The translations under genes were made by a program, and so were the position numbers. From Verrucomicrobiota bacterium (GTDB lineage Bacteria > Verrucomicrobiota > Verrucomicrobiia > Opitutales > Opitutaceae): 64,000 nucleotides of DNA. Of this stretch, positions 1 through 64,000 are shown piece by piece. The notes below the pieces were generated by a model. That model was not told where the DNA came from, ran no database searches, and was given only the letters and a program-made list of their open reading frames with translations. The stretch lies in the NCBI GenBank assembly GCA_003641745.1, contig QNAI01000001.1, positions 1 through 64,000 of the forward strand. Reading direction: 5' to 3'. Positions within the stretch are counted from its first letter, which is position 1. Every line of letters starts with the position of its first letter.

Positions 1-909
1 CGCATCGCGCGCGGGTTGTTCTTTATCAGCCCCTGGCTGATCGGGTTCCTGATCTTCAGCGTCTACCCGCTGATGGCAACGGCTGTATTTTCACTGACCG
101 ACTACTCCGTCCTTTCCCGACCGGTATTCATCGGTGGGGGCAATTTCCGGGACCTGATCACGGATCCGATCTTCTGGCAGGCTCTCTCCAATACCATGAT
201 CTTTGCCTTTCTGGCTGTGCCCCTGAACACCATCGTGGCCTGTTTCCTGGCGATCCTGTTGAATTTCAACATCCGCGGTCGCGGCATCTACCGAACCGTC
301 TTCTTCCTCCCCTCCCTCGTTCCCCTGGTCTGTCTGGCCATTGTCTGGCGCTGGCTGCTGAACGGCGAACTCGGCCTGATCAATTCGGCCATGTCACCGA
401 TTCTTGACACGATCAACGGAGCGTTTGGAACCGGATTCCGTCCGCCAAACTGGCTTCAGGACGCGAATTTTACCAAACCGGGCCTGGTTCTGGCCGGTCT
501 CTGGGGCGTCGGCCACGCCATGGTCATCTATCTGGCCGGTCTCCAGGAAGCCCCGATCGAGTATTACGAGGCGGCCGAGATCGACGGGGCCGGTTTCTGG
601 CAGAAGCTGCTGAAGATCACGCTCCCGCTCCTTTCGCCCTATATATTCTTCAACCTGATCATGGGCATCATCGGAACCCTGCAGATCTTTGCCGTTCCCT
701 ACGTCATGATGGGGGGAGGGACCGGGGCAAACGGAATTGCCGGACCCGAGCGCTCGATGCTCTTCATTGCCACCTATATCTACCAGAACGCCTTCGATTA
801 CTGGAACATGGGCTACGCCTGCGCGATCTCACTCATCTTCTTCATTATTGTTCTCGCTCTGACCCTGTTCGTCGTCCGTCTGAGCGAGCGCCGCGTGCAC
901 TACGGTTGA
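1..909 (+). CDS. Sugar ABC transporter permease, MalF/UgpA type (5' partial)
   Basis: Inner-membrane permease of a carbohydrate ABC importer (binding-protein-dependent, CUT1-like). The reading frame is open to the left edge: codons for RIARG precede the first possible start (TTG at 16), and family members carry residues before the FISPWLIGF motif, so the true start lies outside the window. About six hydrophobic segments are visible. The cytoplasmic EAA loop that contacts the ATPase lies near residue 185 counted from position 16 (EAAEIDGAG, then ITLPLLSP). The second permease follows after 4 bp. No binding protein or ATPase gene is in the window, and the substrate cannot be told. Confidence 0.9.
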   Translation, partial: RIARGLFFISPWLIGFLIFSVYPLMATAVFSLTDYSVLSRPVFIGGGNFRDLITDPIFWQALSNTMIFAFLAVPLNTIVACFLAILLNFNIRGRGIYRTVFFLPSLVPLVCLAIVWRWLLNGELGLINSAMSPILDTINGAFGTGFRPPNWLQDANFTKPGLVLAGLWGVGHAMVIYLAGLQEAPIEYYEAAEIDGAGFWQKLLKITLPLLSPYIFFNLIMGIIGTLQIFAVPYVMMGGGTGANGIAGPERSMLFIATYIYQNAFDYWNMGYACAISLIFFIIVLALTLFVVRLSERRVHYG

Positions 910-913
910 ATCA

Positions 914-1756
914 ATGGAGTCGCACCGCCTCACACTTCTCGGTCGGGTCATCGTCTACGCGCTCCTCATCTTTTGCGCCGTCGCATTCTTTGCCCCGTTT
1001 GCCTGGATGGTGTCCACCTCGCTCAAGCCGTTGAATGAAACCATGGTCCTGCCACCGGTTTGGATTCCGAGCGAAGCCCAGTGGCATAATTACCGCGACG
1101 CCCTGCACGCGATGGGCGATTTCTGGCGCTACGCCGGCAACACGATCTATCTCTGCGTTCTTTCGGTCATTGGAACGGTTGTCAGCAGCGCCCTCGCCGC
1201 CTACGGGTTCTCGAGAATCGAGTGGAAGGGTCGGGATGCGGTCTTCATCCTGTGCCTGGCGACCATGATGATTCCATTCCCCGTCATCATGGTCCCGGTC
1301 TACACCCTGTTTCGGGCCATCGGATGGGTGGGTACCTTCAAGCCCCTCTGGGTCCCCTCCTTCCTGGGCAGCGCTTTCAATATCTTCCTGCTGCGCCAGT
1401 TCTTCATGACCATACCCAAGGATCTGACTGAAGCGGCCCGCATCGACGGATGCGGCGACTTACGTATTTTCGTTCAGATCATCCTGCCCATTTCACGACC
1501 TGCGCTCCTGGTCGTCGCCCTCTTCACCTTCATGTATACGTGGAATGACTTTCTCGGTCCACTCATCTACCTGACCGATCAGTCACAATTCACACTCTCG
1601 CTCGCCCTTCAGGCATTCCAGACCAAACAGGGAGGCACCGCCTGGCACCACCTCATGGCTGCATCGACCGTCATCATCATCCCGCTGGTCCTCCTTTTCT
1701 TCTTCACCCAGAAAACCTTTATCCAAGGTATCACCACGACCGGGTCGAAGGGCTAG
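914..1756 (+). CDS. Sugar ABC transporter permease, MalG/UgpE type
   Basis: Partner inner-membrane permease of the preceding gene; the two would form the heterodimeric channel of a CUT1-like sugar importer. It has 280 residues with an N-terminal membrane segment, FAPFAWMVSTSLKP (a typical MalG-family start), and the EAA loop LTEAARIDGCG followed by IILPISRP. The ATG lies 4 bp after the upstream stop, so the pair is co-transcribed. The downstream methylthiotransferase is unrelated in function. Confidence 0.92.
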   Translation: MESHRLTLLGRVIVYALLIFCAVAFFAPFAWMVSTSLKPLNETMVLPPVWIPSEAQWHNYRDALHAMGDFWRYAGNTIYLCVLSVIGTVVSSALAAYGFSRIEWKGRDAVFILCLATMMIPFPVIMVPVYTLFRAIGWVGTFKPLWVPSFLGSAFNIFLLRQFFMTIPKDLTEAARIDGCGDLRIFVQIILPISRPALLVVALFTFMYTWNDFLGPLIYLTDQSQFTLSLALQAFQTKQGGTAWHHLMAASTVIIIPLVLLFFFTQKTFIQGITTTGSKG

Positions 1757-1883
1757 GCCTCCGGCATTGCATCCCGATCGGTATCAATTCTCTTTCCGAT
1801 GCATGGGGCGGGCCAGCGTCCGGTTGAAGCAATTTCGAGTATTGCCAAAGCGGCGGGGATCCCTTCCCTGTCTGTTTTCACCC

Positions 1884-3206
1884 GTGACTCAGGCCACGAA
1901 AAGGACCAGACGTGCTGCCCTGCACACCTTGGGTTGCCGACTGAACCAGTCGGAGACCCTTATCATCCGTCAACGCCTGGTTGCGGAGGGTTACCACATC
2001 GTGCCCTTTGATCAGCCCGCCGATCTTGGGATCATCAACACCTGCACGGTTACAAACCTGGCCGATGCCAAATCCCGTCGCACCATCCGGGCGTTCACCC
2101 GTCGCAATCCGAACGCATTTACCGCGGTGGTGGGCTGCTACTCCGAATCCGGCGCCGCATCCATCGCGTCGATTCCCGGGATCGATCTGGTCCTCGGCAA
2201 CCAGGACAAACTCGCCGTACTCGACTACGTTGCCGAAGAGAAGAATCCCGAACCGGTGGTGATCCGCGAGCGGATCAATCGCGAGGACTTCTCCATCCGG
2301 TTGATCGGTGATCTCCCGTATGACAAACGGGTCAATCTCAAGATCCAGGACGGCTGCGATTTCATGTGCGGTTTCTGCATCATTCCGTTTGTTCGCGGTC
2401 GGGCTCGCGCGCGTGACTGGACCAATCTGCTCGACGAAGCCCGTTCCCTCGCGGCGAGGGGCGTCCGTGAACTCGTACTGACCGGTGTCAACCTGGGCAC
2501 CTATGAGTCCGAGTCACACGACATCGTCGATCTGGTCGACGCGCTGGACCGGATTCCGGGGATCGACAGGATCCGAATCAGCAGTATCGAACCGACCACG
2601 GTAGCGGACGGACTTCTCGATCGCATGGCGGCCGAAGACCACCGATTGATGCCGTTCCTCCACCTTCCCCTGCAGTCAGGAGTCGACCGCATCCTGCAGG
2701 AGATGCGGCGCCGGTATACGGTTAGTGAATATGCTTCCTTCGCCCGACAGGCCCAGGAACGGGTCCCCGGGCTCTACCTTGGCACCGACATCATGGTCGG
2801 ACACCCGGGCGAGACGGATGAGGACTTCATTGCCACCTGCCACTTTTTCCGCGAACTGCCCTTTGCCTTTGCCCATGTCTTTTCCTATTCCGAGCGGGAT
2901 GGCACCCCGGCGGCCAGAAGACTGGATCAGGTTCAAATCCCGATCCGGGCCCGACGAAGCGCGATTCTCCGAAGCCTGTCTGCCTTGAGACGGCTCGATT
3001 TCTACCGGCAGAGCCTCGGACAGACGGTTCCGGTCCTGTTCGAGGACCCCAAGCCCGACTGCTGGCCCGGATACACTGCCAATTACGTGCGGGTGGTCCT
3101 GCCCAGGGATGCATCCGATGGGTCATCCCTGGCCAACCAGATCCGACAGGTTCGCCTGATCGACACAGCGTCCGATTATGTACGCGGAGAACTGGCCGAC
3201 CTTTGA
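1884..3206 (+). CDS. mtaB: tRNA (N6-threonylcarbamoyladenosine-C2) methylthiotransferase MtaB
   Basis: Radical-SAM enzyme that adds a methylthio group to t6A37 of tRNAs reading ANN codons. The N-terminal UPF0004 domain supplies three cysteines for one Fe-S cluster (HTLGCRLNQSET, NTCTVTN, VVGCYSE). The radical-SAM motif is CDFMCGFC, and HLPLQSG is the usual MTTase signature; a C-terminal TRAM-like segment follows. I chose the GTG at 1884 because it gives the short family N-terminus (about 440 aa). The frame stays open upstream to TTG 1767 and ATG 1803, and neither has a clear ribosome site. msrA follows after 1 bp. Confidence 0.9.
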   Translation: MTQATKRTRRAALHTLGCRLNQSETLIIRQRLVAEGYHIVPFDQPADLGIINTCTVTNLADAKSRRTIRAFTRRNPNAFTAVVGCYSESGAASIASIPGIDLVLGNQDKLAVLDYVAEEKNPEPVVIRERINREDFSIRLIGDLPYDKRVNLKIQDGCDFMCGFCIIPFVRGRARARDWTNLLDEARSLAARGVRELVLTGVNLGTYESESHDIVDLVDALDRIPGIDRIRISSIEPTTVADGLLDRMAAEDHRLMPFLHLPLQSGVDRILQEMRRRYTVSEYASFARQAQERVPGLYLGTDIMVGHPGETDEDFIATCHFFRELPFAFAHVFSYSERDGTPAARRLDQVQIPIRARRSAILRSLSALRRLDFYRQSLGQTVPVLFEDPKPDCWPGYTANYVRVVLPRDASDGSSLANQIRQVRLIDTASDYVRGELADL

Positions 3207-3207
3207 C

Positions 3208-3771
3208 ATGACGACCGACCCTCACGGACAGGCGAATTCCCCTGCTCTCGAGACGGCGACCCTCGGCGGCGGGTGCTTCTGGTGTCTCGAAGCTATTTTT
3301 GAGCGTCTGCCCGGCGTGCAGCGGGTCGTGTCGGGCTACGCCGGAGGTCGAACCAGGAATCCGACCTACCAGGATGTGTGCGGGGGGGAAACCGGACACG
3401 CCGAGGTCATCCGGATCGAATTCCACCCGGAGACAATTTCCTATGACCAGATCCTGGAAGTCTTCTGGGCCTCGCATGACCCCACCACTCTCAACCGCCA
3501 GGGCGCTGATACCGGCACCCAATACCGGTCGATCATCCTCACCCACGACAACCACCAGCTCGACCTCGCAATCGCTTCCCGGGACAGGGCGGGCGACCGG
3601 TTTGCAGATCCGATCGTAACCGAGATCGATTCTCTGGGCACGTTCACCCGGGCCGAGGTCGATCACCAGGGTTATTTCACCCGAAACCCGAGAGCAGGCT
3701 ACTGCGCCATCGTCATCCGCCCAAAGATCGAGAAACTCGAACAGAATGGCACCCTGCCGACCGCGTCCTGA
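3208..3771 (+). CDS. msrA: Peptide-methionine (S)-S-oxide reductase MsrA
   Basis: Repairs methionine-S-sulfoxide in proteins using thioredoxin-type electrons. The catalytic motif GGCFWC is near residues 21-26, followed by the family blocks GVQRVVSGYAGG, GHAEVIRIEF and FWASHDPTT. At 187 aa it is a stand-alone MsrA with no MsrB domain. ATG 3208 is preferred; an in-frame ATG at 3178 would lie inside mtaB. The 1-bp gap to mtaB implies co-transcription. Confidence 0.93.
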   Translation: MTTDPHGQANSPALETATLGGGCFWCLEAIFERLPGVQRVVSGYAGGRTRNPTYQDVCGGETGHAEVIRIEFHPETISYDQILEVFWASHDPTTLNRQGADTGTQYRSIILTHDNHQLDLAIASRDRAGDRFADPIVTEIDSLGTFTRAEVDHQGYFTRNPRAGYCAIVIRPKIEKLEQNGTLPTAS

Positions 3772-3814
3772 TCAATCATCGGGTGCCGTTCTCGCTGCAC
3801 CACGAATTACCCGA

Positions 3815-3854
3815 GTGTCCTGTCTCGCAAACAGGCTTGTACAATGTGGAGGCG
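3815..3854. repeat. Copy A of a 40-bp repeat flanking ribBA/DUF302
   Basis: This stretch between msrA and the ribBA-type gene resembles 5544-5584 (copy B) in the same orientation: both carry GTGTCC, then CGCAAA, then ACAATG and GGCG at matching spacing. In copy B the TGTCC and GGACA ends can pair; in copy A the pairing is weaker. Function unknown. Confidence 0.4.
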
Positions 3855-3911
3855 TCATCGGGCCAGGCTATTTGTGAGAAAGGACACCAGGGGGCACACC
3901 ATGCACTCGAA

Positions 3912-5027
3912 TCAGGAAACAAGCGGGACCTGATCGATGATTTTCAACCCGTAACCGTCGAGGCCGACCAGCTTTCTCGAAGTGCTCGAGAGCAGCCGGA
4001 TTTCCCTGAGCCCCAGCGACGCGAGTATCTGGGCGCCCACTCCGTAGTCGCGCAGATTCATCGGAGTCGATTTCACCCGGCTGCCATCCGCATCCTGGCC
4101 CGTTGACTCGACTGAGAGGCCGCTATTGGGTTGTTCGATGTAGACCAGCACCCCACGGCCGACCTCTGCGATCTGCCGCATGGCCAGGTCCACCGATCGA
4201 CGACTGGCCACCTCGCTCGAGCGGAAAACGTCTCCAAGGACGTTCTCACTATGCACCCGGACCAGGATTGGCCGTCCGTCCAACTGACCCATGGAAACCG
4301 CGATATGGCGGCGATCGTTCAGGACATTTCGGAAGACGTGAAGCTCGAAGTCGCCCCATTCCGTCGCCAGCGGCTGCCGCGCAATTCGTTCGACCAATCG
4401 TTCCCGCCCGAAGCGGTATTCAATGAGGTCGGCGATCGAGATCAACTTCAGCCCGTGGTGCTTCTTGAATTCAATCAATTCCTTCAAGCGCGCCATCGTT
4501 CCGTCCTCATTGAGGATCTCGCAGAGGACGCCACAGGGATTCAGGCCGGCCAGAACGGCCAGATCGACCGCCGCTTCAGTATGACCGGCACGCTGAAGCA
4601 CCCCACCGGGTCGAGCCCGCAGCGGGAATACATGTCCCGGACGGACAAGATCCTGTGGCTGGGTTTCGGGCTTCGCCAGCAGGTGCACCGTACGGCATCG
4701 GTCATAAGCGCTGATCCCGGTGGACACACCCTCGGCAGCATCCACGGTCACTCCGAAATCGGTCCGATGCGATTCGCGATTTTCCTGAACCATGGGACGG
4801 ATGCCCAGTCGTTCCAACTGGTGCCCGATCATCGGTACGCAGATCAGCCCACGTCCCTCGCGAATCATCATATTGACGGTCTCCGGGGTCGCCTTGTCTG
4901 CGGCCATGATGAGATCGCCCTCGTTTTCGCGGCGCTCATCATCGACGACCACAATCAACTCGCCGCGCCCGATCGCTTCGATCGCGGATTCTATCGTATC
5001 AAATGGGGCGCTTGTAGAGTCATCCAT
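3912..5027 (-). CDS. ribB: 3,4-dihydroxy-2-butanone 4-phosphate synthase with degenerate GTP cyclohydrolase II domain
   Basis: Riboflavin pathway enzyme making DHBP from ribulose 5-phosphate. Residues 1-205 form an intact RibB domain: acidic metal-binding loop ERRENEGDLI (31-40), GISAYDR near 104-110, and the RAGHTEAAVDL block with His149. Residues about 215-371 align with GTP cyclohydrolase II (HSE, LGDVF, ending in IIDQVPLV). However, the three zinc-binding cysteines are replaced (Asn262, Val273, Ser275 by alignment to E. coli RibA from memory), and the HRQEGRNIGL-like segment is lost. The second half is therefore probably not a cyclohydrolase. It lies 82 bp downstream of the DUF302 gene on the same strand. 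Confidence 0.9.
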   Translation of the reverse strand: MDDSTSAPFDTIESAIEAIGRGELIVVVDDERRENEGDLIMAADKATPETVNMMIREGRGLICVPMIGHQLERLGIRPMVQENRESHRTDFGVTVDAAEGVSTGISAYDRCRTVHLLAKPETQPQDLVRPGHVFPLRARPGGVLQRAGHTEAAVDLAVLAGLNPCGVLCEILNEDGTMARLKELIEFKKHHGLKLISIADLIEYRFGRERLVERIARQPLATEWGDFELHVFRNVLNDRRHIAVSMGQLDGRPILVRVHSENVLGDVFRSSEVASRRSVDLAMRQIAEVGRGVLVYIEQPNSGLSVESTGQDADGSRVKSTPMNLRDYGVGAQILASLGLREIRLLSSTSRKLVGLDGYGLKIIDQVPLVS

Positions 5028-5109
5028 GGCTGCAAAACGGATACCCTACGGCGCTCGCGGCAGATGAAAACACCAAAACCACACCTGCGTTGTCCGGACC
5101 TCGCGGAAT

Positions 5110-5493
5110 TCAGCCCGCCGCGTCCTGCATGATCGCCATGATGGAGGTTTCCACCTCGGCGGCCACGGAATCCAAGTCGGGTGCCTCGAAGATCCCCAGC
5201 ATCATCGAAGGCTTCATGGTGGCGAGCTTGACCTTGCCTTCTTCTTCAAAAATTGAGATCCGGCACGGCAAGGCGGTCGAAACTTCGATTCTCGATTCCA
5301 GGACTTTCTTGGCCTGGTGAGGATTGCACACTTCGAAGACCCGGCACTCCCGGTCAAAACTTACGCCTTTCTTCGCCATGGTTTCACGGAGGTTATGGGT
5401 GGCCATCAGGCCAAACTTGTGCGCAACCACCGCTTCTTCGAGGTCCGAACAGACCTGATCGAGGGACTTATCACTTGTTACAACATACAACAT
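5110..5493 (-). CDS. DUF302 family protein
   Basis: Small (127 aa) single-domain protein. The family blocks are visible: an N-terminal LDQVCSDLEEAVVAHKFG helix, the central CRVFEVCNPHQAKKVLE, and LPCRISIFEEEGKVKLAT followed by a C-terminal helix. The biochemical role of DUF302 is not known to me. Start chosen at ATG 5493 (MLYVVTSDKS); the frame is open to 5523. It precedes the ribBA-type gene on the same strand and may be co-transcribed with it. Confidence 0.8.
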   Translation of the reverse strand: MLYVVTSDKSLDQVCSDLEEAVVAHKFGLMATHNLRETMAKKGVSFDRECRVFEVCNPHQAKKVLESRIEVSTALPCRISIFEEEGKVKLATMKPSMMLGIFEAPDLDSVAAEVETSIMAIMQDAAG

Positions 5494-5543
5494 GGAGCAG
5501 AGACATTGAAAACACCTGAACAAGGGGTCAATTCGTCAATCCG

Positions 5544-5584
5544 GTGTCCGGTCCCGCAAATGCGCCTGGACAATGGTGGCGGCG
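5544..5584. repeat. Copy B of the 40-bp repeat flanking ribBA/DUF302
   Basis: Similar to 3815-3854. It contains TGTCC and GGACA ends that can pair around a CGCAAA centre. It lies in the 267-bp gap (5494-5760) between the divergent DUF302 and DUF4412 genes. That gap otherwise shows only a small GGCCCA/TGGGCC hairpin at 5646-5663. Confidence 0.4.
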
Positions 5585-5760
5585 CCAATCCCTGAACCGT
5601 ACGATCGGCACACCCGATTCACGGAATACCCCTGTTTGGCTTCAGGGCCCATTGCCATGGGCCATCCAGGAGAATCGCCGGACGCTCAATCGATTCGAAC
5701 CACATTTTCCTTGCCTGGAGAGGGCTGCGGACTCTCCCATTCGGTCTGGAATATGGACTC

Positions 5761-6426
5761 ATGAAGAATCGTATCTTAAATCCGTCAGTTTTTTCGCTCA
5801 TGGCAACGGTCCTGGTCCTTTCGGCGCAGGCCGGGGAGATGTTCGAGGGAACCATTCATTACGCCCTGAAATCCGGGGGAGAGCCGGTGAACATGGTGCA
5901 CTATGTAAAGGGCAACCAGATGCGGATCGAGGTCCCGCTTCAGGGAAGCACGACCGCCGCATCCATCGTTGATTTCGATACCCGGGAAATCACCGTTCTG
6001 ATGCCGGATCAGCACATGTACATGGTCATGCCCATGCCCGATACAACCGACGGTGGACGCGGCACGGTCGATTTCAGGACCAGCAATGAGGTCCAAACCA
6101 TTCTGGGATATAGCTGCACCAAGTACCTGATGAGCTACGGAGAGAGAACCGTCGAGGTATGGGCGACCAAGGGACTGGGACGCTATCTGGCGTCGTCGAA
6201 CCTGACCCAGGGCCGAGAAAACCGCAGCGCTTGGGAGAGCCGTTTGGCAGATGAAGGGCTCTTCCCACTCCGGGTCATTGAGACCGATAAGAGCGGAGAC
6301 GAAGTGTTCGCCCTGGAGGTGACCAAGGTCGAAGAAAACCCGGTCGACGACCTTCTCTTCACACTCCCGGAAGGCTACCGGCGATTCGAGATGCCCTCGA
6401 TGGGTGGCCTGCCTTTCGGTCAATAG
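5761..6426 (+). CDS. DUF4412 domain secreted protein
   Basis: Exported protein of 221 aa with a signal peptide (basic start, hydrophobic core, cleavage probably after LVLSAQA near residue 24). The mature part reads like DUF4412: GTIHYALKSGG, then a strand-rich domain with VDFDTREITVLMPDQHMYMVMP and an ILGYSCTKYLM segment. This is a LolA/LppX-like fold common in envelope proteins; ligand unknown. It converges on the next gene with only 3 bp between stops, which is itself a LolA-like protein on the other strand. Confidence 0.78.
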   Translation: MKNRILNPSVFSLMATVLVLSAQAGEMFEGTIHYALKSGGEPVNMVHYVKGNQMRIEVPLQGSTTAASIVDFDTREITVLMPDQHMYMVMPMPDTTDGGRGTVDFRTSNEVQTILGYSCTKYLMSYGERTVEVWATKGLGRYLASSNLTQGRENRSAWESRLADEGLFPLRVIETDKSGDEVFALEVTKVEENPVDDLLFTLPEGYRRFEMPSMGGLPFGQ

Positions 6427-6429
6427 AGG

Positions 6430-7239
6430 TCACGGGGCGACCATCGGGATCGTTCGTTCCGATTGCGCATGCTCCGCCTCAATTCGGGCGCGGACCGGAT
6501 CGGGCCCATCCGGGAGTCGAAAGACCGCGGGCGGTATTCTCACATTACCCTCCAAGCTCTGTATCAACGTGGTCCTGACAAGTGTTGTGCCCCGGTAGAT
6601 CTCGTATCGATGGGGAAGAAGGACACCCGCAACATTGCGATAATCCAGATAGTAGGTGTCCAGTTCGATGGCAGTTCCCCCGCCTCTGCGGACACCCGAC
6701 CGCCGCACGATGAGATACGTTTCAGCGTCGACCAGGATGGTCGACTTGAGCCCCGTTTTCTCGATCAGTGCGATCCGGTAGACTTCGCGTGCGTCGTTCG
6801 AGGTCTTTCCTTCCAAGGTCAACTCGTGACCCTTCCCCTGGTGATTAATCAGGGGGCCGTTGAAGTCCGAGTCGCTGATGAATTCGACCGCCACTTCGTC
6901 GGCAAGTTCCTCGGGAATCGAATAGATCGTTTCCGGAAACCACTGCCAGGGAGGATTCACTCCATCGTAACACTGGACATGGATTCGTTCACCGATGGAG
7001 CTTTCGATCCGAAGCTTGTTGGGGAAGGCCGCCCAGAATTCGAAAGGAACCCGCTGACTGCTGATGAGAACAACCCCGGATGACCGGATCGAATTGAGAC
7101 GGGCAATCGCCGAGGCGCCCCCGACTGCGTCCAGATGTTTTTGCAGGATCAGATCCATCTCCGAAGCTGACAGGCTGTTGAGACCCTGAACCGGCAGGGA
7201 AAGAAAAAAGACGAACCAGGTGAAACTCTTCACGGGCAA
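6430..7239 (-). CDS. Outer-membrane lipoprotein-sorting (LolA-like) protein
   Basis: Secreted protein of 269 aa with an N-terminal hydrophobic signal (FTWFVFFLSLPVQG). It then shows the pattern typical of LolA-like proteins, HLDAVGGASAIARLNSIRSSG, followed by repeated beta strands (FWAAFPNKLRIES, YRIALIEKTGLKSTILVD, YLIVRRSG, YYLDYRNVAGVLLPHRYEIYRG). Members probably carry lipids or lipoproteins across the periplasm. A true LolA is shorter and sits near ftsK, so a generic periplasmic carrier is the safer call. Confidence 0.7.
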   Translation of the reverse strand: MPVKSFTWFVFFLSLPVQGLNSLSASEMDLILQKHLDAVGGASAIARLNSIRSSGVVLISSQRVPFEFWAAFPNKLRIESSIGERIHVQCYDGVNPPWQWFPETIYSIPEELADEVAVEFISDSDFNGPLINHQGKGHELTLEGKTSNDAREVYRIALIEKTGLKSTILVDAETYLIVRRSGVRRGGGTAIELDTYYLDYRNVAGVLLPHRYEIYRGTTLVRTTLIQSLEGNVRIPPAVFRLPDGPDPVRARIEAEHAQSERTIPMVAP

Positions 7240-7315
7240 ACCCCGTATTATTCGGCATAACCAAATGATGTTGCAAGCCTCGCCACACGGCGCGTGAATT
7301 CAACCCTTCATTCCC

Positions 7316-7834
7316 ATGAAAAATCCTCTTTACACAGTTATTCTCCTCGGACTCTCCGTTGTCGCCGCAAACACCCTGACCGCAGAGGCGCAGAAACAGG
7401 CTCGCCTGCCCATCGCCGACGACACGAACATCGTCGTGCATTACACCGAATCCGTCCGTCCCTCTTCCATGGGGGGCATCTATCCCGATGGCGCAAGCAA
7501 CGATCGCCGCTCTTCTTTCTCTCGCGTCCTCAAGGAAGCGTTCACAGAAGCCGGTCTCCCGGTCGATGTCGAGGTGGTCCGACTCGGTTCCCGAAAAAGC
7601 GGCGATCTTGATATCACCGTCAACATCTCCACCTGGGAACTGAATTCAATGGGTGAATACGAGTGCCGGTTCAGCGCCACCATCTCCAATGGTGAGGAAA
7701 AGATCGACCTCGGAGTATTCATCGGAACGTTCAATGAACTGACCATTCACCGAGGCTCAGATCCAAAATTCACCTACGATGTAGCCGCCCGCAAGGCCGT
7801 CGACAAGATGGTCAGTCTTTTCATACGGGCCTGA
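7316..7834 (+). CDS. Hypothetical secreted protein (172 aa)
   Basis: Unrecognised. It has a clear signal peptide (MKNPLYTVILLGLSVVAAN, cleavage probably after TAEA near residue 25). The mature domain has the rhythm of a small alpha/beta periplasmic protein (DTNIVVHYTES, VDVEVVRLG, GDLDITVNISTWELNSMGEYECRFSATIS), remotely like DUF4136 or other outer-membrane-associated domains. It stands alone between two minus-strand genes, and a stem-loop at 7861-7887 follows its stop. Confidence 0.65.
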   Translation: MKNPLYTVILLGLSVVAANTLTAEAQKQARLPIADDTNIVVHYTESVRPSSMGGIYPDGASNDRRSSFSRVLKEAFTEAGLPVDVEVVRLGSRKSGDLDITVNISTWELNSMGEYECRFSATISNGEEKIDLGVFIGTFNELTIHRGSDPKFTYDVAARKAVDKMVSLFIRA

Positions 7835-7860
7835 TTTTCTCTTGCCCCTCGACAAACCCG

Positions 7861-7887
7861 CCCCGTCAGGCCCAGTGCCTGGCGGGG
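7861..7887. terminator. Stem-loop between convergent genes
   Basis: An 11-bp stem (CCCCGTCAGGC with GCCTGGCGGGG, one G-U pair) around a 5-nt loop CCAGT. It sits between the stop of the secreted-protein gene (7834) and the stop of prfC (7908, other strand). No long T-tract follows on either strand, so it is a plausible but not classical bidirectional terminator. Confidence 0.55.
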
Positions 7888-7907
7888 TTGTCCGTACGGT
7901 CCAGGCG

Positions 7908-9515
7908 TCAGGCGTCTGCCGGCACCCGGTCCGGAGGCAGACGGCGCAGATGGATGCCGGAATTCTTGTCCTCAAAGAAGCGGACCATCCAATCGTTTGG
8001 GAAAAGGACGACCGGATCTCCGATCGCATCGAAGGCAATGGCCGAGCCGCTCGGCATGACAAGGGAGTCGAAATCCGGTTCCTTACCATTGAAATCCAAC
8101 CAGCTGACCGTTTTCCACAACGCCATCTCCAAGTGGGATTCGGCCCCATACTCTCCCTCAAGTCGGTGCTGGAAAACATCGAACTGAAGCGGACCGACCG
8201 CAGCCAGGAGCGGAACCGGGTTGAGCGAATTGCGCAGATTCAGCGACTGTACGACCCCTTCCTGCAGGAGTTGTTCGAGTCCCGCGCGGAAACGCTTGTC
8301 GCTGGACTTGTTCGGATTGGACAGAAAGGCGAAACATTCCGGAGGAAACCGTGGCATCTCCTCATAGCGGATGCCGGGATCCTCACTGAGCGTGTCGCCA
8401 ATACGGAAATCACTGTGACCAACCAGACCGAGAATATCCCCGGCGAAGGCCTCGTTCATGGTCTCGCGGTCCTGCCCAAACAGGCGGTGGGAACTGCTGA
8501 GCCGGTGGCGGCGACCAGTTCTGGTGTTCAGGACCCACATATCGCGTTCAAAGCGGCCTGAACAGATGCGGATAAAGGCCAGACGATCTCTGTGACGAGG
8601 ATCCATATTGGCCTGGATCTTGAAGATGAAGCCGGAAAAGGTCTGATCGTTCGGTTCGATTTTCATCTCTGAAGCCATCCTGAACGACGGACCGGGAGCG
8701 AGATCGAGAAACTGATCGAGGAGTAATTGGACACCGAAGTTATTGACCGCGCTGCCGAAAAACACAGGACTCTGCTCACCAGCGAGAATGGCCGCGTGAT
8801 CGAACGGCTCACCCGCCATATCGAGCATCTCGATCTCCTCTTCCACTTGGGCCCGAATGGCCGCATCGAGATTCTCGGTCACGAAGGGGTCATCGAGACC
8901 ATTGATGGAAACCGGTGCCCGGTAGGCTCCGCCCGGCACCCGTTCAAACATGTGGACATTCCGGCTCCGGCGATCGAACACCCCCCGGAATTCTGTTCCG
9001 CCGCCAAGCGGCCAGTTGATCGGGCAGGCCTTCAATCCCAGGACAGACTCCAATTCGTCGATCAGCTCGAGCGGTTCCCGGATCGGCCGGTCGCACTTGT
9101 TCATGAAGGTGAAGATTGGAATTCCTCGCCGGCGACAGACCTCGAAGAGCTTCCGCGTCTGCGCTTCTATGCCTTTGCCGGCGTCGATCACCATCAATGC
9201 GGCATCGACAGCGGTAAGAACGCGGTAAGTGTCCTCGGAAAAGTCCTTGTGACCGGGCGTATCGAGCAGGTTGACCGCGCAGCCCTTGTATTCGATCTGC
9301 AGAACGGTGGATGTGACCGAGATTCCCCGCTTCTTTTCAAGCTCCATCCAGTCCGAGGTAACCGCCCGCTGGTTCTTGGACGCCCGGACCGAACCCGCCA
9401 GTTGAAGCGCGCCCCCGTAGAGAAGGAACTTTTCGGTCAAGGTCGTCTTGCCCGCATCCGGATGCGAAATGATCGCGAAGGTGCGACGACGTGAAATCTC
9501 GCTGTTGAGGGACAC
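7908..9515 (-). CDS. prfC: Peptide chain release factor 3
   Basis: Translational GTPase that recycles RF1/RF2 from the ribosome after termination. It has 535 aa, normal for RF3. GTPase motifs: G1 SHPDAGKTTLTEKF near residues 17-30, G2 region with KKRGISVTSTV, G3 DTPGHKDF, G4 NKCD. The RF3-specific beginning SRRRTFAIISHPDAGKTT separates it from EF-G. Single-gene unit. Confidence 0.95.
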   Translation of the reverse strand: MSLNSEISRRRTFAIISHPDAGKTTLTEKFLLYGGALQLAGSVRASKNQRAVTSDWMELEKKRGISVTSTVLQIEYKGCAVNLLDTPGHKDFSEDTYRVLTAVDAALMVIDAGKGIEAQTRKLFEVCRRRGIPIFTFMNKCDRPIREPLELIDELESVLGLKACPINWPLGGGTEFRGVFDRRSRNVHMFERVPGGAYRAPVSINGLDDPFVTENLDAAIRAQVEEEIEMLDMAGEPFDHAAILAGEQSPVFFGSAVNNFGVQLLLDQFLDLAPGPSFRMASEMKIEPNDQTFSGFIFKIQANMDPRHRDRLAFIRICSGRFERDMWVLNTRTGRRHRLSSSHRLFGQDRETMNEAFAGDILGLVGHSDFRIGDTLSEDPGIRYEEMPRFPPECFAFLSNPNKSSDKRFRAGLEQLLQEGVVQSLNLRNSLNPVPLLAAVGPLQFDVFQHRLEGEYGAESHLEMALWKTVSWLDFNGKEPDFDSLVMPSGSAIAFDAIGDPVVLFPNDWMVRFFEDKNSGIHLRRLPPDRVPADA

Positions 9516-9645
9516 AGCCGGCGAATTGAACAGGCCTTCAGTCCGCTGGCCAGCGAAATCAGGAAGCCTGAGCGGCCGTCCGGTAAGTCACGGGATATCT
9601 CGTTTGAACAGAAGGGGGACACACCGCAAGGCGCAATGGTTCCCC

Positions 9646-10167
9646 TCAGGAAACATGCCCGCCCGCCTTCAATTCGGTCCAGATCCAACGAAAGGATGCC
9701 GCTACCTGTTCGCCAGGATTTCGCAGGAGGCGTTCGACCTCGCGGCAGGAAAACCAGCGCCCGTCATCGATCTCCTCCGGGTGGAGGGTGAACGGGCCGT
9801 CTGCTTCCAACCGATAGACCCATGCGAATTCCTGGCCGGTGTCCGCGCAGGCATCTATCTTGATGACCGGCTTCAACGGCCCGGCCAGTTCCCAGCTCAA
9901 TTCCTCCTTCAATTCCCGAATGGCCGCCGCATCATAGTCCTCGCCCGTATCGACGTGGCCCGATGCGGATGAGTCCCAGGCGCCGGGCCATGAATCCTTC
10001 GTCATGGAACGCTTCTGGAGAAAGATCTCTCCCCGGCAATTGCTGATGAGTATATGGACGGCGCGATGTTTCAGTCCCAGTCGGTGCACCTCGGAGCGAA
10101 CCGCCTGCCCCACGACATGATCATCAGAATCGACGACATCAAAAATTTCATTGTCCACAGAATCCAT
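9646..10167 (-). CDS. Nudix hydrolase (YfcD/IPP-isomerase-like)
   Basis: 173 aa with one Nudix domain. The Nudix box is GHVDTGEDYDAAAIRELKEE, matching Gx5Ex7REuxEE. The lead-in VVGQAVRSEVHRLGLKHRAVHIL with LQKRS resembles the YfcD/isopentenyl-diphosphate-isomerase-like branch. Those proteins hydrolyse nucleoside-diphosphate-type substrates of uncertain identity. ATG 10167 (MDSVDNEIFDVVD) fits that branch better than the upstream in-frame ATG at 10218. Confidence 0.83.
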   Translation of the reverse strand: MDSVDNEIFDVVDSDDHVVGQAVRSEVHRLGLKHRAVHILISNCRGEIFLQKRSMTKDSWPGAWDSSASGHVDTGEDYDAAAIRELKEELSWELAGPLKPVIKIDACADTGQEFAWVYRLEADGPFTLHPEEIDDGRWFSCREVERLLRNPGEQVAASFRWIWTELKAGGHVS

Positions 10168-10247
10168 TTTCAGCCTTCCTTTCTCTGCGCGGGCAGAGTT
10201 AGTGTGGCCAGCTCCCAAAACCGGAACCCATCCACCAATACATTTTT

Positions 10248-10727
10248 ATGGCCAAAGTTGATGTCGACGTCGTCGCGACCATCCTGAACGACAGCAGTGT
10301 CGATCCCGAGGTGGTCGAACAGATACTGCGCAAGATCCAGCAGGAGCTGAAGCTTCAGGAGGAAATGGCGGAAGCCACCCGTGAGCCCCGGGTCAAGAAC
10401 CAGTACGTGGTTCTGCTGTCCGACCCCCTCAACCAGGTGGAAGTCGAAGACCTGGTCGGCTGGGTGGTTCAGATCCCCGAGATGGAGAGCCCGGCCACCA
10501 TCACCGACCGCATCATCCGTGCGACCCACGAATTCAATACCAGTCCGAAAGGTCGGAAGTTCCCGGCCAAGAGCATTGGCGAAGCCTGCGAAGTGGTCGG
10601 ACCAAAGTTCCTCAAACCGGAGCATCTTTCAATCAAGACCAAGCTTCCGGTTTCGGTGATCAAGACGGACAACCGCATGCCGGAGGACAAAGGCGACAAG
10701 ATCAGCCTCTCGGATCTGAAGGGTTGA
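10248..10727 (+). CDS. Hypothetical protein (159 aa)
   Basis: Unrecognised cytoplasmic-looking protein, rich in charged residues, with no signal or membrane segment. Residues 1-45 are predicted helical and charged (DVVATILNDSSVDPEVVEQI). A compact domain follows (VKNQYVVLLSDPLNQVEVEDLVGWVVQIPEM) and the C-terminus is Lys/Asp-rich and flexible. Codon usage looks like the neighbours and the frame is long and clean. It converges on the YdbL-like gene with 43 bp between stops. Confidence 0.65.
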   Translation: MAKVDVDVVATILNDSSVDPEVVEQILRKIQQELKLQEEMAEATREPRVKNQYVVLLSDPLNQVEVEDLVGWVVQIPEMESPATITDRIIRATHEFNTSPKGRKFPAKSIGEACEVVGPKFLKPEHLSIKTKLPVSVIKTDNRMPEDKGDKISLSDLKG

Positions 10728-10770
10728 GAACGATGGTGATCGAGTGAAGCGGGAAGACACTACCGGCACC

Positions 10771-11145
10771 CTACTTCCGGTACCAATTACCGTCCCCCCC
10801 CTGCAGCCATACCCCTTTGGCTGACCGGTTTCGGATCTGCTCGGCCCGGCCTTCACCCACGACGCCGATGCTCAGTCCGCTACGCGACGCGATGATACCG
10901 TAAAGGGCTCGCCGATCGGCGTTCTCATCCGCCATGGCCCTGCCTTGCGCCGCATCGAGGCGATCGCGTTGTTCAAGGAATCCCCGGCTGTTCTCTCCGA
11001 CCAATTCGGAGATCTTGAGCGCATCAACAACGGGGACCCGCTCGATCATTCGGGCCTGAATTTCAGCCTCGGTCTCGGCCCGCAGACCGGATACGGAAAA
11101 AAGCACCAAAAAGAGTGCGAGGAGATTAGGTAGGCTTTTTTTCAT
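10771..11145 (-). CDS. ydbL: YdbL-like periplasmic protein (DUF1318)
   Basis: 124 aa; signal peptide (KKSLPNLLALFLVLFSVSGLRA), then the DUF1318/YdbL pattern: AEIQARMIERVPVVDALKIS, a central helix, and GLSIGVVGEGRAEQIRNRSAKG with a C-terminal GNWYRK. In E. coli YdbL is the chaperone-like partner of the YdbH-YnbE intermembrane bridge. It follows the ynbE-like gene by 13 bp, the same gene order (ydbH-ynbE-ydbL) as E. coli. Start ATG 11145 is chosen for the signal peptide; the frame is open to 11220. Confidence 0.85.
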   Translation of the reverse strand: MKKSLPNLLALFLVLFSVSGLRAETEAEIQARMIERVPVVDALKISELVGENSRGFLEQRDRLDAAQGRAMADENADRRALYGIIASRSGLSIGVVGEGRAEQIRNRSAKGVWLQGGDGNWYRK

Positions 11146-11158
11146 GGCTGTAAATCGA

Positions 11159-11371
11159 TCACCCTTCTGATTCCCCGGTCTTCGGCATGATGGTATCCGA
11201 CGCGGCATCGATGGCACCAAATGCGTCCGTAAGCTCCCGCTCGAGTTGCACCTTCAGATTGACGTCGAGGGTCATATAGATCGGATCAACCGTGCTGTGA
11301 GTCTTTACGGACAGGCAACCGGAGAGAACGCACAGCGGCAAGAGACCGGCGAAGGCGAATCGAGTTTTCAT
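11159..11371 (-). CDS. ynbE: YnbE-like outer-membrane lipoprotein
   Basis: 70 aa lipoprotein. Lipobox LSGC places the lipidated cysteine at residue 19. The short mature part contains the YnbE block DPIYMTLDVNLKVQLEREL. E. coli YnbE is the outer-membrane anchor that extends YdbH into a continuous beta bridge for phospholipid transport. It lies between the ydbH-like and ydbL-like genes, which strengthens the call despite its size. Confidence 0.87.
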   Translation of the reverse strand: MKTRFAFAGLLPLCVLSGCLSVKTHSTVDPIYMTLDVNLKVQLERELTDAFGAIDAASDTIMPKTGESEG

Positions 11372-11419
11372 TCAGGATACCAGGCAGAGGCCCGTGGGGT
11401 TGGTTTCATGCATACAGTA

Positions 11420-11439
11420 TGACCGCCTTACGGTGGTCA
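11420..11439. other. Small hairpin between ydbH- and ynbE-like genes
   Basis: TGACCGCC and GGTGGTCA pair around a TTAC loop (8 bp, one G-U) in the 95-bp spacer between the ydbH-like stop and the ynbE-like start. No T-tract follows. It could be an RNA-processing or attenuation point inside the operon, or chance. Confidence 0.35.
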
Positions 11440-11466
11440 ATGTTCCAGACATCGGCTCCCATGGGA

Positions 11467-14331
11467 TCACAATGAAGACAGCCGGAACAGAAAATTCAGT
11501 GCCTCCTCCACCGTTCCGTTTATATTGGCGGTGATGAAATAGGGAATCTCAGTCTCCTCGGCCCTTGCTTTTCCGGCCAGATGCATCCTGACGGGACTGG
11601 AGGGGAAATCGGGATCAAATAGATCGACCGTGAATGCATCCACCTTAATATTACCCAAACCATTCTCCACCAACTGAAGGGGAAACAGGCGGAGTCGGTC
11701 CTTCAGCGACCTCGCCTCCTCGCCGCGAGTGAGGAGGCCCTCCGCCCGGTAGCGGAAAAAAGCCGGAATCCCCGGGGTCAATTCCAACCGACCCTGCCGC
11801 GGAATGAAACGGCCGTTCCGTATCCTGAAGGGAACCGCGCCGTCGATTGAACCCTCGAATGATCCTTCAAAGAAATCCAATTGTTCGAACAGGATCCCCA
11901 CGTCCAGACCGGTCACGTGGAGCTGTAGATCAGCGGTTCTATCCACGATCGAATATGAAAACGGGTCCAGCCGAACCTGCCCGTCAAACACCTCGAATGC
12001 CAGATCAACAAAATCCAATCGATCCGTACCGTCGAAGCCAAAGACCATCCGGCCATTTTCCATGACCAGATCAGACGCGGTCAAACGCCGGAACCCCCAG
12101 GTCGCCTCAGGCTCTACGTGCAGATCTCGCAGGGATGCAATTTCGAGCGAACCTTCAATTCCTTCCACTTGGAGGTTCTTGGGGGGGAAGGTGAGCGATC
12201 CGTCGCTGACGGAAAGACCAATGGAAAGGTCCCAGGGTTGAGTGAGCGACCACCAGGCTTCGGCACTCAGGGAAAGAACAGCACCGATGGACAGGCCTGC
12301 CGCCCCGGAGAAATGACGGGAAACCAGATCCGAATGCCTGATCTCGAACGGTTCGAATTCGACCCTTCCACACACTTTGACCGGGTGCCCGTCGTCACCG
12401 AAGAACAGGCGATCCTCGAACCGACCGGTCAAAAGAGAGCCGTCGAAAAGGGCCTTCAGGTGCCCACCGGATCGAATTCCCCTTTCAGTAAAGGTCACAT
12501 CCTGAACGATCTCGATCGTGTGCAGGGATTCTCCCCCCACTCGCAGATTGGCCGCAGAAACGGATACCTGGAGATCGGAGTCGCCTCGCCCTCGCCTCCA
12601 CTCCGGCCCCTGAATATGGTTGATTTCGAACCACTCGAGAACGATCTCTCCTGGAAGAGACAACCGGTCCCCGATCAATTCCATTTTCAGGTCGAGCCCG
12701 GAGACAAAATCGAACAGTTCGAGCGGGCTCAATCCCGACAACTGTGACAACCCGACGATCGGGGTCGGCGGGACGGAAAGGTCGAGGGTAACACTGGCGA
12801 TTTCCGCATCAACCCGATCCATCCCGATCTTGAGTGCTTCGAGTTCCAAGCCGATCTCAGCCGCGATCCGATCATCGTCGCCCATTTCCACCGTCAGGTC
12901 GAATCCGCCCGACGTATCGAAGGAGCCAAACCTGTCGAGCTTCAGAGCCACTCGCCCCCCGGAGGGTTCGACCCGGACACTCCCCCTGACAAGGTGGGAA
13001 CCCAGATTCGACACCTCGCCTGAAACCGAAAGAGTGGAACCCGGCTCGCTCGCCAGGTCGATGGAAGCATCCCAGTCGAGCCTGTCCGGGCTTCCTCCAA
13101 TCAGGAGCAGGTTTACTTCAAGGTTCGAAAGGACCGGCCAATCCGCCTCAAGGGATTCAAGGCGCCGTACATGAAACCGGGCCAGGCCCGGCTCGATCTC
13201 GAGATCAAAATCGACGGGTTTCCATTCGCGATCAACCGTGGTGAGGCGGGCGATAGAACCCTCCATGACCGTGCCGACCGGCAATCGCCCTGCTTCCGGC
13301 CAGGGGATTGTCGCCCCGAACTCAATCGCGCCCGAAACCTGCCCCGTCTCAACAACGGCATGCTCGGAGGAAACGACAATCGATTCCCCACTTATTCCGA
13401 CAATCCGACCCAGCGGAACAGACATTTCAAACCGTCCGTCATCCAGGTGCAACCCGCCCGAAACCGCTTCGAATCGCGCTCCCTCGCCAGGCGTCCATCC
13501 GACCACCAGGTCCAGAAAGTCCAGCCAAACGATGTGATCCCGATAACAACCTTCCAAGCCGGTCACACCGAGCTCTGCCTGAAATGCGATCGGGTGCAAC
13601 CGCGAGAGATCGAGATGGGAAAAAAACGCGACCGATGAGGCGTCGATATCGAATGGGCCATCGACAGGCAGGAAATCCCGCCACGAGGGGACAGTCTGAC
13701 CCACCCAATGAGCGAATCCCGCACCCCTGACCTGGCCTGCAATCTCGACCACCAGGCCCTTCTGGTCGCCGTGCAATGCAATCTCTGCGGACAGGTCGCC
13801 ACAAGCGGCCTCCAGTGACACCGCCAATTGGTGCGCCGAGGACACACTTCCTTCTCCGCTCAGGTTCAACTCTATCCGGCGGCCCATGAAAATCAGTTCC
13901 GCCTGGATTCTGTTTACGGAGAAATCCATCTCGGGCAGAGCCGACTGAATGGTCCCCATTAGATCGGCGAGTTCGTCGACCGATCGTTTCGAAGGTGTTT
14001 CCAGTATCTGATCGACATCGACGAACAGACGACCCTCTCCGGTCTCAATTTCATGGATGCTCAACGACCATGCATCATGAGTTGACCGAAGTTCATCCAA
14101 CTCAAAGCGCCAGCCCTCCCCGGCCAGGACAATACCCGAGATGGTCAGGGATTTCGGCGTGATCGAACCGATCGACGCCCGGGCCTCAGCCAGTCCGGTG
14201 TCTCCAAAAATTCGCTCCAGCGCAGATTGAGCCAGCCGAACCCGAACCAGATACACGGAGGTCAAGAGGCCGACAACAACGAGAAAAACCAGAGAACCAG
14301 ACAGCAAAAGGGTTCTGAAAATCTTCCTCAC
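11467..14331 (-). CDS. ydbH: YdbH-like AsmA-family intermembrane bridge protein
   Basis: 954 aa envelope protein with one N-terminal membrane anchor (residues about 7-29, LLLSGSLVFLVVVGLLTSVYLV), followed by a very long strand-rich region without further membrane segments. This is the architecture of AsmA-like bridges (YdbH, TamB, YhdP), which form a lipid-lined groove across the periplasm. The C-terminal part, with GSFEGSIDGAVPFRIRNG and ending in NINGTVEEALNFLFRLSSL, is YdbH-like. The ynbE- and ydbL-like genes follow. Upstream, only 32 bp separate it from the alpha-oxoamine synthase gene, so it appears to share the lipid-synthesis transcript. Confidence 0.85.
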   Translation of the reverse strand: MRKIFRTLLLSGSLVFLVVVGLLTSVYLVRVRLAQSALERIFGDTGLAEARASIGSITPKSLTISGIVLAGEGWRFELDELRSTHDAWSLSIHEIETGEGRLFVDVDQILETPSKRSVDELADLMGTIQSALPEMDFSVNRIQAELIFMGRRIELNLSGEGSVSSAHQLAVSLEAACGDLSAEIALHGDQKGLVVEIAGQVRGAGFAHWVGQTVPSWRDFLPVDGPFDIDASSVAFFSHLDLSRLHPIAFQAELGVTGLEGCYRDHIVWLDFLDLVVGWTPGEGARFEAVSGGLHLDDGRFEMSVPLGRIVGISGESIVVSSEHAVVETGQVSGAIEFGATIPWPEAGRLPVGTVMEGSIARLTTVDREWKPVDFDLEIEPGLARFHVRRLESLEADWPVLSNLEVNLLLIGGSPDRLDWDASIDLASEPGSTLSVSGEVSNLGSHLVRGSVRVEPSGGRVALKLDRFGSFDTSGGFDLTVEMGDDDRIAAEIGLELEALKIGMDRVDAEIASVTLDLSVPPTPIVGLSQLSGLSPLELFDFVSGLDLKMELIGDRLSLPGEIVLEWFEINHIQGPEWRRGRGDSDLQVSVSAANLRVGGESLHTIEIVQDVTFTERGIRSGGHLKALFDGSLLTGRFEDRLFFGDDGHPVKVCGRVEFEPFEIRHSDLVSRHFSGAAGLSIGAVLSLSAEAWWSLTQPWDLSIGLSVSDGSLTFPPKNLQVEGIEGSLEIASLRDLHVEPEATWGFRRLTASDLVMENGRMVFGFDGTDRLDFVDLAFEVFDGQVRLDPFSYSIVDRTADLQLHVTGLDVGILFEQLDFFEGSFEGSIDGAVPFRIRNGRFIPRQGRLELTPGIPAFFRYRAEGLLTRGEEARSLKDRLRLFPLQLVENGLGNIKVDAFTVDLFDPDFPSSPVRMHLAGKARAEETEIPYFITANINGTVEEALNFLFRLSSL

Positions 14332-14363
14332 GGGTTCTCCAAGCCGGTTGCCGGTTCAAAGCA

Positions 14364-15560
14364 TCAGATTTTCCTCACGGCATTCTGGAACGCTGCCTCA
14401 ATACGTTCGAAGTCCTCATCCGTGTGCGCGGCCGAAATGGCGGTTCTGATCAAATCTTTCCCGGGTGGGACACCTGGGGCGATTGACATGACGGTAAAGA
14501 CCCCCTCCTCCATCAATGCCTTCCAGAACATGTAAGCCCGTTCCCGCGATCCGAGGACCACCGGAAGGGCCGGTGTTTCGCTTCCCCAGGTATCCAGATT
14601 CAAATCCTCGAGCAGCGTCCGGTACCTGCGTGTGTTGGTCCAGAGGCGTTCGAGATGCTCCGGTTCATCCTGCATGATGTCCAGCGCGGCCTGGGCACAA
14701 GCCGCCTGAACCGGGCTGATCGCCGCGCTGAAAATCGTCTGTTTGGAGTGCGTGCGCAGATACTCGATCGTATCGGTGCTGCCGGCAACAAATCCGCCGG
14801 TACTGGAAAGAGACTTCGAAAGGCTGCCGCAGATGATATCAATCTGATCACCAACTCCAAAATGGTCGGCCGTCCCCCGACCCTGATGACCGAGAACGCC
14901 GAGACCATGGGCATCATCAAGCACCACGAAACAGCCATGACCCTCGGCTGCTTCCAGAAAATCCGGGAGCGGCGCGATGTGTCCCTCCATCGAGTACACG
15001 CCCTCGATGACGAGAAGCTTCGCTGCTTCGGCATCGGTGAAGCGGAGCACTTCCCGAAGATCGGTCGGGCTGTTATGGCTGAACCGCTCCATCGTGGCAT
15101 AAGACAGCCGAATTCCGTCCCAAATGCAGGAATGTATATTCTTGTCCACCAGGACGACATCGCCGCGGGTCGCAAAACCTGCCACAGCTGAGAGGCAGGA
15201 GAGGTATCCGGCCGAAGTCACATGGCAGGCTTCCTTGCCAAGAAAAGCAGCCAACGCTTCCTCAAGCTCCCGATGATAACGACGGGACCCGTTTGACAAC
15301 CGTGCTCCGGTCGTGCTGCTGCCCCAGATGCGCAACGCCTTCTCCGCCGCTTCCATCACTTTCGGATGCGTGGTCAGACCAAGATAATCATTGCTCGAAA
15401 GCATGATGAGCTCACGACCACCAAGCATGACCCGGGTACCTCGCTGAGAGTCCATCTCGTGGTACCACGGCTCGTATTTCCGCCGCAATATCGAGGGCTG
15501 GTCGGTCCGACAGCGCTCGGCGATGACGCTGCGTGTTTTGTTGCTGAAAAGTGGTTTCAT
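14364..15560 (-). CDS. Alpha-oxoamine synthase (serine palmitoyltransferase / BioF-like)
   Basis: PLP enzyme that condenses an amino acid with an acyl thioester and loses CO2. 398 aa. Family marks: NDYLGLTTHPKV, GSSTTGARLSNGSRRYHRELE, VDKNIHS (His stacking on PLP), DDAHGLGVLGHQGRG, and SLSKSLSSTGGF with the PLP lysine. BioF, 2-amino-3-ketobutyrate ligase and serine palmitoyltransferase share these motifs. No other biotin gene is nearby. The context (acyl carrier, ketoacyl synthase, SDR, glycosyltransferases, lipid bridge) favours making a sphingoid-like lipid backbone; this is inference. Confidence 0.85.
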   Translation of the reverse strand: MKPLFSNKTRSVIAERCRTDQPSILRRKYEPWYHEMDSQRGTRVMLGGRELIMLSSNDYLGLTTHPKVMEAAEKALRIWGSSTTGARLSNGSRRYHRELEEALAAFLGKEACHVTSAGYLSCLSAVAGFATRGDVVLVDKNIHSCIWDGIRLSYATMERFSHNSPTDLREVLRFTDAEAAKLLVIEGVYSMEGHIAPLPDFLEAAEGHGCFVVLDDAHGLGVLGHQGRGTADHFGVGDQIDIICGSLSKSLSSTGGFVAGSTDTIEYLRTHSKQTIFSAAISPVQAACAQAALDIMQDEPEHLERLWTNTRRYRTLLEDLNLDTWGSETPALPVVLGSRERAYMFWKALMEEGVFTVMSIAPGVPPGKDLIRTAISAAHTDEDFERIEAAFQNAVRKI

Positions 15561-15601
15561 CGATGGTGAAGGTCAGACCGAACCGCAAAAAGAAGGTTCT
15601 T

Positions 15602-16474
15602 TCAATCCGAAGTCAACGAGTTGGCGATCATCATGCCAAGCGCCCGGACAAAAAGGCGCGGATTGATCCGCCACCAGTAGCGCGCGTAGCGATGAAGGTA
15701 TTCGGTTGGCCATTCACGCCGACCCCAGACGGCCGCCGTGGCCGCCCGACGGGAGGCAAAAAGGAGGGAATTCGCCTCGTTGTGATCGTGCCGTCCCGGA
15801 GACTGGCTGACATGGTGAAGGATGACACTGCGGTGGGAAACCAGAATCTGATACCCGGCCTCACACAGCCGCACACAAAGGTCGATATCCTCAAAACCAT
15901 TGCGGTAAGCCTCGTCGAATCCCGAAAACTGACGGAAGACCTCGGTTCGCATCAACAGGCAGGCGGCGGAGGCCGCATGCCATTCGCGAAAGGCACCCCG
16001 AGGCGGATATCGACGGTTCTTGCGGGCGTGGGTCGGCATGCCCTCCGGATCGAAGAAGACACCCGCATGATCCAATAATCCGGTCCGTGGGTTCACCTGG
16101 ACATTCCCAACCGCGCCAACCCGTTCTTCCCGATCCAGCAATTCAATCATCGGCTCAAGCCATCCCGGAGTCAGCACGGTATCGTTGTTGAGCAGAAGGA
16201 GTCGCTCGGCGCGGACTTCGGCCACCCCGCAGTTGATCGATTTCGCGTACCCCTCATTGGCTTCCTGGCGAATCACCCTGAAGGGGGCACCCAGTGATTT
16301 CAGATAAGTCGAGGTCTCCTTGTCGCTGGCGTCATCGACGACCACGACTTCGACAGTCCCATCGACAGTCCGAAGCAGGCTATCGAAACAGGCCTCGGTC
16401 AATTCCCTGCAATTGTGCACCGGAACGACGATGGACAAGGCGAGCCCATTCCTTGTCTTCAGATCCTGATGCAT
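15602..16474 (-). CDS. Glycosyltransferase family 2
   Basis: 290 aa cytoplasmic GT-A enzyme. LSIVVPVHNCRELTEACFDS is the nucleotide-binding start, VEVVVVDDASD the first acidic motif and LLLLNNDTVL the metal-binding DxD-like motif. NGFEDIDLCVRLCEAGY is the GT2 acceptor-side motif of rhamnosyl- and O-antigen-type transferases. It sits 41 bp before the alpha-oxoamine synthase in the same transcription unit. Donor and acceptor cannot be read from sequence. Confidence 0.88.
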   Translation of the reverse strand: MHQDLKTRNGLALSIVVPVHNCRELTEACFDSLLRTVDGTVEVVVVDDASDKETSTYLKSLGAPFRVIRQEANEGYAKSINCGVAEVRAERLLLLNNDTVLTPGWLEPMIELLDREERVGAVGNVQVNPRTGLLDHAGVFFDPEGMPTHARKNRRYPPRGAFREWHAASAACLLMRTEVFRQFSGFDEAYRNGFEDIDLCVRLCEAGYQILVSHRSVILHHVSQSPGRHDHNEANSLLFASRRAATAAVWGRREWPTEYLHRYARYWWRINPRLFVRALGMMIANSLTSD

Positions 16475-16533
16475 CCGATTATCGAACGACAGGCCACTGT
16501 CGCCTGCGAGTCAGAAATCGACGACCCATCGAA

Positions 16534-17604
16534 TCACTGTTCGGAAACCAGGACCCGGATCACCTGATCCGCCGTCAGCGTCCAGGTCGGCAACGTCCGG
16601 TCTGCTGCTTCCGAGGCCAGACGGTTGATCAGGTCGTTCCCTTCGAGCAGAATGCGAAGTTCGCGCACCCAGGCGGCATCACCATGAGGATCCACCAAGC
16701 GACACCCACCGCCCTCCGCCGATTCACGATGAGACGGCAGGTCGCTGCAAACGCACGGCGTCCCCATCCAGAGTGCTTCAAGAACCGGCAGTCCGCAACC
16801 TTCGGCCCGCGACGGAAAGATGGAGAAACGGCAGGAACGAATGAGTTCGGCCATTTCCTTATCATCCACCGGTCCCCGGTGGTCAATCGGCCGCCCCATC
16901 CGTCGCATTCGACGGATCTCCGAGACCAATGGCTTTCCAAAATGCGGATTGACGCGCCCGACCAGGTTCAAGCCGAATTGGCAACCCTCCTTCCAAAGTC
17001 GCTCACACGCCCGGAGCAGTCGTACCTGATTCTTCCGAGGTTCAAGGATTCCAACCATCAGAATGGTCGCCAATTCACTCCGATCCACACAACCGATCGG
17101 ACGTTCACCCCCCAGGAAGTCGGCCCCAAGCTGAATCGGACTGATCGAAGCCCTGCAATCTCCGCCCAACCAATCAACGTAACCGGCGAACTCCTCACAG
17201 CTTGATTCAGATACGCCAAAAACATGATCGAAACCCGAGAGCATCTTCATGTAGGACGGGTATCGTGCGACGCTTTGCGGCCAGGTGAACTCCGGGTATC
17301 GCAGCGGAATCGCGTCGTGGAAAACGGCTCCAAAGCGGCAGTCCCCCCGTTCGAGAAAGGCTTGAAAGCCACTCCTCTCGGTGGGAGCAAATGCTTCGAC
17401 CGTCAGGAACCAATCCTCACAAGTAGGCATCACCGTCCGGCGCCGGGTGACATCGAACAAGGCCCGACGTCGGTTATTCCAAACGACGCGGACGAATGAC
17501 TCCCCGAGCAAAGATTCAAGCGATTCGCTCAGACGCCGGGCGGTACGTGTGATACCGGAGGCATGATTCTGCCTCGAAGTCTTGGTAACATCAAAAAAGA
17601 CCAT
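16534..17604 (-). CDS. Glycosyltransferase family 4 (group 1)
   Basis: About 356 aa GT-B enzyme. The C-terminal donor domain shows ILMVGILEPRKNQVRLLRACE, HRGPVDDKEMAELIRSC and the EX7E motif in SRAEGCGLPVLEALWMG. The N-terminal domain is divergent (MVFFDVTKTSRQNHASGITR), as in mannosyltransferases of surface-polysaccharide loci. ATG 17604 is preferred; it overlaps the upstream glycosyltransferase by 14 bp, so the two are translationally coupled. ATG 17634 is an alternative. Confidence 0.87.
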   Translation of the reverse strand: MVFFDVTKTSRQNHASGITRTARRLSESLESLLGESFVRVVWNNRRRALFDVTRRRTVMPTCEDWFLTVEAFAPTERSGFQAFLERGDCRFGAVFHDAIPLRYPEFTWPQSVARYPSYMKMLSGFDHVFGVSESSCEEFAGYVDWLGGDCRASISPIQLGADFLGGERPIGCVDRSELATILMVGILEPRKNQVRLLRACERLWKEGCQFGLNLVGRVNPHFGKPLVSEIRRMRRMGRPIDHRGPVDDKEMAELIRSCRFSIFPSRAEGCGLPVLEALWMGTPCVCSDLPSHRESAEGGGCRLVDPHGDAAWVRELRILLEGNDLINRLASEAADRTLPTWTLTADQVIRVLVSEQ

Positions 17605-18829
17605 TCGACCTGTCACCCCGTGATTCCAGACCACTCAAATGCTCGAACCAGACCTTCATGTTCCTGTCGGCATTAAAGTATCGCTCCACCCAGGTCCGGG
17701 CTTCGAACCGAATCCGGTCCGCCGTCTCCGGGCGATCGAGTACGGTGCGGATGGCAGCGTTCCAGGATGAGGCATCCTCAAGAGGACAAAGGAAGCCCGT
17801 CTTTCCGTCAACCACTGCCTCCGACACCCCTCCACCCGGTGCGGCCAGAACGACTGTTCCCACCGCCATGGCCTCCCCCACAACATTGGGTAGACCATCG
17901 CGATCGCCGCTCCGCGCCACCTGGCCTGTGTGAAGAAGAAAGTCGGCCCTCCGTATTTCATCGATCACCCGGTCGACCGGCAGCCACCCGGTCACATCGA
18001 TCCGGTCGGACAAGTCGAGTTCGACAACCGCCCGTTGAATGGCACCACGCAAGGGTCCGTCACCGATAATTCGCGCGCTGAACGAAAGGTCCGCAGCCCG
18101 CAGGGCGGCGAAGATCTCGATCTGGCGCAGGAACCCCTTCTTCTCCACCAGGCGACCGACCCCGACAAATCGTATATGCGCGTCTGAAACCGCCCGCGTC
18201 CCACAGGCGGGCATGGGCAGAAGTCCACGACGAATCAATACGGTCCGCGCCGGATCCCCACCGATTTCCTTCAGGCGCTCAAGACCGGCAATGGTCGAGG
18301 TTCGAATCCGATCCGCAGCCTGGCATTTCTCGCGCAGAAACCAGTCTCCACCGTGTTCAAACAGGTCATAGGCATGCGCTTCGAAGGTAAACGGTATCCC
18401 ACACAATCGAGAGATCAGCCAAGCCCCCATGGCGGGAAGGCTTCCCCAGACTCCGTGTACCAGGTCGGGGCGATTTTTCCGAAAGTGAGGGGCCTCGACG
18501 ATGCCAAAGCCCATTCCCAGGAGGTTTTCACCCAGGTTGAGGAGTGACGGGTGCAGACCTCGCCCAAGGAGCAGGTGGAGCAGGTCGAAAAAGACCCGGG
18601 GACGTTTCAGCCATTCAGTCGGCAACCGGTAGACCAGACGCCAAAGCCTCCATTTCGAGAATCGCCTGATGGGCAGGTCCGAAAACGAATCCCCGCCACC
18701 GTGCAACGAATGGATCTCAACTTCGACTCCCTGATTGAGGATGGCCAATAATTCGCGCTGTACGAAAGTCTCCGATCTGACCGGAAAGGTCGTATAAAAA
18801 ATCGCGATGCGCCTGGGAGGAGAGACCAT
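17591..18829 (-). CDS. Glycosyltransferase family 4, WcaL/AmsK-like
   Basis: 412 aa GT-B enzyme. The N-terminus IAIFYTTFPVRSETFVQREL matches the SETF(I/V)xxE signature of colanic-acid/amylovoran-type transferases. The donor-binding half has FVGVGRLVEKKGFLRQIEIF and DGLPNVVGEAMAVGTVVLAAPGG. The acceptor may be lipid-linked. Its 3' end overlaps the next glycosyltransferase gene; upstream, a 124-bp spacer separates it from the MGDG-synthase-type gene. Confidence 0.88.
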   Translation of the reverse strand: MVSPPRRIAIFYTTFPVRSETFVQRELLAILNQGVEVEIHSLHGGGDSFSDLPIRRFSKWRLWRLVYRLPTEWLKRPRVFFDLLHLLLGRGLHPSLLNLGENLLGMGFGIVEAPHFRKNRPDLVHGVWGSLPAMGAWLISRLCGIPFTFEAHAYDLFEHGGDWFLREKCQAADRIRTSTIAGLERLKEIGGDPARTVLIRRGLLPMPACGTRAVSDAHIRFVGVGRLVEKKGFLRQIEIFAALRAADLSFSARIIGDGPLRGAIQRAVVELDLSDRIDVTGWLPVDRVIDEIRRADFLLHTGQVARSGDRDGLPNVVGEAMAVGTVVLAAPGGGVSEAVVDGKTGFLCPLEDASSWNAAIRTVLDRPETADRIRFEARTWVERYFNADRNMKVWFEHLSGLESRGDRSNGLF

Positions 18830-18953
18830 GAGCTTCAGGTCTATGGCTTGGAGGACAACCCTGCGAGGATCAACCTCGGATCCCGGAAAGGGTGGGAACC
18901 GGTTCAGAAAAGACCCTGGAACTCATGGGCACATTGATTTGCACCGAGCGGGC

Positions 18954-20144
18954 TCAGGGCGAATCCTCCACGACCTTGGTAGTCGCCGCCTCCCGGGCGA
19001 GTTCCACCAGTTCCTTGATCACGAGTGTCGGGTCCTCGTCATACCTGAGGTTGCAGAACCGCTCTTTCAGGGTCCGGAAGTCCGACGGATGATCGGACCA
19101 GCGCTTGAGCAGGCGCTCGAGGTCTCCCGGCCTGGATATCACTTCAGAAGCCTCATCCTGGGTGAAAAACTTCACGGTCAGCCGTTCCTGGGGCATGATT
19201 CCATTGAACCCATTCAGGATGATCGGGCACCGGTAGTGCATGGCCTTGGCACAAGTCGTCGTACCGCCCCGAGTGATGATAACATCGCTGGCCTGGACGA
19301 GGAGGTGCATCTGCTGGCAGTAGCCTTCAACATGGCATAGGAGTTCAGGATGGCTCTTTCTCCACTCATTGACCCGGAGGAAAGCCCGGTGGTTGCGCCC
19401 ACAGACGACAATAACCTGAAACTTACCCGCAAACTTCGCCACGATCGGCAGGAGATCAAGATGGTTGTTGGCACCGGTTCCGCCGGTTGCGAGAAAGACA
19501 GTAAACCGGGCCGGGTCCAAGCCGAGGGTTTCCCGCTGGAATTCCTGACGGTCCTTCATGATGAACGCCTCCTCGTAGACCCGAGGCTCCATCAGGTGCC
19601 CGCGCACCCGGATCTTTTCCGGAGCCAGGCCCAACTTGGTCGCATAATCACGAGCAGTCTCAGTTCTGGAAATGTAAAGATCTACCGACGGTTCGATCCA
19701 ATTGGTGCTGTATCCATAACCGCCGGAAAACTCGCTGCAGTAGGTCGCGCAGCGTACCCGTGACGGGCCGAGCACTCGACGCGCGGTCTGGAAATAACCA
19801 CGATTGAGGCAATCATGAACGCTGAATACCAGGTGTGGCTTATAGTTCTCCAAAACCTGGGTATAGTAACGGTTGCCGAGAATGACCCCGCTTCGGTTCA
19901 TGAACCGCAATCCCTCGATCAGCAGGTAATACGGATGATGGAGCCAGGGCGCATGCTTCTGAATGAAGTTGTAGAAATGGACCCCAAAGCGATTGAGGAT
20001 CGATGAATCCTCCAACATGCTCTCGATCCTCACCTCGACCGACCAGCCGTAGAGGCGCTTGACCCATTTCGAGAAAGCAACCGCCCGGGCGTCATGCCCA
20101 CCGCCGGTGCTCGAGGTCAATACCAGTATCCGAAGGTTGGACAC
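18954..20144 (-). CDS. MGDG-synthase/UgtP-type glycolipid glycosyltransferase
   Basis: 396 aa. The N-terminus RILVLTSSTGGGHDARAVAF is the glycine-rich acceptor loop of the MGDG_synth/UgtP family (GT28). The C-terminal half has the UDP-sugar motif SDVIITRGGTTTCAKAMHYRCPIILN. These enzymes transfer galactose or glucose to a membrane lipid such as diacylglycerol. In this operon the acceptor could be the product of the alpha-oxoamine pathway. It starts with GTG at 20144, exactly adjoining the TGA of the SDR gene, so translation is coupled. Confidence 0.87.
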   Translation of the reverse strand: MSNLRILVLTSSTGGGHDARAVAFSKWVKRLYGWSVEVRIESMLEDSSILNRFGVHFYNFIQKHAPWLHHPYYLLIEGLRFMNRSGVILGNRYYTQVLENYKPHLVFSVHDCLNRGYFQTARRVLGPSRVRCATYCSEFSGGYGYSTNWIEPSVDLYISRTETARDYATKLGLAPEKIRVRGHLMEPRVYEEAFIMKDRQEFQRETLGLDPARFTVFLATGGTGANNHLDLLPIVAKFAGKFQVIVVCGRNHRAFLRVNEWRKSHPELLCHVEGYCQQMHLLVQASDVIITRGGTTTCAKAMHYRCPIILNGFNGIMPQERLTVKFFTQDEASEVISRPGDLERLLKRWSDHPSDFRTLKERFCNLRYDEDPTLVIKELVELAREAATTKVVEDSP

Positions 20145-20966
20145 TCAGCGAATCCCGAAGTAGCGCCGGGACACCGCCCGAAGCCAGTTCTCAGGCACCA
20201 GGCGAGAGAACAGTGGAGCCAGTCCGGCCTGAAATAATGAACCCGTCCGGACAACTGCATGCCGTTTGCGGCGGAGCGCACGCACCAGGTCGTGAGCCGC
20301 TCGAACAGGATCGGGTGCCGCATTCATGATGGAATCCAATCGTTTCCCCACCCGGGTGATCTGGTTTGTGCGGTCTGGTTTGAATTCACTGATGCCCATG
20401 GTCCGATTAAACGATGTCCGGAAGTCGCCCGGTCTGAAATCCACGATGTATGGTCCCGTCTCCGCAGACTCAATCATTAATCCACGGGCGAATCCCGACA
20501 GGCCTCCCTTGACCGCATTATACCCGCTCATAAAGGGCAGCGGGAACTCGCAGGCCAGAGAAGACAGTATTACGACCGCGGACGGAGTGTGAGCCTGAAG
20601 GTGAGGCATGGCCAGGTGTACCAGGCGCGCGGTACCAATGAGCATCCCCTCAATCTGACTCGCCCACGAATCAAAGCTGGAGTCGGTAAATCCGCCAAAT
20701 ACGCCGTACCCGGCATTGCCGACCACGATGTCAACACCAGGACCTTCGGTCAGCACCCGCTCCCAGAGTCGATCAATGGTCCGGGCATCGGCCAGATCGA
20801 GCACGGCTGGGATAAACCGGTCCCGATCCTGCAGTCGGTCCGGGCTCCGTGAAGTACCCCAGACGGTCAGGCCTTCGGCAATCAGGGCATCGGCAAAGGC
20901 TCGTCCGAGGCCTGAGCTTGCACCCGTCACCAATGCTGAGCGGTAGCCTTGATCGACGAGAGACAC
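20145..20966 (-). CDS. Short-chain dehydrogenase/reductase
   Basis: About 273 aa classical SDR. NAD(P)-binding motif TGASSGLGRAFAD, NAG motif VGNAGYG, catalytic Ser in VVILSSLA and YNAVK as the YxxxK pair. GTG 20966 is chosen because it leaves the usual short N-terminus; the frame is open to 20999, and a TATACT hexamer lies between the two. Probable 3-keto reductase; in this locus it could reduce a 3-keto sphingoid base or a 3-ketoacyl-ACP. The next gene adjoins its stop directly. Confidence 0.85.
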   Translation of the reverse strand: MSLVDQGYRSALVTGASSGLGRAFADALIAEGLTVWGTSRSPDRLQDRDRFIPAVLDLADARTIDRLWERVLTEGPGVDIVVGNAGYGVFGGFTDSSFDSWASQIEGMLIGTARLVHLAMPHLQAHTPSAVVILSSLACEFPLPFMSGYNAVKGGLSGFARGLMIESAETGPYIVDFRPGDFRTSFNRTMGISEFKPDRTNQITRVGKRLDSIMNAAPDPVRAAHDLVRALRRKRHAVVRTGSLFQAGLAPLFSRLVPENWLRAVSRRYFGIR

Positions 20967-21004
20967 GGTCCTAGTATAGTCCGCCAAACAGATTGGCACT
21001 TAGG

Positions 21005-21101
21005 GACGTGGCGTTTTTTCGGAGTTCAAGGCGCGAGGAAGGAGCGAATCCGTAGATTCGTGACTGACGAGCAACGCTGAAGTCGGGAAAAAGACCATGT
21101 C
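21005..21101. repeat. 97-bp imperfect palindrome
   Basis: Outer arms GACGTGGCG plus a T-run (21005-21020) and an A-run plus GACCATGTC (21088-21101) are inverted copies. A perfect inner palindrome GAATC-CGTA-GATTC lies at 21046-21059. Both share the same centre (about 21053). It looks like a REP/MITE-like intergenic element in the 276-bp spacer between the ketoacyl synthase stop and the SDR start. No other copy was found in this window. Confidence 0.55.
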
Positions 21102-21242
21102 TGTTCATTTATCCTATTTCCTTCCACTTTTTGACTCCATCTGTCTCATAATTGCCCTTCCCATAAGTTACAATATGTGCGGCGGCCTGCACTAGTATCT
21201 GATGACGAACGTCCGATTGACGAGTGAAGAATCCGCCCGTCT

Positions 21243-22508
21243 TCAATTCTTCTTCAGGACGATGACCACATTTGACCCGCCAAACCCGCTGCTGTTGCAG
21301 AGGGCGTAATCGGGGGACGTGCCGATCGTCTCCCGCAGGATGGCCACGCCCTCGCACTCGGGGTCGAGGTTCCTGATATGGGCGGATCCCGGCGTGAACC
21401 CGCGCCGCATGCCCAAGGCGACGAATCCCGCTTCCAGAACGCTGGAGAGGGAAAGTCCGTGCCCGGTCAAGGCTTTGGTGCTGCTGACCAGTGGACGGTC
21501 GTGATCGACCCCAAAGACGGATTTGATCGCCCGCACCTCGCTGATATCCCCAATCGAGGTCGAGGTCGCGTGGGCGTTGATATGGTTGATATCGCCCACT
21601 TGAAGGGAAGCGTCATTAATGGCAAGGCGCATGGCGTCCCGCAACCCGATCCCATCAGGGTGCGACATGGCCACGTTATGCCCGTCCGATGCCTGGCCCC
21701 AACCGGCCAACTCGGCGTAAGGAGCCACGCCTCGCCGTTCAACCTCATCTTCGGATTCCAGGACCATGACGCACGCGCCGCCGGTGCCGACAAACCCGGA
21801 TCGATCAACATCGAAGGGCTGGGAAGCCTGGGTCGGATCGGTCTTGAGAGAAAGGGCGCGCATACCCGCAAACGGGAGTATGCTGTAACGGTTACAATCT
21901 TCTGCTCCGACCACGAACACCCTCTTCTGCCGACCGGAACGAATATCCTCCATCGCGTAGCCGATTCCGTGTCCGGAAGAAGCACAGGCCGAGGAAAATC
22001 CACAGGAAACCCCACGAATCTGAAATGCCGCCACGAGGTTGAAATTCAATGTCCCGGCAATCGAAGCAACAATGCCTGTCGGCGAGCAGCGCATGACTCC
22101 AAGGCGGTCCATCCGATCGAAGTTCTGTCTCATCAGAAAAGGGGAACCCGCTGAAGCCGCATAGAGGCCCGTGAGCCCGTTGGATATATCCGGCTGATCC
22201 AGACCGGCATCCTCGATCGCCTGCAGCATCGAGCAATAGGCATAAACCCCATGTGGAGCCAGGCCACGAAGCACCTCCCGTTTGATGCGGTAGCGCTCGG
22301 GATAGGTCCAGTCCTCGAAATCGATCGAGTCCACCTCGAATCCCTTAATCGTCCCCAAGACCTTCACCGGGGAGTCGGGCTTGTCAAAGGGAGGATACTG
22401 CTCGATACCGTGTCGCAGATGGATCAGGCTGTCAGCAACGGCATCTCCATCGTTGCCGATGCTGGAGACGAAACCCATTCCAGTGATGAATACTCTCTGT
22501 TGGGACAT
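21243..22508 (-). CDS. Beta-ketoacyl-[ACP] synthase family protein (FabF-like)
   Basis: 421 aa thiolase-fold condensing enzyme. Catalytic triad of the KAS II type: Cys in SSACASSGHGIG, His in NAHATSTSIGD and His in TGHGLSLSS, plus the C-terminal CNSSGFGGSN. It elongates an acyl chain on ACP. It is distant from housekeeping FabF in details, and it sits behind the ACP-dehydratase fusion and before the SDR. This suggests a dedicated chain-building set like those of aryl-polyene or specialised lipid loci. Confidence 0.88.
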   Translation of the reverse strand: MSQQRVFITGMGFVSSIGNDGDAVADSLIHLRHGIEQYPPFDKPDSPVKVLGTIKGFEVDSIDFEDWTYPERYRIKREVLRGLAPHGVYAYCSMLQAIEDAGLDQPDISNGLTGLYAASAGSPFLMRQNFDRMDRLGVMRCSPTGIVASIAGTLNFNLVAAFQIRGVSCGFSSACASSGHGIGYAMEDIRSGRQKRVFVVGAEDCNRYSILPFAGMRALSLKTDPTQASQPFDVDRSGFVGTGGACVMVLESEDEVERRGVAPYAELAGWGQASDGHNVAMSHPDGIGLRDAMRLAINDASLQVGDINHINAHATSTSIGDISEVRAIKSVFGVDHDRPLVSSTKALTGHGLSLSSVLEAGFVALGMRRGFTPGSAHIRNLDPECEGVAILRETIGTSPDYALCNSSGFGGSNVVIVLKKN

Positions 22509-22583
22509 AGCGTAGGTGGAAACCCAAGCCCTGCAGCAGAATCAAGGGTCCGGCAAGCGTTCAAATACCAAAAGAGCGCCAAA

Positions 22584-22600
22584 CCACTGAACAACAGTGG
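22584..22600 (-). terminator. Weak intrinsic-terminator-like hairpin
   Basis: CCACTG and CAGTGG pair around a 5-nt loop. Read on the minus strand, the hairpin is followed by TTT and, after GGCGC, TCTTTT. It lies in the 197-bp spacer after the ACP-dehydratase gene and could partly terminate transcription before the ketoacyl synthase gene. If strong, it would split the proposed operon. Confidence 0.35.
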
Positions 22601-22705
22601 CATTACAGACGATTCAAGGCAAGCAATGAGACGAGACCGGAGGTCAGGTCAACAAAGGCACAATTGGAACCCCTCAAGGGACCGCACATTCATCGCCGAA
22701 GCGAA

Positions 22706-23698
22706 TCAAGTCCGGTCAATCTTGGCCTCAGCTGCAGCAGGAGTTCCGTTTCGATCGTGGCCGAAATCGTTCTTTGAGTCGACCTCACCCGTTCTTGCAG
22801 GAGGTTCCGACTTCTTGTCCTCCTTTTCAGACTCCACTTCCAAGGCTGCGTAGTCGAAGGTCAGGGTGATTTCCTCGGCATAAGCCGCTTTCTCCTGACC
22901 GACCCGAATCGAGCCCTCAAATGTCGCGAGCGGATGGCGCAGGCGCTTGGGTTTGATCGACAGCTTCAGGACATCGCCCGGCCGGCAAACCCGATGACAA
23001 CGCACGCCTTCACACCCGGTAAAATAAATCGATCCGGCATCGAGCGGTCGTTTGAGTTGGGCGCTCTTGCCGTGCAGAAGAAAAAGAACGGCGAGTTGTC
23101 CGAGCGCTTCCAGAAGAATGGACGCCGGGAAAACCGGGTTTCCCGGAAAATGACCGGAAAGGATATGTTCGTCGCCGGCGATGCGGTATTTGCCTGAAAC
23201 CCAACCGGACGTGAGGGTGGCCTCCTGGAGAAAGAGAAAAGGTGGCTGTTGCGGCATCACCTCGACCAGGTCCTCAATCGAAAGGTACCTTGAGGGTTCC
23301 GGTGGGGGCAATCCTTTGACCTTGTGGTCGATGAAAACCCGGATGTCTCCGACGGTTCTGAGATTTCTCAACTCGTCGTTGGCAATAGAGACATTGAGCA
23401 CCTCTTCAACCAGGATGACGACCTCCATCATGGTCAGCGAATCGAGACCCAGATCCTCGATCACGCGAAGATCCTCATCTGCCTCCCTCAATCGTGAGTG
23501 ATGCTCGGGCTCGACAAAACGCTCGATAATGCCCAGGACAATCGCCGACAAGTGGCTGGCATCGGTTGTTTTGCGAAATTCCAGAGCCGCTTGAAGGGTC
23601 TCCGGAGAGCAACGCTTTAAAGATTCCCGCAAAGACGCCTCGTCGCCACCCGGGGTGGCGGCAGCCGCGCTTGACAGATTCTCGTTTGCAGAAGCCAT
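22706..23698 (-). CDS. Acyl carrier protein fused to FabA/FabZ-like 3-hydroxyacyl dehydratase
   Basis: About 330 aa in two domains. Roughly residues 45-135 form an ACP with the phosphopantetheine site LGLDSLTMMEVV. Residues about 145-290 form a hot-dog dehydratase with the catalytic motif GHFPGNPVFPASILLEALGQ (His and Glu present). The last 40 residues are charged and flexible. Start ATG 23698 (MASANENL); the frame is open upstream to 23860 without a better start. It would carry and dehydrate a growing acyl chain for the KAS that follows. It is divergent from the glycosyltransferase gene at 23866. Confidence 0.85.
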   Translation of the reverse strand: MASANENLSSAAAATPGGDEASLRESLKRCSPETLQAALEFRKTTDASHLSAIVLGIIERFVEPEHHSRLREADEDLRVIEDLGLDSLTMMEVVILVEEVLNVSIANDELRNLRTVGDIRVFIDHKVKGLPPPEPSRYLSIEDLVEVMPQQPPFLFLQEATLTSGWVSGKYRIAGDEHILSGHFPGNPVFPASILLEALGQLAVLFLLHGKSAQLKRPLDAGSIYFTGCEGVRCHRVCRPGDVLKLSIKPKRLRHPLATFEGSIRVGQEKAAYAEEITLTFDYAALEVESEKEDKKSEPPARTGEVDSKNDFGHDRNGTPAAAEAKIDRT

Positions 23699-23865
23699 GT
23701 AGGAAGGTAGTAAGGTTCGGGTGTCAGAATTGTAAACGTTATTTTTCCAACGCAGGATCTGTGCGCAGACGGCGAAAAACAAGGAAGATAACCGCTTGAC
23801 GGTCTCTTTTAGCAGAATCATTGCTGAACAGGGATCGATTTGCGTCTTCCCACGCGTCATTCGCC

Positions 23866-25023
23866 ATGATCGCGATTTCCAAAAAATCTTCAGTATTTGT
23901 CATCACTCACGAATTCTTCCCGATGCGGGGCGGTATCGCCACCTACGTCGAGGAGATGGCTCGCGCCTCGGTCGATTTGGGCTATGAGGTCGAGGTTTGG
24001 GCACCGCATTCCCCTCAAGCCGATGACCGGCATTTTCCCTTTCGGGTGCTCCGAATTCCGCTGAGAGGCACGCAGGACCTCTCCTGCCAGATCAGAATGG
24101 CCCGACAGATGATTCGCGAGCGGCGGCGCCTGCGTAAAGGAATTGTTTATCTTCCGGAGCCGGGTCCGGTCCTGGCCATGACCTACCTGCACTATTTCAA
24201 GGCATTCAAGCCTGCCAGGATGATCATCACTTTCCACGGAACCGAGATTCTCCGTTTCGCCTCCCGACCAGCCGCTCGCCTGCTGGTCCGACAACTCATC
24301 AAAAGGGCGGATCTCGTCACGACCTCATCACGCTTTGCCCATCAACTCCTGAAGAACCATTTTCCGGTTGCGAACTGCAAGACCCGACTGACCCCGTGTG
24401 CCCTTCGGACGGACTTTCGCGCTACGGCCTCAACCCGGAAGTCGGTTTCCGACAAGGTCATCATTCTGACAGTCGGTCGATTGCATCCCAGGAAGGGGCA
24501 GATCCACATTCTGGAAGCGCTCGAGCATCTGCCGGAAGGTCTGCACGATCGTGTCGAATACTGGATCATCGGCCGGGGGGCGAAAGGCAACTACGAAGCC
24601 CGCCTCCGCGAAATGGCAGATCGGTCCCGGGTTGCGGTGACTTTTCTCGGGGTGATCGACAACGATGATCTCGAAACGTTCTACCAGCGGGCCGATATTT
24701 TCGCCATGACCAGCATCAACCACGAGAAAAGCGTCGAGGGTTTCGGCCAGGTTTACCTGGAAGCCTCCGCCTTCGGTCTTCCTGTGGTGGCCCACGATGT
24801 CGGCGGCGTATCCGAAGCGGTCTGCAACGGAAAAACCGGGATTCTGGTGGAACCGCACGACCGCGACGGACTGACTGAGGCGTTTGCACAGCTTATCGGC
24901 AATCCGGACCTCCGACGCTCACTCGGAGAGAATGGGCGTATCTGGGCCCACGACCGCTCGTGGAGTGACTCGGCCCGACTGCTCTATGAACCGGTCGACG
25001 GCCGGGCGATGGAGATTGATTAG
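23866..25023 (+). CDS. Glycosyltransferase family 4
   Basis: About 385 aa GT-B enzyme. N-terminus FVITHEFFPMRGGIATYVEEMARA is the glycine-rich acceptor-side loop. The donor half has ILTVGRLHPRKGQIHILEALEHL, FLGVIDNDDLETFYQRADIFAM and the motif EGFGQVYLEASAFGLPVVAHD. ATG 23866 is preferred over the upstream TTG at 23821. It is divergently oriented from the ACP-dehydratase gene with a shared 167-bp control region, and probably belongs to the same surface-lipid locus. Confidence 0.9.
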   Translation: MIAISKKSSVFVITHEFFPMRGGIATYVEEMARASVDLGYEVEVWAPHSPQADDRHFPFRVLRIPLRGTQDLSCQIRMARQMIRERRRLRKGIVYLPEPGPVLAMTYLHYFKAFKPARMIITFHGTEILRFASRPAARLLVRQLIKRADLVTTSSRFAHQLLKNHFPVANCKTRLTPCALRTDFRATASTRKSVSDKVIILTVGRLHPRKGQIHILEALEHLPEGLHDRVEYWIIGRGAKGNYEARLREMADRSRVAVTFLGVIDNDDLETFYQRADIFAMTSINHEKSVEGFGQVYLEASAFGLPVVAHDVGGVSEAVCNGKTGILVEPHDRDGLTEAFAQLIGNPDLRRSLGENGRIWAHDRSWSDSARLLYEPVDGRAMEID

Positions 25024-25054
25024 GACCGCAGGAGCCTGTCCGGGCAACGGTCCC

Positions 25055-26047
25055 TCAGGTATTGTTCGACCATTTGGCGAAGCGAGCGAGGCCGGTTCGC
25101 AGATCGGTGGACGGTCGGTAGTTGAGGTATTCTTTCGCCTTGGAGACATCGGCCCAGGTCTGAGGGACGTCTCCGGGCTGTTCGGACAATCGTTCGATAC
25201 TGGCTTTTCGCCCCAGCACATCCTCCAATGAGGCGATCAGTTCCGACAGGCTGACCGTCTGATTGTTGCCCAGGTTGAAGATCTCGTAATTTGATTCCGA
25301 ATACGTTGTGGCCGCCACCACGCCAGCCACGATATCATCGATGTAGGTATAATCACGCCGGGTCGAACCGTCGCCAAAAACGGGAATGGAACGGCCCGAA
25401 CGAATTAACCGGGCAAATTTATTGATGGCGAGGTCCGGGCGCTGTCGAGGCCCATAGACGGTAAAAAAACGCAGGCCGACAAATCTGATCCCATAGAGGT
25501 GCGAATAGACATGACCGAGGAGTTCGCCACTGACCTTCGTGCTGGCGTAAGGGCTGATCGGTTTCAGAACCGCGTCTTCCTCCCGCCATGGGACATTCGG
25601 ATTGACCCCGTAAACACTCGAGGAACTGGCGAAGACGAACTGCTTCACCCTGAGACGTCGGGCCAACTCCAACATATTCTGCGTGCCACGGACATTCACC
25701 TCCTGATAGGCGATCGGGTCTTCGATCGAGGGCCTGACCCCCGCCTTGGCCGCAATATGAATGATCGCATCAAATCCACCGGCATTCGAGGATTCGATCG
25801 ACAGATCGCGCAAGGATTTCTGCAACCCATCCGCATCGCAGATATCCCCGTGTAAAAAAGAAAAAGACGGACTCTTCAGATGGTCCCTCATATTCGCCCG
25901 TTTGATCGCCTCGTCGTAAAAGGGATCAAAATTGTCCACACCGACCACGGCATTTCCCGCAGCGAGCAAGGCATCAGTGACCGAACTGCCGATGAAGCCG
26001 GCCGTGCCGGTTACGAGGAAACGTTTCGGAGAACTGGAATGGGACAT
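25055..26047 (-). CDS. NAD-dependent epimerase, UDP-glucuronate 4-epimerase-like
   Basis: 330 aa extended SDR. NAD-binding TGTAGFIG near residue 13, SSSSVYG and YASTK as catalytic Ser/Tyr/Lys segments, then YGPRQRPDLAI and RRDYTYIDDIV. The C-terminal QPGDVPQTWADVSKA closely resembles UDP-glucuronate 4-epimerases, which make UDP-galacturonate; a UDP-glucose 4-epimerase role is not excluded. It could supply a sugar donor to the neighbouring glycosyltransferases. Start ATG 26047. A lone repeat end (26062-26080) lies in the 45-bp gap to glmS. Confidence 0.87.
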   Translation of the reverse strand: MSHSSSPKRFLVTGTAGFIGSSVTDALLAAGNAVVGVDNFDPFYDEAIKRANMRDHLKSPSFSFLHGDICDADGLQKSLRDLSIESSNAGGFDAIIHIAAKAGVRPSIEDPIAYQEVNVRGTQNMLELARRLRVKQFVFASSSSVYGVNPNVPWREEDAVLKPISPYASTKVSGELLGHVYSHLYGIRFVGLRFFTVYGPRQRPDLAINKFARLIRSGRSIPVFGDGSTRRDYTYIDDIVAGVVAATTYSESNYEIFNLGNNQTVSLSELIASLEDVLGRKASIERLSEQPGDVPQTWADVSKAKEYLNYRPSTDLRTGLARFAKWSNNT

Positions 26048-26061
26048 GGGACCGGATAATG

Positions 26062-26080
26062 AATGAATCAAAGTGCCCGT
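26062..26080. repeat. Solo end of the MITE-like repeat family
   Basis: GAATGAATCAAAGTGCCC closely matches the right terminal repeat of the element at 57902-58178. No body sequence is attached. Confidence 0.35.
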
Positions 26081-26092
26081 GAAGTCCAACCC

Positions 26093-27946
26093 CTACTCCA
26101 CCGTCACCGACTTGGCCAGATTCCTCGGTTTGTCGACGTCGCATCCCCTCTCCACCGCAATGTGGTAACTCAACAACTGCACGGGGACCGTCGCCAGGAT
26201 CGGAATGATGGCCTCATGTCCGTCCGGGAAAATGATGGCATCGTCAACCAACCCCTCAGGCACATCGCAGGACTCGGCATGAACCAGGATGACCTTGCCC
26301 TTGCGCGCCTTCACTTCCTGGATGTTCGAGATCACCTTGTGAAAGACCTCGTCGTTGGAAGCAAAAAACACGCTCGGACAATCCTCGCTGATCAGGGCAA
26401 TCGGACCGTGCTTCATCTCCGCCGCCGGGTAACCTTCGGCATGGATGTAGGAAATCTCCTTCAACTTGAGTGATCCCTCCAACGCGATAGGGAACATGGA
26501 CTGGCGCCCGAGAAAGAGGAAATCGGCGTAATGGGCGTAGCGTCTGGCAATATCCTTGATGTGGTCGTTCTGCTTGAGAACGCGACCGATCTTGTCCGGC
26601 AACTCCTTCAGCGCTTCGACCATCTTCACACCGCTTGCAAAGCTCATGTCGCGCAAACGTCCGACATAAAGGGCAACCATGGCCGCAATGACCAGTTGGG
26701 AGGTAAACGCCTTGGTCGATGCGACCCCGATTTCGGGTCCGGCGTGCTGGTAGATTCCGCCGTCTGCTTCACGTGCGATGGTTGAACCGACCACGTTGCT
26801 GATGGCCAGGGTTCGGTAACCTTTCCGTTTGGCTTCACGAAGAGCTCCCAAAGTGTCGATTGTTTCACCGGATTGCGTGATAACGAAGACGAGCGTATTC
26901 TTGTCCAGCGGCGCATTCCGGTAGCGGAACTCAGAGGCGTATTCGACTTCGACCGGAATCCGGGCAAATCGTTCGATCAGGTGCTCGGCCACCAGACAGG
27001 CATGCCAGGCGGTACCGCAGGAGGTAAAGAGGATCCGGTCGATCTGACGCAGTTCATGGGGCGACAGATTCCAACCACCGAAATTCGCCGTGCTGCCATC
27101 GTCTGAGAATCGCCCGCGCATCGCATTCTCGATAGCGGCCGGTTGCTCAAAGATCTCCTTCAGCATGAAATGCGGGTAGTCGCCTTTCTCGGAGTCTTCT
27201 ATTTTCCAATTGACCGTATCGATGATCGCATCGACCCCGAGTTCCGAACTGGTCGAAATCTGGAACTTGTCGCGTGTGACCGAGACAATCTCGTCGTCAT
27301 TCAAATACACGACGTTGCTCGTATGGGTGATGATGGCCGACACATCACTGGCCAGCAGAAATTCATCCTGCCCCACCCCGAGAATCAGCGGTGAACCCTT
27401 GCGGGCGCCAATCATCTCCTCCGGACAATCAACGCAGAGTGCGGCGATCCCGTAGGTGCCTTCGACATGTCGGAGCGCCTTGCGAACGGCCATGAAGAAT
27501 CTGGAAAAGCCGTTGGTGGGCCGGCCTTCCTTTTCATAATGGTAGGCGATCAGGTTGGAGAGGGCCTCCGTGTCAGTCTCGGATTCGAAGGTATACCCCT
27601 TGGTCAGAAGAAACCGTTTCATGTCCCCGAAGTTCTCAATCACACCGTTGTGTACCAGAACGATTTTTCCGTCGGAGCTCACATGTGGATGGGCGTTGGA
27701 ATCGGAAACTCCGCCGTGGGTGGCCCACCGCGTGTGGCTGATCCCAAGGGAACCCTCGAGCTCTCGTTTCCCCACCTCCATCGCCAGATTGGCGACCCGA
27801 CCGGATTTCTTGGAGACATTGAATCCGTCCCGATCATAGACCGCCATACCGGCGGAGTCGTAACCGCGATACTCAAGACGACGCAGTCCCTCCAGAAGAA
27901 CGGTCTTCGCGGTCTGGTTACCTATATAGCCAACAATGCCACACAT
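26093..27946 (-). CDS. glmS: Glutamine-fructose-6-phosphate aminotransferase (isomerizing)
   Basis: Makes glucosamine 6-phosphate, the first step towards UDP-GlcNAc for peptidoglycan and LPS. 617 aa. Start ATG 27946 gives MCGIVGYIGN, with Cys2 as the glutaminase nucleophile after Met removal; upstream frame to 28003 is rejected. SHTRWATHG and HNGVIENF belong to the glutaminase domain. Two SIS domains follow (SCGTAWHACL, ITQSGETIDTL) and the C-terminus is KSVTVE. A structured leader precedes it. Confidence 0.96.
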   Translation of the reverse strand: MCGIVGYIGNQTAKTVLLEGLRRLEYRGYDSAGMAVYDRDGFNVSKKSGRVANLAMEVGKRELEGSLGISHTRWATHGGVSDSNAHPHVSSDGKIVLVHNGVIENFGDMKRFLLTKGYTFESETDTEALSNLIAYHYEKEGRPTNGFSRFFMAVRKALRHVEGTYGIAALCVDCPEEMIGARKGSPLILGVGQDEFLLASDVSAIITHTSNVVYLNDDEIVSVTRDKFQISTSSELGVDAIIDTVNWKIEDSEKGDYPHFMLKEIFEQPAAIENAMRGRFSDDGSTANFGGWNLSPHELRQIDRILFTSCGTAWHACLVAEHLIERFARIPVEVEYASEFRYRNAPLDKNTLVFVITQSGETIDTLGALREAKRKGYRTLAISNVVGSTIAREADGGIYQHAGPEIGVASTKAFTSQLVIAAMVALYVGRLRDMSFASGVKMVEALKELPDKIGRVLKQNDHIKDIARRYAHYADFLFLGRQSMFPIALEGSLKLKEISYIHAEGYPAAEMKHGPIALISEDCPSVFFASNDEVFHKVISNIQEVKARKGKVILVHAESCDVPEGLVDDAIIFPDGHEAIIPILATVPVQLLSYHIAVERGCDVDKPRNLAKSVTVE

Positions 27947-28039
27947 TTGGTCAGAAAAAGATAATTGGAGGTTCAGAATCGGGAAACCCGGACCGCTCGG
28001 CAACGGTCAACGACTCGAACAGCCCCACCCCCCCTAACG

Positions 28040-28165
28040 CCACCGGTTCGAACCTGAACGGTCGAGTGATTCCCATGTATTCCCTAGCATCGACCTCAAC
28101 AGGGAGCGGTTCAATTTAATTTGAAACCGGTGGATCGGAAGCGCCCTTCGGGAAATTCTCCGAAG
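28040..28165. other. Nested inverted repeats upstream of glmS
   Basis: In the 278-bp gap between glmS and polX, CCACCGGTT (28040-28048) pairs perfectly with AACCGGTGG (28125-28133). Inside it, TGAAC/GTTCA (28055-28059/28109-28113) and GGTCGA/TCGACC (28060-28065/28090-28095) can pair. A further CTTCGG/CCGAAG hairpin is at 28146-28165. The region could be a folded glmS leader RNA or the polX terminator. It does not match the glmS ribozyme core as I remember it. Confidence 0.45.
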
Positions 28166-28224
28166 ACCGCCCCCCCCTCATTCCCTGAAAGCTCCTCTCC
28201 TTCAATAATTTACGATGACAAACA

Positions 28225-30000
28225 TCACCTGCCTCGACCTGCCAGGTATCCTTCAACCCGGTCCAGCGGCCAAGTATTAAGGACCTGACCGGCAGTCAGC
28301 CAACCCTTTCGGGCGATCCGCACCCCGGCATCCACGAAGGACAGATGGACGGCCTCATGGGCGTCGGGATTGATGCTGCAGAGCACCCCCTTCCCGACCG
28401 CCCGACGCCAGTATCTCCAGTCCATATCGAGCCTGTACGGGTTCGCGTTTAATTCGATGATCACGCCGTTGGCGGCGGCGGCATCGATGACACGGAGGAC
28501 GTCGACGGCATAGCCTTCACGCTGAAGCAGGATCCGACCCGTCAGATGACCGACCATGGTCGTGCACGGGTGCTCGATGGCACGAATCATCCGTTGGGTC
28601 ACCACATCGGTCGACTGGGTAAACGAGGAATGAATCGAGACCACCACGTAATCCAGCTGTTCCAAGACGCTTTCCGCCAGATCGAGACGGCCATCCGGCA
28701 GGATATCGCATTCCACCCCGGCGAAGAGTCGCGCATTCGCCTGCCCGGATTCATTGAACTCGCGGATGGTCGTGATCTGCTTCTCCAGCCGGGCCTCATC
28801 CAGGCCATTCGCCTGGAAACTGGCCTTGGAATGATCCGCAATTCCCAGGTATTCCCAGCCCAGAGCGTCGGCCGCCTCCGCCATCTCGGCCATTGTGCTC
28901 GATCCATCGGAAGCGGTGGTGTGATTATGGAAGGCTCCCCGAAGATCGCCTGGTCTGATCAATTCGGGCAATCCGTCGGATTCGGCAGATTCGATCTCCC
29001 CCATGTCCTCGCGAAGTTCGGGAGGCACGTATTCCATACCGAGAAAATCAAAGAGCGCCTCTTCAGTCCTGATCTCAGCCGGGTCGCAGGGAGAGCCCTC
29101 GCGTATTGGACTCACGGCCTCGGGATCCCGTGGCCCTTCTTCGACCTCGGTCAGGCCCCATTCACTCAAGCTGTAACCCCGCCCAAGCGCTCGTTGCCGC
29201 ATGGAGACATTGTGTTCCTTGGATCCGGTGAAGTGGTGCAGCGCGAAAGCGAACTGATTGGAAGGAACCACCCGGAGATCAACCTGCAGGCCGGATTCCA
29301 TTCGAACACTCGACTTTGTCTCGCCCTTCGCGGTCACCTCCCCAACCCAACCCTGACCTGTGAACCAGTCCATGACCGGTTGTGGCTCATCCGAAGCCAC
29401 AATGAAATCGAGGTCGCCCACAGTTTCCCGACTGCGCCTCAGACTTCCGGCATGTTCGGCTCGCTCAACTTCGGGCAGGCCGCGCAACCCTTCCAGAATG
29501 GGTTCGGCCACTTCCCGGGCGTGCCACCAGAGATGCCGTTTTCCGTAGACTTCGCGATTGTGGATACCCTCCAGAATCCTGGTCTGCGATTTGGGGCCAA
29601 ATCCCGGCAGATCGGCCACTTTTCCGGCTTCACAGGCCGCGGTCAGCTCCTCGATCGAAGTGACGCCGAGTTTCCCATAGATGGCCTTCACCTTCTTCCC
29701 GCCCAAACCGGGAATTTCGAGCATCTCGAGCAAACCCGGAGGCACAGATGCTTTCAGACTGTCATGGTACTCCAGTGAACCGGTCTCATGCAGAGTCACG
29801 ATCTTTTTGGCCAGGGCGTCTCCCACTCCCCTGATCTTGTCCAGCCGGTCCGATTCAATGAGGTCGGCGACCTTGTCCTCCACCGTCTCCAGGGCACGAG
29901 CTCCGTTCTGGTAGGCGCGAACCTTGAAGGGGTTCTCACCCTTGATCTCGAGTAGAACCGCGATCTCTTCAAGAATCCCTACGATTTCTTTCTTGGTCAT
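28225..30000 (-). CDS. polX: Family X DNA polymerase/3'-5' exonuclease PolX
   Basis: 591 aa repair polymerase. The N-terminal Pol-beta-like part has helix-hairpin-helix segments ([36 protein letters not shown]) and catalytic acids in [17 protein letters not shown] and QVDLRVV. The C-terminal PHP phosphoesterase domain begins HNHTTASDG, with ADHSKAS and GHLTGR as later metal ligands. Length and domain order match bacterial PolX. Its start overlaps the 3' end of menE by 32 bp. Confidence 0.94.
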
Positions 30001-31264
30001 CGTTCATCCCCATCAGGTCTGCAACCCGCGTTCGGTCAAGTTTTCCCAGCGCATTTCGGGGCACCTTCTCAATCAGCACCCAACGTCTTGGAATCTTGTG
30101 GGACGCAAGCAGGTCGGCCAGTTGCCTCTGCGCCTCAATCTCTCCTGGAAAACGGCTGGAAACAACCAGTGCACAGACGATTTCTCCCCACTCAGGATCC
30201 GGCCGGCCACAGACAACAACGTCCTCCACCAGTCCGATCGCCCGGATCGCCGTTTCAACCTCCGTTGGCATGACCTTCTCCCCTCCTGTATTGATCGCAT
30301 CATCAGATCGTCCCCAAATCGTCAGGTAACCGTGGTCATCCATCGAACCCAGGTCCGAGGTCACATATCGGTCGCCCCGTCGGTCCGGCTCTCCTTCGTA
30401 ACCAAGAAATAACGATTTGGACTCGATCCGAATCCTGCCCGCTTTGCCGGTGGGCACCGGCTGCTCATTACGGTCAACCACCGAGAGGCGGGCATGCGGC
30501 AGGGCCCGTCCGGCTCCGGACCGACCGGAAAGAAACTCGTCCGGCTTCAGGCAGCAGACCTGCGCGGCCGTTTCGGTCATGCCATAGGCGGGAGCCAGCG
30601 GAATTCCCTCATCGCGCGCGCGTTCGAGAAGTGCCGGCCACGCAGCTGCACCCCCGAGGAAAATCGCCCGGAATTGCCGCAGCCAACCAGCGGCCGTCGG
30701 CTCCTCAAGCAACCGATGCAACTGGGTCGGAACCAGGGACAGAAACGCCCCCTCCCGGTCAGGTCTAGCCGTCCCTGCCTCCACCGCCTTCCAATCCGCC
30801 AGGTCGAACCGGGCCTCCGTGATCAGGGCGCGGATCAATTGCATGAGACCGCCTACATGCCAGAGCGGAAGGACGCACAAACTGTGGGCCGGTCCCGGAA
30901 AGGCACGACAGAATCCGGCTGCGGCCGCGAGCAGCGTTTCCCAGGTGTGAATGGCAAATCGCGGATTTCCCGTCGTCCCGCCAGTCTGGATCAGTACCCT
31001 GGCCAGTTTCGGCCCAGTCGCCAGATCGACTGGGACCGTCCGACCCTCAGGAGGTAGATCGTCGGTCAACTGGATCCGGTCCGGTTCCAGTTGGTCAATG
31101 ATCCTCCTGACCTCAAATCCCGGGGTCCCGGGATCAATCAGTATGATGTCGAGGGGTTCGGTGATCAAGGCGAGAAAACTCGCCAGCAACGATCGGGGAT
31201 CCCGATCTGAAAGCAGAACCCGGCGCGGCCGCTCACCCGGTGATTTTCCTCCGGGCCCTGTCAT
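29969..31264 (-). CDS. menE: o-Succinylbenzoate-CoA ligase (AMP-forming)
   Basis: Menaquinone pathway enzyme activating OSB with CoA. About 431 aa, ANL superfamily: AMP-binding loop [45 protein letters not shown] and the C-terminal lysine motif [11 protein letters not shown]. The assignment over other acyl-CoA ligases rests mainly on the 4-bp ATGA overlap with menC upstream. Start ATG 31264 is chosen from that overlap; an in-frame start at 31288 is possible. Confidence 0.88.
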
Positions 31265-32247
31265 TTCAATTCCGCCGCGCCTTCCCATTCCCTGTCCAGG
31301 TCAATTGAGAATTCATGGTCCGATGAGAGAAAAGGCTCATCATAGACTCCGAAAAAGAAGGCGCCCACCCCAAAGCCCAGTGCCCTGCGGGAGGGATTGC
31401 CAAAGGCAACTTTCAGGGAGGAATATCGCGCGATCGCAGTTTCCATCGCGGTCGAAAAAACGAAAACGTCATCGTTTCCGAGTTCGTCGAGCAGTTCCGG
31501 CAGGTTCCCGGCCAGCGCCGGCTTGATCACATAAAGCCCGTCCCATCCCCGGTCGCGCCAACGCTTGAGGTCGTCCACCTTGACGACGGATTCGTCCAGG
31601 GCCACCGGAGTCGGAAAATCACCCGCCAATCCAACCAGACCATCCGGATCGTCGATCGGCAACGGCTGCTCGACAAACTCGATCGGAAGATCGGCCGAAA
31701 AAGCCATCCACCGGGCGGCGATCGCGGTGCTCAGACCCCCATTGGCATCGAGCCGCAGCGCGCCTCCCTCGGGTAGCAGGCCGCAAAGCCGCTCGATCTG
31801 GATCATTTCCTTTTCCGTCTCCCCCAGTCCGATCTTGATCTTGGCGACAAGAAACCCCTCGTTGATCCGCTCCTCCAATATGACCTGAGCCCCTTCGCCG
31901 GCCGGCAACAACGTGGCAACCGGCAATCGGCGGCCTTCCACCGGACCACCGTCATCCAGCCCGGCCAGGGCAGAGCTGAGGGCAAACCGGCAGCAGGGAC
32001 AGTTCCCAGGGATATCGCGAAGGACCTCGGGCGAAACCGACTCTCCCAAACCGGCAATCTGAAGCCGGGCCGAGTCCAGGGTCTCAGTGCCGAACCATGG
32101 GATGGGAGCAACCTCACCGTATCCGGATTTTCCATCCGAATCCTCCAGTTTGAGCAGAAGACCATCCCGGAATTCCCAGATTCCGTAGGCCGTGTGAAGT
32201 GGCTGCCGAAACCGACGCCGGTATCGCTTCCAGGACAACGTATACAT
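31261..32247 (-). CDS. menC: o-Succinylbenzoate synthase
   Basis: Enolase-superfamily dehydratase of menaquinone synthesis (SHCHC to OSB). 328 aa. Catalytic Lys in AKIKIG, metal ligands in LRLDANGG, FVEQPL and ALDES, and the second Lys in YVIKPALAG. Followed immediately by menE with overlapping stop and start; guaB lies upstream on the same strand. Other men genes are not in the window. Confidence 0.92.
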   Translation of the reverse strand: MYTLSWKRYRRRFRQPLHTAYGIWEFRDGLLLKLEDSDGKSGYGEVAPIPWFGTETLDSARLQIAGLGESVSPEVLRDIPGNCPCCRFALSSALAGLDDGGPVEGRRLPVATLLPAGEGAQVILEERINEGFLVAKIKIGLGETEKEMIQIERLCGLLPEGGALRLDANGGLSTAIAARWMAFSADLPIEFVEQPLPIDDPDGLVGLAGDFPTPVALDESVVKVDDLKRWRDRGWDGLYVIKPALAGNLPELLDELGNDDVFVFSTAMETAIARYSSLKVAFGNPSRRALGFGVGAFFFGVYDEPFLSSDHEFSIDLDREWEGAAELK

Positions 32248-32291
32248 GACAGGAAATCAAGGACAGTGGGTGAACCTTCTCCGGTCTCCGC

Positions 32292-33878
32292 CTATTCCTT
32301 GTGGGTCGAGACCTCGATCACGTCATGCGGGCTGGCTTCCTTCTGACCGGCCGGACTGACCCGGACGAATCGGGCGCGTGACCGTACTTCGGACAGGTTC
32401 CTGGCTCCGAGGTAACCCATTCCGGATTGGATGCCGCCTATCAACTCGGAGATCACGTTGTCCACCGAACCGGACACCTCCTTCAGCGCCTCGATTCCCT
32501 CGGCGGCAATCTTGCGACTTGTATCGGATTTCTGGTGACCATATCGACTGGCGGAACCCTGCTTCATCGCGCTCAGGCTGCCCATCCCGCGATACTGCTT
32601 ATAGAGCTTCCCGCGGATCTCGATGATCTCGCCCGGCGCCTCCGGGCATCCGGCAAGAAGTCCGCCGCATATCACCGCGTCGGACAAGGTCAGCGCCTTG
32701 ACCATGTCTCCCGACTTGGTGATCCCGCCGTCGGCGATCAGGCGGACGCCCTTGCGCGCAGCCGCCTTCGAGCAGACATAGAGGGCGGTCAGTTGCGGAA
32801 CACCCACACCCGCCACGATACGGGTTGTACAGATCGACCCCGGGCCCTGACCGATCTTGATCGTGTTGGCCCCGCAATCGGCCAGAAACTCCACCGCGCT
32901 CCCGCTGGTTACATTTCCGGCAATAATGGTCAGTTCCGGGAATGCGTCCCTGAGCGCCCGGACCGTCTCGCCCACCCCGAGCGTGTGTCCATGCGCAGTG
33001 GATACGGCGACGGCATCGATCGATTCGTCAACCAGATGGGAAACGTGATCGAGAAGTTGCTCCCGATTGAGCGATCCATCGGGATTTCGCATCATAGAAA
33101 CGGCGGCGCCCGCAACCAGCCGAAACGACGAATCGCGACTCGGCTTACGTCGGGATTGGGCTTCGTTGAGGATCTTTTCGATATCCGACACCGTGATCAG
33201 GCCACGGAGGCGGTTACCGTCATCCACGATCAGCATCTTGGTGATGCCCACGCGATCGGCAAAGAACTTCGCCGCCTGTTGGATCGGATCCTGAGTCATC
33301 TCCTTCTGTTTGACCGTGATCAGTCGATCGCGAGCCGTCATCGCAGCGGAGACCGGCTGGCTGCGGTATATCTCCTTGACCACGCTGCCGGGCAGAAGGC
33401 CGACCAGGCAGCCGTCATCATCCACCACCGGGAAAGACCGGAAATCGTAGGTTTTCTTTTCGATCAGAGCGAGGACGTCCCCCACCGACATGTCCGGCAT
33501 CACGGTGATCGGATCCTGGATCAGGCCGTGGATATGGCGTTTGACCCGAGCGACTTGGTGAACCTGCTCCTTGGGCGGCATATTGAAGTGGATGAGTCCG
33601 ATTCCTCCGTTGAGTGCCATGGAGATCGCCATGCGCGACTCGGTCACCGTATCCATGTCGGATGAGATGATGGGAACCTGCAGACCCAGGGAGTCGGACA
33701 GCGAAGTCGCCAAGTCCGCCTGGCGAGGGAGTATCTCGGAATACTCAGTGGCAAGCGAGACGTCGTCATAGGTAAGAGCCAGGCTTCGCTGGGCCTGGAA
33801 AAACGCGTCCACTTTCAGATAGAAGGACTCTTCACCAAGGTTGGAATCGAAGTCGGGAGCAACAGCCGGATCGGTCAT
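32292..33878 (-). CDS. guaB: Inosine-5'-monophosphate dehydrogenase
   Basis: Oxidises IMP to XMP, the committed step to GMP. 528 aa. TYDDVSL at the front, two CBS domains in the middle (about residues 110-235), and the catalytic loop [17 protein letters not shown] with the active Cys. ADGGI and the GMGS segment bind IMP. ATG 33878 is preceded at 5 bp by a strong GGAGG ribosome site (33884-33888), one of few in this window, which decides against the upstream GTG at 33899. Confidence 0.96.
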
Positions 33879-33948
33879 ATTGCCCTCCGGGTTTAACACC
33901 GGGCCAAACCCGTGGCAAGTAGGAAAAACCGATTGAGTTCCCCATGCT

Positions 33949-35130
33949 CTATTCCGGATCCGGATCCGGAATCAGCACTCGCCACAGTACAAACCCGCTC
34001 CAGAGCAGGGCTCCGGCCAGCCACGCAACTGAGGCATAGCCGAGATGGGTTTCGTAAACCGCGGGAAATAAGTCAGCCGAAAGACGGGTGGCCGCCGCGG
34101 TGAGAACCAGACCGCCGACCCATCGCATGAAGACCATGCGACCCGTGGTTTCCGCGCGGGCGCCGCTATGGCCGAAAATGACCCGGGTCGCGACGGCAAA
34201 GAAGATCAGGTTGAACCCGCCAACCATCACGATGTGGCGCACCCCCGCTATCCGTCCGGGTGACACCACGGCCTCGAGAATAAGGCCGATCGGTATGACG
34301 AAAAGGCCGAGCCGAACCAAAGACCCGAGTGTGCTTTCACTCCGCAGGCCGATCGAAGCGGCAACCTCGGATGCGACAAAGAGACCGAAAGCCCCCAGCC
34401 TCACAATCGATCCGATGTGAACCCACCCCAGCGCGTCAATCACGCACCCCGCAATCAGTCCGAATCCGGCCCAAAGGGCGATCCGAGCCTGTCGCGACCA
34501 TGCCGCGTTCGGACGCACCATGTCCGGGAACATCTGTCTGGTTTCTGATCCCCAGAGACGGGGGAAAAAAAAGGCCCCGACACCGCCAAGTGTTCCGAGC
34601 AGGAAGCCCTCATGGGCCGCCACCCGACCCAGCCGGTAGATGGCGCCACCCCCGGCCGCACCCTCCGACCAGGCGAGCAAAATCGAACCGACTGCGCCGA
34701 GCAAGACGCCGAAACCGGTCAGGATGAAAGCGGGCGGGGGGATATCGGATCGCCGCGAGAACGGCATCAAGAAGGCAATCGCCAGGAAAACCAGAGCTGT
34801 CCCAAAGAGAAGATCACCCAGCCAGAAAAGGGAGAGGCCGTGCGCACTCACCGACACCACCCAGGCAAGTCCTATGACCAGGACCGATCCGACTCCGAAA
34901 GGCCTCACCCCGATCATGCGGGGCATGGCGGTGCCCAGGAACCCGATCACGAATGCGCCAAGCATGCCCATCACCATCAAACGGGCATGGACCACACCCG
35001 GATACCTATCGAGACCGCCCCAGACCCAGAGAGGCCAAAGCGTGACCCCGTAGAGCCCGACCACCAGGCCGGCCGGGAAAAAGAGGCGATACGGTTCTTC
35101 TATGAATGGTGCACGAGCCATGAAAGACAA
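33949..35130 (-). CDS. nnrS: NnrS family haem/copper membrane protein
   Basis: 393 aa polytopic inner-membrane protein with about twelve hydrophobic segments. Family blocks: [19 protein letters not shown] near the start, [50 protein letters not shown], and [26 protein letters not shown]. NnrS proteins are linked to protection from nitrosative stress in denitrifiers. An FNR/NNR-type site sits just upstream. An in-frame ATG at 35121 is an alternative start that fits the site spacing for a leaderless message. Confidence 0.88.
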
Positions 35131-35156
35131 TTGATGGATTCCTATCCCAATCGCCG

Positions 35157-35170
35157 TTGATATGAGTCAA
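35157..35170 (-). promoter_or_regulatory. FNR/NNR-type binding site upstream of nnrS
   Basis: TTGATATGAGTCAA matches the FNR/CRP-family consensus TTGAT-N4-(A/G)TCAA, the variant with GTCAA in the right half being typical of NNR/DNR regulators. Its centre is 33 bp before ATG 35130 and about 42 bp before ATG 35121. The latter suits class-II activation of a nearly leaderless transcript. The site lies in the 203-bp divergent region shared with purA. Confidence 0.5.
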
Positions 35171-35333
35171 GAAAGCAAATGGTATCTCAAGGGCACTTTG
35201 GGTGATCTGCGTCATAATCCGAGTTTTTGCTGGAGATATGACGACCCGAATCGGTAACGTGCCGAGTATTTTTTTTACGACAGCTCCTTTTTCGGGAATC
35301 ATCGTACGACACAAACCAAACCCGTCTCCATCC

Positions 35334-36911
35334 ATGTCTCTGCCTCCATTTTCCAGTCACTTGATCGCCGATGTCGGAATCAGCATGGGCGACGAAGGCA
35401 AAGGCCGTTTGATCGGCGAGGTGGTTGAGGAACTCCGCGCCTCGACCAAGCTGGAAGTTCCTGTTCAGATGGTGCTCAAGGTCAACGGTGGCGCCAATTC
35501 GGGACACACGGCCGGAGGAATCAAGCTGAACCTCCTTCCGGCCGGTGTCATCGAGTCGTCGATCCCCTACCTCGCCATCGGCAGCGGTGTCGTGGCAGAT
35601 CCGAGGAAGTTCTGGTGGGAGGCCCGTCCGCTGGAGGAACAGGGCCTCAAAGTCATGGATCGACTGATCATCGATGAGCGGACCATGGTTTCCGATGTCT
35701 GCCACCGGCTCCTCGACCTCGCCTGGGAGGACTATCGGGTCAATATTCTGGCCGAGGAATCGCGCGGTTCGACCGGACGCGGAATCACTCCGGCTTACCA
35801 GGACGAAGCAGGACAATGGCAGATCAATTACGGGGACTTCCTGGCCGAACGCGAAGGATTCGCCCGGCGACTGCGCCAGCGGGCGGACCGCACAGTCAAG
35901 ACCATCCAGCATGTATGCCAGGCAAGCGAAGACACCTGGAATGGTTTTTTTGACCTGTTGACCCAGGCCGAAACCCGGGCCAACCAGGAGTCCATCGACG
36001 CAGGGATCTTCCAGATCGGTGAATTCGATTTTCATCAATTCAAGGGCGACACGCCGTTCAGTCTCAACACAGACCGCCTGGTCGACCTGTATTGGGAAGC
36101 CGGTCAAAGGTTGAGGGAACAAATCACCGATGTCCGCGAACGAGTCCTCGACGCCCTGCGTGAACACAGAGCGGTGATCGGCGAGTTCGGGCAGGCCTTC
36201 TGGCTGGATAAGCGTCACGGGTATGCACCCAACGTAACCGGGTCGCATACCTTTGCCCCCGAGTTTTTCAACTCGGCCTGCATCCCGTGCCAACCGATTC
36301 ACACCTTTGGCGTGGGCAAGGCTTACGATACCAAGGTGGGCACCCACACCTTTATCACCCGGATGGACGACGAACATCCTCTCTGCAAACATTTGAAGAA
36401 ACTGGAGTTCGGCACGTCCACCGGGCGGCAACGAATGGTGGGATGGTTCGATGCGGTCGAAAAAGGGGATACCCTGCGCTACGGAGGGTTCCAGGACCTC
36501 ATGATCAACAAGATTGACGCCCTCGGCGCCCTGCCCGATTGGACGGGGCCCCTGCGGATCTGCCACGCATACGAGGACCGGACCGGACGCCGATACAACC
36601 ACCTGCCGCGTCGTGAGGAACTGAGACGAACCCTCAAGCCTCTCTACCGCGATTTCCCGACCTGGGAGGGTGATCTGTCCGGCATCCGTCGGTTCGATGA
36701 CCTCCCGGTCGAAGCAAAAACCTATATCGCCGCCATGATGCGCTCGATCCTCGAAGCCGCCTACAGCGACGAAAAGTGGCCGTTGCGGCTCCCCAATCTA
36801 CGTTATATCGGAGTCGGGCCCGATCCAAGTCAGGTGATCAAAGATATCCCGGAAACCGCAGTCCTGATTCGAATGGTGAATTTCGAATCTGACCGGCCGG
36901 CAATCCCCTGA
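35334..36911 (+). CDS. purA: Adenylosuccinate synthetase, long divergent form
   Basis: Converts IMP and aspartate to adenylosuccinate with GTP. 525 aa, roughly 90 longer than the usual 430. Conserved sites: GDEGKGR loop (catalytic Asp), NGGANSGHT with the catalytic His, GRGITPAY, the arginine loop region [12 protein letters not shown], and NKID for GTP base recognition. The extra length lies mainly between GRGITPAY and EFGQAFWLD, where charged helices are inserted. Start ATG 35334; the frame is open to 35202. Confidence 0.9.
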
Positions 36912-37012
36912 AACGGATCATCGGGCTGCGGCATCCCGACCTTACCGACAAAAACCTCTTGCCAAACGATTCCCGCACCCTCTAATGGCGGACCCTTTCA
37001 GCACTTTTCATC

Positions 37013-37243
37013 ATGGCCAGCATTTGTCAGATCACGGGTAAACGACCCACCACCGGAAGCATCATCCACCGCAAGGGACAGAGTAAGAAAAGCGGCGGCA
37101 TCGGCACCCACGTCACCAAAGTGAACAAGCGCAAGTTCAAGCCGAACGTGCAGAGGGTGAAGATTGTGACCGAAAACGGTGGCACCAAGCGTGTCTGGGT
37201 CAGCGTCAAGGCCATCAAGGCCGGCAAGGTGACCAAGGCCTGA
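37013..37243 (+). CDS. rpmB: 50S ribosomal protein L28
   Basis: 76 aa basic protein. MASICQITGKRP is the L28 start, followed by NKRKFKPNVQ and the C-terminal RVWVSVKAIKAG. The N-terminal CxxC-like zinc pair seen in some L28 is absent (only one Cys). Single gene after purA. Confidence 0.95.
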   Translation: MASICQITGKRPTTGSIIHRKGQSKKSGGIGTHVTKVNKRKFKPNVQRVKIVTENGGTKRVWVSVKAIKAGKVTKA

Positions 37244-37632
37244 ACCCGGGGCCCCTTCCTGTGCCCGCCTGGCTAAAAGGGGTCAAACGTCAAAGGTAAA
37301 GTTTCACCTGCCGCGGATTCAGTTGTCTGATCCGGTACCACGCTGAGAGCGCTCTGCCGGCTTGAAGGACCGGGCGAGGACCAAAGTGGCGTATCCGGCT
37401 GCTTTGCCAGCTGATCGGGTCACCGAAGATGACATCCTGGCCGGACACTTTCGCTCGACGCGCGGTTCGCCGGAACGTTTTCGACTGACGTCGATATCAA
37501 GCCTCCGAACCCGGATTTGGGCGGAGTCATTTCCGCTTTGGGGAAATGTCAGCACAATCGTGCAGGCGGTGGCGGTAAATGTGCTCTGAACCCTGCCGAC
37601 TCGTCGCATGTGGCGAGCGATGACTCCGTCCT
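37244..37632. other. Intergenic region rpmB-cysH
   Basis: 389 bp without a convincing gene. A GGGGTCA motif at 37277-37283, like the REP arm at 38707, begins it. Short frames on both strands (plus 37362-37589 and minus 37319-37750) read moderately protein-like but have no start support or recognisable family. Repeat-derived or decayed sequence is the likelier explanation. Confidence 0.4.
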
Positions 37633-38358
37633 TCAGATCTGAAAATCCATCCGGCCACTGTCCTCGTGCAGGCCGCATTCGCGTTTCAGGCCATTGAAAC
37701 GGGTCTGTTCTTCGGTCATGCCATCCAGCAATTTGCTGGTGCTGTGCCAATCGCCGACCGACACATACCCCTTGTCCCAGAGGGGATGGTAGGGCAGATC
37801 ATGGTCGACCAGGTAGCGATGCACTCGGCGGGCGTCCCAATCGATGATCGGATGGATCTTGGTCACCTTGTTCTGTAGCTGAACCACCGGCAAGTCGCTT
37901 CGACTGGTTGACTGTTCACGCCGCAGACCAGCCAGCCAGCCAGTTGCCCCGGTTTCCCGGACCGCCCGATCCATCGGCTCAATCTTGTTGATGAAATTGT
38001 AGCGTTTGAGCTCTTCCACGCCCTTCTCCCAGCGCCGTCCGTTCAGCGCTTCCTGCTCCGCTGCGGTCATGGTCGGTATGAACTTCTTCAGATTCAGGCC
38101 GAGCCGCTCGGTCAGATCCCGAGCAAAGACATAAGACTCGGGAAACAGATAGCCCGTATCGATGAAAATCACCGGTATTGTCGGAACCAGACGGGTGACC
38201 AGGTGGAGCATGACCGCCGAATGGACGCCAAAACTTGTCGTCATGACCAGGCCTTCACCGAAAGTCTCGACCGCCCACGATATCCGTTCCCCGGCTCTCA
38301 TCGACTCCAGGACCGGCCTCTTCGAAACGGGGTCTGTTTTCAAGGCAAGATCATTCAC
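37633..38358 (-). CDS. cysH: Phosphoadenylyl-sulfate reductase (CysH family)
   Basis: Assimilatory reduction of activated sulfate to sulfite with thioredoxin. 241 aa. Motifs: [15 protein letters not shown] (PP-loop region), [34 protein letters not shown] and the catalytic ECGLH near the C-terminus. The CC...CxxC cysteines that bind the 4Fe-4S cluster in APS reductases are absent, so PAPS is the expected substrate. No other sulfate gene is nearby. Confidence 0.92.
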
Positions 38359-38706
38359 AAGGTCTAATCTATACTAAATAGGGTCGGAAAGTAAAGATAG
38401 GATGCAATTTCAAAAATTCAACCGGTTGAAGCCTCCCGGATTGCCGTTCCGGAAGGTCAGACCGGGCAGGGTTGGGTCGCTGGCGCGACGGTGGGCGGTG
38501 GGCAGTCTGAAATTCCGAGCGACCGCCCCGCTCTCGGGCTACGCGGATGAAGCAGAAGGGGGTTTCAGATCCATCGATCGTTGGACCTTTGAAACGGCTG
38601 GCCGGGGACGTCCAGCCCTACCGGAATATACAAAGGTGGCGGTGCACCAGGGAGGATACGGGGAGAACGTCATCCGTCATCCGAAAGGGCTTCGGTCCGT
38701 TTGAAA

Positions 38707-38759
38707 GGGGTCACAGCTCACATCTCGAATTGGCATGCAAGATGTCGAGCAATGACCCC
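38707..38759. repeat. REP-like interrupted palindrome
   Basis: GGGGTCA (38707-38713) pairs with TGACCCC (38753-38759), GCTC with GAGC and ACATCT (38720-38725) with AGATGT (38740-38745). This leaves a 14-nt loop: 17 paired bases with two small internal loops. The GGGGTCA...GCTCAC opening is like REP elements mobilised by TnpA_REP (Y1) transposases; no such gene is in the window. Confidence 0.6.
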
Positions 38760-38812
38760 CCGTTCGCACCGTTCCCATCTGACCTCAGATCTCAGATCTC
38801 TTCCCCCTTCCT

Positions 38813-38861
38813 CCGTCATCCGTCATCCGTCATCCGTCGTCCGTCGTCCGTCGTCCGTCGT
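38813..38861. repeat. 7-bp tandem repeat (CCGTCAT x3, CCGTCGT x4)
   Basis: Seven uninterrupted 7-bp units, three CCGTCAT followed by four CCGTCGT, inside a pyrimidine-rich stretch about 50 bp from the valS stop. Copy number is likely variable between strains. Confidence 0.85.
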
Positions 38862-38906
38862 CCACTTCTGCCTTCTTACTTCTTACTTCAAACTTCCAGC
38901 CCCTCC

Positions 38907-41624
38907 CTACCCTAAACTTTGAAACAGGCGGTCAATCTCCTCGGCCTTGGTTCGATTCTCCTCGAGTTGTTTCCGCGCACCCTCGACCACTTCGGGCGGT
39001 GCCTTCGAGGTGAACTTCTCATTCCCCAAGCGGGCTTCAGCGCCGGCGATGGCTTTCTGGAGGCGGGCCAATTCCTTGGTCAACCGCTCACGTTCGGCCT
39101 CCAGGTCCACCGATGAAGCCAGGTCCAGATAGAGTGTCCCATAGGGCGTGACCACGGCCGGGGCCGATTCCATCGACTCGGTCCGACTGATTGAGGAAGC
39201 ACCGGCCATCCGCTCGATCTTGGCGTTGTTGGTCGAGACCACATCCCATTGGGCGTCATCACAGGCCAGGAAGAGAGCGACGTCCCGCCGGCTGGCCAGA
39301 TTGTAATCCACTTTCAGGGCACGGGCCGAGGCTGTCAGCGTCTTGAGTCCGGCCACTTCTCCCGCTGCTGAGGGGTCCGGCCTGAGACCCAGGGTCCCCA
39401 GATCACAATCAACCGTCGCATCCTGAATGAAGCCGTCCTCTCTGCCGTAGCCGAGTTGATGCCATAGTTCCTCGGTAATGAAGGGAATGAACGGGTGCAG
39501 GAGCAGGAGCGTCTGTCGGAGGACCAGATCCTGGACGGCCAGGGAATTTTCGCGGGTGTTCTCATCCTGCAATTTCGCCTTCGAGACCTCAACGTACCAG
39601 TCGCAGAAATCGTTCCAGAAAAACTGGTAAAGGGTATGGGTGGCACGGTTGAACTCGAAGGCTTTGATGGCCGATCCGACCTCGGTCATGGTGGAGGTCA
39701 AATGGGTCAGGATGGCGTGGTCGTCGTTGTCAAATACGCTGCGATCCAATCGCCCGGCGATTGCCTCAAGCGAGGAATTATCGCCGGCCGGCCCGGACAT
39801 GGTCCGAAAACGACAGGCGTTCCAGAGCTTATTGCAGAAGTTGCGACCACCCTCAATCCTCTCATGGGTGAACCGCACATCCTGTCCCTGGGGGGCGGCC
39901 GACAGCATTCCGAAGCGGAGCGCGTCAGCGCCATATTTCGCGATCATATCGAGGGGATCCGGTGAGTTGCCGAGGGTTTTGGACATCTTTCGTCCCTGGG
40001 CATCGCGAACCATTCCGTTGAAATAAACGTGACGGAAGGGAATCCGCTGCTCGACCGGTGCACCGGGTCGGGCAAACTCGAGTCCCGCCATAATCATGCG
40101 GGCCACCCAGAAAAAGATAATATCCGGTCCCGTCGCCAGGGCGTCGGTCGGATAGAAGGTATCAAACCCTCGTACTGCCATGGCCTTTTCATCCGGCCAG
40201 CCGAGGGTCCCAATCGGCCAGAGCCATGAGGACGCCCAAGTATCGAGCACATCCTCCTCCTGCTCCCAGTTCTCCGGATCGTGCGGGCCGTCAACCGACA
40301 CATGGACCTTGGTTGAATCCTTCAGGTCCTCCTCCGTCAGTTCGGACAACTGGATGCCCTTGCGATACCAGACAGGTATGCGCTGCCCCCACCAGAGCTG
40401 ACGGCTGATGCACCAGTCCTGGATATTGTTCAACCAGTGCATGTAGACCTTGGTCCAACGCTCAGGGTAGAACTTGATCAGTCCATCTTCGACCACTTTC
40501 TTGGCTTCTTCGACCTTCGGGTAGCGCATCCACCACTGCCAGGTCAGGCGGGGCTCGATCGGGACATCAGCCCGCTGGCTAAACCCGACGTTGTTTTCAT
40601 AGGGTTCTTCCGCCACCAGCAACCCCAGGCTTCGGAGTTTCTCTGTCGCCACTTTGCGCGCTTCAAACCGATCCATCCCGTCAAACTCGGCACCGGCCAG
40701 GTTGTTCAGGGTGCCGTCCGGATTGAGGACATCGACGATGGGCAAGTCGTGACGCAACCCGATCTCGTAATCGACCCTGTCGTGGGCCGGGGTCACTTTG
40801 AGCACTCCGGTCCCGAATTCGATGTCGATCGCCAGATCCTCCACAATAGGAATGGCTTCGCGGGGGAACGGGCGCCAGACGTGTTTCCCCACCAGCCCCT
40901 TGTAGCGTTCGTCGGCTGGATGGACCGCGATTCCGGTATCTCCCATCAGGGTCTCGGGTCGCGTGGTTGATATCTCGAGGAATCGTCCCGGCTCCTCGAC
41001 CACCTCGTAGCGCATCTTGTAGAGGATCCCGTTCTGCGGCTTCATGATAACCTCCTCATCGGAGATGGCTGTCAAGGTGGCCGGGCACCAGTTGACCATG
41101 CGCTTGCCCCGGTAGATCCGCCCCTCCTTGAAGAGTCGCTCAAAAGCGGACAACACGGAGCGGTTGTACTCCGGATCCATGGTAAAGACCAGACGATCCC
41201 AGTCGCAGGAACAGCCCATCGCCTGGAGCTGTTTGAGTATGATGCCCCCATGTTTCTCCTGCCAATCCTTGGCCCGCTTCAGAAAAGCTTCCCGTCCGAT
41301 GTCCCTGCGGGTCCTGCCTTCATCGCGGGCGAGTTGCTTCTCAACCACGGAATGGGTCGAAATGCTGGCATGGTCGGTGCCGGGGATCCAGCAGGCTTCC
41401 CTGCCTTCGAGCCGCGCCCGGCGAATGAGCACATCCTGGATGGTGTTGTTGAGAACATGGCCGATATGAAGAACACCGGTCACATTGGGCGGCGGGATGA
41501 CAATCGAGTAAGGTTCTTTTCCTGCGTCAGGACGGCCCCGAAAGCACTTGGCATCGAGCCAGGATTGGTACCATCGCCCCTCAACCGAGGACGGATCATA
41601 GGTCTGAGTAAATTCCGAGGACAT
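38907..41624 (-). CDS. valS: Valyl-tRNA synthetase
   Basis: 905 aa class I synthetase. HIGH-type motif HIGHVL in PPPNVTGVLHIGHVLNNT, KMSKS-type motif KMSKTLGNSPDP, the editing-domain segment TTRPETLMGDTGIAVHP, and a C-terminal coiled coil rich in Glu/Lys. GTDHASISTHSVVEKQL replaces the more common GTDHAGIATQ. ATG 41624 (MSSEFTQTYDP) is the family start; the frame runs open to 42104 over the divergent glnD gene and that part is not coding. Confidence 0.96.
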   Translation of the reverse strand: MSSEFTQTYDPSSVEGRWYQSWLDAKCFRGRPDAGKEPYSIVIPPPNVTGVLHIGHVLNNTIQDVLIRRARLEGREACWIPGTDHASISTHSVVEKQLARDEGRTRRDIGREAFLKRAKDWQEKHGGIILKQLQAMGCSCDWDRLVFTMDPEYNRSVLSAFERLFKEGRIYRGKRMVNWCPATLTAISDEEVIMKPQNGILYKMRYEVVEEPGRFLEISTTRPETLMGDTGIAVHPADERYKGLVGKHVWRPFPREAIPIVEDLAIDIEFGTGVLKVTPAHDRVDYEIGLRHDLPIVDVLNPDGTLNNLAGAEFDGMDRFEARKVATEKLRSLGLLVAEEPYENNVGFSQRADVPIEPRLTWQWWMRYPKVEEAKKVVEDGLIKFYPERWTKVYMHWLNNIQDWCISRQLWWGQRIPVWYRKGIQLSELTEEDLKDSTKVHVSVDGPHDPENWEQEEDVLDTWASSWLWPIGTLGWPDEKAMAVRGFDTFYPTDALATGPDIIFFWVARMIMAGLEFARPGAPVEQRIPFRHVYFNGMVRDAQGRKMSKTLGNSPDPLDMIAKYGADALRFGMLSAAPQGQDVRFTHERIEGGRNFCNKLWNACRFRTMSGPAGDNSSLEAIAGRLDRSVFDNDDHAILTHLTSTMTEVGSAIKAFEFNRATHTLYQFFWNDFCDWYVEVSKAKLQDENTRENSLAVQDLVLRQTLLLLHPFIPFITEELWHQLGYGREDGFIQDATVDCDLGTLGLRPDPSAAGEVAGLKTLTASARALKVDYNLASRRDVALFLACDDAQWDVVSTNNAKIERMAGASSISRTESMESAPAVVTPYGTLYLDLASSVDLEAERERLTKELARLQKAIAGAEARLGNEKFTSKAPPEVVEGARKQLEENRTKAEEIDRLFQSLG

Positions 41625-41883
41625 GGTTTCGTCTGTGCGGTCGCTGCAGGTTCGGGAAAAAGCCGTGACCCTATCGAGGCCGTCCGAAACAAGACAAGCG
41701 GATTTGGATTCGGTCCGACCGATGGACAGGAACACGAGAGTTGGAAAAGTACCCGATCGGTGCCTCCCTTCCTCTTTTCTCAGGTCCGAGATGGCCTTGA
41801 ATTGCTCCACTAGAGTTTTGCCTTGTCCGCTGCATGTGTCAGCTTCCAAGCCGACACGGTCACGATCCTCCCCGCCCGAACAG

Positions 41884-44685
41884 ATGACTTCCCGAATCCA
41901 AAAACACGCCGCTCGTCGCCTCTCTTTTGATCTGGACGCCAGCAAGGCGAAGCGCCTGGCCGCCTGCAAAAAGTTCATGCGGCTCGAATCGGAGATGATC
42001 ATCATGAGGCAACGGGCCGGTGATTCCGGCGTCAAAGTGGCCCGGATGCGTTCAAAGCTGATCGACGCCCTTTTGACCAAGCTCTTTGCCCACTGCCTGA
42101 ACATCTATCGCCGGAGCCATGAGGATTCGGAAATCACAGTGGCGCTGATCGCCCTGGGAGGCTACGGGCGCACCGAGCTTGCCCCGTTCAGCGACATCGA
42201 CCTCATGTTTCTCTACCCGACCGGGATCAAGGCGAAGAAGATCCGGGATCTCCAGCAGACGATGACTGATGAGATTCTCTATATCCTCTGGGACCTTGGA
42301 TTGAAGGTGGGGCACTCGAGCCGATCGGTCGAGGAGGCCTTTGCCGAAGCCCGCAGCGACATCCAGACCATGACCGCGCTTCTGGAAGCCCGGTTCATCA
42401 CAGGGGACGAGCATCTCTACCGCTCCTTCAGCGAGGCCTATCGGACCTTTTACCTGAAGGACAACCCGAAGGCCTATATTGCCAAGCGCCTGGATGACCA
42501 GGCCACCCGTCGCGGTCGCTTCGGCAACACTGTCTTTCTGCAGGAACCGGACATCAAGCGGGGCGTGGGCGGGCTCAGGGATTTCCAGAATGCGCTATGG
42601 ATGGCGCAGGTCAGGCTCGGGACGAAGACAGCCGAAGATCTCAACGCCAACAATTACCTGCACAAAAATGAGCTCCGCGACTTTGTACGTGGCTACGATT
42701 ACCTCCTGCGGGTGCGAAACACGCTTCACTACCTGAGCAAGCGGCCCAACGATCTCCTGAATCTTGAGATGCAGCCCAAGGTCGCCTACCAGATGGGATT
42801 CAAGCATCGCGAGCTCCTGACCCGAGTGGAGCAATTCATGCGCATATACTATGGGCATGCCCAGAACATCTACCGGATTTCGAAGCTCCTTGAGCACCGG
42901 CTCGCCCTGACCGCTCTGGACGCCGAGGATCGGAAACTCTCCTTTCGTGAGGTCATCCGGGCCCGGCGAATGGACCGGACAAAGATGGTCGACGGGTTTG
43001 TGCTTCGGGGCCGGGAACTTGCCTACGAAAACAAGAAGGTTTTTGAGGAGGATCCGAGACGTCTGATCCGGATTTTTCGGCACGCCCAAGTCCTGAACGC
43101 GTCGCTGGATTTCGACCTCGAATCGCTCATCCGCGAATCGTTACCATCGATAAGTCAGGAAGTTATCAGTTCGAGCGAAGCCAGTCGGGCCTTTCGGAGC
43201 ATCCTGCAGACACCCGGGCAGGTCTATCCGGTACTGTTTCAGATGCACGAACTGGGCGTTCTCGGTCGGATCATTCCTGAATGGGAACGCCTCACCTGTC
43301 TGGTTCAACATGAATTTTATCACCGATACACCGCCGACATCCACACCCTGAACACGATCCGGGAGCTGGATCTGGTATTCACGAGTTCCGAGCCGATTTT
43401 CCAGAAGTACCGCGAGGCGCTGCGCCACACCGAGCATCCGGACCTGCTCTATCTGGTGCTTCTTCTGCATGATATCGGCAAGGCGGATGGGATCAAAAAC
43501 CACGCGGAAGCGGGTGCCAGAATCGCGGAGCAGATTCTCGCGCGGTTGAAGATCGATCCATCGATTCGGGAGATTGTTCAGTACGTGATAAAAAATCATC
43601 TCCTGATGGCACGATTCTGGCAGAAGTATGATCTCGATGATCCCGAGACCGCAAAATTCTTTGCTCGGCAGACCGAGAATTCGACCCATCTGCGTTTTCT
43701 GTATGTTCACACCTTCTGCGATGCCCGCGGGACCGCTTCCTCCCTGTGGAACAGCTACAAGGACACGCTTCACACCACCCTGTTCCGGACCACTCTGGAA
43801 GCCCTGACCCTGGGCCCCGAGGTTGACAGACGACACGCTGAGCAAAGAGAGATGATCCGAAAAGAGCTGATTGCCAGGCAGATTCCAGATATCAGCGAGG
43901 AAGAGATTGCCGCGCATTTCCAACTGTTGCCGGAGCGCTACTTCATCCACACCGATATCGACGAGATAGCGCTCCACCTCAAAATGGTCAACGACCTGCT
44001 CAAGACCATCAACCAAACCGACACCCTCGGCGCCCTTCAGCCGGTCATCGACTGGAAGGATGATCTCGACCGCGGATTCACCGTCGTCAACGTCGTGACC
44101 TGGGATCGGGCCGGTCTCTTCTACAAACTGGCCGGAGCGCTCAGTGTGTCCGGCCTGAGCATCCTGAGTGCGAAGGTGGTATCCCGATCCGACCACATCG
44201 CGATCGACACTTTCTATGTGGTCGAACCAGGCCGGGGTCTCGTCCAGAGCCGGGCCGCAATGGAAAAATTTCAGCGGACCGTCGATCAGGCTCTGGTTGA
44301 TCACATCGACCTGTATCCGGAGATCCAGGCACAGTCCAAGAAACTCGATTCGAGTCTCCTTCGGTCTACGGACAACCCGCTCCAGTCGACCTTTCCGGCA
44401 ACGGTTGACGTCTACCATGAACTGTCCCTCAAACGAACGATTATCGAGGTGCAATCACCCGATCATCTCGGCCTTCTCTACCTTCTGGCAAATTCGATTT
44501 TCGACCATGGTTTCGACATATCCTTTGCCCGTATAAATACTGAGCGCGGCGTGGCCATAGATACATTCTATATTGAAAACGTGGATCGAAACGAATCCGG
44601 GATCGACACCGCGAAATTAATGGAACTGCGCGAATCGCTGGCCCAAATCATAACCCGGGAACCTCAGGAAACGGTGCACTTTTAG
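41884..44685 (+). CDS. glnD: [Protein-PII] uridylyltransferase/uridylyl-removing enzyme
   Basis: Nitrogen sensor that modifies PII according to glutamine. 933 aa with the full order: nucleotidyltransferase domain (GGYGRTELAPFSDIDLMFL), helical GlnD domain, HD phosphohydrolase (LLHDIGKADGIKNHAEAG) and two C-terminal ACT domains (VVTWDRAGLFYKLAGALS; VQSPDHLGLLYLLANS). ATG 41884 is chosen; the frame is open to 41623. A 259-bp divergent region separates it from valS, where I see no clear promoter or T-box. No glnB gene is in view. Confidence 0.95.
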   Translation: MTSRIQKHAARRLSFDLDASKAKRLAACKKFMRLESEMIIMRQRAGDSGVKVARMRSKLIDALLTKLFAHCLNIYRRSHEDSEITVALIALGGYGRTELAPFSDIDLMFLYPTGIKAKKIRDLQQTMTDEILYILWDLGLKVGHSSRSVEEAFAEARSDIQTMTALLEARFITGDEHLYRSFSEAYRTFYLKDNPKAYIAKRLDDQATRRGRFGNTVFLQEPDIKRGVGGLRDFQNALWMAQVRLGTKTAEDLNANNYLHKNELRDFVRGYDYLLRVRNTLHYLSKRPNDLLNLEMQPKVAYQMGFKHRELLTRVEQFMRIYYGHAQNIYRISKLLEHRLALTALDAEDRKLSFREVIRARRMDRTKMVDGFVLRGRELAYENKKVFEEDPRRLIRIFRHAQVLNASLDFDLESLIRESLPSISQEVISSSEASRAFRSILQTPGQVYPVLFQMHELGVLGRIIPEWERLTCLVQHEFYHRYTADIHTLNTIRELDLVFTSSEPIFQKYREALRHTEHPDLLYLVLLLHDIGKADGIKNHAEAGARIAEQILARLKIDPSIREIVQYVIKNHLLMARFWQKYDLDDPETAKFFARQTENSTHLRFLYVHTFCDARGTASSLWNSYKDTLHTTLFRTTLEALTLGPEVDRRHAEQREMIRKELIARQIPDISEEEIAAHFQLLPERYFIHTDIDEIALHLKMVNDLLKTINQTDTLGALQPVIDWKDDLDRGFTVVNVVTWDRAGLFYKLAGALSVSGLSILSAKVVSRSDHIAIDTFYVVEPGRGLVQSRAAMEKFQRTVDQALVDHIDLYPEIQAQSKKLDSSLLRSTDNPLQSTFPATVDVYHELSLKRTIIEVQSPDHLGLLYLLANSIFDHGFDISFARINTERGVAIDTFYIENVDRNESGIDTAKLMELRESLAQIITREPQETVHF

Positions 44686-44706
44686 TCCCCGGTCTCACTG
44701 CACCAG

Positions 44707-46437
44707 ATGGCCATGGGTATGAACCAGGACAACGAGGCGGGTCACAGCGATTCCCAAAGGGTGTTGCTCAGCCTCTACCGAATCGGGAGACTGGCCAGCC
44801 GCGCCCGGTTTCCGGACGAAGCCCTTTCGGTCATCATCGACGAACTGGTGGATTTGTTCGAGGCCGATCGCGCGTCCATCTGCCTGATCAACCCCGACAC
44901 CAATCTGCTCGAGCCCGAAATCACCCGGGGATATCTCGAAGGTGAAATTGAAGGTTCCATGGATCCGGGACGTGGATCGTCCGGTTGGGTCGCCTTTCAC
45001 AATCGATCACTGCTGGTTTCCGATTTCACGGCTCCCGGAAATCCCCACTCCGGACCGAACGGGATCCGGTGCCGGATGACCGTTCCCATGGAGGACAACG
45101 GGCAGGTTCTCGGTGTGATCAATCTGGATCGATTGGAACCAGACAGCTTCGATCAGCACGATCTTGAACGACTGGAAACCGTGCGGGACGAGGTGACCGC
45201 CGTTCTGCAGCGACTCTGGGTCATGGCCCACCTCAACATCAAAGCCAACCAATTGGAGGTCCTCATCAATATCGGTCAGAGTCTGGTGACAAAGCTCGAA
45301 TTGGATGAATTGCTTTCGAGTGTGGCTCGGGAAACTCAGGAGATCTCCCGCAGCCAACTCTGCACCATTCAGCTATATCAGCCGGAGACGGATAAGGTCA
45401 GTCTTCGGGCCAGCCACCCAACCGGAAATTCAGAGACAAGCCCGGCAGAACTCGATATCAATGATTCGTTGGCCAGTGCCGCGATCAGAACCCGCCGGCA
45501 GGTCGAGTTCCGCCGTCTGCAATCAGCTGACTTTTCCGAGGTGGCCGACATTCCCACAGACCCGACAATCCAGTCGGTGCTTTCCACTCCGATTCTCCTG
45601 GATGGTAACGTGATCGGTGTGATCCATATTTTCACCGACGATATCCATCGGTTCGCCAATGAAGAAAAACGCCTCCTCAGCGCTCTGGCCAGCCTGGCCG
45701 CAGTGGCCATTCAGAACACACGTCTCTATTCACGGGTTTTCGAAAGCGAGGAGAGTCTGCGTCGCAACGAGAAGCTGACCACCCTCGGACTTCTCGCCGC
45801 CGAGATCGCGCATGAGATTCGCAATCCTCTGACCGTCCTGAAGCTGCTTTTCGGTTCTCTGAACCTGGAGTTTGCCAAAGATGATCCGCGCAGTACGGAC
45901 GTCTCCATCATCCAGGAAAAACTCAATCAACTCGAATCGATCGTCGGTCGTGTTCTGTCGTTTGCCAAGGCACCGGGCAGCCTGCACGCCAGGTGGAACA
46001 TCGATGAAATCGTCCGTGAGACGTGCCTTCTGGTTCGCCTGAAATTGCATCAATCAAAGATACATATGCACTATCACCCTCCATCTGCTCCGCTGATCGT
46101 CGATGCGAACAAAGGACAGATTCAGCAGGTACTGCTCAATCTCCTGCTCAATGCGACCGAGGCCATGCCACGCGGCGGCAACGTGACCATACGGTGTTCG
46201 GAGGAGCGGGAGAACCAGGTGTGCCTCGCAGTAATCGAGATCGAGGATACTGGCGGAGGGATTCCCGATTCCGTCCAGCCCAAACTCTTCAGTTCCTTCC
46301 TGAGCGGAAGGACCGATGGGACCGGACTCGGCCTGGCCATCGTGAAGCGCATCATGCAGAGCCATCATGGAGACATCGAAGTGATCCGTTCAGACCCCCG
46401 CGGCACTGCCATGAAGCTCTCCATGCCGGCGGTATGA
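44707..46437 (+). CDS. GAF-domain sensor histidine kinase
   Basis: 576 aa cytoplasmic kinase without membrane segments. Two GAF domains (about residues 25-170 and 200-340) precede a HisKA domain with the phosphoryl His at about 369 (EIAHEIRNPLTVLK). An HATPase domain follows (N box NLLLNATEAMPRGG, G boxes DTGGGIP and GTGLGLAI). It starts 21 bp after glnD, so it is probably co-transcribed and may act in nitrogen signalling, as NtrB does. No response regulator lies nearby. ATG 44707 or 44713 could be the start. Confidence 0.9.
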   Translation: MAMGMNQDNEAGHSDSQRVLLSLYRIGRLASRARFPDEALSVIIDELVDLFEADRASICLINPDTNLLEPEITRGYLEGEIEGSMDPGRGSSGWVAFHNRSLLVSDFTAPGNPHSGPNGIRCRMTVPMEDNGQVLGVINLDRLEPDSFDQHDLERLETVRDEVTAVLQRLWVMAHLNIKANQLEVLINIGQSLVTKLELDELLSSVARETQEISRSQLCTIQLYQPETDKVSLRASHPTGNSETSPAELDINDSLASAAIRTRRQVEFRRLQSADFSEVADIPTDPTIQSVLSTPILLDGNVIGVIHIFTDDIHRFANEEKRLLSALASLAAVAIQNTRLYSRVFESEESLRRNEKLTTLGLLAAEIAHEIRNPLTVLKLLFGSLNLEFAKDDPRSTDVSIIQEKLNQLESIVGRVLSFAKAPGSLHARWNIDEIVRETCLLVRLKLHQSKIHMHYHPPSAPLIVDANKGQIQQVLLNLLLNATEAMPRGGNVTIRCSEERENQVCLAVIEIEDTGGGIPDSVQPKLFSSFLSGRTDGTGLGLAIVKRIMQSHHGDIEVIRSDPRGTAMKLSMPAV

Positions 46438-46451
46438 GGGCACTTTGAGCC

Positions 46452-47069
46452 TTACTCCTTCAACTCAACGTTCCAATAGGCGAGGTCGAGGAAGTCCTTC
46501 CAATGCGTATGGCCCGGACGATCGATCACCAGGCTGATGACCGGGCGCCACTTTGGTTTCGACGGTTTGCGACGGAGGCGCATCGATGCCTCATGAGGTA
46601 ACCGATTCGCCTTTCTCGTGTTGCACCTTATGCAGGAGCAGACGACGTTTTCCCAAGTCGTCTTGCCCCCGTAATGTCTGGGGATGACGTGATCCAGGTT
46701 CAGCTCTTTGCGGTCAAAAACCTTTCGGCAGTACTGGCATCGGTTACCGTCCCGCTCAAAGACGTTGTTCCGTGTCAGCTTCAACTCCTTGCACGGCAAC
46801 TTGTCGAAAACGCTGAGCAGAATAACCCGAGGAACCCGAATCGTGTGGCAAATGGTGTGGACCGCGTCCATTCGGTCCAAGGGCGGGTTGGAACTCGAAA
46901 AGTCGATCCAATCCAGCATCGAAAAAACGTGATAGTTCTCGTCGGAAAGGTGAACGACCTGAGCATGCCCTTGTGTAAGAATCGCAAAGGCGCGTCTGGC
47001 TCCAACTACGTTGACCGCCTGCCAGAGGCGGTTCAGAACCAGAACCGGTTGGGTAAGTACCGCGTCCAT
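46452..47069 (-). CDS. HNH endonuclease family protein
   Basis: 205 aa. The C-terminal HNH domain has two zinc CxxC pairs (CQYC; CIRC) and the nuclease core LDHVIPRHYGGKTTWENVV. The N-terminal 80 residues (VLTQPVLVLNRLWQAVNVVGARRAFAIL) are typical of a widespread chromosomal HNH family found in free-living bacteria, so it is not evidently part of a restriction system. It follows purM by 71 bp on the same strand. Substrate unknown. Confidence 0.88.
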   Translation of the reverse strand: MDAVLTQPVLVLNRLWQAVNVVGARRAFAILTQGHAQVVHLSDENYHVFSMLDWIDFSSSNPPLDRMDAVHTICHTIRVPRVILLSVFDKLPCKELKLTRNNVFERDGNRCQYCRKVFDRKELNLDHVIPRHYGGKTTWENVVCSCIRCNTRKANRLPHEASMRLRRKPSKPKWRPVISLVIDRPGHTHWKDFLDLAYWNVELKE

Positions 47070-47140
47070 CTTGAAACTGGACGGTTACGACGCCCATTTC
47101 AGCTGTCAAGCGTGGACAAGGTCCCGCCCTGGGCGCCGGT

Positions 47141-48241
47141 CTACCTGAGATTCAGCGTGTCACCTTCAAAGATCAGATCCAGTTCGGGAACGACCACCGC
47201 CTTGCGATCTCCATCCCGGCGAACCCGTCCGGCCACCCAGGCGTCGTAACCAGCGCCGACCGCCGCTTCAACGGTCTGATCGGCCGCTTCGGGGGCGACA
47301 ATAGCCGCAAATCCCACGCCCATATTGAAGGTGGCGAAAGCTTCCCGCATCTTGATTGGCCCCGCTTTCATCAGAAATTCGAAAAGGGGCGTGATCGGTC
47401 GCACCCGGTCGATCTCATAGACGAAGGGCTCGTCGAGACGCATCAGTTTGCGCCAACCATGCCCGGTCACGTGGGCCACGTAGTTGAGCTTGATCGATCG
47501 ATCGAGACATGCCTTCACGAATGCCACATAGATGACGGAAGGGGCCAGCAGCGCCTCGCCATAGAGCGTGTCGTCAGAAAGCCTGGTCAGGTAACCGTCG
47601 GGGAGATTGTCGGCGATCTTTCGGCACAGGGTTAGCCCGTTGGTCTGCACCCCCGATGAAGCCAGAAAGATGATGGCATCACCGTCGTTTACGTCACCCG
47701 TAATCCGATTCCCCTTCGGGGCGACTCTCCCGACAGCTGATCCGGCCAGAACTATAACCTCAGGGTCGATCATACCCTTCAGAGTGGGCGTTTCGCCGCC
47801 ACCCCAAACCGCCGAGGACAAGCGACATCCCTCCGCCCAGCCCTCAACCAGTTCTCTGGCCCTTTCTTCGTCCGCGAACCAATCCGAATCTCCAACCGCC
47901 GCGTGCATGGCAATCGAGATAGGCAGGGCACCGCAGGTCACCAGATCATTTACAATGGTAGCGACCGTGTCGATGGCCACCGCACGATAGTAGCAACGGC
48001 CGGTCAGCGCCTGCATCGCATCGGCGACCAGGTTCTTGGTGCCAAGACCTTCCTCAACATGAGCGAGGTAGTGGTCGTCCGCTTCGATCAGGTAGGCGCT
48101 CTCGCCGCGGGTCGCGACCGGTTCCCGATAAGCGTGTTGGGCCAATTGGTCGACCGTGCCCCGAGCGGCGACCTGACAGGCTCGTTTGAAGGTATCGAGC
48201 TGGTCGTAGCGGACGCCGGAGGATTCGTAACTGAGCGACAT
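47141..48241 (-). CDS. purM: Phosphoribosylformylglycinamidine cyclo-ligase (AIR synthase)
   Basis: Fifth step of purine synthesis, ATP-dependent ring closure of FGAM to AIR. 366 aa. MSLSYESSGVRYDQLDTFKR fits the family start, followed by EGLGTKNLVADAM, AIDTVATIVNDLVTCGA and GVQTNGLTL. The usual glycine-rich loop (as in TDGVGTK) is altered to EGLGTK. ATG 48241 is chosen; the frame is open to 48358. It is last in the pur cluster, 135 bp after purF; the gap has a short direct repeat (AGGCTGT twice, near 48249). Confidence 0.9.
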   Translation of the reverse strand: MSLSYESSGVRYDQLDTFKRACQVAARGTVDQLAQHAYREPVATRGESAYLIEADDHYLAHVEEGLGTKNLVADAMQALTGRCYYRAVAIDTVATIVNDLVTCGALPISIAMHAAVGDSDWFADEERARELVEGWAEGCRLSSAVWGGGETPTLKGMIDPEVIVLAGSAVGRVAPKGNRITGDVNDGDAIIFLASSGVQTNGLTLCRKIADNLPDGYLTRLSDDTLYGEALLAPSVIYVAFVKACLDRSIKLNYVAHVTGHGWRKLMRLDEPFVYEIDRVRPITPLFEFLMKAGPIKMREAFATFNMGVGFAAIVAPEAADQTVEAAVGAGYDAWVAGRVRRDGDRKAVVVPELDLIFEGDTLNLR

Positions 48242-48376
48242 AGGAAAGTAGGCTGTAGGCTGTAGTAACGAGAAACCGGAAGGATGAAAACGCGAGACTA
48301 CCCGGGGGGGGAACCGGGCGGGTGATTCTGGATCTTGGTATTTCGGATCAGAAGCCAACGACTCCCGACTGACATT

Positions 48377-50290
48377 TCAATAGCTGCGGACATCCGAGTC
48401 CTCAAAGTAGTTGATGAAAGCCTGATTCACCACTCGGACCCCGCCTGGGGTCGGGTAGTGCCCGGTGAAGTACCAATCGCCGGTCGAATCGGGCAATGCC
48501 CGGTGGAGATTCTCGATCGTCTGGTAGATGACGATGACCTCGCCTTTCCAGTCGAGATCGGTAGGCGCCACCAGGGACGCTATCTTGGCCGAGACTTCAT
48601 CCGCGGTGAATCCATCATAGAGGCGCCGCACTTCGTTGCGCATTTCGGAAGGCGGCAGGGCTACCTGCTCCAAACAGGCATGGTAGACATCCTTGATCAA
48701 ATCCTCCTGACCCCGTTCCTTCAACAAGGCAATGGTCGCTTCAAACGCGATGAATTTGCCCAGTTCCGACATGTCGATTCCATAGCAGTCCGGATATCTA
48801 ATCTGCGGAGCGGTCGATACAATGACGATCCGCTTGGGATTGAGTCGGGCGAGAATTCTCAGGATCGACTTTCTCAGGGTGGTGCCCCGGACAATCGAAT
48901 CATCCACGCAGACCAGGCTGTCTTCCGGACCGGCTATCCCGTAGGTGATATCATAGACATGGGACACAAGTTCGTTGCGCCACTTTTCCTGCCCGATGAA
49001 GGTTCGCAGCTTTATGTCCTTGTGAGCCACCTTTTCGCCCCGAGGCCAGTTTCGCAGGATCAGATCGTCGATCAGTTCCTCGGTAAGCGAACCCTCGGAA
49101 GCTGCCTTCAGGAGGGCCGCCTTGACGTCCTGGCGCCGCCGCAGACGCAGCGCCTCCATCATCCCGAAATAGGCCACCTCCGCAGTATTGGGGATGAAAC
49201 CGAACACGGCCCGTTCGAGATCATTGTCGATCGCCTTGAGGATCTGGTCGAGAAGACAACCACCGAGTTTTTTTCGCTCGGCATAAATATCAGCGTCATT
49301 GCCCCGAGAGAAATAAATCCGTTCGAAAGAGCAGCATTTGCGTTCGCCCACCTCGGTGAACAGCTCCTGTTTCAGGGTCCCGTCCCGCTTCATGACCAGG
49401 ATCTGCCCGGGGGGCACTTCCTGGATCTCGTCAATCGACTTGTCAAAAACGGTCATAAGGGGAGCTCTTTCCGAAGCCACCGCAAAGACCTCGTCATCCT
49501 CGAAATAGAATACCGGACGGATGCCATTGGGGTCGCGAAGCACGAATGCGTCACCATTCCCGATGGCTCCAATAATTGAATACCCGCCGTCCCATCTGGC
49601 CGCGGCCGCCCGGACCACCGCAGCGGGATCGAGATCACCCATCATCCGCTTCGAGAGTTCCTCCCCCGATAATCCCTCGGTCCTCAATCTGTGATAAAGA
49701 TCATCATGGGCCTCATCGAGGTAGAACCCCACCTTCTCGAGCAAGGCCTGGGTGTCGGTCACAAAAATCGGGTGCTGACCCATGGCGATCAGGCTCTCGT
49801 TGAGCTCCAGCGTGTTCGTCATGTTGAAGTTGCCGGCCAATATCAGGTTGCGGGTCGGCCAGCTGCTTCGGCGAAAGAACGGATGGCAGGCACCCATGTG
49901 GTAACCACCTGAGGTGCCATAACGCAGATGCCCGAGGTAGAGTTCGGCACCAAAATCGAAGTGGGTTTTCACCGTGGCGGGAAACTCAGGGAAGGCAATC
50001 CCGTCGCGAATCAGCGCCCGATAATCCTTGAGCAGATCCCTGAAAATCCGGTCGAGCGGATTCTGCTTAATATTGCGCTCGCGGAACATATAGGGAGCGC
50101 CCGGCGGCATGCCAAACTTGACCGCCGCGATCCCGGCCCCGTCCTGGCCGCGATTATGCTGTTTCTCCATCAGGAGAAACAATCGAAACAGACCATAAAG
50201 GGGGGTGCCGTATTTCTGGAAAAAATAATCAAGTGGCTTCTTCAACCGCACGATGGCGACACCGCACTCATGTCTCAGGGAGTCACTCAT
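48377..50290 (-). CDS. purF: Amidophosphoribosyltransferase, long form
   Basis: First step of purine synthesis, glutamine plus PRPP to phosphoribosylamine. 637 aa, longer than the roughly 470-505 of E. coli or Bacillus enzymes but similar to Bacteroidetes-type ones. N-terminal glutaminase: HECGVA with the nucleophile Cys9, [23 protein letters not shown]-binding motif [12 protein letters not shown]. Start ATG 50290 overlaps the purL stop by 4 bp (ATGA), giving coupled translation. Confidence 0.92.
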
Positions 50291-52608
50291 GTCTGAACCA
50301 GGCCCGGACGTTCCATCCGTTTTTCGATCGATTTCTCCCAGGTTTCACGCAGATCTTCCACGGTCCAATGAACCGCGACGTTGTCCGAACCCAACCCCAG
50401 GTTGAACCGCCCGTCATCGGTGACTACGCCAATGGTCCCGGCGATAACACCGCCCGCCTCGGCCGCGGTCAGAAAAGCCTCCTCGTGCACCGGTTCCACG
50501 GAAACCAGGATTCGACCCTGACTCTCGCCAAAGAGCGTCGCATCGAGTCGCCTTCCGGGTTCCGGATCGACCTTGATATCCATGCCCAGACCACCCGTAT
50601 CCAAGAGCATCTCGACCAGTGCAACCAGAAGACCGCCCTCCGAAAGATCGTGGGCCGCCACCACCCGCCCGGCCCGAATCTCGGTCAGAAGAAACGCGTT
50701 CTGTGTCTTCTCCACCTCGAGGTCGACCTTCGGGGCGCGCCCGACCTTCAGCCCGTGGATGATCTTCAGGTATTGGCTGGCACCCAGTTCGTCAGGCAGG
50801 CCACCGATCAGGACAAGTTTCTCGCCCGGGTCCCGGCAGAACTGACGCGTGACGTGCCCGGACTCCTCGATCAAACCAACCACCGACACGACCGGTGTCG
50901 GGTCGATCGCCCCGGCCTGGTTTTCGTTGTAGAGGCTTACGTTGCCCCCGGTAACCGGAATGTCATAGGCGTTGCAGGCATCGGCGAGGCCTCGGACCGA
51001 TTCTCGGAAGGTATAGAAGACTTCCGGCTTGTTCGGATTACCAAAATTGAGATTGTCGGTCATGGCCAGGGCACGTGCTCCGGAACAAGCCAGATTGCGG
51101 ACACATTCCGCCATCGCTCCAACTCCCCCTCGATAAGGATCCAGGCAGCAATAGCGCCCGTTTCCGTCGTTGGCCATGGCGAGGTATTTTTTTTCGTCAC
51201 CGACGTGGACGCAGACCACACCGGCATCACTGCCGGGTGCGACCACCGTCCCGGCCATCACCATATGGTCGTATTGTCGCCAGACCCATTGCTTACCACC
51301 GAGTGTGGGGTGGTCGAGCAGCTTCGGTAAGGTGGATTTGACCCCCTCTGAATCGAGGTCGGCCAATGCATCCGGCTGCCAGTTCCAGGTCGTCTTCATG
51401 TAAGCCGGCTGGACAGCCTCACGATGATAGAGCGGTGCCTCATCGGTCAGGGAACGAGCGGGCATATCGGCTACAACGACGCCGCGGTGCCGGACGACCA
51501 TGCGATCTCCATCCATGACCTGACCGACCTGGACGGCGTGAAGATCCCACTTTTCAAAGACCTCTTCGATCTCCTGTTCACGGCCCTTCTTCACGATGAC
51601 CAACATGCGTTCCTGGCTTTCGGAAAGCATGATCTCGTAGGAATTCATGCCCGTCTCGCGCTGCGGCACCAGGTCGAGATCGATCTCGATCCCGGTCTCA
51701 CCGCGACTGGCCGTCTCGCAGGTCGAACAGGTGAGGCCGGCGGCCCCCATATCCTGGATACCCACCACCAGGTCGGGGATCTCCATCATCTCGAGGCAGG
51801 CCTCAAGCAGGAGTTTTTCCATGAAGGGATCACCCTTTTGCACGGCCGGACGATCCGCCTGGCTTTCCTCGGTCAACTCGCGCGACGCAAAACTGGCTCC
51901 CCCCAGGCCGTCCCGCCCGGTCGGTGCCCCGACGTAGTAGACGGGATTGCCGGTTCCCGAAGCGGCGCCCCGTTTTATCTGGTCGTGCCGCAGGATGCCC
52001 AGGCACTGGGCATTGACCAACGGGTTGCCCTCGTAGCAGGGATCAAAGTTGATGTCGCCGCCGATATTCGGAATCCCGATGCAGTTTCCGTAATGGGCAA
52101 TGCCCGATACCACACCACGCACCAGGTGCCGCACCTCCGCGCTTTCGAGTTCCCCAAAGCGCAGCGAATTGGTCAGCAGGACCGGACGTGCGCCCATGGT
52201 GAAAATATCCCGGATGATGCCCCCCACACCGGTCGCCGCCCCTTCGAATGGTTCGACAAAACTCGGATGATTGTGGGATTCAATCTTGAACGCGACCGCC
52301 CAACCGCCACCGATATCGATCACTCCGGCGTTCTCCTCGCCGGCCTTGACCAGGACCCGACCCACCTCGGGGTTCTCCTCCGCCTTATCGTTGGGAAAGA
52401 GCTTCAGCAGCACACGTGAGTTCTTGTAGGAGCAATGCTCCGACCACATGACGCTGAAGATTCCCAATTCGGTCAGGTTGGGCTCGCGCCCGAGGATCCG
52501 GATGATGGTCTGGTATTCCTCCGGGAGCAGACCGTGCTGTTCGACCAGCTCAGGCGTGATGACCTTATTGAGAACAGGATCCGGATTGGGAGGGAGAGCG
52601 GTACTCAT
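50287..52608 (-). CDS. purL: Phosphoribosylformylglycinamidine synthase subunit PurL
   Basis: ATP-dependent amidation of FGAR, working with PurQ and PurS. 773 aa, the small-PurL class. [12 protein letters not shown] near the N-terminus, [39 protein letters not shown] and [17 protein letters not shown] are all present. It lies between purQ (10-bp gap) and purF (4-bp overlap) in one operon. Confidence 0.96.
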
Positions 52609-52618
52609 GCTGGCGGTG

Positions 52619-53326
52619 TCAGGAAACGGCGGTGGTCGTGGTCGACGCCGTGTCGAGGATGGCCCGGAGAATCTTCAGACCGTCCATCGAGGGATGATAG
52701 GGTTCGAAGGCGCGGTCGGGATGGGGCATCATGCCGAAGACATTTCCGCGCTTGTTCCGGATGCCCGCGATATTTTCTATCGAGCCGTTCGGGTTGGCGT
52801 CCGGAGTCAGTCGCCCTTCCGCATCACAATAACGCAGAAGAACCTGCCGGTTTGCTTCAAGAGACGCCAGCCCTTCCCCGTCGATACGGAAGTTTCCTTC
52901 GCCGTGCCCGATGGGCAGCTGTATACGTGAGCCGATCGATTCCGGATTGAACACAGGAGTCGAGTCCTGCACCGCAAGCGTCGGTGTCACGCACCGGTAT
53001 TCGAGGCAATTGTTCCAGATGAGGGCACCCGGGAGAAGTGATGCTTCGCAGAGGATCTGAAATCCGTTACATATGCCAAGGACCACCCCGCCGCGTTCGG
53101 CAAACTCCGAAACCGCACGCATTATCGGCGAGAATCTCGCGATGGCGCCGCAACGGAGGTAATCACCATAGGAAAACCCGCCCGGTATGACCACCACATC
53201 GAGGTCCCCCAGGTGATCGTCCTTGTGCCAGATCATCCTGGCCTCAACGTCCATTCCACGGGTGAAGGCGTGGAGGGCATCCTGATCACAATTGCTCCCG
53301 GGAAACTGAATCACGCCCACGCTCAT
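52619..53326 (-). CDS. purQ: Phosphoribosylformylglycinamidine synthase subunit PurQ
   Basis: Glutaminase subunit delivering ammonia to PurL. 235 aa class I GATase: [13 protein letters not shown] start, oxyanion-hole [13 protein letters not shown], nucleophile Cys in GICNGFQIL, and the His/Glu pair near the C-terminus (MPHPDRAFE). Located between purS and purL. Confidence 0.95.
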
Positions 53327-53393
53327 GATCGGGCCCTCCCGGAGATGGAGATTGTCCGGACTGCTCTCCCCGCCGGATTGATTCTCGAACCCT

Positions 53394-53639
53394 TCACGAT
53401 GGGACCAGTTCCCAGCGGTAATCCTCGATCACGGGATTACTCAAAAGTTCGTGGCAGTATTTTTCCACGGACTTTGAAAACTCGGGACCGGGCTCTCCAT
53501 CCACCTCGATCTCAATCATTTTACCAACCCGGACATTGCGAAGATCCGCCATCCCCAGACTTTCGAGCGCATGGCCAACAGCCGCTCCCTGGGGATCCAG
53601 AACGTTCTTCTTTGGCGTGACGTAGACGACGACTTTCAC
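53394..53639 (-). CDS. purS: Phosphoribosylformylglycinamidine synthase subunit PurS
   Basis: Small bridging subunit for PurL and PurQ. 81 aa from GTG 53639 (KVVVYVTPKKNVLDPQG, the PurS start). ALESLGMADLRNVRVGKMIEI and CHELLSNPVIEDYRWEL follow. An ATG at 53678 would add 13 unrelated residues and is less likely. Head of the purS-purQ-purL-purF-purM operon. Confidence 0.92.
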   Translation of the reverse strand: MKVVVYVTPKKNVLDPQGAAVGHALESLGMADLRNVRVGKMIEIEVDGEPGPEFSKSVEKYCHELLSNPVIEDYRWELVPS

Positions 53640-53756
53640 AGCGGTAGAAAAGCACCCATCACGATCCAAAACCGGCACGCGTCAAGTGAATTAAAGAGAG
53701 GACGGAAATAGGGTGAGGAGCACACTCAGGGCGCGTTGATAATTTAGAGAATGTCG

Positions 53757-53780
53757 GTCTCCAGTCAATCAAAGTGCCCT
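53757..53780. repeat. Solo end of the MITE-like repeat family
   Basis: GTCTCCAGTCAATCAAAGTGCCCT is an inverted copy of the left terminal repeat at 57902-57926, with few changes. No body follows. It lies between purS and the xer gene. Confidence 0.5.
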
Positions 53781-53835
53781 GAAGAACGGAGGCGACCCAG
53801 ATGCCCGTGCCTGGTCGCCTCTTCGTTCAGCCACC

Positions 53836-54867
53836 TCAAGACTTCTTCCTTCTCTCTTCAACCTTCTTACTTCGTCTTCCTCTCGGGTGATATCTTTCGT
53901 GCTGGTCGAGCAGACGGCTTGATTCCACCGCCGTGTAGATCTGCGTGGTGGCGATGTCTGCATGGCCGAGCATCTCCTGGATCGATCTGAGGTCGGCGCC
54001 GCCGCTGAGCAGGTGGGTGGCGAATGAATGCCGCAGAAGATGCGGCTTGACGTTCTTCTTGATGCCCGCGTCCAGCGCGTAGCCCTTGAGCATCACCCAG
54101 ACCGTTTTCCGCGACAAAGGGCGTCCTCGCTCACTGAGAAAAAGACAACTGCCGGTCTTTGCCTTCACAAAGACCGGACGGGCCGAGACGAGGTAAGCTT
54201 CAATCGCTTCGACCGCTTTTCTGCCCACCGGCACGATCCGCTCCTTGGAACCCTTGCCCATCACCCGAACAAGCCCCCGCTTCAGATCGACCTCTTGAAG
54301 AGTGAGCGAAACGATCTCCGAGACGCGAAGTCCACTCGAATAGAGGAGCTCGAGCAAAGCCCGTCCTCTTACCCCGTAGGCGTCCACCGGACGGGGCGCA
54401 TCCAACAGTCGATCGACTTCCTTCAGCGTCAAGGTTTCAGGAATCCGGCGGCGTGCCTTCGGGCCTGATATCAACTCGGTCAGATCATCCGGCCTGATCT
54501 GTTCCCGCACAAGGTATCGGGCCAGTCCGCGAACCGAGGTCAGTTTCCGGGCCACGCTCGAAGCCGCATAACGCTCGGAATCGAGTCCATAGATCCAGTC
54601 CGTCACCTGGGCTGAAGTAACGGTACTCCAGTCCCTCGCTCCCGCCCGCTGCAGATGTCTTGAGCAGTCCTCCAAGTCTCTCCGATAAGCATCAAGCGTG
54701 TTCGCAGACAGACCGCGTTCGAGGTCGAGATAGGCCAAGTAGGCGTCGAGCCGCCCGGCCAACCCTTCCTTCAGGGGGCGATGCCGGTCCGAGGGCCGGG
54801 ACTGCTTGGAGGACGACGGTTCAGCGCCGCCGAGGTCCGTAACTGCGAATGGGGGCGTTCCGCTCAA
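53836..54867 (-). CDS. Tyrosine recombinase XerC/XerD-like
   Basis: 343 aa. N-terminal SAM-like core-binding domain ([23 protein letters not shown]) and a complete C-terminal catalytic domain: Arg in [21 protein letters not shown] (HxxR), [14 protein letters not shown] with His and the Tyr nucleophile. Length is about 40 more than XerC/D owing to an N-terminal charged extension. The first codons overlap the infA 3' end by 47 bp, so a later start is possible. A chromosome-dimer-resolution role is likeliest; no integron or phage genes are near. Confidence 0.88.
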
Positions 54868-55090
54868 CGTTGACGTTTCTCAAGCGGTAGGTGATGCGGG
54901 CCTTGTCAAGATCGTAGGGACTCATTTCCATCTTAACCATGTCCCCGGCGGTGATCTTGATGAAATGCTTGCGGAGTTTGCCGGATATATGCGCCAGCAC
55001 AGTATGGCCGTTTGGTAATTCCACGCGGAACATCGTTCCCGGAAGAACCGTGACTATCTTACCTTCAACTTCAATCTTGTCATCCGCCAT
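54821..55090 (-). CDS. infA: Translation initiation factor IF-1
   Basis: 89 aa S1/OB-fold factor binding the 30S A site. [40 protein letters not shown] and [21 protein letters not shown] are canonical. It is about 15 residues longer than E. coli IF-1 through a basic C-terminal tail (ending RSYGPRRR), and that tail region overlaps the xer start. Confidence 0.95.
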
Positions 55091-55243
55091 AAATTGGGTC
55101 GCGACGCATCGGTGGCTCGATCATTGAGTCCACCCGACTGTCCGCAGAGGAGTTGTCTCGCCTATTTCTGATTCGAGAGTCAAGGCTTAATCGCAGAATC
55201 GAACGCCGCTAAGTCGTTCATCGCGAACACCGCGACACAGATC

Positions 55244-55771
55244 ATGCCACCGTTTCCACCCTGCCCGCTCCAAAAAGTCTTTCTATCCCAGCTCAATCGG
55301 GACGACGCCTTTTACATGGCCTTCGCCTTCAATCGAGCGATCGATGCATGGAATGACGACGAGGTGCCGATCGGGGCGATCGTGGTGGTGGGCGGCGAGA
55401 TCGTGGGATCTGCGCACAACCGCGTCTCCGGAACGGGCGACCCGACCGCCCACGCCGAGATCATTGCCATCACTCAGGCCGCATCAGCAATCGGCGACTG
55501 GCGATTGAAAGATGCCACCCTCTATGTGACCAAGGAACCATGCCCCATGTGTTCGGGCGCCTGTATCATGTCGCGGGTCAGTCGGGTCGTCTATGCCGTC
55601 TCCGATCAGAAGATGGGATGCCTCGGTGGTGCGACCGATCTGAACGCGTTGCCGGCAAGCAATCATCACTTTGTCGTGGACAGGGGGGTGATGGAACACC
55701 TATGCCGCGAACTCATCCAAGCCTACTTTCGCCTGAAGCGGGTAAGTGCCCCTGCTCCGGAAACGTCCTGA
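55244..55771 (+). CDS. tadA: tRNA-specific adenosine deaminase TadA
   Basis: Deaminates A34 to inosine in tRNA-Arg. 175 aa zinc deaminase: HAE (zinc His and catalytic Glu) in [10 protein letters not shown] and PCPMCSGA with the two zinc cysteines. [25 protein letters not shown] is the family N-terminus. The ATG at 55244 leaves a 24-residue extension before that point, so ATG 55316 is also possible. Divergent from infA. Confidence 0.92.
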
Positions 55772-55896
55772 ACAACCACCCCCCGCGTTTCCCATCACCC
55801 CCTGAAACGGCCAAAAACCACACCCTCAGGTTGACCTGCGAGGCCGCTCAATCTAGATTCATGGTTAGTTCACTCATAAAGTTAAGAAACATCACC

Positions 55897-56505
55897 ATGA
55901 CCTACGAATTACCCAGTCTTGATTACGCGTATCGTGCGCTCGAACCCCACATCGATGCTCGCACGATGGAGATCCATCATACGAAGCATCACCAGACCTA
56001 CATCACAAACGTGAACGCCGCCCTCGAAGGTCATGCCGATCTGGCGGCCAAGTCGGTCGACGACCTGATCTCTGATCTCGGGTCGGTTCCCGAGGCGATC
56101 CGCACAGCCGTCCGCAATAACGGTGGCGGCCACGCCAACCACTCCTTTTTCTGGAAAGTGATCGGACCCGACGCCGGAGGTTCACCTACCGGGAAGCTGG
56201 CCGAGGCAATCGATTCGACATTCGGTGGTTTTGACTCGCTCAAGGAGGCCTTTCTCAAAGCGGCAGCCACCCGATTCGGCAGTGGTTGGGCCTGGATCAG
56301 TGTGAAGGATGGTGCGTTGGCGGTACACTCGACCGCCAACCAGGATTCGCCGCTGATGGACGGTGCCGCACCCATTCTCGGACTCGATGTCTGGGAACAC
56401 GCCTATTACCTCAACTACCAGAATCGACGGCCCGACTACGTGGCCGCCTTCTGGAACGTTGTCAATTGGGACGCCGCCGAGGCCAACTACCTCGCCGCCA
56501 CCTGA
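55897..56505 (+). CDS. sodA: Superoxide dismutase, Mn type
   Basis: Dismutates superoxide in the cytoplasm. 202 aa. Metal ligands in [21 protein letters not shown] and [10 protein letters not shown]. The GGHANH segment and the glutamine in STANQDSPL are features of Mn rather than Fe enzymes, though cambialistic use is possible. ATG 55897 gives the family start [19 protein letters not shown]; an in-frame ATG at 55861 exists. A classic terminator follows. Confidence 0.95.
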
Positions 56506-56528
56506 GGACCGTCCCCTCTCCCATTCTC

Positions 56529-56561
56529 AGCCGTTCCGCGCACCAGCCGAGCGGCTTTTTT
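56529..56561 (+). terminator. Intrinsic terminator after sodA
   Basis: AGCCGTTC (56529-56536) pairs with GAGCGGCT (56549-56556), 8 bp with one G-U pair and a 12-nt loop, followed at once by six T residues. This is the clearest rho-independent terminator in the window, 24 bp after the sodA stop. Confidence 0.72.
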
Positions 56562-56604
56562 CCTGGGACTCCATGAACATTCGAACCAGTCAGCTCCGAA
56601 TGCT

Positions 56605-57822
56605 TCAAGGTTCCCTCTGGTAAACGAAATTCGCCTGTGAGGTGGACCCCAGGCTCTGGGGACTCAGTCGGGTGGTTTTTCCTGTCTCGGAATCGAGAAG
56701 CCAGACCTCCTGGCCGCGGGACGATCGTCGAGTGAAGACCAGGTGACGCCCGTCGTTTGTCCAGCAGGGCTCGATTCCATCAGTCGACCCCTGGGTCCTG
56801 ACCACGCTCTTGCGTTTGGAGAAACTGTAGGTGGCAATCTGAAACTGCTTCCCCGAGGCCACCGTGAAAACGATCAAGTCAGGGTTGACCTTGTTCCAAT
56901 CGGGCTCGGCACAATAACCGCTGATATTTGTCGGGATGCGCTTAAGCGAGCCGCCGGTGGTGGCCAGAAGGAACAGCTGGGGCTTGCCGGCCAGATCCGA
57001 AGTAACCACCAGACGATCACCAAAGGGCGACCAGGAGGGCGTCGCCTCAATCGCATTGGTATTGGTCAAGCGTCGAATCTGGCGGCCTTGGGCGTTGCTG
57101 ACATAGACTTCCGGGTTGCCCTCTCCGGTGAGGATCATGGCCACCCGGCTCCCATCCGGACTGTACCGGGCACTGCTGTTGGTACCCTTCAAGCTCACGA
57201 ATGCCTTCCGTTGCTGGGTGACCGTATCGATCTGGAAGATGTCGGGAAACCCCGTCTCAAAGTAGCTGGTATAGATTATCTTCGTGCCATCCGGTGACCA
57301 TCTCGGCATGATCGACTCGGACCGGTCGCTCGTCATCTGGAGTGCCTCGCCAAAAAAGAGATCTGAAACATAGACTTCCTTGGAACCGGTCCGCTCACTG
57401 ATGAAAGTCAGACGACCGGCGAAGTAACCCGGCGTACCCGCCGTTTTCATGACTGCACGATCGGACGCGCGGAAGAGAGCATTCCTCAAAGAGGCTCCCC
57501 TGACTGTATCCCGATAGAGCGTTTGAGCCGGGTTTCCCGACTCGATGGACAAGGTGATCGAGTTGGTCCCCCCCACTGCAAACTTAAAGACGAATTTGGC
57601 ATCCGACACACTTCGAACCACCCGGAAACGCCCGTGACTGGAAAACGCGTTTTCAGCCAACCGCCGAATCTCGACCGAATCCGCAATGATTTTCACCGGT
57701 ATCACCGTGACTTCCAACTGAACCGTGATGTCACCGAGTTCCTTGACCTGTCCGAAGACATGACCAGCGCTCAGGCCGACACCGATGGAAAGAACCAAGA
57801 ATACAAAACGACGAGTGTACAT
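56605..57822 (-). CDS. tolB: TolB-like beta-propeller periplasmic protein
   Basis: 405 aa exported protein: signal peptide (residues about 5-23), an N-terminal TolB alpha/beta domain, then a six-bladed propeller with WD40-like repeats (SDRSESIMPRWSPDGTKIIYTS, SSARYSPDGSRVAMIL, EATPSWSPFGDRLVVTS). TolB links the Tol machinery and Pal for outer-membrane constriction. No tolQRA or pal is adjacent, so it may be a TolB paralogue. Start ATG 57822 is chosen over the upstream in-frame 57855 to expose the signal peptide. Confidence 0.88.
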   Translation of the reverse strand: MYTRRFVFLVLSIGVGLSAGHVFGQVKELGDITVQLEVTVIPVKIIADSVEIRRLAENAFSSHGRFRVVRSVSDAKFVFKFAVGGTNSITLSIESGNPAQTLYRDTVRGASLRNALFRASDRAVMKTAGTPGYFAGRLTFISERTGSKEVYVSDLFFGEALQMTSDRSESIMPRWSPDGTKIIYTSYFETGFPDIFQIDTVTQQRKAFVSLKGTNSSARYSPDGSRVAMILTGEGNPEVYVSNAQGRQIRRLTNTNAIEATPSWSPFGDRLVVTSDLAGKPQLFLLATTGGSLKRIPTNISGYCAEPDWNKVNPDLIVFTVASGKQFQIATYSFSKRKSVVRTQGSTDGIEPCWTNDGRHLVFTRRSSRGQEVWLLDSETGKTTRLSPQSLGSTSQANFVYQREP

Positions 57823-57901
57823 ATCTGAGGAAAAAAGTTTAGAACAGTGTGACATCTTCCGGTTCCCTTCTATTTACAGGCGCCGCCCTCAGTTCAACCC
57901 T

Positions 57902-58178
57902 TAAGGCACTTTGATTAATTGGAGACTGTTATCGTTTTGCAGAAAACCAGGAACCGCAAGGCGGTCGTGTCGAGGGTATCCCCATAGGGCTATCCTCGGT
58001 TCGACCAACGCCGCGGGCCTGGGATTTCTGCATAACCCGAAGGGCGGCAAGGCTTTGAGCGTGGACCGCGTTGTCCGGGCCGGGACATACCCACCGGGTA
58101 TGCCCGCTGGCCCGACCGCCTTGCCCGACGCCCAAATCCTTGCCGCGCCAACCGTCTCGAATTAATCAAGGTGCCCTC
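57902..58178. mobile_element. MITE-like palindromic element with terminal inverted repeats
   Basis: 277-bp non-coding element. Its 25-bp ends (57902-57926 and 58154-58178) are inverted copies at 21 of 25 positions (core CTTTGATTAATT / AATTAATCAAGG). A perfect 12-bp internal inverted pair, GCAAGGCGGTCG (57956-57967) and CGACCGCCTTGC (58113-58124), shares the same centre, about 58040. It has no transposase. A related left half is at 63375-63485 and solo ends at 53757 and 26062. It fills the 491-bp gap between tolB and mrp. Confidence 0.7.
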
Positions 58179-58313
58179 AAGGGCACTCGAGGGTTCAAAA
58201 AAATGCGGACGAAGGTTGATCGATGAGCGCCCTGAAAGAATTGCGGCGTTCACGTATTGACCTCTTTGGAAGGGTTGCTTTGGTACCGGGTTGAACCTTC
58301 AACCGAAAAAACA

Positions 58314-59381
58314 TTGAGCCTCGAAGCCGTAAATTCCGCCCTCAAAACAATCAGTTATCCCGGGTTCAGTCGGGACATAGTATCTTTCGGGCTGGTGCGC
58401 TCGGTCGACTTTCGCGAGGGCAAGGCCTTGGTCAAACTCGCGATTACGACCTCGGACCCGACAATCCCCAGGCAAATCAAGGAAGCCGTTGAGCGCACGC
58501 TCCTGAATGTCGATGGCGTAACGGACACGGTGGTCGAACTCGCGGTCAGCGCGCCCAAGAACCAACCCGTGCAATCCACCGTCCCCGAACCGACAGGAGT
58601 TCCCGGAATCAGATTCACCATCGCGGTGGGTAGCGGAAAGGGAGGTGTCGGTAAATCCACCATTGCTGTGAACCTGGCGTGCGCGTTTGCCCAGTTGCTC
58701 AAGGAGGAACCCGAAGCCCCCGGGGTCGGACTGATGGATTGCGACATCTACGGCCCGACCGTTCCGTTGATGACCGGATTGAGCGGTCGACCGGAGGTTG
58801 AAGGCGACTCGCTTGTCCCGATGCAGCGGCACGGACTCCGGGTCATGTCGATGGGCTTTCTGGTCGATGACGAAACTCCCGTTGTCTGGCGAGGTCCCAT
58901 GATTCAGAAGACCATCGAACAGTTCGTGCAAAACGTTAGCTGGGGTCGCCTCGAGGTGCTGGTCGTGGATCTGCCACCAGGTACCGGCGATGCCCAACTT
59001 TCTCTGGTTCAGACCGTCCCACTCTCGGGAGCGGTGATCGTGACCACACCGCAGGCGGCCGCCACCAATATCGCCCGCAAAGGCGGTCATATGTTTACCA
59101 AGGTCAATGTCCCTCTGATCGGGGTCGTCGAAAATCTGAGCTACCAGGAGATTCCGGGAACGGACAAACGTTTCTTCCCCTATGGGCAGGGTGGCGGAGA
59201 GCAGACGGCTGAAGCCTTGGGAACCGACCTTCTCGGTCAAATACCTCTGGATATGGCCGTCTGTCAGGGCGGAGATGCCGGCGAGCCCATCGTCATCACC
59301 GATCCCGAAAGCCTGGTGGGCACCCAATTCAGGGTCATCGCCCGGAAGATCCTCGACCGGCTGCGAACGGCCCAGCAGTGA
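58314..59381 (+). CDS. mrp: Mrp/ApbC-family P-loop ATPase (Fe-S carrier family)
   Basis: About 355 aa. N-terminal MIP18-like domain (LEAVNSALKTISYPGFSRDIVSFG), then an ATPase with the deviant Walker A GSGKGGVGKSTIAVNLA, DCDIYGPTVP, and WGRLEVLVVDLPPGTGD. These proteins carry 4Fe-4S clusters. The CPxC motif that usually follows VVENLSY is missing here, so cluster binding is doubtful. TTG 58314 is taken as start because it matches the family N-terminus; TTG 58257 is possible. Confidence 0.9.
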   Translation: MSLEAVNSALKTISYPGFSRDIVSFGLVRSVDFREGKALVKLAITTSDPTIPRQIKEAVERTLLNVDGVTDTVVELAVSAPKNQPVQSTVPEPTGVPGIRFTIAVGSGKGGVGKSTIAVNLACAFAQLLKEEPEAPGVGLMDCDIYGPTVPLMTGLSGRPEVEGDSLVPMQRHGLRVMSMGFLVDDETPVVWRGPMIQKTIEQFVQNVSWGRLEVLVVDLPPGTGDAQLSLVQTVPLSGAVIVTTPQAAATNIARKGGHMFTKVNVPLIGVVENLSYQEIPGTDKRFFPYGQGGGEQTAEALGTDLLGQIPLDMAVCQGGDAGEPIVITDPESLVGTQFRVIARKILDRLRTAQQ

Positions 59382-59744
59382 ACTTACGGATTTCTATGAC
59401 CGGCGGTTGCCTAAAGCAGCAAGGCCATCCTGGTTCGGGCACCCTTCCCACCAGCCTTGAGGTTGGGCACAGATCCCGGTTGACAGCTTTTTCACACGCG
59501 TGTAGGGTTTCAAATGCCTCCCTGCTGAATTTCCGCTTCCTGTTCGAATCGGCGGCCACATGGCTTCGTCTGAGTGTCTCGAACGCGTGCCGGTGATCTG
59601 GATGGGTGGGGTCAGGCAATACAATCGTAGACAAAACTCAGGTCTTCAATTTTCGATTGCCCGCGATTCAATTTCTTTCACCTTTTTGCTCTCTCAACCC
59701 AATTCGCAACCACGCGCAAAGATCCAACCAAACCCGTTGATTCG
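59382..59744. other. Intergenic region after mrp
   Basis: 363 bp. No RNA gene or clear terminator seen. A minus-strand frame (59335-59634, 99 aa) overlaps the mrp end, lacks a recognisable family and has no ribosome site; I do not call it. The last 100 bp are T- and A-rich and may hold the promoter of the small gene that follows. Confidence 0.4.
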
Positions 59745-59990
59745 ATGACAATGGCCGTCCAGGACCCAGAGCAGGGACAACACGAGTTCGTCAAGCAATC
59801 CAGTCTCTACCAGGAATTTCTGGCAGAGCGCGAAGAGATCTTGAAGCACAAGTGGATTGAGTCAGAGCGTCTTGGGCACGATGTTGGTTTCGAGCGGGCC
59901 CTGCTGGACTGGATCCGCAAGCACCGGGAAAGCTGGCGGGCAAGCCGCCGACAGAGCATCGCACAATCCGGCGATAAATCGAGCGGCTGA
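59745..59990 (+). CDS. Small conserved-looking helical protein (81 aa)
   Basis: Function unknown. Highly charged and probably all helical: QSSLYQEFLAEREEILKHKW, ESERLGHDVGFERALLDWIRKH and a basic tail. The LYQEFLAEREEILKHKWIESE/GFExALLDWI pattern reminds me of a small protein family in Verrucomicrobia and of C-terminal segments in some larger DUF proteins; this is memory, not a search. No signal or membrane segment. A second ATG lies two codons in, at 59751. Confidence 0.65.
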   Translation: MTMAVQDPEQGQHEFVKQSSLYQEFLAEREEILKHKWIESERLGHDVGFERALLDWIRKHRESWRASRRQSIAQSGDKSSG

Positions 59991-60018
59991 CCCTTTCAGA
60001 TCACCGCCTGGAGAACCT

Positions 60019-60050
60019 GGGAAATCCCGCCAACCGAAGGCGGAGATCCC
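60019..60050. terminator. Stem-loop between convergent genes
   Basis: CCGCC (60027-60031) pairs with GGCGG (60039-60043), extended by an outer GGGA/TCCC pair, between the stops of the small helical-protein gene and rpmG. No T-tract on the minus-strand side. Possible shared terminator. Confidence 0.4.
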
Positions 60051-60221
60051 TTATTTGGAAACTTCCTTGTGGATCGTGTGTCGCTTGAGGTGGCGATTGT
60101 ACTTCTTCTTTTCCACCTTTCCGGACTGGAGTTTCTTATTGCGGGAGGTCAGGTAGCGTGAAGCGGGTTTCCCCTCTTTCCGGGCTTCCGTGCATTCGAG
60201 TATGACAAGATCGCGTGGCAT
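60051..60221 (-). CDS. rpmG: 50S ribosomal protein L33, C-minus form
   Basis: 56 aa basic protein. [41 protein letters not shown] and the ending HTIHKEVSK are the L33 pattern. Two of the four zinc cysteines of the C-plus form are clearly absent, leaving only one Cys, so it needs no zinc. Start ATG 60221; the frame is open to 60260. Confidence 0.93.
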
Positions 60222-60331
60222 GACGTAAAAACGCCCAACAAACCCCAGACCACAGCCCAAGGCAATATCAAAACGATGAATTATTAAGATGTCCCTTCCG
60301 CAAGAGTTGCATCCATACCTTCCTCATTCCG

Positions 60332-61690
60332 CTAGGTCTGCCCGGCCACGCCCTTTTCAAAAAGAGGAAGCAGGACTCCCCGGCGAAACACGGTGACCTG
60401 ACCGGTACTGGAGGAAACGACGATCGAAATACACTGGGTGGCCAGGGAGATGGCCGCGGCCGCGGCATGGCGCGAACCCAGCCCGCCCGGAAGGGCATGG
60501 TAGTAGTCGGGGGCATAAATCAGGCTGCCGGAAGAAGTAATAACCCCGTCGCCCCGGATTATGAAGGCGCCGTCCACCGAGGAGAACTCCTTGATTGTCT
60601 CGTCCATGAACGGGTTGAGTATGTTTCGGTCCTCTTCCCTATATCCATAAAATGGATTCAAAACGAGCGGTTTGGACATCTTCTCGACCCGGGCCGAGTC
60701 GCCGAGAACAAAGAGCGCGCCCACCGGACGGCCTTCCCGCCCCTCCACCGCCAGTTCCATCGCGACCGCAATGACCCGTTCAAACACCTCGGGCTTGACG
60801 TCCGGGGGGAGAAAGTCGGACTGGTCGACCAGCAGAGTCTTAAACTCGCGCTGGACGTCGACCACCACGATGGTGTCAAAAAGGTCACTTTCCGGGATGC
60901 CACCCACGCAGCAGATTCGGTCATTGAACTCGATGATGCTTCTGGTCAACCCGACCAGGACTGCGCTGCGCAGTTGAGCCAGCCGGGTCTTGGAAAAAGA
61001 ACGAACCTGGATGACGGCTGCAAAGTGCTTGGGGTCGAAGTAGGTTTCGCCGGCGTTGCGGGTGACCAGGATCGTCTTGAACTTCGGAAACCATTTCGTC
61101 ACGGCCGGGGCGGTGGTCAAGGTGTCGCCAAACAGGGCGATGGTCGAGCAATTGCTGCCCTTCGCGATCTTTTCTGCTTCCCGGAGGATCAACCGATTGG
61201 TTCGATTCTGTCTGACCAGCACCGGTTTGGCAGCCAGTCCGCCAAAGCCGGCCGTCAGGCGAGCGTAAAGAACATCGAGGTCCGGCGCGTTGACCATACT
61301 GTCCACAACGTCCCTTTCCTTGAACAGGCGCGCGACCGACGAAAGCACCTGAAGGTAATCCCGCGAGTGGTCGTCCGCGATCAGAACGAAAACGATATGC
61401 ACCAAATCGCTCTCTTTCAGTCCGTCATATCGGATGCCGTCGCGACTCCGACCCACCACAAACAGGTACCGCCGTTTCATATTGATCCGGACATGGGGAA
61501 GGATCACGCCGCAGCCCAGGTAGGTCGTCATCGTGCTCTCACGTTCGAGCAGGTTCTTGAGGAGCCTCGATTCGTTGAGGTCCTTGAACCGTCCCGCACT
61601 GACCGCGAGCAACTCCTTCAGTGCCCCTTCCAGGGTGTCACTTTCCAAGTCGATGACCCGCCCGCGGGTTAGAAATCGATCCAGGCGCAT
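60332..61690 (-). CDS. PTS EIIA-type domain fused to DisA_N diadenylate cyclase domain
   Basis: 452 aa, no membrane segment. Residues about 1-150 form a fructose/Ntr-type EIIA domain with the phosphoryl-site context CGVILPHVR (His66). Residues about 160-300 resemble the pyruvate-kinase C-terminal-like domain of archaeal CdaZ/DacZ (ILREAEKIAKGSNCSTIALF, TILVTRN). Residues about 310-440 form a DisA_N domain: DGA at 373-375, GSRHAAAA at 405-412. The RHR motif reads RHA, so activity is probable, not certain. Expected product c-di-AMP from two ATP, gated by PTS phosphorylation. It follows nuoA by 33 bp. Confidence 0.82.
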   Translation of the reverse strand: MRLDRFLTRGRVIDLESDTLEGALKELLAVSAGRFKDLNESRLLKNLLERESTMTTYLGCGVILPHVRINMKRRYLFVVGRSRDGIRYDGLKESDLVHIVFVLIADDHSRDYLQVLSSVARLFKERDVVDSMVNAPDLDVLYARLTAGFGGLAAKPVLVRQNRTNRLILREAEKIAKGSNCSTIALFGDTLTTAPAVTKWFPKFKTILVTRNAGETYFDPKHFAAVIQVRSFSKTRLAQLRSAVLVGLTRSIIEFNDRICCVGGIPESDLFDTIVVVDVQREFKTLLVDQSDFLPPDVKPEVFERVIAVAMELAVEGREGRPVGALFVLGDSARVEKMSKPLVLNPFYGYREEDRNILNPFMDETIKEFSSVDGAFIIRGDGVITSSGSLIYAPDYYHALPGGLGSRHAAAAAISLATQCISIVVSSSTGQVTVFRRGVLLPLFEKGVAGQT

Positions 61691-61723
61691 GAGGCGATCA
61701 CGCTGTCATGGAATGCGTCCCAA

Positions 61724-62098
61724 CTAACGCTCCCACTCCAGCGCCCCTTTCTTCATTTCGTAGATCAGCCCAAGAACCAGGATACCGATAAAGAAGAGCA
61801 CGGGTGTCAGGATCGGAATTCCAGCGGCAAGGAAGTCCCGGTAGACGAAAACCCACGGGATCAGAAAGACCACTTCTATATCGAAGAGGATAAAGAGCAT
61901 CGCAGTGACATAGAACTTCACCGAGAACCGCGTGTGGGTTTGCCCCTCCGAAGGGATACCGCACTCGTAGGCTGAATCCTTGATCTTGTTCCGTGCACTC
62001 CGTTGACCAAACAGGTGGCTGACCACCAGGATGACGACGGCGAGCGAGGCAGCCAGAACTGCTTGAACAAGAACGGGAAGAAACTCGGCCAGTGACAT
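61724..62098 (-). CDS. nuoA: NADH-quinone oxidoreductase subunit A
   Basis: 124 aa membrane subunit of complex I with three hydrophobic segments. YECGIPSEGQTHTRFSVKFYV and LFILFDIEVVFLIPW are the NuoA signatures. It stands alone; no nuoB-N is in the window, so the rest of the complex is elsewhere. Flanked by a DUF362-like gene and the EIIA-DAC gene on the same strand. Confidence 0.94.
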   Translation of the reverse strand: MSLAEFLPVLVQAVLAASLAVVILVVSHLFGQRSARNKIKDSAYECGIPSEGQTHTRFSVKFYVTAMLFILFDIEVVFLIPWVFVYRDFLAAGIPILTPVLFFIGILVLGLIYEMKKGALEWER

Positions 62099-62153
62099 GC
62101 CCTAGGAAAAGGGAGGCAATGCCATCATTTCAAGTTGAATCTTGTCGAATCGA

Positions 62154-63227
62154 TCACAGTTCGGTCTCGGCCGCACCCACCTTATGCCAACGCACCAGGA
62201 GCGAATCCGATGAGCCGAGCCCGATCTGTTCGGCATAGGCCAGCAGTCTCATCTCTCCGGACAACGGTCGGAAACCTGATTCCCGGCGCCCTGCATCGAT
62301 GCGTTCGCGCATGAGAGCATCCAGCATGACCGGATTCTGACTCAGCCACAGCTTCGGTTCCGAGCGTGTGTAGAGTGAATTGAAGATCGGCCCCCCAATG
62401 AACTGAAATCTCTCCAACGAAACCAGGGTGCAGACCCAACCCTCCTGAAGCTCCGGTATTGCCGCCATCTCAGCAACAGCTGCCGGCGCATTGGCCGGGC
62501 TTCGAAAAAAGCGAAGGGTATTGCTGGCATTCCAAAGCGTGGCATTGACCAATGCTCCGTTGATCCCGAGCACCGGATGATCCGTGTAGGCGGGGAGGTT
62601 GATCCAGAAGTCGACCTCCAGAAGCAGGGGCACGGCCAGGAAACTCTTTCGCTCATTCTCGGACACCTCGCGAGTGGCCTCATCATCCAGAAGCAGGCTG
62701 TTGATTCTCGAAGGGAGCGGACTGTCATAGAACCAGAGGGGGTCGTAATAGTCCCCGCTTTCCAGAGCATATACGGGAATTCCACCAAACGTATTTCCGC
62801 CCATGCTCAGGGGTGGCAGGAAACCGGCCGATCGCAACCGGTTGTCGTTCAGACCGACGATGAAGAGCTGCTCGCGCTCAAATCCACGACGCTCAAGTGC
62901 GGCGGCGAGTGCTCGCACAAGTTCTGGCGGCGTCGAGACGCCCGGTCCCGAATCCGAATACACCTTGAGTCCGACCTTCCCTTTCTTTCCCGGCACCAAC
63001 ATCCGCCCTGAGGACTGCTCGAACGCAGTCAAGACCGCCTCAACCGCGCGGTCATACTCATCGAAGGAGAAATCGCCCAACCCGGTCTCCCAGATATGGT
63101 TGGACGGCGGCACTCGAACACCGGCTGCCGGCAGCTGAGCAGCAACCGGCACCATCGCGCTGAGCAACGCCAGAAGCATCGGGACAAACACGAACCGGGT
63201 CTTGGGATTGACTAATGCGTTCAGCAT
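62154..63227 (-). CDS. Secreted DUF362-like protein
   Basis: 357 aa with an N-terminal signal (FVFVPMLLALLSAMVPVAAQ). The mature domain resembles DUF362: KVGLKVYSDSGPGVSTPPELVRALAAALERRGF, then LLEVDFWINLPAYTDHPVLGINGALVNAT. DUF362 proteins often neighbour Fe-S proteins, but no ferredoxin motif is present here. Function unknown. ATG 63227 (MLNALVNPKTRF) is chosen; the frame is open to 63353 with no signal at that end. Confidence 0.62.
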   Translation of the reverse strand: MLNALVNPKTRFVFVPMLLALLSAMVPVAAQLPAAGVRVPPSNHIWETGLGDFSFDEYDRAVEAVLTAFEQSSGRMLVPGKKGKVGLKVYSDSGPGVSTPPELVRALAAALERRGFEREQLFIVGLNDNRLRSAGFLPPLSMGGNTFGGIPVYALESGDYYDPLWFYDSPLPSRINSLLLDDEATREVSENERKSFLAVPLLLEVDFWINLPAYTDHPVLGINGALVNATLWNASNTLRFFRSPANAPAAVAEMAAIPELQEGWVCTLVSLERFQFIGGPIFNSLYTRSEPKLWLSQNPVMLDALMRERIDAGRRESGFRPLSGEMRLLAYAEQIGLGSSDSLLVRWHKVGAAETEL

Positions 63228-63374
63228 GGGAATTTGATCCACTTGAAGACACCATCGCAACAGACGGACGACGAAAGCGTCAAGTTTGGGTTGGATCGTG
63301 CGCTCCGCTTGCGCCTCCCTAAGCGACGCGGCGCAGGTATCCACCCTTGACACGTGATTTTGAGGAACGGAATT

Positions 63375-63485
63375 TAGGGCACCTTGAAAAATTGGAGACT
63401 ATCATTGTCAGGCAGAAAGCCACGATCGACAAGGTGGTCGTGTCGAGAGTATTGCCGTCGGGCCATCCTCGATCCAACCAGCGCC
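63375..63485. repeat. Left-half relic of the MITE-like element
   Basis: Runs parallel to 57902-58014 for about 110 bp: end AGGGCACCTTGAAAAATTGGAGACT, then AAGGTGGTCGTGTCGAG in place of AAGGCGGTCGTGTCGAG. The right half and right terminal repeat are missing. It ends 6 bp before the start codon of the TPR lipoprotein gene and so may form its leader. Confidence 0.6.
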
Positions 63486-63491
63486 AAAGGC

Positions 63492-64000
63492 ATGAAGATT
63501 CAACCTGACCCGATCGTAAGGGTCAAATTGAAGGTCCGAAACCTGTTTACAGCGGTTCTCGCCTGTCTCCTGGTCGGTTGTGCGAGCAAGGAAGAGATAT
63601 TCAATCGGAGTTTCCAACAAGCCAATGACATGGCAGATGCGGGAGAGTTCGCTGCTGCGATCGAAATTCTAGTCCCCCTGAACGAAGAAAAGCCCGACTT
63701 CATGCCGGTGGTTGAAGCGCTGGCTTTCGCCTACGCCGGAAACGGAGACCATACCCTGGCCGCGTGGCATATGATCCAGTTGGCCGATCTGGATCCTTCC
63801 CAGCCCGATCTCAGACTTCTGGCCGCCGAATCTCTGGAAACAGCGGGAGATCCGATCGCCGCAATCGAGCAGTACCGGATTTATGTCAAAACCGATTCCC
63901 AGGATTCCCAGGCATGGAACCACCTCGCCGGTCTCTACCGGGAGACCGGAAATGCTCGGGGTGCGGTCGAGTCCCTGCTATCCAAACAGACGCTCGATCC
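63492..64000 (+). CDS. TPR-repeat lipoprotein (3' partial)
   Basis: The frame is open to the window edge (169 codons visible). The N-terminus has a basic segment, hydrophobic core and lipobox LLVGC (lipid Cys at 28), so it is membrane-anchored in the periplasm. Tetratricopeptide repeats follow: ANDMADAGEFAAAIEIL, VEALAFAYAGNGDHTLAAWHM, LAAESLETAGDPIAAIEQY and NHLAGLYRETGNARGAVESL. A scaffold role in envelope assembly or secretion is likely; the partner is unknown. Confidence 0.85.
   Translation, partial: MKIQPDPIVRVKLKVRNLFTAVLACLLVGCASKEEIFNRSFQQANDMADAGEFAAAIEILVPLNEEKPDFMPVVEALAFAYAGNGDHTLAAWHMIQLADLDPSQPDLRLLAAESLETAGDPIAAIEQYRIYVKTDSQDSQAWNHLAGLYRETGNARGAVESLLSKQTLD

Follow-up and report, generated by a model that had tools for sequence, protein, structure and literature searches.

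Does this bacterium carry a lipid-synthesis cluster with its own bridge to the outer membrane? The question is raised by eleven minus-strand genes in a draft Verrucomicrobiota genome (83% complete), whose closest named relatives are Opitutia/Puniceicoccaceae MAGs. The array lies within the 64,000-nucleotide stretch of DNA analyzed here, referred to as the window. The initial annotation had described it, at 10771-23698, as a one-direction unit in which genes for glycolipid synthesis are followed by a YdbH/YnbE/YdbL bridge, proposed to be dedicated to exporting their product. The array itself is as described: between those coordinates, the minus strand carries all eleven reading frames uninterrupted, and the gene identities are borne out by Pfam, NCBIfam, and PDB matches or, for YnbE, by alignment.

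The most upstream gene codes for an ACP domain fused to a FabZ/FabA-like dehydratase (22706..23698; PP-binding 1e-5, FabA 2.2e-14, FabZ 1.2e-18), with a DSL phosphopantetheine site and the catalytic motif GHFPGNPVFP..E. Its ORF extends to 23860, and homologs favor the start at 23698 that had been chosen before. Downstream of it are a FabF/FabB-like beta-ketoacyl-ACP synthase (KAS) of the Cys-His-His type (21243..22508; ketoacyl-synt 8e-27/4e-26), which matches the FabB/FabF NCBIfam models at ~1e-88 yet stays under the cut-off, and a short-chain dehydrogenase (SDR; 20145..20999; adh_short 4.6e-29) that is possibly a 3-keto reductase. Four glycosyltransferases (GTs) come next. The first is an MGDG/UgtP-type GT28 enzyme (18954..20144; PRK13609 5e-19), with chloroplast MGDG synthase 1 as its closest solved structure (4wyi, 1.9e-20). 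It is followed by two GT4 enzymes, GT4a (17591..18829; Glycos_transf_1 7.6e-26) and GT4b (16534..17604; Glycos_transf_1 1.7e-18; the ORF opens at 17634, the start being set by homology with locus L086 of a relative), and by a GT2 enzyme (15602..16474; Glycos_transf_2 1.7e-28). The GT2 gene adjoins that of an alpha-oxoamine synthase (AOS) resembling serine palmitoyltransferase (SPT) (14364..15560; Aminotran_1_2 5e-48), and ydbH, ynbE, and ydbL complete the array.

From upstream to downstream, the intergenic gaps measure 197, 243, 0, 124, -14, 59, 41, 32, 95, and 13 bp. The neighboring genes that were said to overlap or adjoin include SDR and MGDG (0 bp) and GT4a and GT4b (a 14-bp overlap), and the 32 bp reported between AOS and ydbH was measured again; ynbE and ydbL are 13 bp apart. 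The widest gaps are those between KAS and SDR (243 bp) and between the ACP-dehydratase and KAS (197 bp). A scan of the AOS–ydbH gap for a terminator-like site, which is a weak test, saw none. From this layout, co-transcription of the array is plausible.

The nearest solved structure to the AOS is a bacterial SPT (3a2b, 1.6e-91). In that comparison, the catalytic PLP Lys, the stacking His, the Asp-x-His, and the substrate Arg all align, but these residues are common to all AOS families and hence not specific to SPT. The curated NCBIfam SPT models score the protein at 380, 349, and 276 bits against cut-offs of 640, 500, and 670, so that every cut-off is missed. No gene of the array was recognized as coding for a ceramide synthase or an acyl-ACP synthetase. 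The presence of the ACP-dehydratase and the KAS points to a dedicated acyl chain in the AOS product, and that of the MGDG-type and other GTs to a glycolipid. Judged by gene content, a sphingoid-like glycolipid is the likeliest product of the cluster. Spt-like proteins have been reported in Verrucomicrobiota MAGs from the Black Sea (PMC11334938).

The YdbH-like protein, a member of the AsmA superfamily (11467..14331; PF11739 1.4e-19), is full length in a single 954-aa frame and scores 70.9 bits against a PF11739 cut-off of 26.3. A hydrophobic segment at its N-terminus (mean KD 2.45 across 19 residues) is predicted to be a transmembrane anchor. An AF2 model built from an alignment with two relatives (pLDDT 35.7, pTM 0.30) gave only strand-rich secondary structure and was too poor for a groove to be shown, and no solved relative came up when PDB sequences were searched with the YdbH profile. 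The 70-aa YnbE-like outer-membrane lipoprotein (11159..11371) had no match in a Pfam search. It aligns with the lipoproteins at the ynbE position of nine relatives, sharing a conserved core and an LSGC lipobox whose G-C is invariant across the aligned homologs (Cys19). The periplasmic YdbL-like (DUF1318) protein (10771..11145; PF07027 6.1e-16) scores 59 bits against a cut-off of 27; its ORF begins with TTG, and homolog alignment backs the ATG at 11145. Another bridge, TamB, is encoded in the same genome. LpxC is found there as well as in relatives, so LPS is expected too.

The lipid genes are not peculiar to this strain. AOS matches occur in 188 of 200 family genomes, the best ones at 62-72% identity, and the order has further matches, at 56-66%, in many of its other families. 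In the usual layout in the family, the genes run ACP-dehydratase, KAS, SDR, MGDG, GT4a, GT4b, and the AOS and another GT run convergently toward this block. Of 20 AOS loci that come from other families, about half have a version of the block. Even the GT4 gene that diverges from the ACP-dehydratase in the window (23821..25023, plus strand; Glycos_transf_1 1.9e-40) belongs to a family that recurs in ~23 AOS loci at the edge of the block. GT2 adjoins AOS in nine genera. Since the block is old and order-wide, the oddity of the window lies in the orientation of the GT2-AOS pair and in the attached bridge cassette, not in the block.

The bridge genes are also widespread (YdbL in 179 and YdbH in 170 of 252 family genomes), and the ydbH-ynbE-ydbL cassette normally lies away from AOS. 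In complete genomes, tens of kilobases to megabases separate the two; for example, cassette and AOS are at positions 514785 and 2126201 in G172 and at 1030209 and 2224355 in G020. They are also distant in G004 and G090 (complete or near-complete), and the closest unlinked case seen is G003, at ~36 kb. Among the 57 AOS loci of the tree set with fetched flanks, some on short contigs, four have ydbH in the flank; in ~45 of 49 family genera, ydbH is unlinked to AOS or absent. No AOS–ydbH linkage was found in the other families checked by loci and contig positions. Elsewhere in the family, the neighbors of the cassette are housekeeping genes such as those for glycogen phosphorylase and mutL. Two genera with the AOS-GT2 pair (G013 and G012) had no detected ydbH, and in two others (G172 and G067) a full-length YdbH and GT2-AOS are both present, megabases apart.

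The form of YdbH varies as well. Within the family, the GT2-type genera and g11 have full-length proteins of ~950-1090 aa. In the bulk of the family, the frame is ~400-600 aa and the profile is matched in its C-terminal part only, and some of these short proteins start in a signal-peptide-like rather than an anchor-like way. This pattern fits a loss of linkage alongside a change in the bridge, in a comparison that is confounded with ancestry.

The exceptions are four genera in which ydbH adjoins GT2-AOS, in the same direction in the window and G032 and divergently in G035 and G061. The window and G032 (locus L086) share the one-direction order SDR-MGDG-GT4a-GT4b-GT2-AOS-ydbH-ynbE-ydbL, and in both a convergent gene of 156-159 aa and a Nudix gene lie downstream, although the two YdbH proteins are only 32% identical over their BLAST match. 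The contig of G032 begins inside the lipid block, at SDR. In G035 (L090), ydbH-ynbE-ydbL is divergent from GT2-AOS, and ydbH stands behind genes for an epimerase, a DegT aminotransferase, and an ArnC/GtrB-like GT2. In G061 (L095), ydbH alone is directly divergent from GT2-AOS; ynbE-ydbL (L116) is found on a separate contig, without ydbH in its vicinity, and yet another contig (C88) carries the MGDG gene. Judging from gene order, an inversion of the GT2-AOS pair alone would turn the divergent layout into that of the window. Besides AOS, GT2, and ydbH, with ynbE-ydbL in two of them, the loci of the three linked lineages share almost no genes.

Synteny of AOS with ydbH, which the initial annotation had proposed as the check on its reading, therefore holds in G032, G035, and G061 and fails in most relatives. 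We rejected the idea that relatives conserve the eleven genes as a unit, the same order being found only in G032, on a partial contig. Two further candidates were set aside. Several ydbH loci have ABC transporter genes in their vicinity; these are a mixture of different ATPases and were judged to be there by chance, and an ABC-2 permease that seemed to recur in AOS loci was a clustering artifact, present in only two.

How old is the linkage? When the AOS tree is rooted on sequences of other families, there are five basal lineages with no clear branching order: G061; G035 with G029 and G013; the window with G032 and G089; a group of g20, g68, and g13; and the bulk of the family. Linked members are spread over three of these branches, and the idea that they form one well-supported clade was thus rejected. 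Parsimony on this tree requires at least three changes in linkage, and a topology that groups the linked members in one clade could not be rejected (p-AU 0.386), so there was either one old linkage that was lost several times or more than one origin. For one gene placed at random in 4 Mb, the probability of landing within 5 kb is ~0.0025. Observations related by common descent are not independent, so these chances were not multiplied. Pure chance is an unlikely source of the proximity because the other neighbors are unshared between the three lineages. The linkage recurs in other genera and is no accident of one genome; it is beyond chance, older than one strain, and facultative.

The explanation that we hold best, with chances close to even, is that the glycolipid cluster and a general YdbH bridge are functionally associated through lipid supply and are co-expressed in a few genera, in a relationship that is not exclusive. 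From the observed gene content, gene order, and recurrence of the linkage, we infer every biochemical step, the co-transcription, and the cargo. An old cluster of the Opitutia order would make a glycosylated AOS-derived lipid (sphingoid-like or otherwise based on an amino acid), and a standard YdbH-YnbE-YdbL intermembrane bridge would have joined it near the base of the family. The ACP-dehydratase, KAS, and SDR may make or alter a dedicated acyl chain on the ACP. The AOS would then join this chain with an amino acid. The resulting long-chain amino-ketone may be reduced by the SDR, and the MGDG-type, GT4, and GT2 enzymes would add sugars at the inner membrane. The co-expressed YdbH rod, anchored in the inner membrane, capped at the outer membrane by the lipoprotein YnbE, and helped by YdbL, would provide a hydrophobic route by which lipids reach the outer membrane. 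With the genes co-directional, the capacity of the bridge could in this way keep pace with the supply of a lipid destined for that membrane.

This association is favored by the order kept in G032 despite the divergence of YdbH, by ydbH staying beside GT2-AOS in G035 and also in G061, the genome in which its partners lie elsewhere, and by the presence of linked loci with otherwise different gene content on three of five basal branches. Full-length YdbH is also found mainly in genera with GT2 beside AOS. On the other side are the many genera, and all other families checked, in which ydbH is unlinked or absent, together with the distant full-length YdbH of G172 and G067. The two widest gaps in the lipid block would allow separate promoters, the AOS falls under the SPT cut-offs, and the YdbH model is poor. 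The main rival, which is quite possible though less than probable, is a neutral neighbor. In this reading, ydbH landed beside GT2-AOS once by chance, in the family ancestor, and lineages that rearrange slowly inherited the arrangement; the co-directional array is a passive result of the GT2-AOS inversion, and the bridge, which serves bulk phospholipid, is not specially connected with the cluster lipid. Loss or absence of linkage in most lineages, cassettes that sit beside glycogen phosphorylase or mutL, and an unrejected single origin all suit it, and a single gain followed by several losses could account for the changes on the tree. It sits less easily with the proximity of GT2-AOS and ydbH being kept while the surroundings in the window and G032, G035, and G061 were scrambled, and with G061, where both the cassette and the lipid block have been split and ydbH is still beside GT2-AOS.

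The initial proposal went further than either reading, in that a YdbH clade specialized for the AOS-derived glycolipid would make cluster and bridge a self-contained unit of synthesis and delivery. The co-directional order in two genera speaks for such an exporter, as do the lipid-linked-sugar genes before ydbH in G035 and the availability of TamB as a phospholipid carrier. We consider it unlikely, given the AOS-GT2 genera in which ydbH is undetected or distant; the YnbE subtype of the linked loci is also found in the unlinked loci L099 and L103. The physical tie of lipid genes to bridge stands and recurs in other genera, and dedication is not supported, since the block lacks a nearby ydbH in almost all of the family and order, the cassette lacks the block in most genera, and TamB is also encoded. 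A last reading, in which the cluster makes a secreted or cytoplasmic-side glycoconjugate instead of an outer-membrane lipid and the bridge genes merely share a promoter, draws on the AOS being under the SPT cut-offs and near several other oxoamine synthase families. We give it very little credence, as ACP, KAS, and dehydratase with an MGDG-type GT are a lipid-type gene set.

To our knowledge, the E. coli ydbH locus has no lipid-synthesis operon attached, unlike that of the window. YdbH-YnbE-YdbL of E. coli is a presumed lipid bridge from the inner to the outer membrane (Ruiz et al. 2021, PMC8593681; see also Kumar et al. 2024, as cited in PMC12977461). The window has the same three-gene order of a PF11739 rod with an N-terminal anchor, a small lipoprotein, and a DUF1318 protein, though its YnbE is too divergent for a Pfam match. 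Bacterial sphingolipid clusters, such as those of Caulobacter/Rhodobacteria, pair SPT with a dedicated ACP (PMC9386255, PMC11324152). The window likewise has an SPT-like AOS, a specialized ACP, and a candidate reductase. It differs in fusing the ACP to a dehydratase, in adding the KAS and four GTs, in the attached bridge, in showing no ceramide synthase or acyl-ACP synthetase, and in an AOS that falls under the SPT cut-offs.

Aryl polyene clusters carry MMPL/LolA-like genes. Another lipid cluster with its own transporter is mycobacterial LOS-MmpL12 (PMC12507525). Both resemble the window in joining synthesis genes to an envelope transporter for one lipid, but they use RND/MMPL or LolA-like carriers, whereas the window has an AsmA-superfamily bridge. 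In the literature searched, no such bridge was found in a lipid or pigment cluster with its own transporter, nor was anything found that matches the order-wide AOS-KAS-GT cluster.

This cluster would seem to be the source of a core Opitutia lipid that is as yet undescribed. It is improbable, in our estimate, that the clade of YdbH proteins encoded next to GT2-AOS is adapted to bring a single glycosylated, alpha-oxoamine-derived lipid to the outer membrane. If that were true, a Gram-negative lipid cluster would have its own AsmA-superfamily bridge, and it would be the first time that a cargo could be defined for an AsmA-like bridge. The ydbH of G061, which sits beside the lipid cluster while its own partner genes lie elsewhere, is a natural test case for the cargo specificity of AsmA-type bridges.

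In most genera of the window's family, YdbH, the AsmA-superfamily bridge protein, is short (about 400-600 aa; e.g., at loci L096, L097, L100, L105, L106 and L107), and this shortened form, family-wide, matches the C-terminal part of the profile only. The N-terminus of several shortened proteins is signal-peptide-like, not anchor-like, and ynbE and ydbL still adjoin the gene. The periplasm may be wider than the reach of the shortened YdbH. The conserved core of the lipoprotein YnbE is longer by two residues in genera with the glycosyltransferase gene GT2 beside the alpha-oxoamine synthase (AOS) gene (NLKVQL..EL vs NVKV.. in alignment A3).

In relative G061, ydbH adjoins GT2-AOS (L095), and the ynbE-ydbL pair lies on a different contig (L116). 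Directly upstream of ydbH in G035 (L090:7232-10501, minus strand) are an epimerase in pieces, apparently in two frames, a DegT aminotransferase and an ArnC/GtrB-like GT2, a group resembling an Arn-type lipid-linked aminosugar set.

A 159-aa protein encoded at window positions 10248-10727 (plus strand) has no match in Pfam; its counterpart is conserved in G032 (156 aa, L086:10454-10924), downstream of ydbL.

In four genomes (G012, G019, G067 and G172), belonging to genera g13, g20 and g68, the canonical LpxC gene is accompanied by a second, LpxC-like one that is divergent and matches at about 1e-26 to 1e-29. The AOS/ACP-dehydratase/KAS/GT cluster is found order-wide (L055-L095, L111-L126, L131-L150) and is apparently a previously undescribed core lipid locus of Opitutia.
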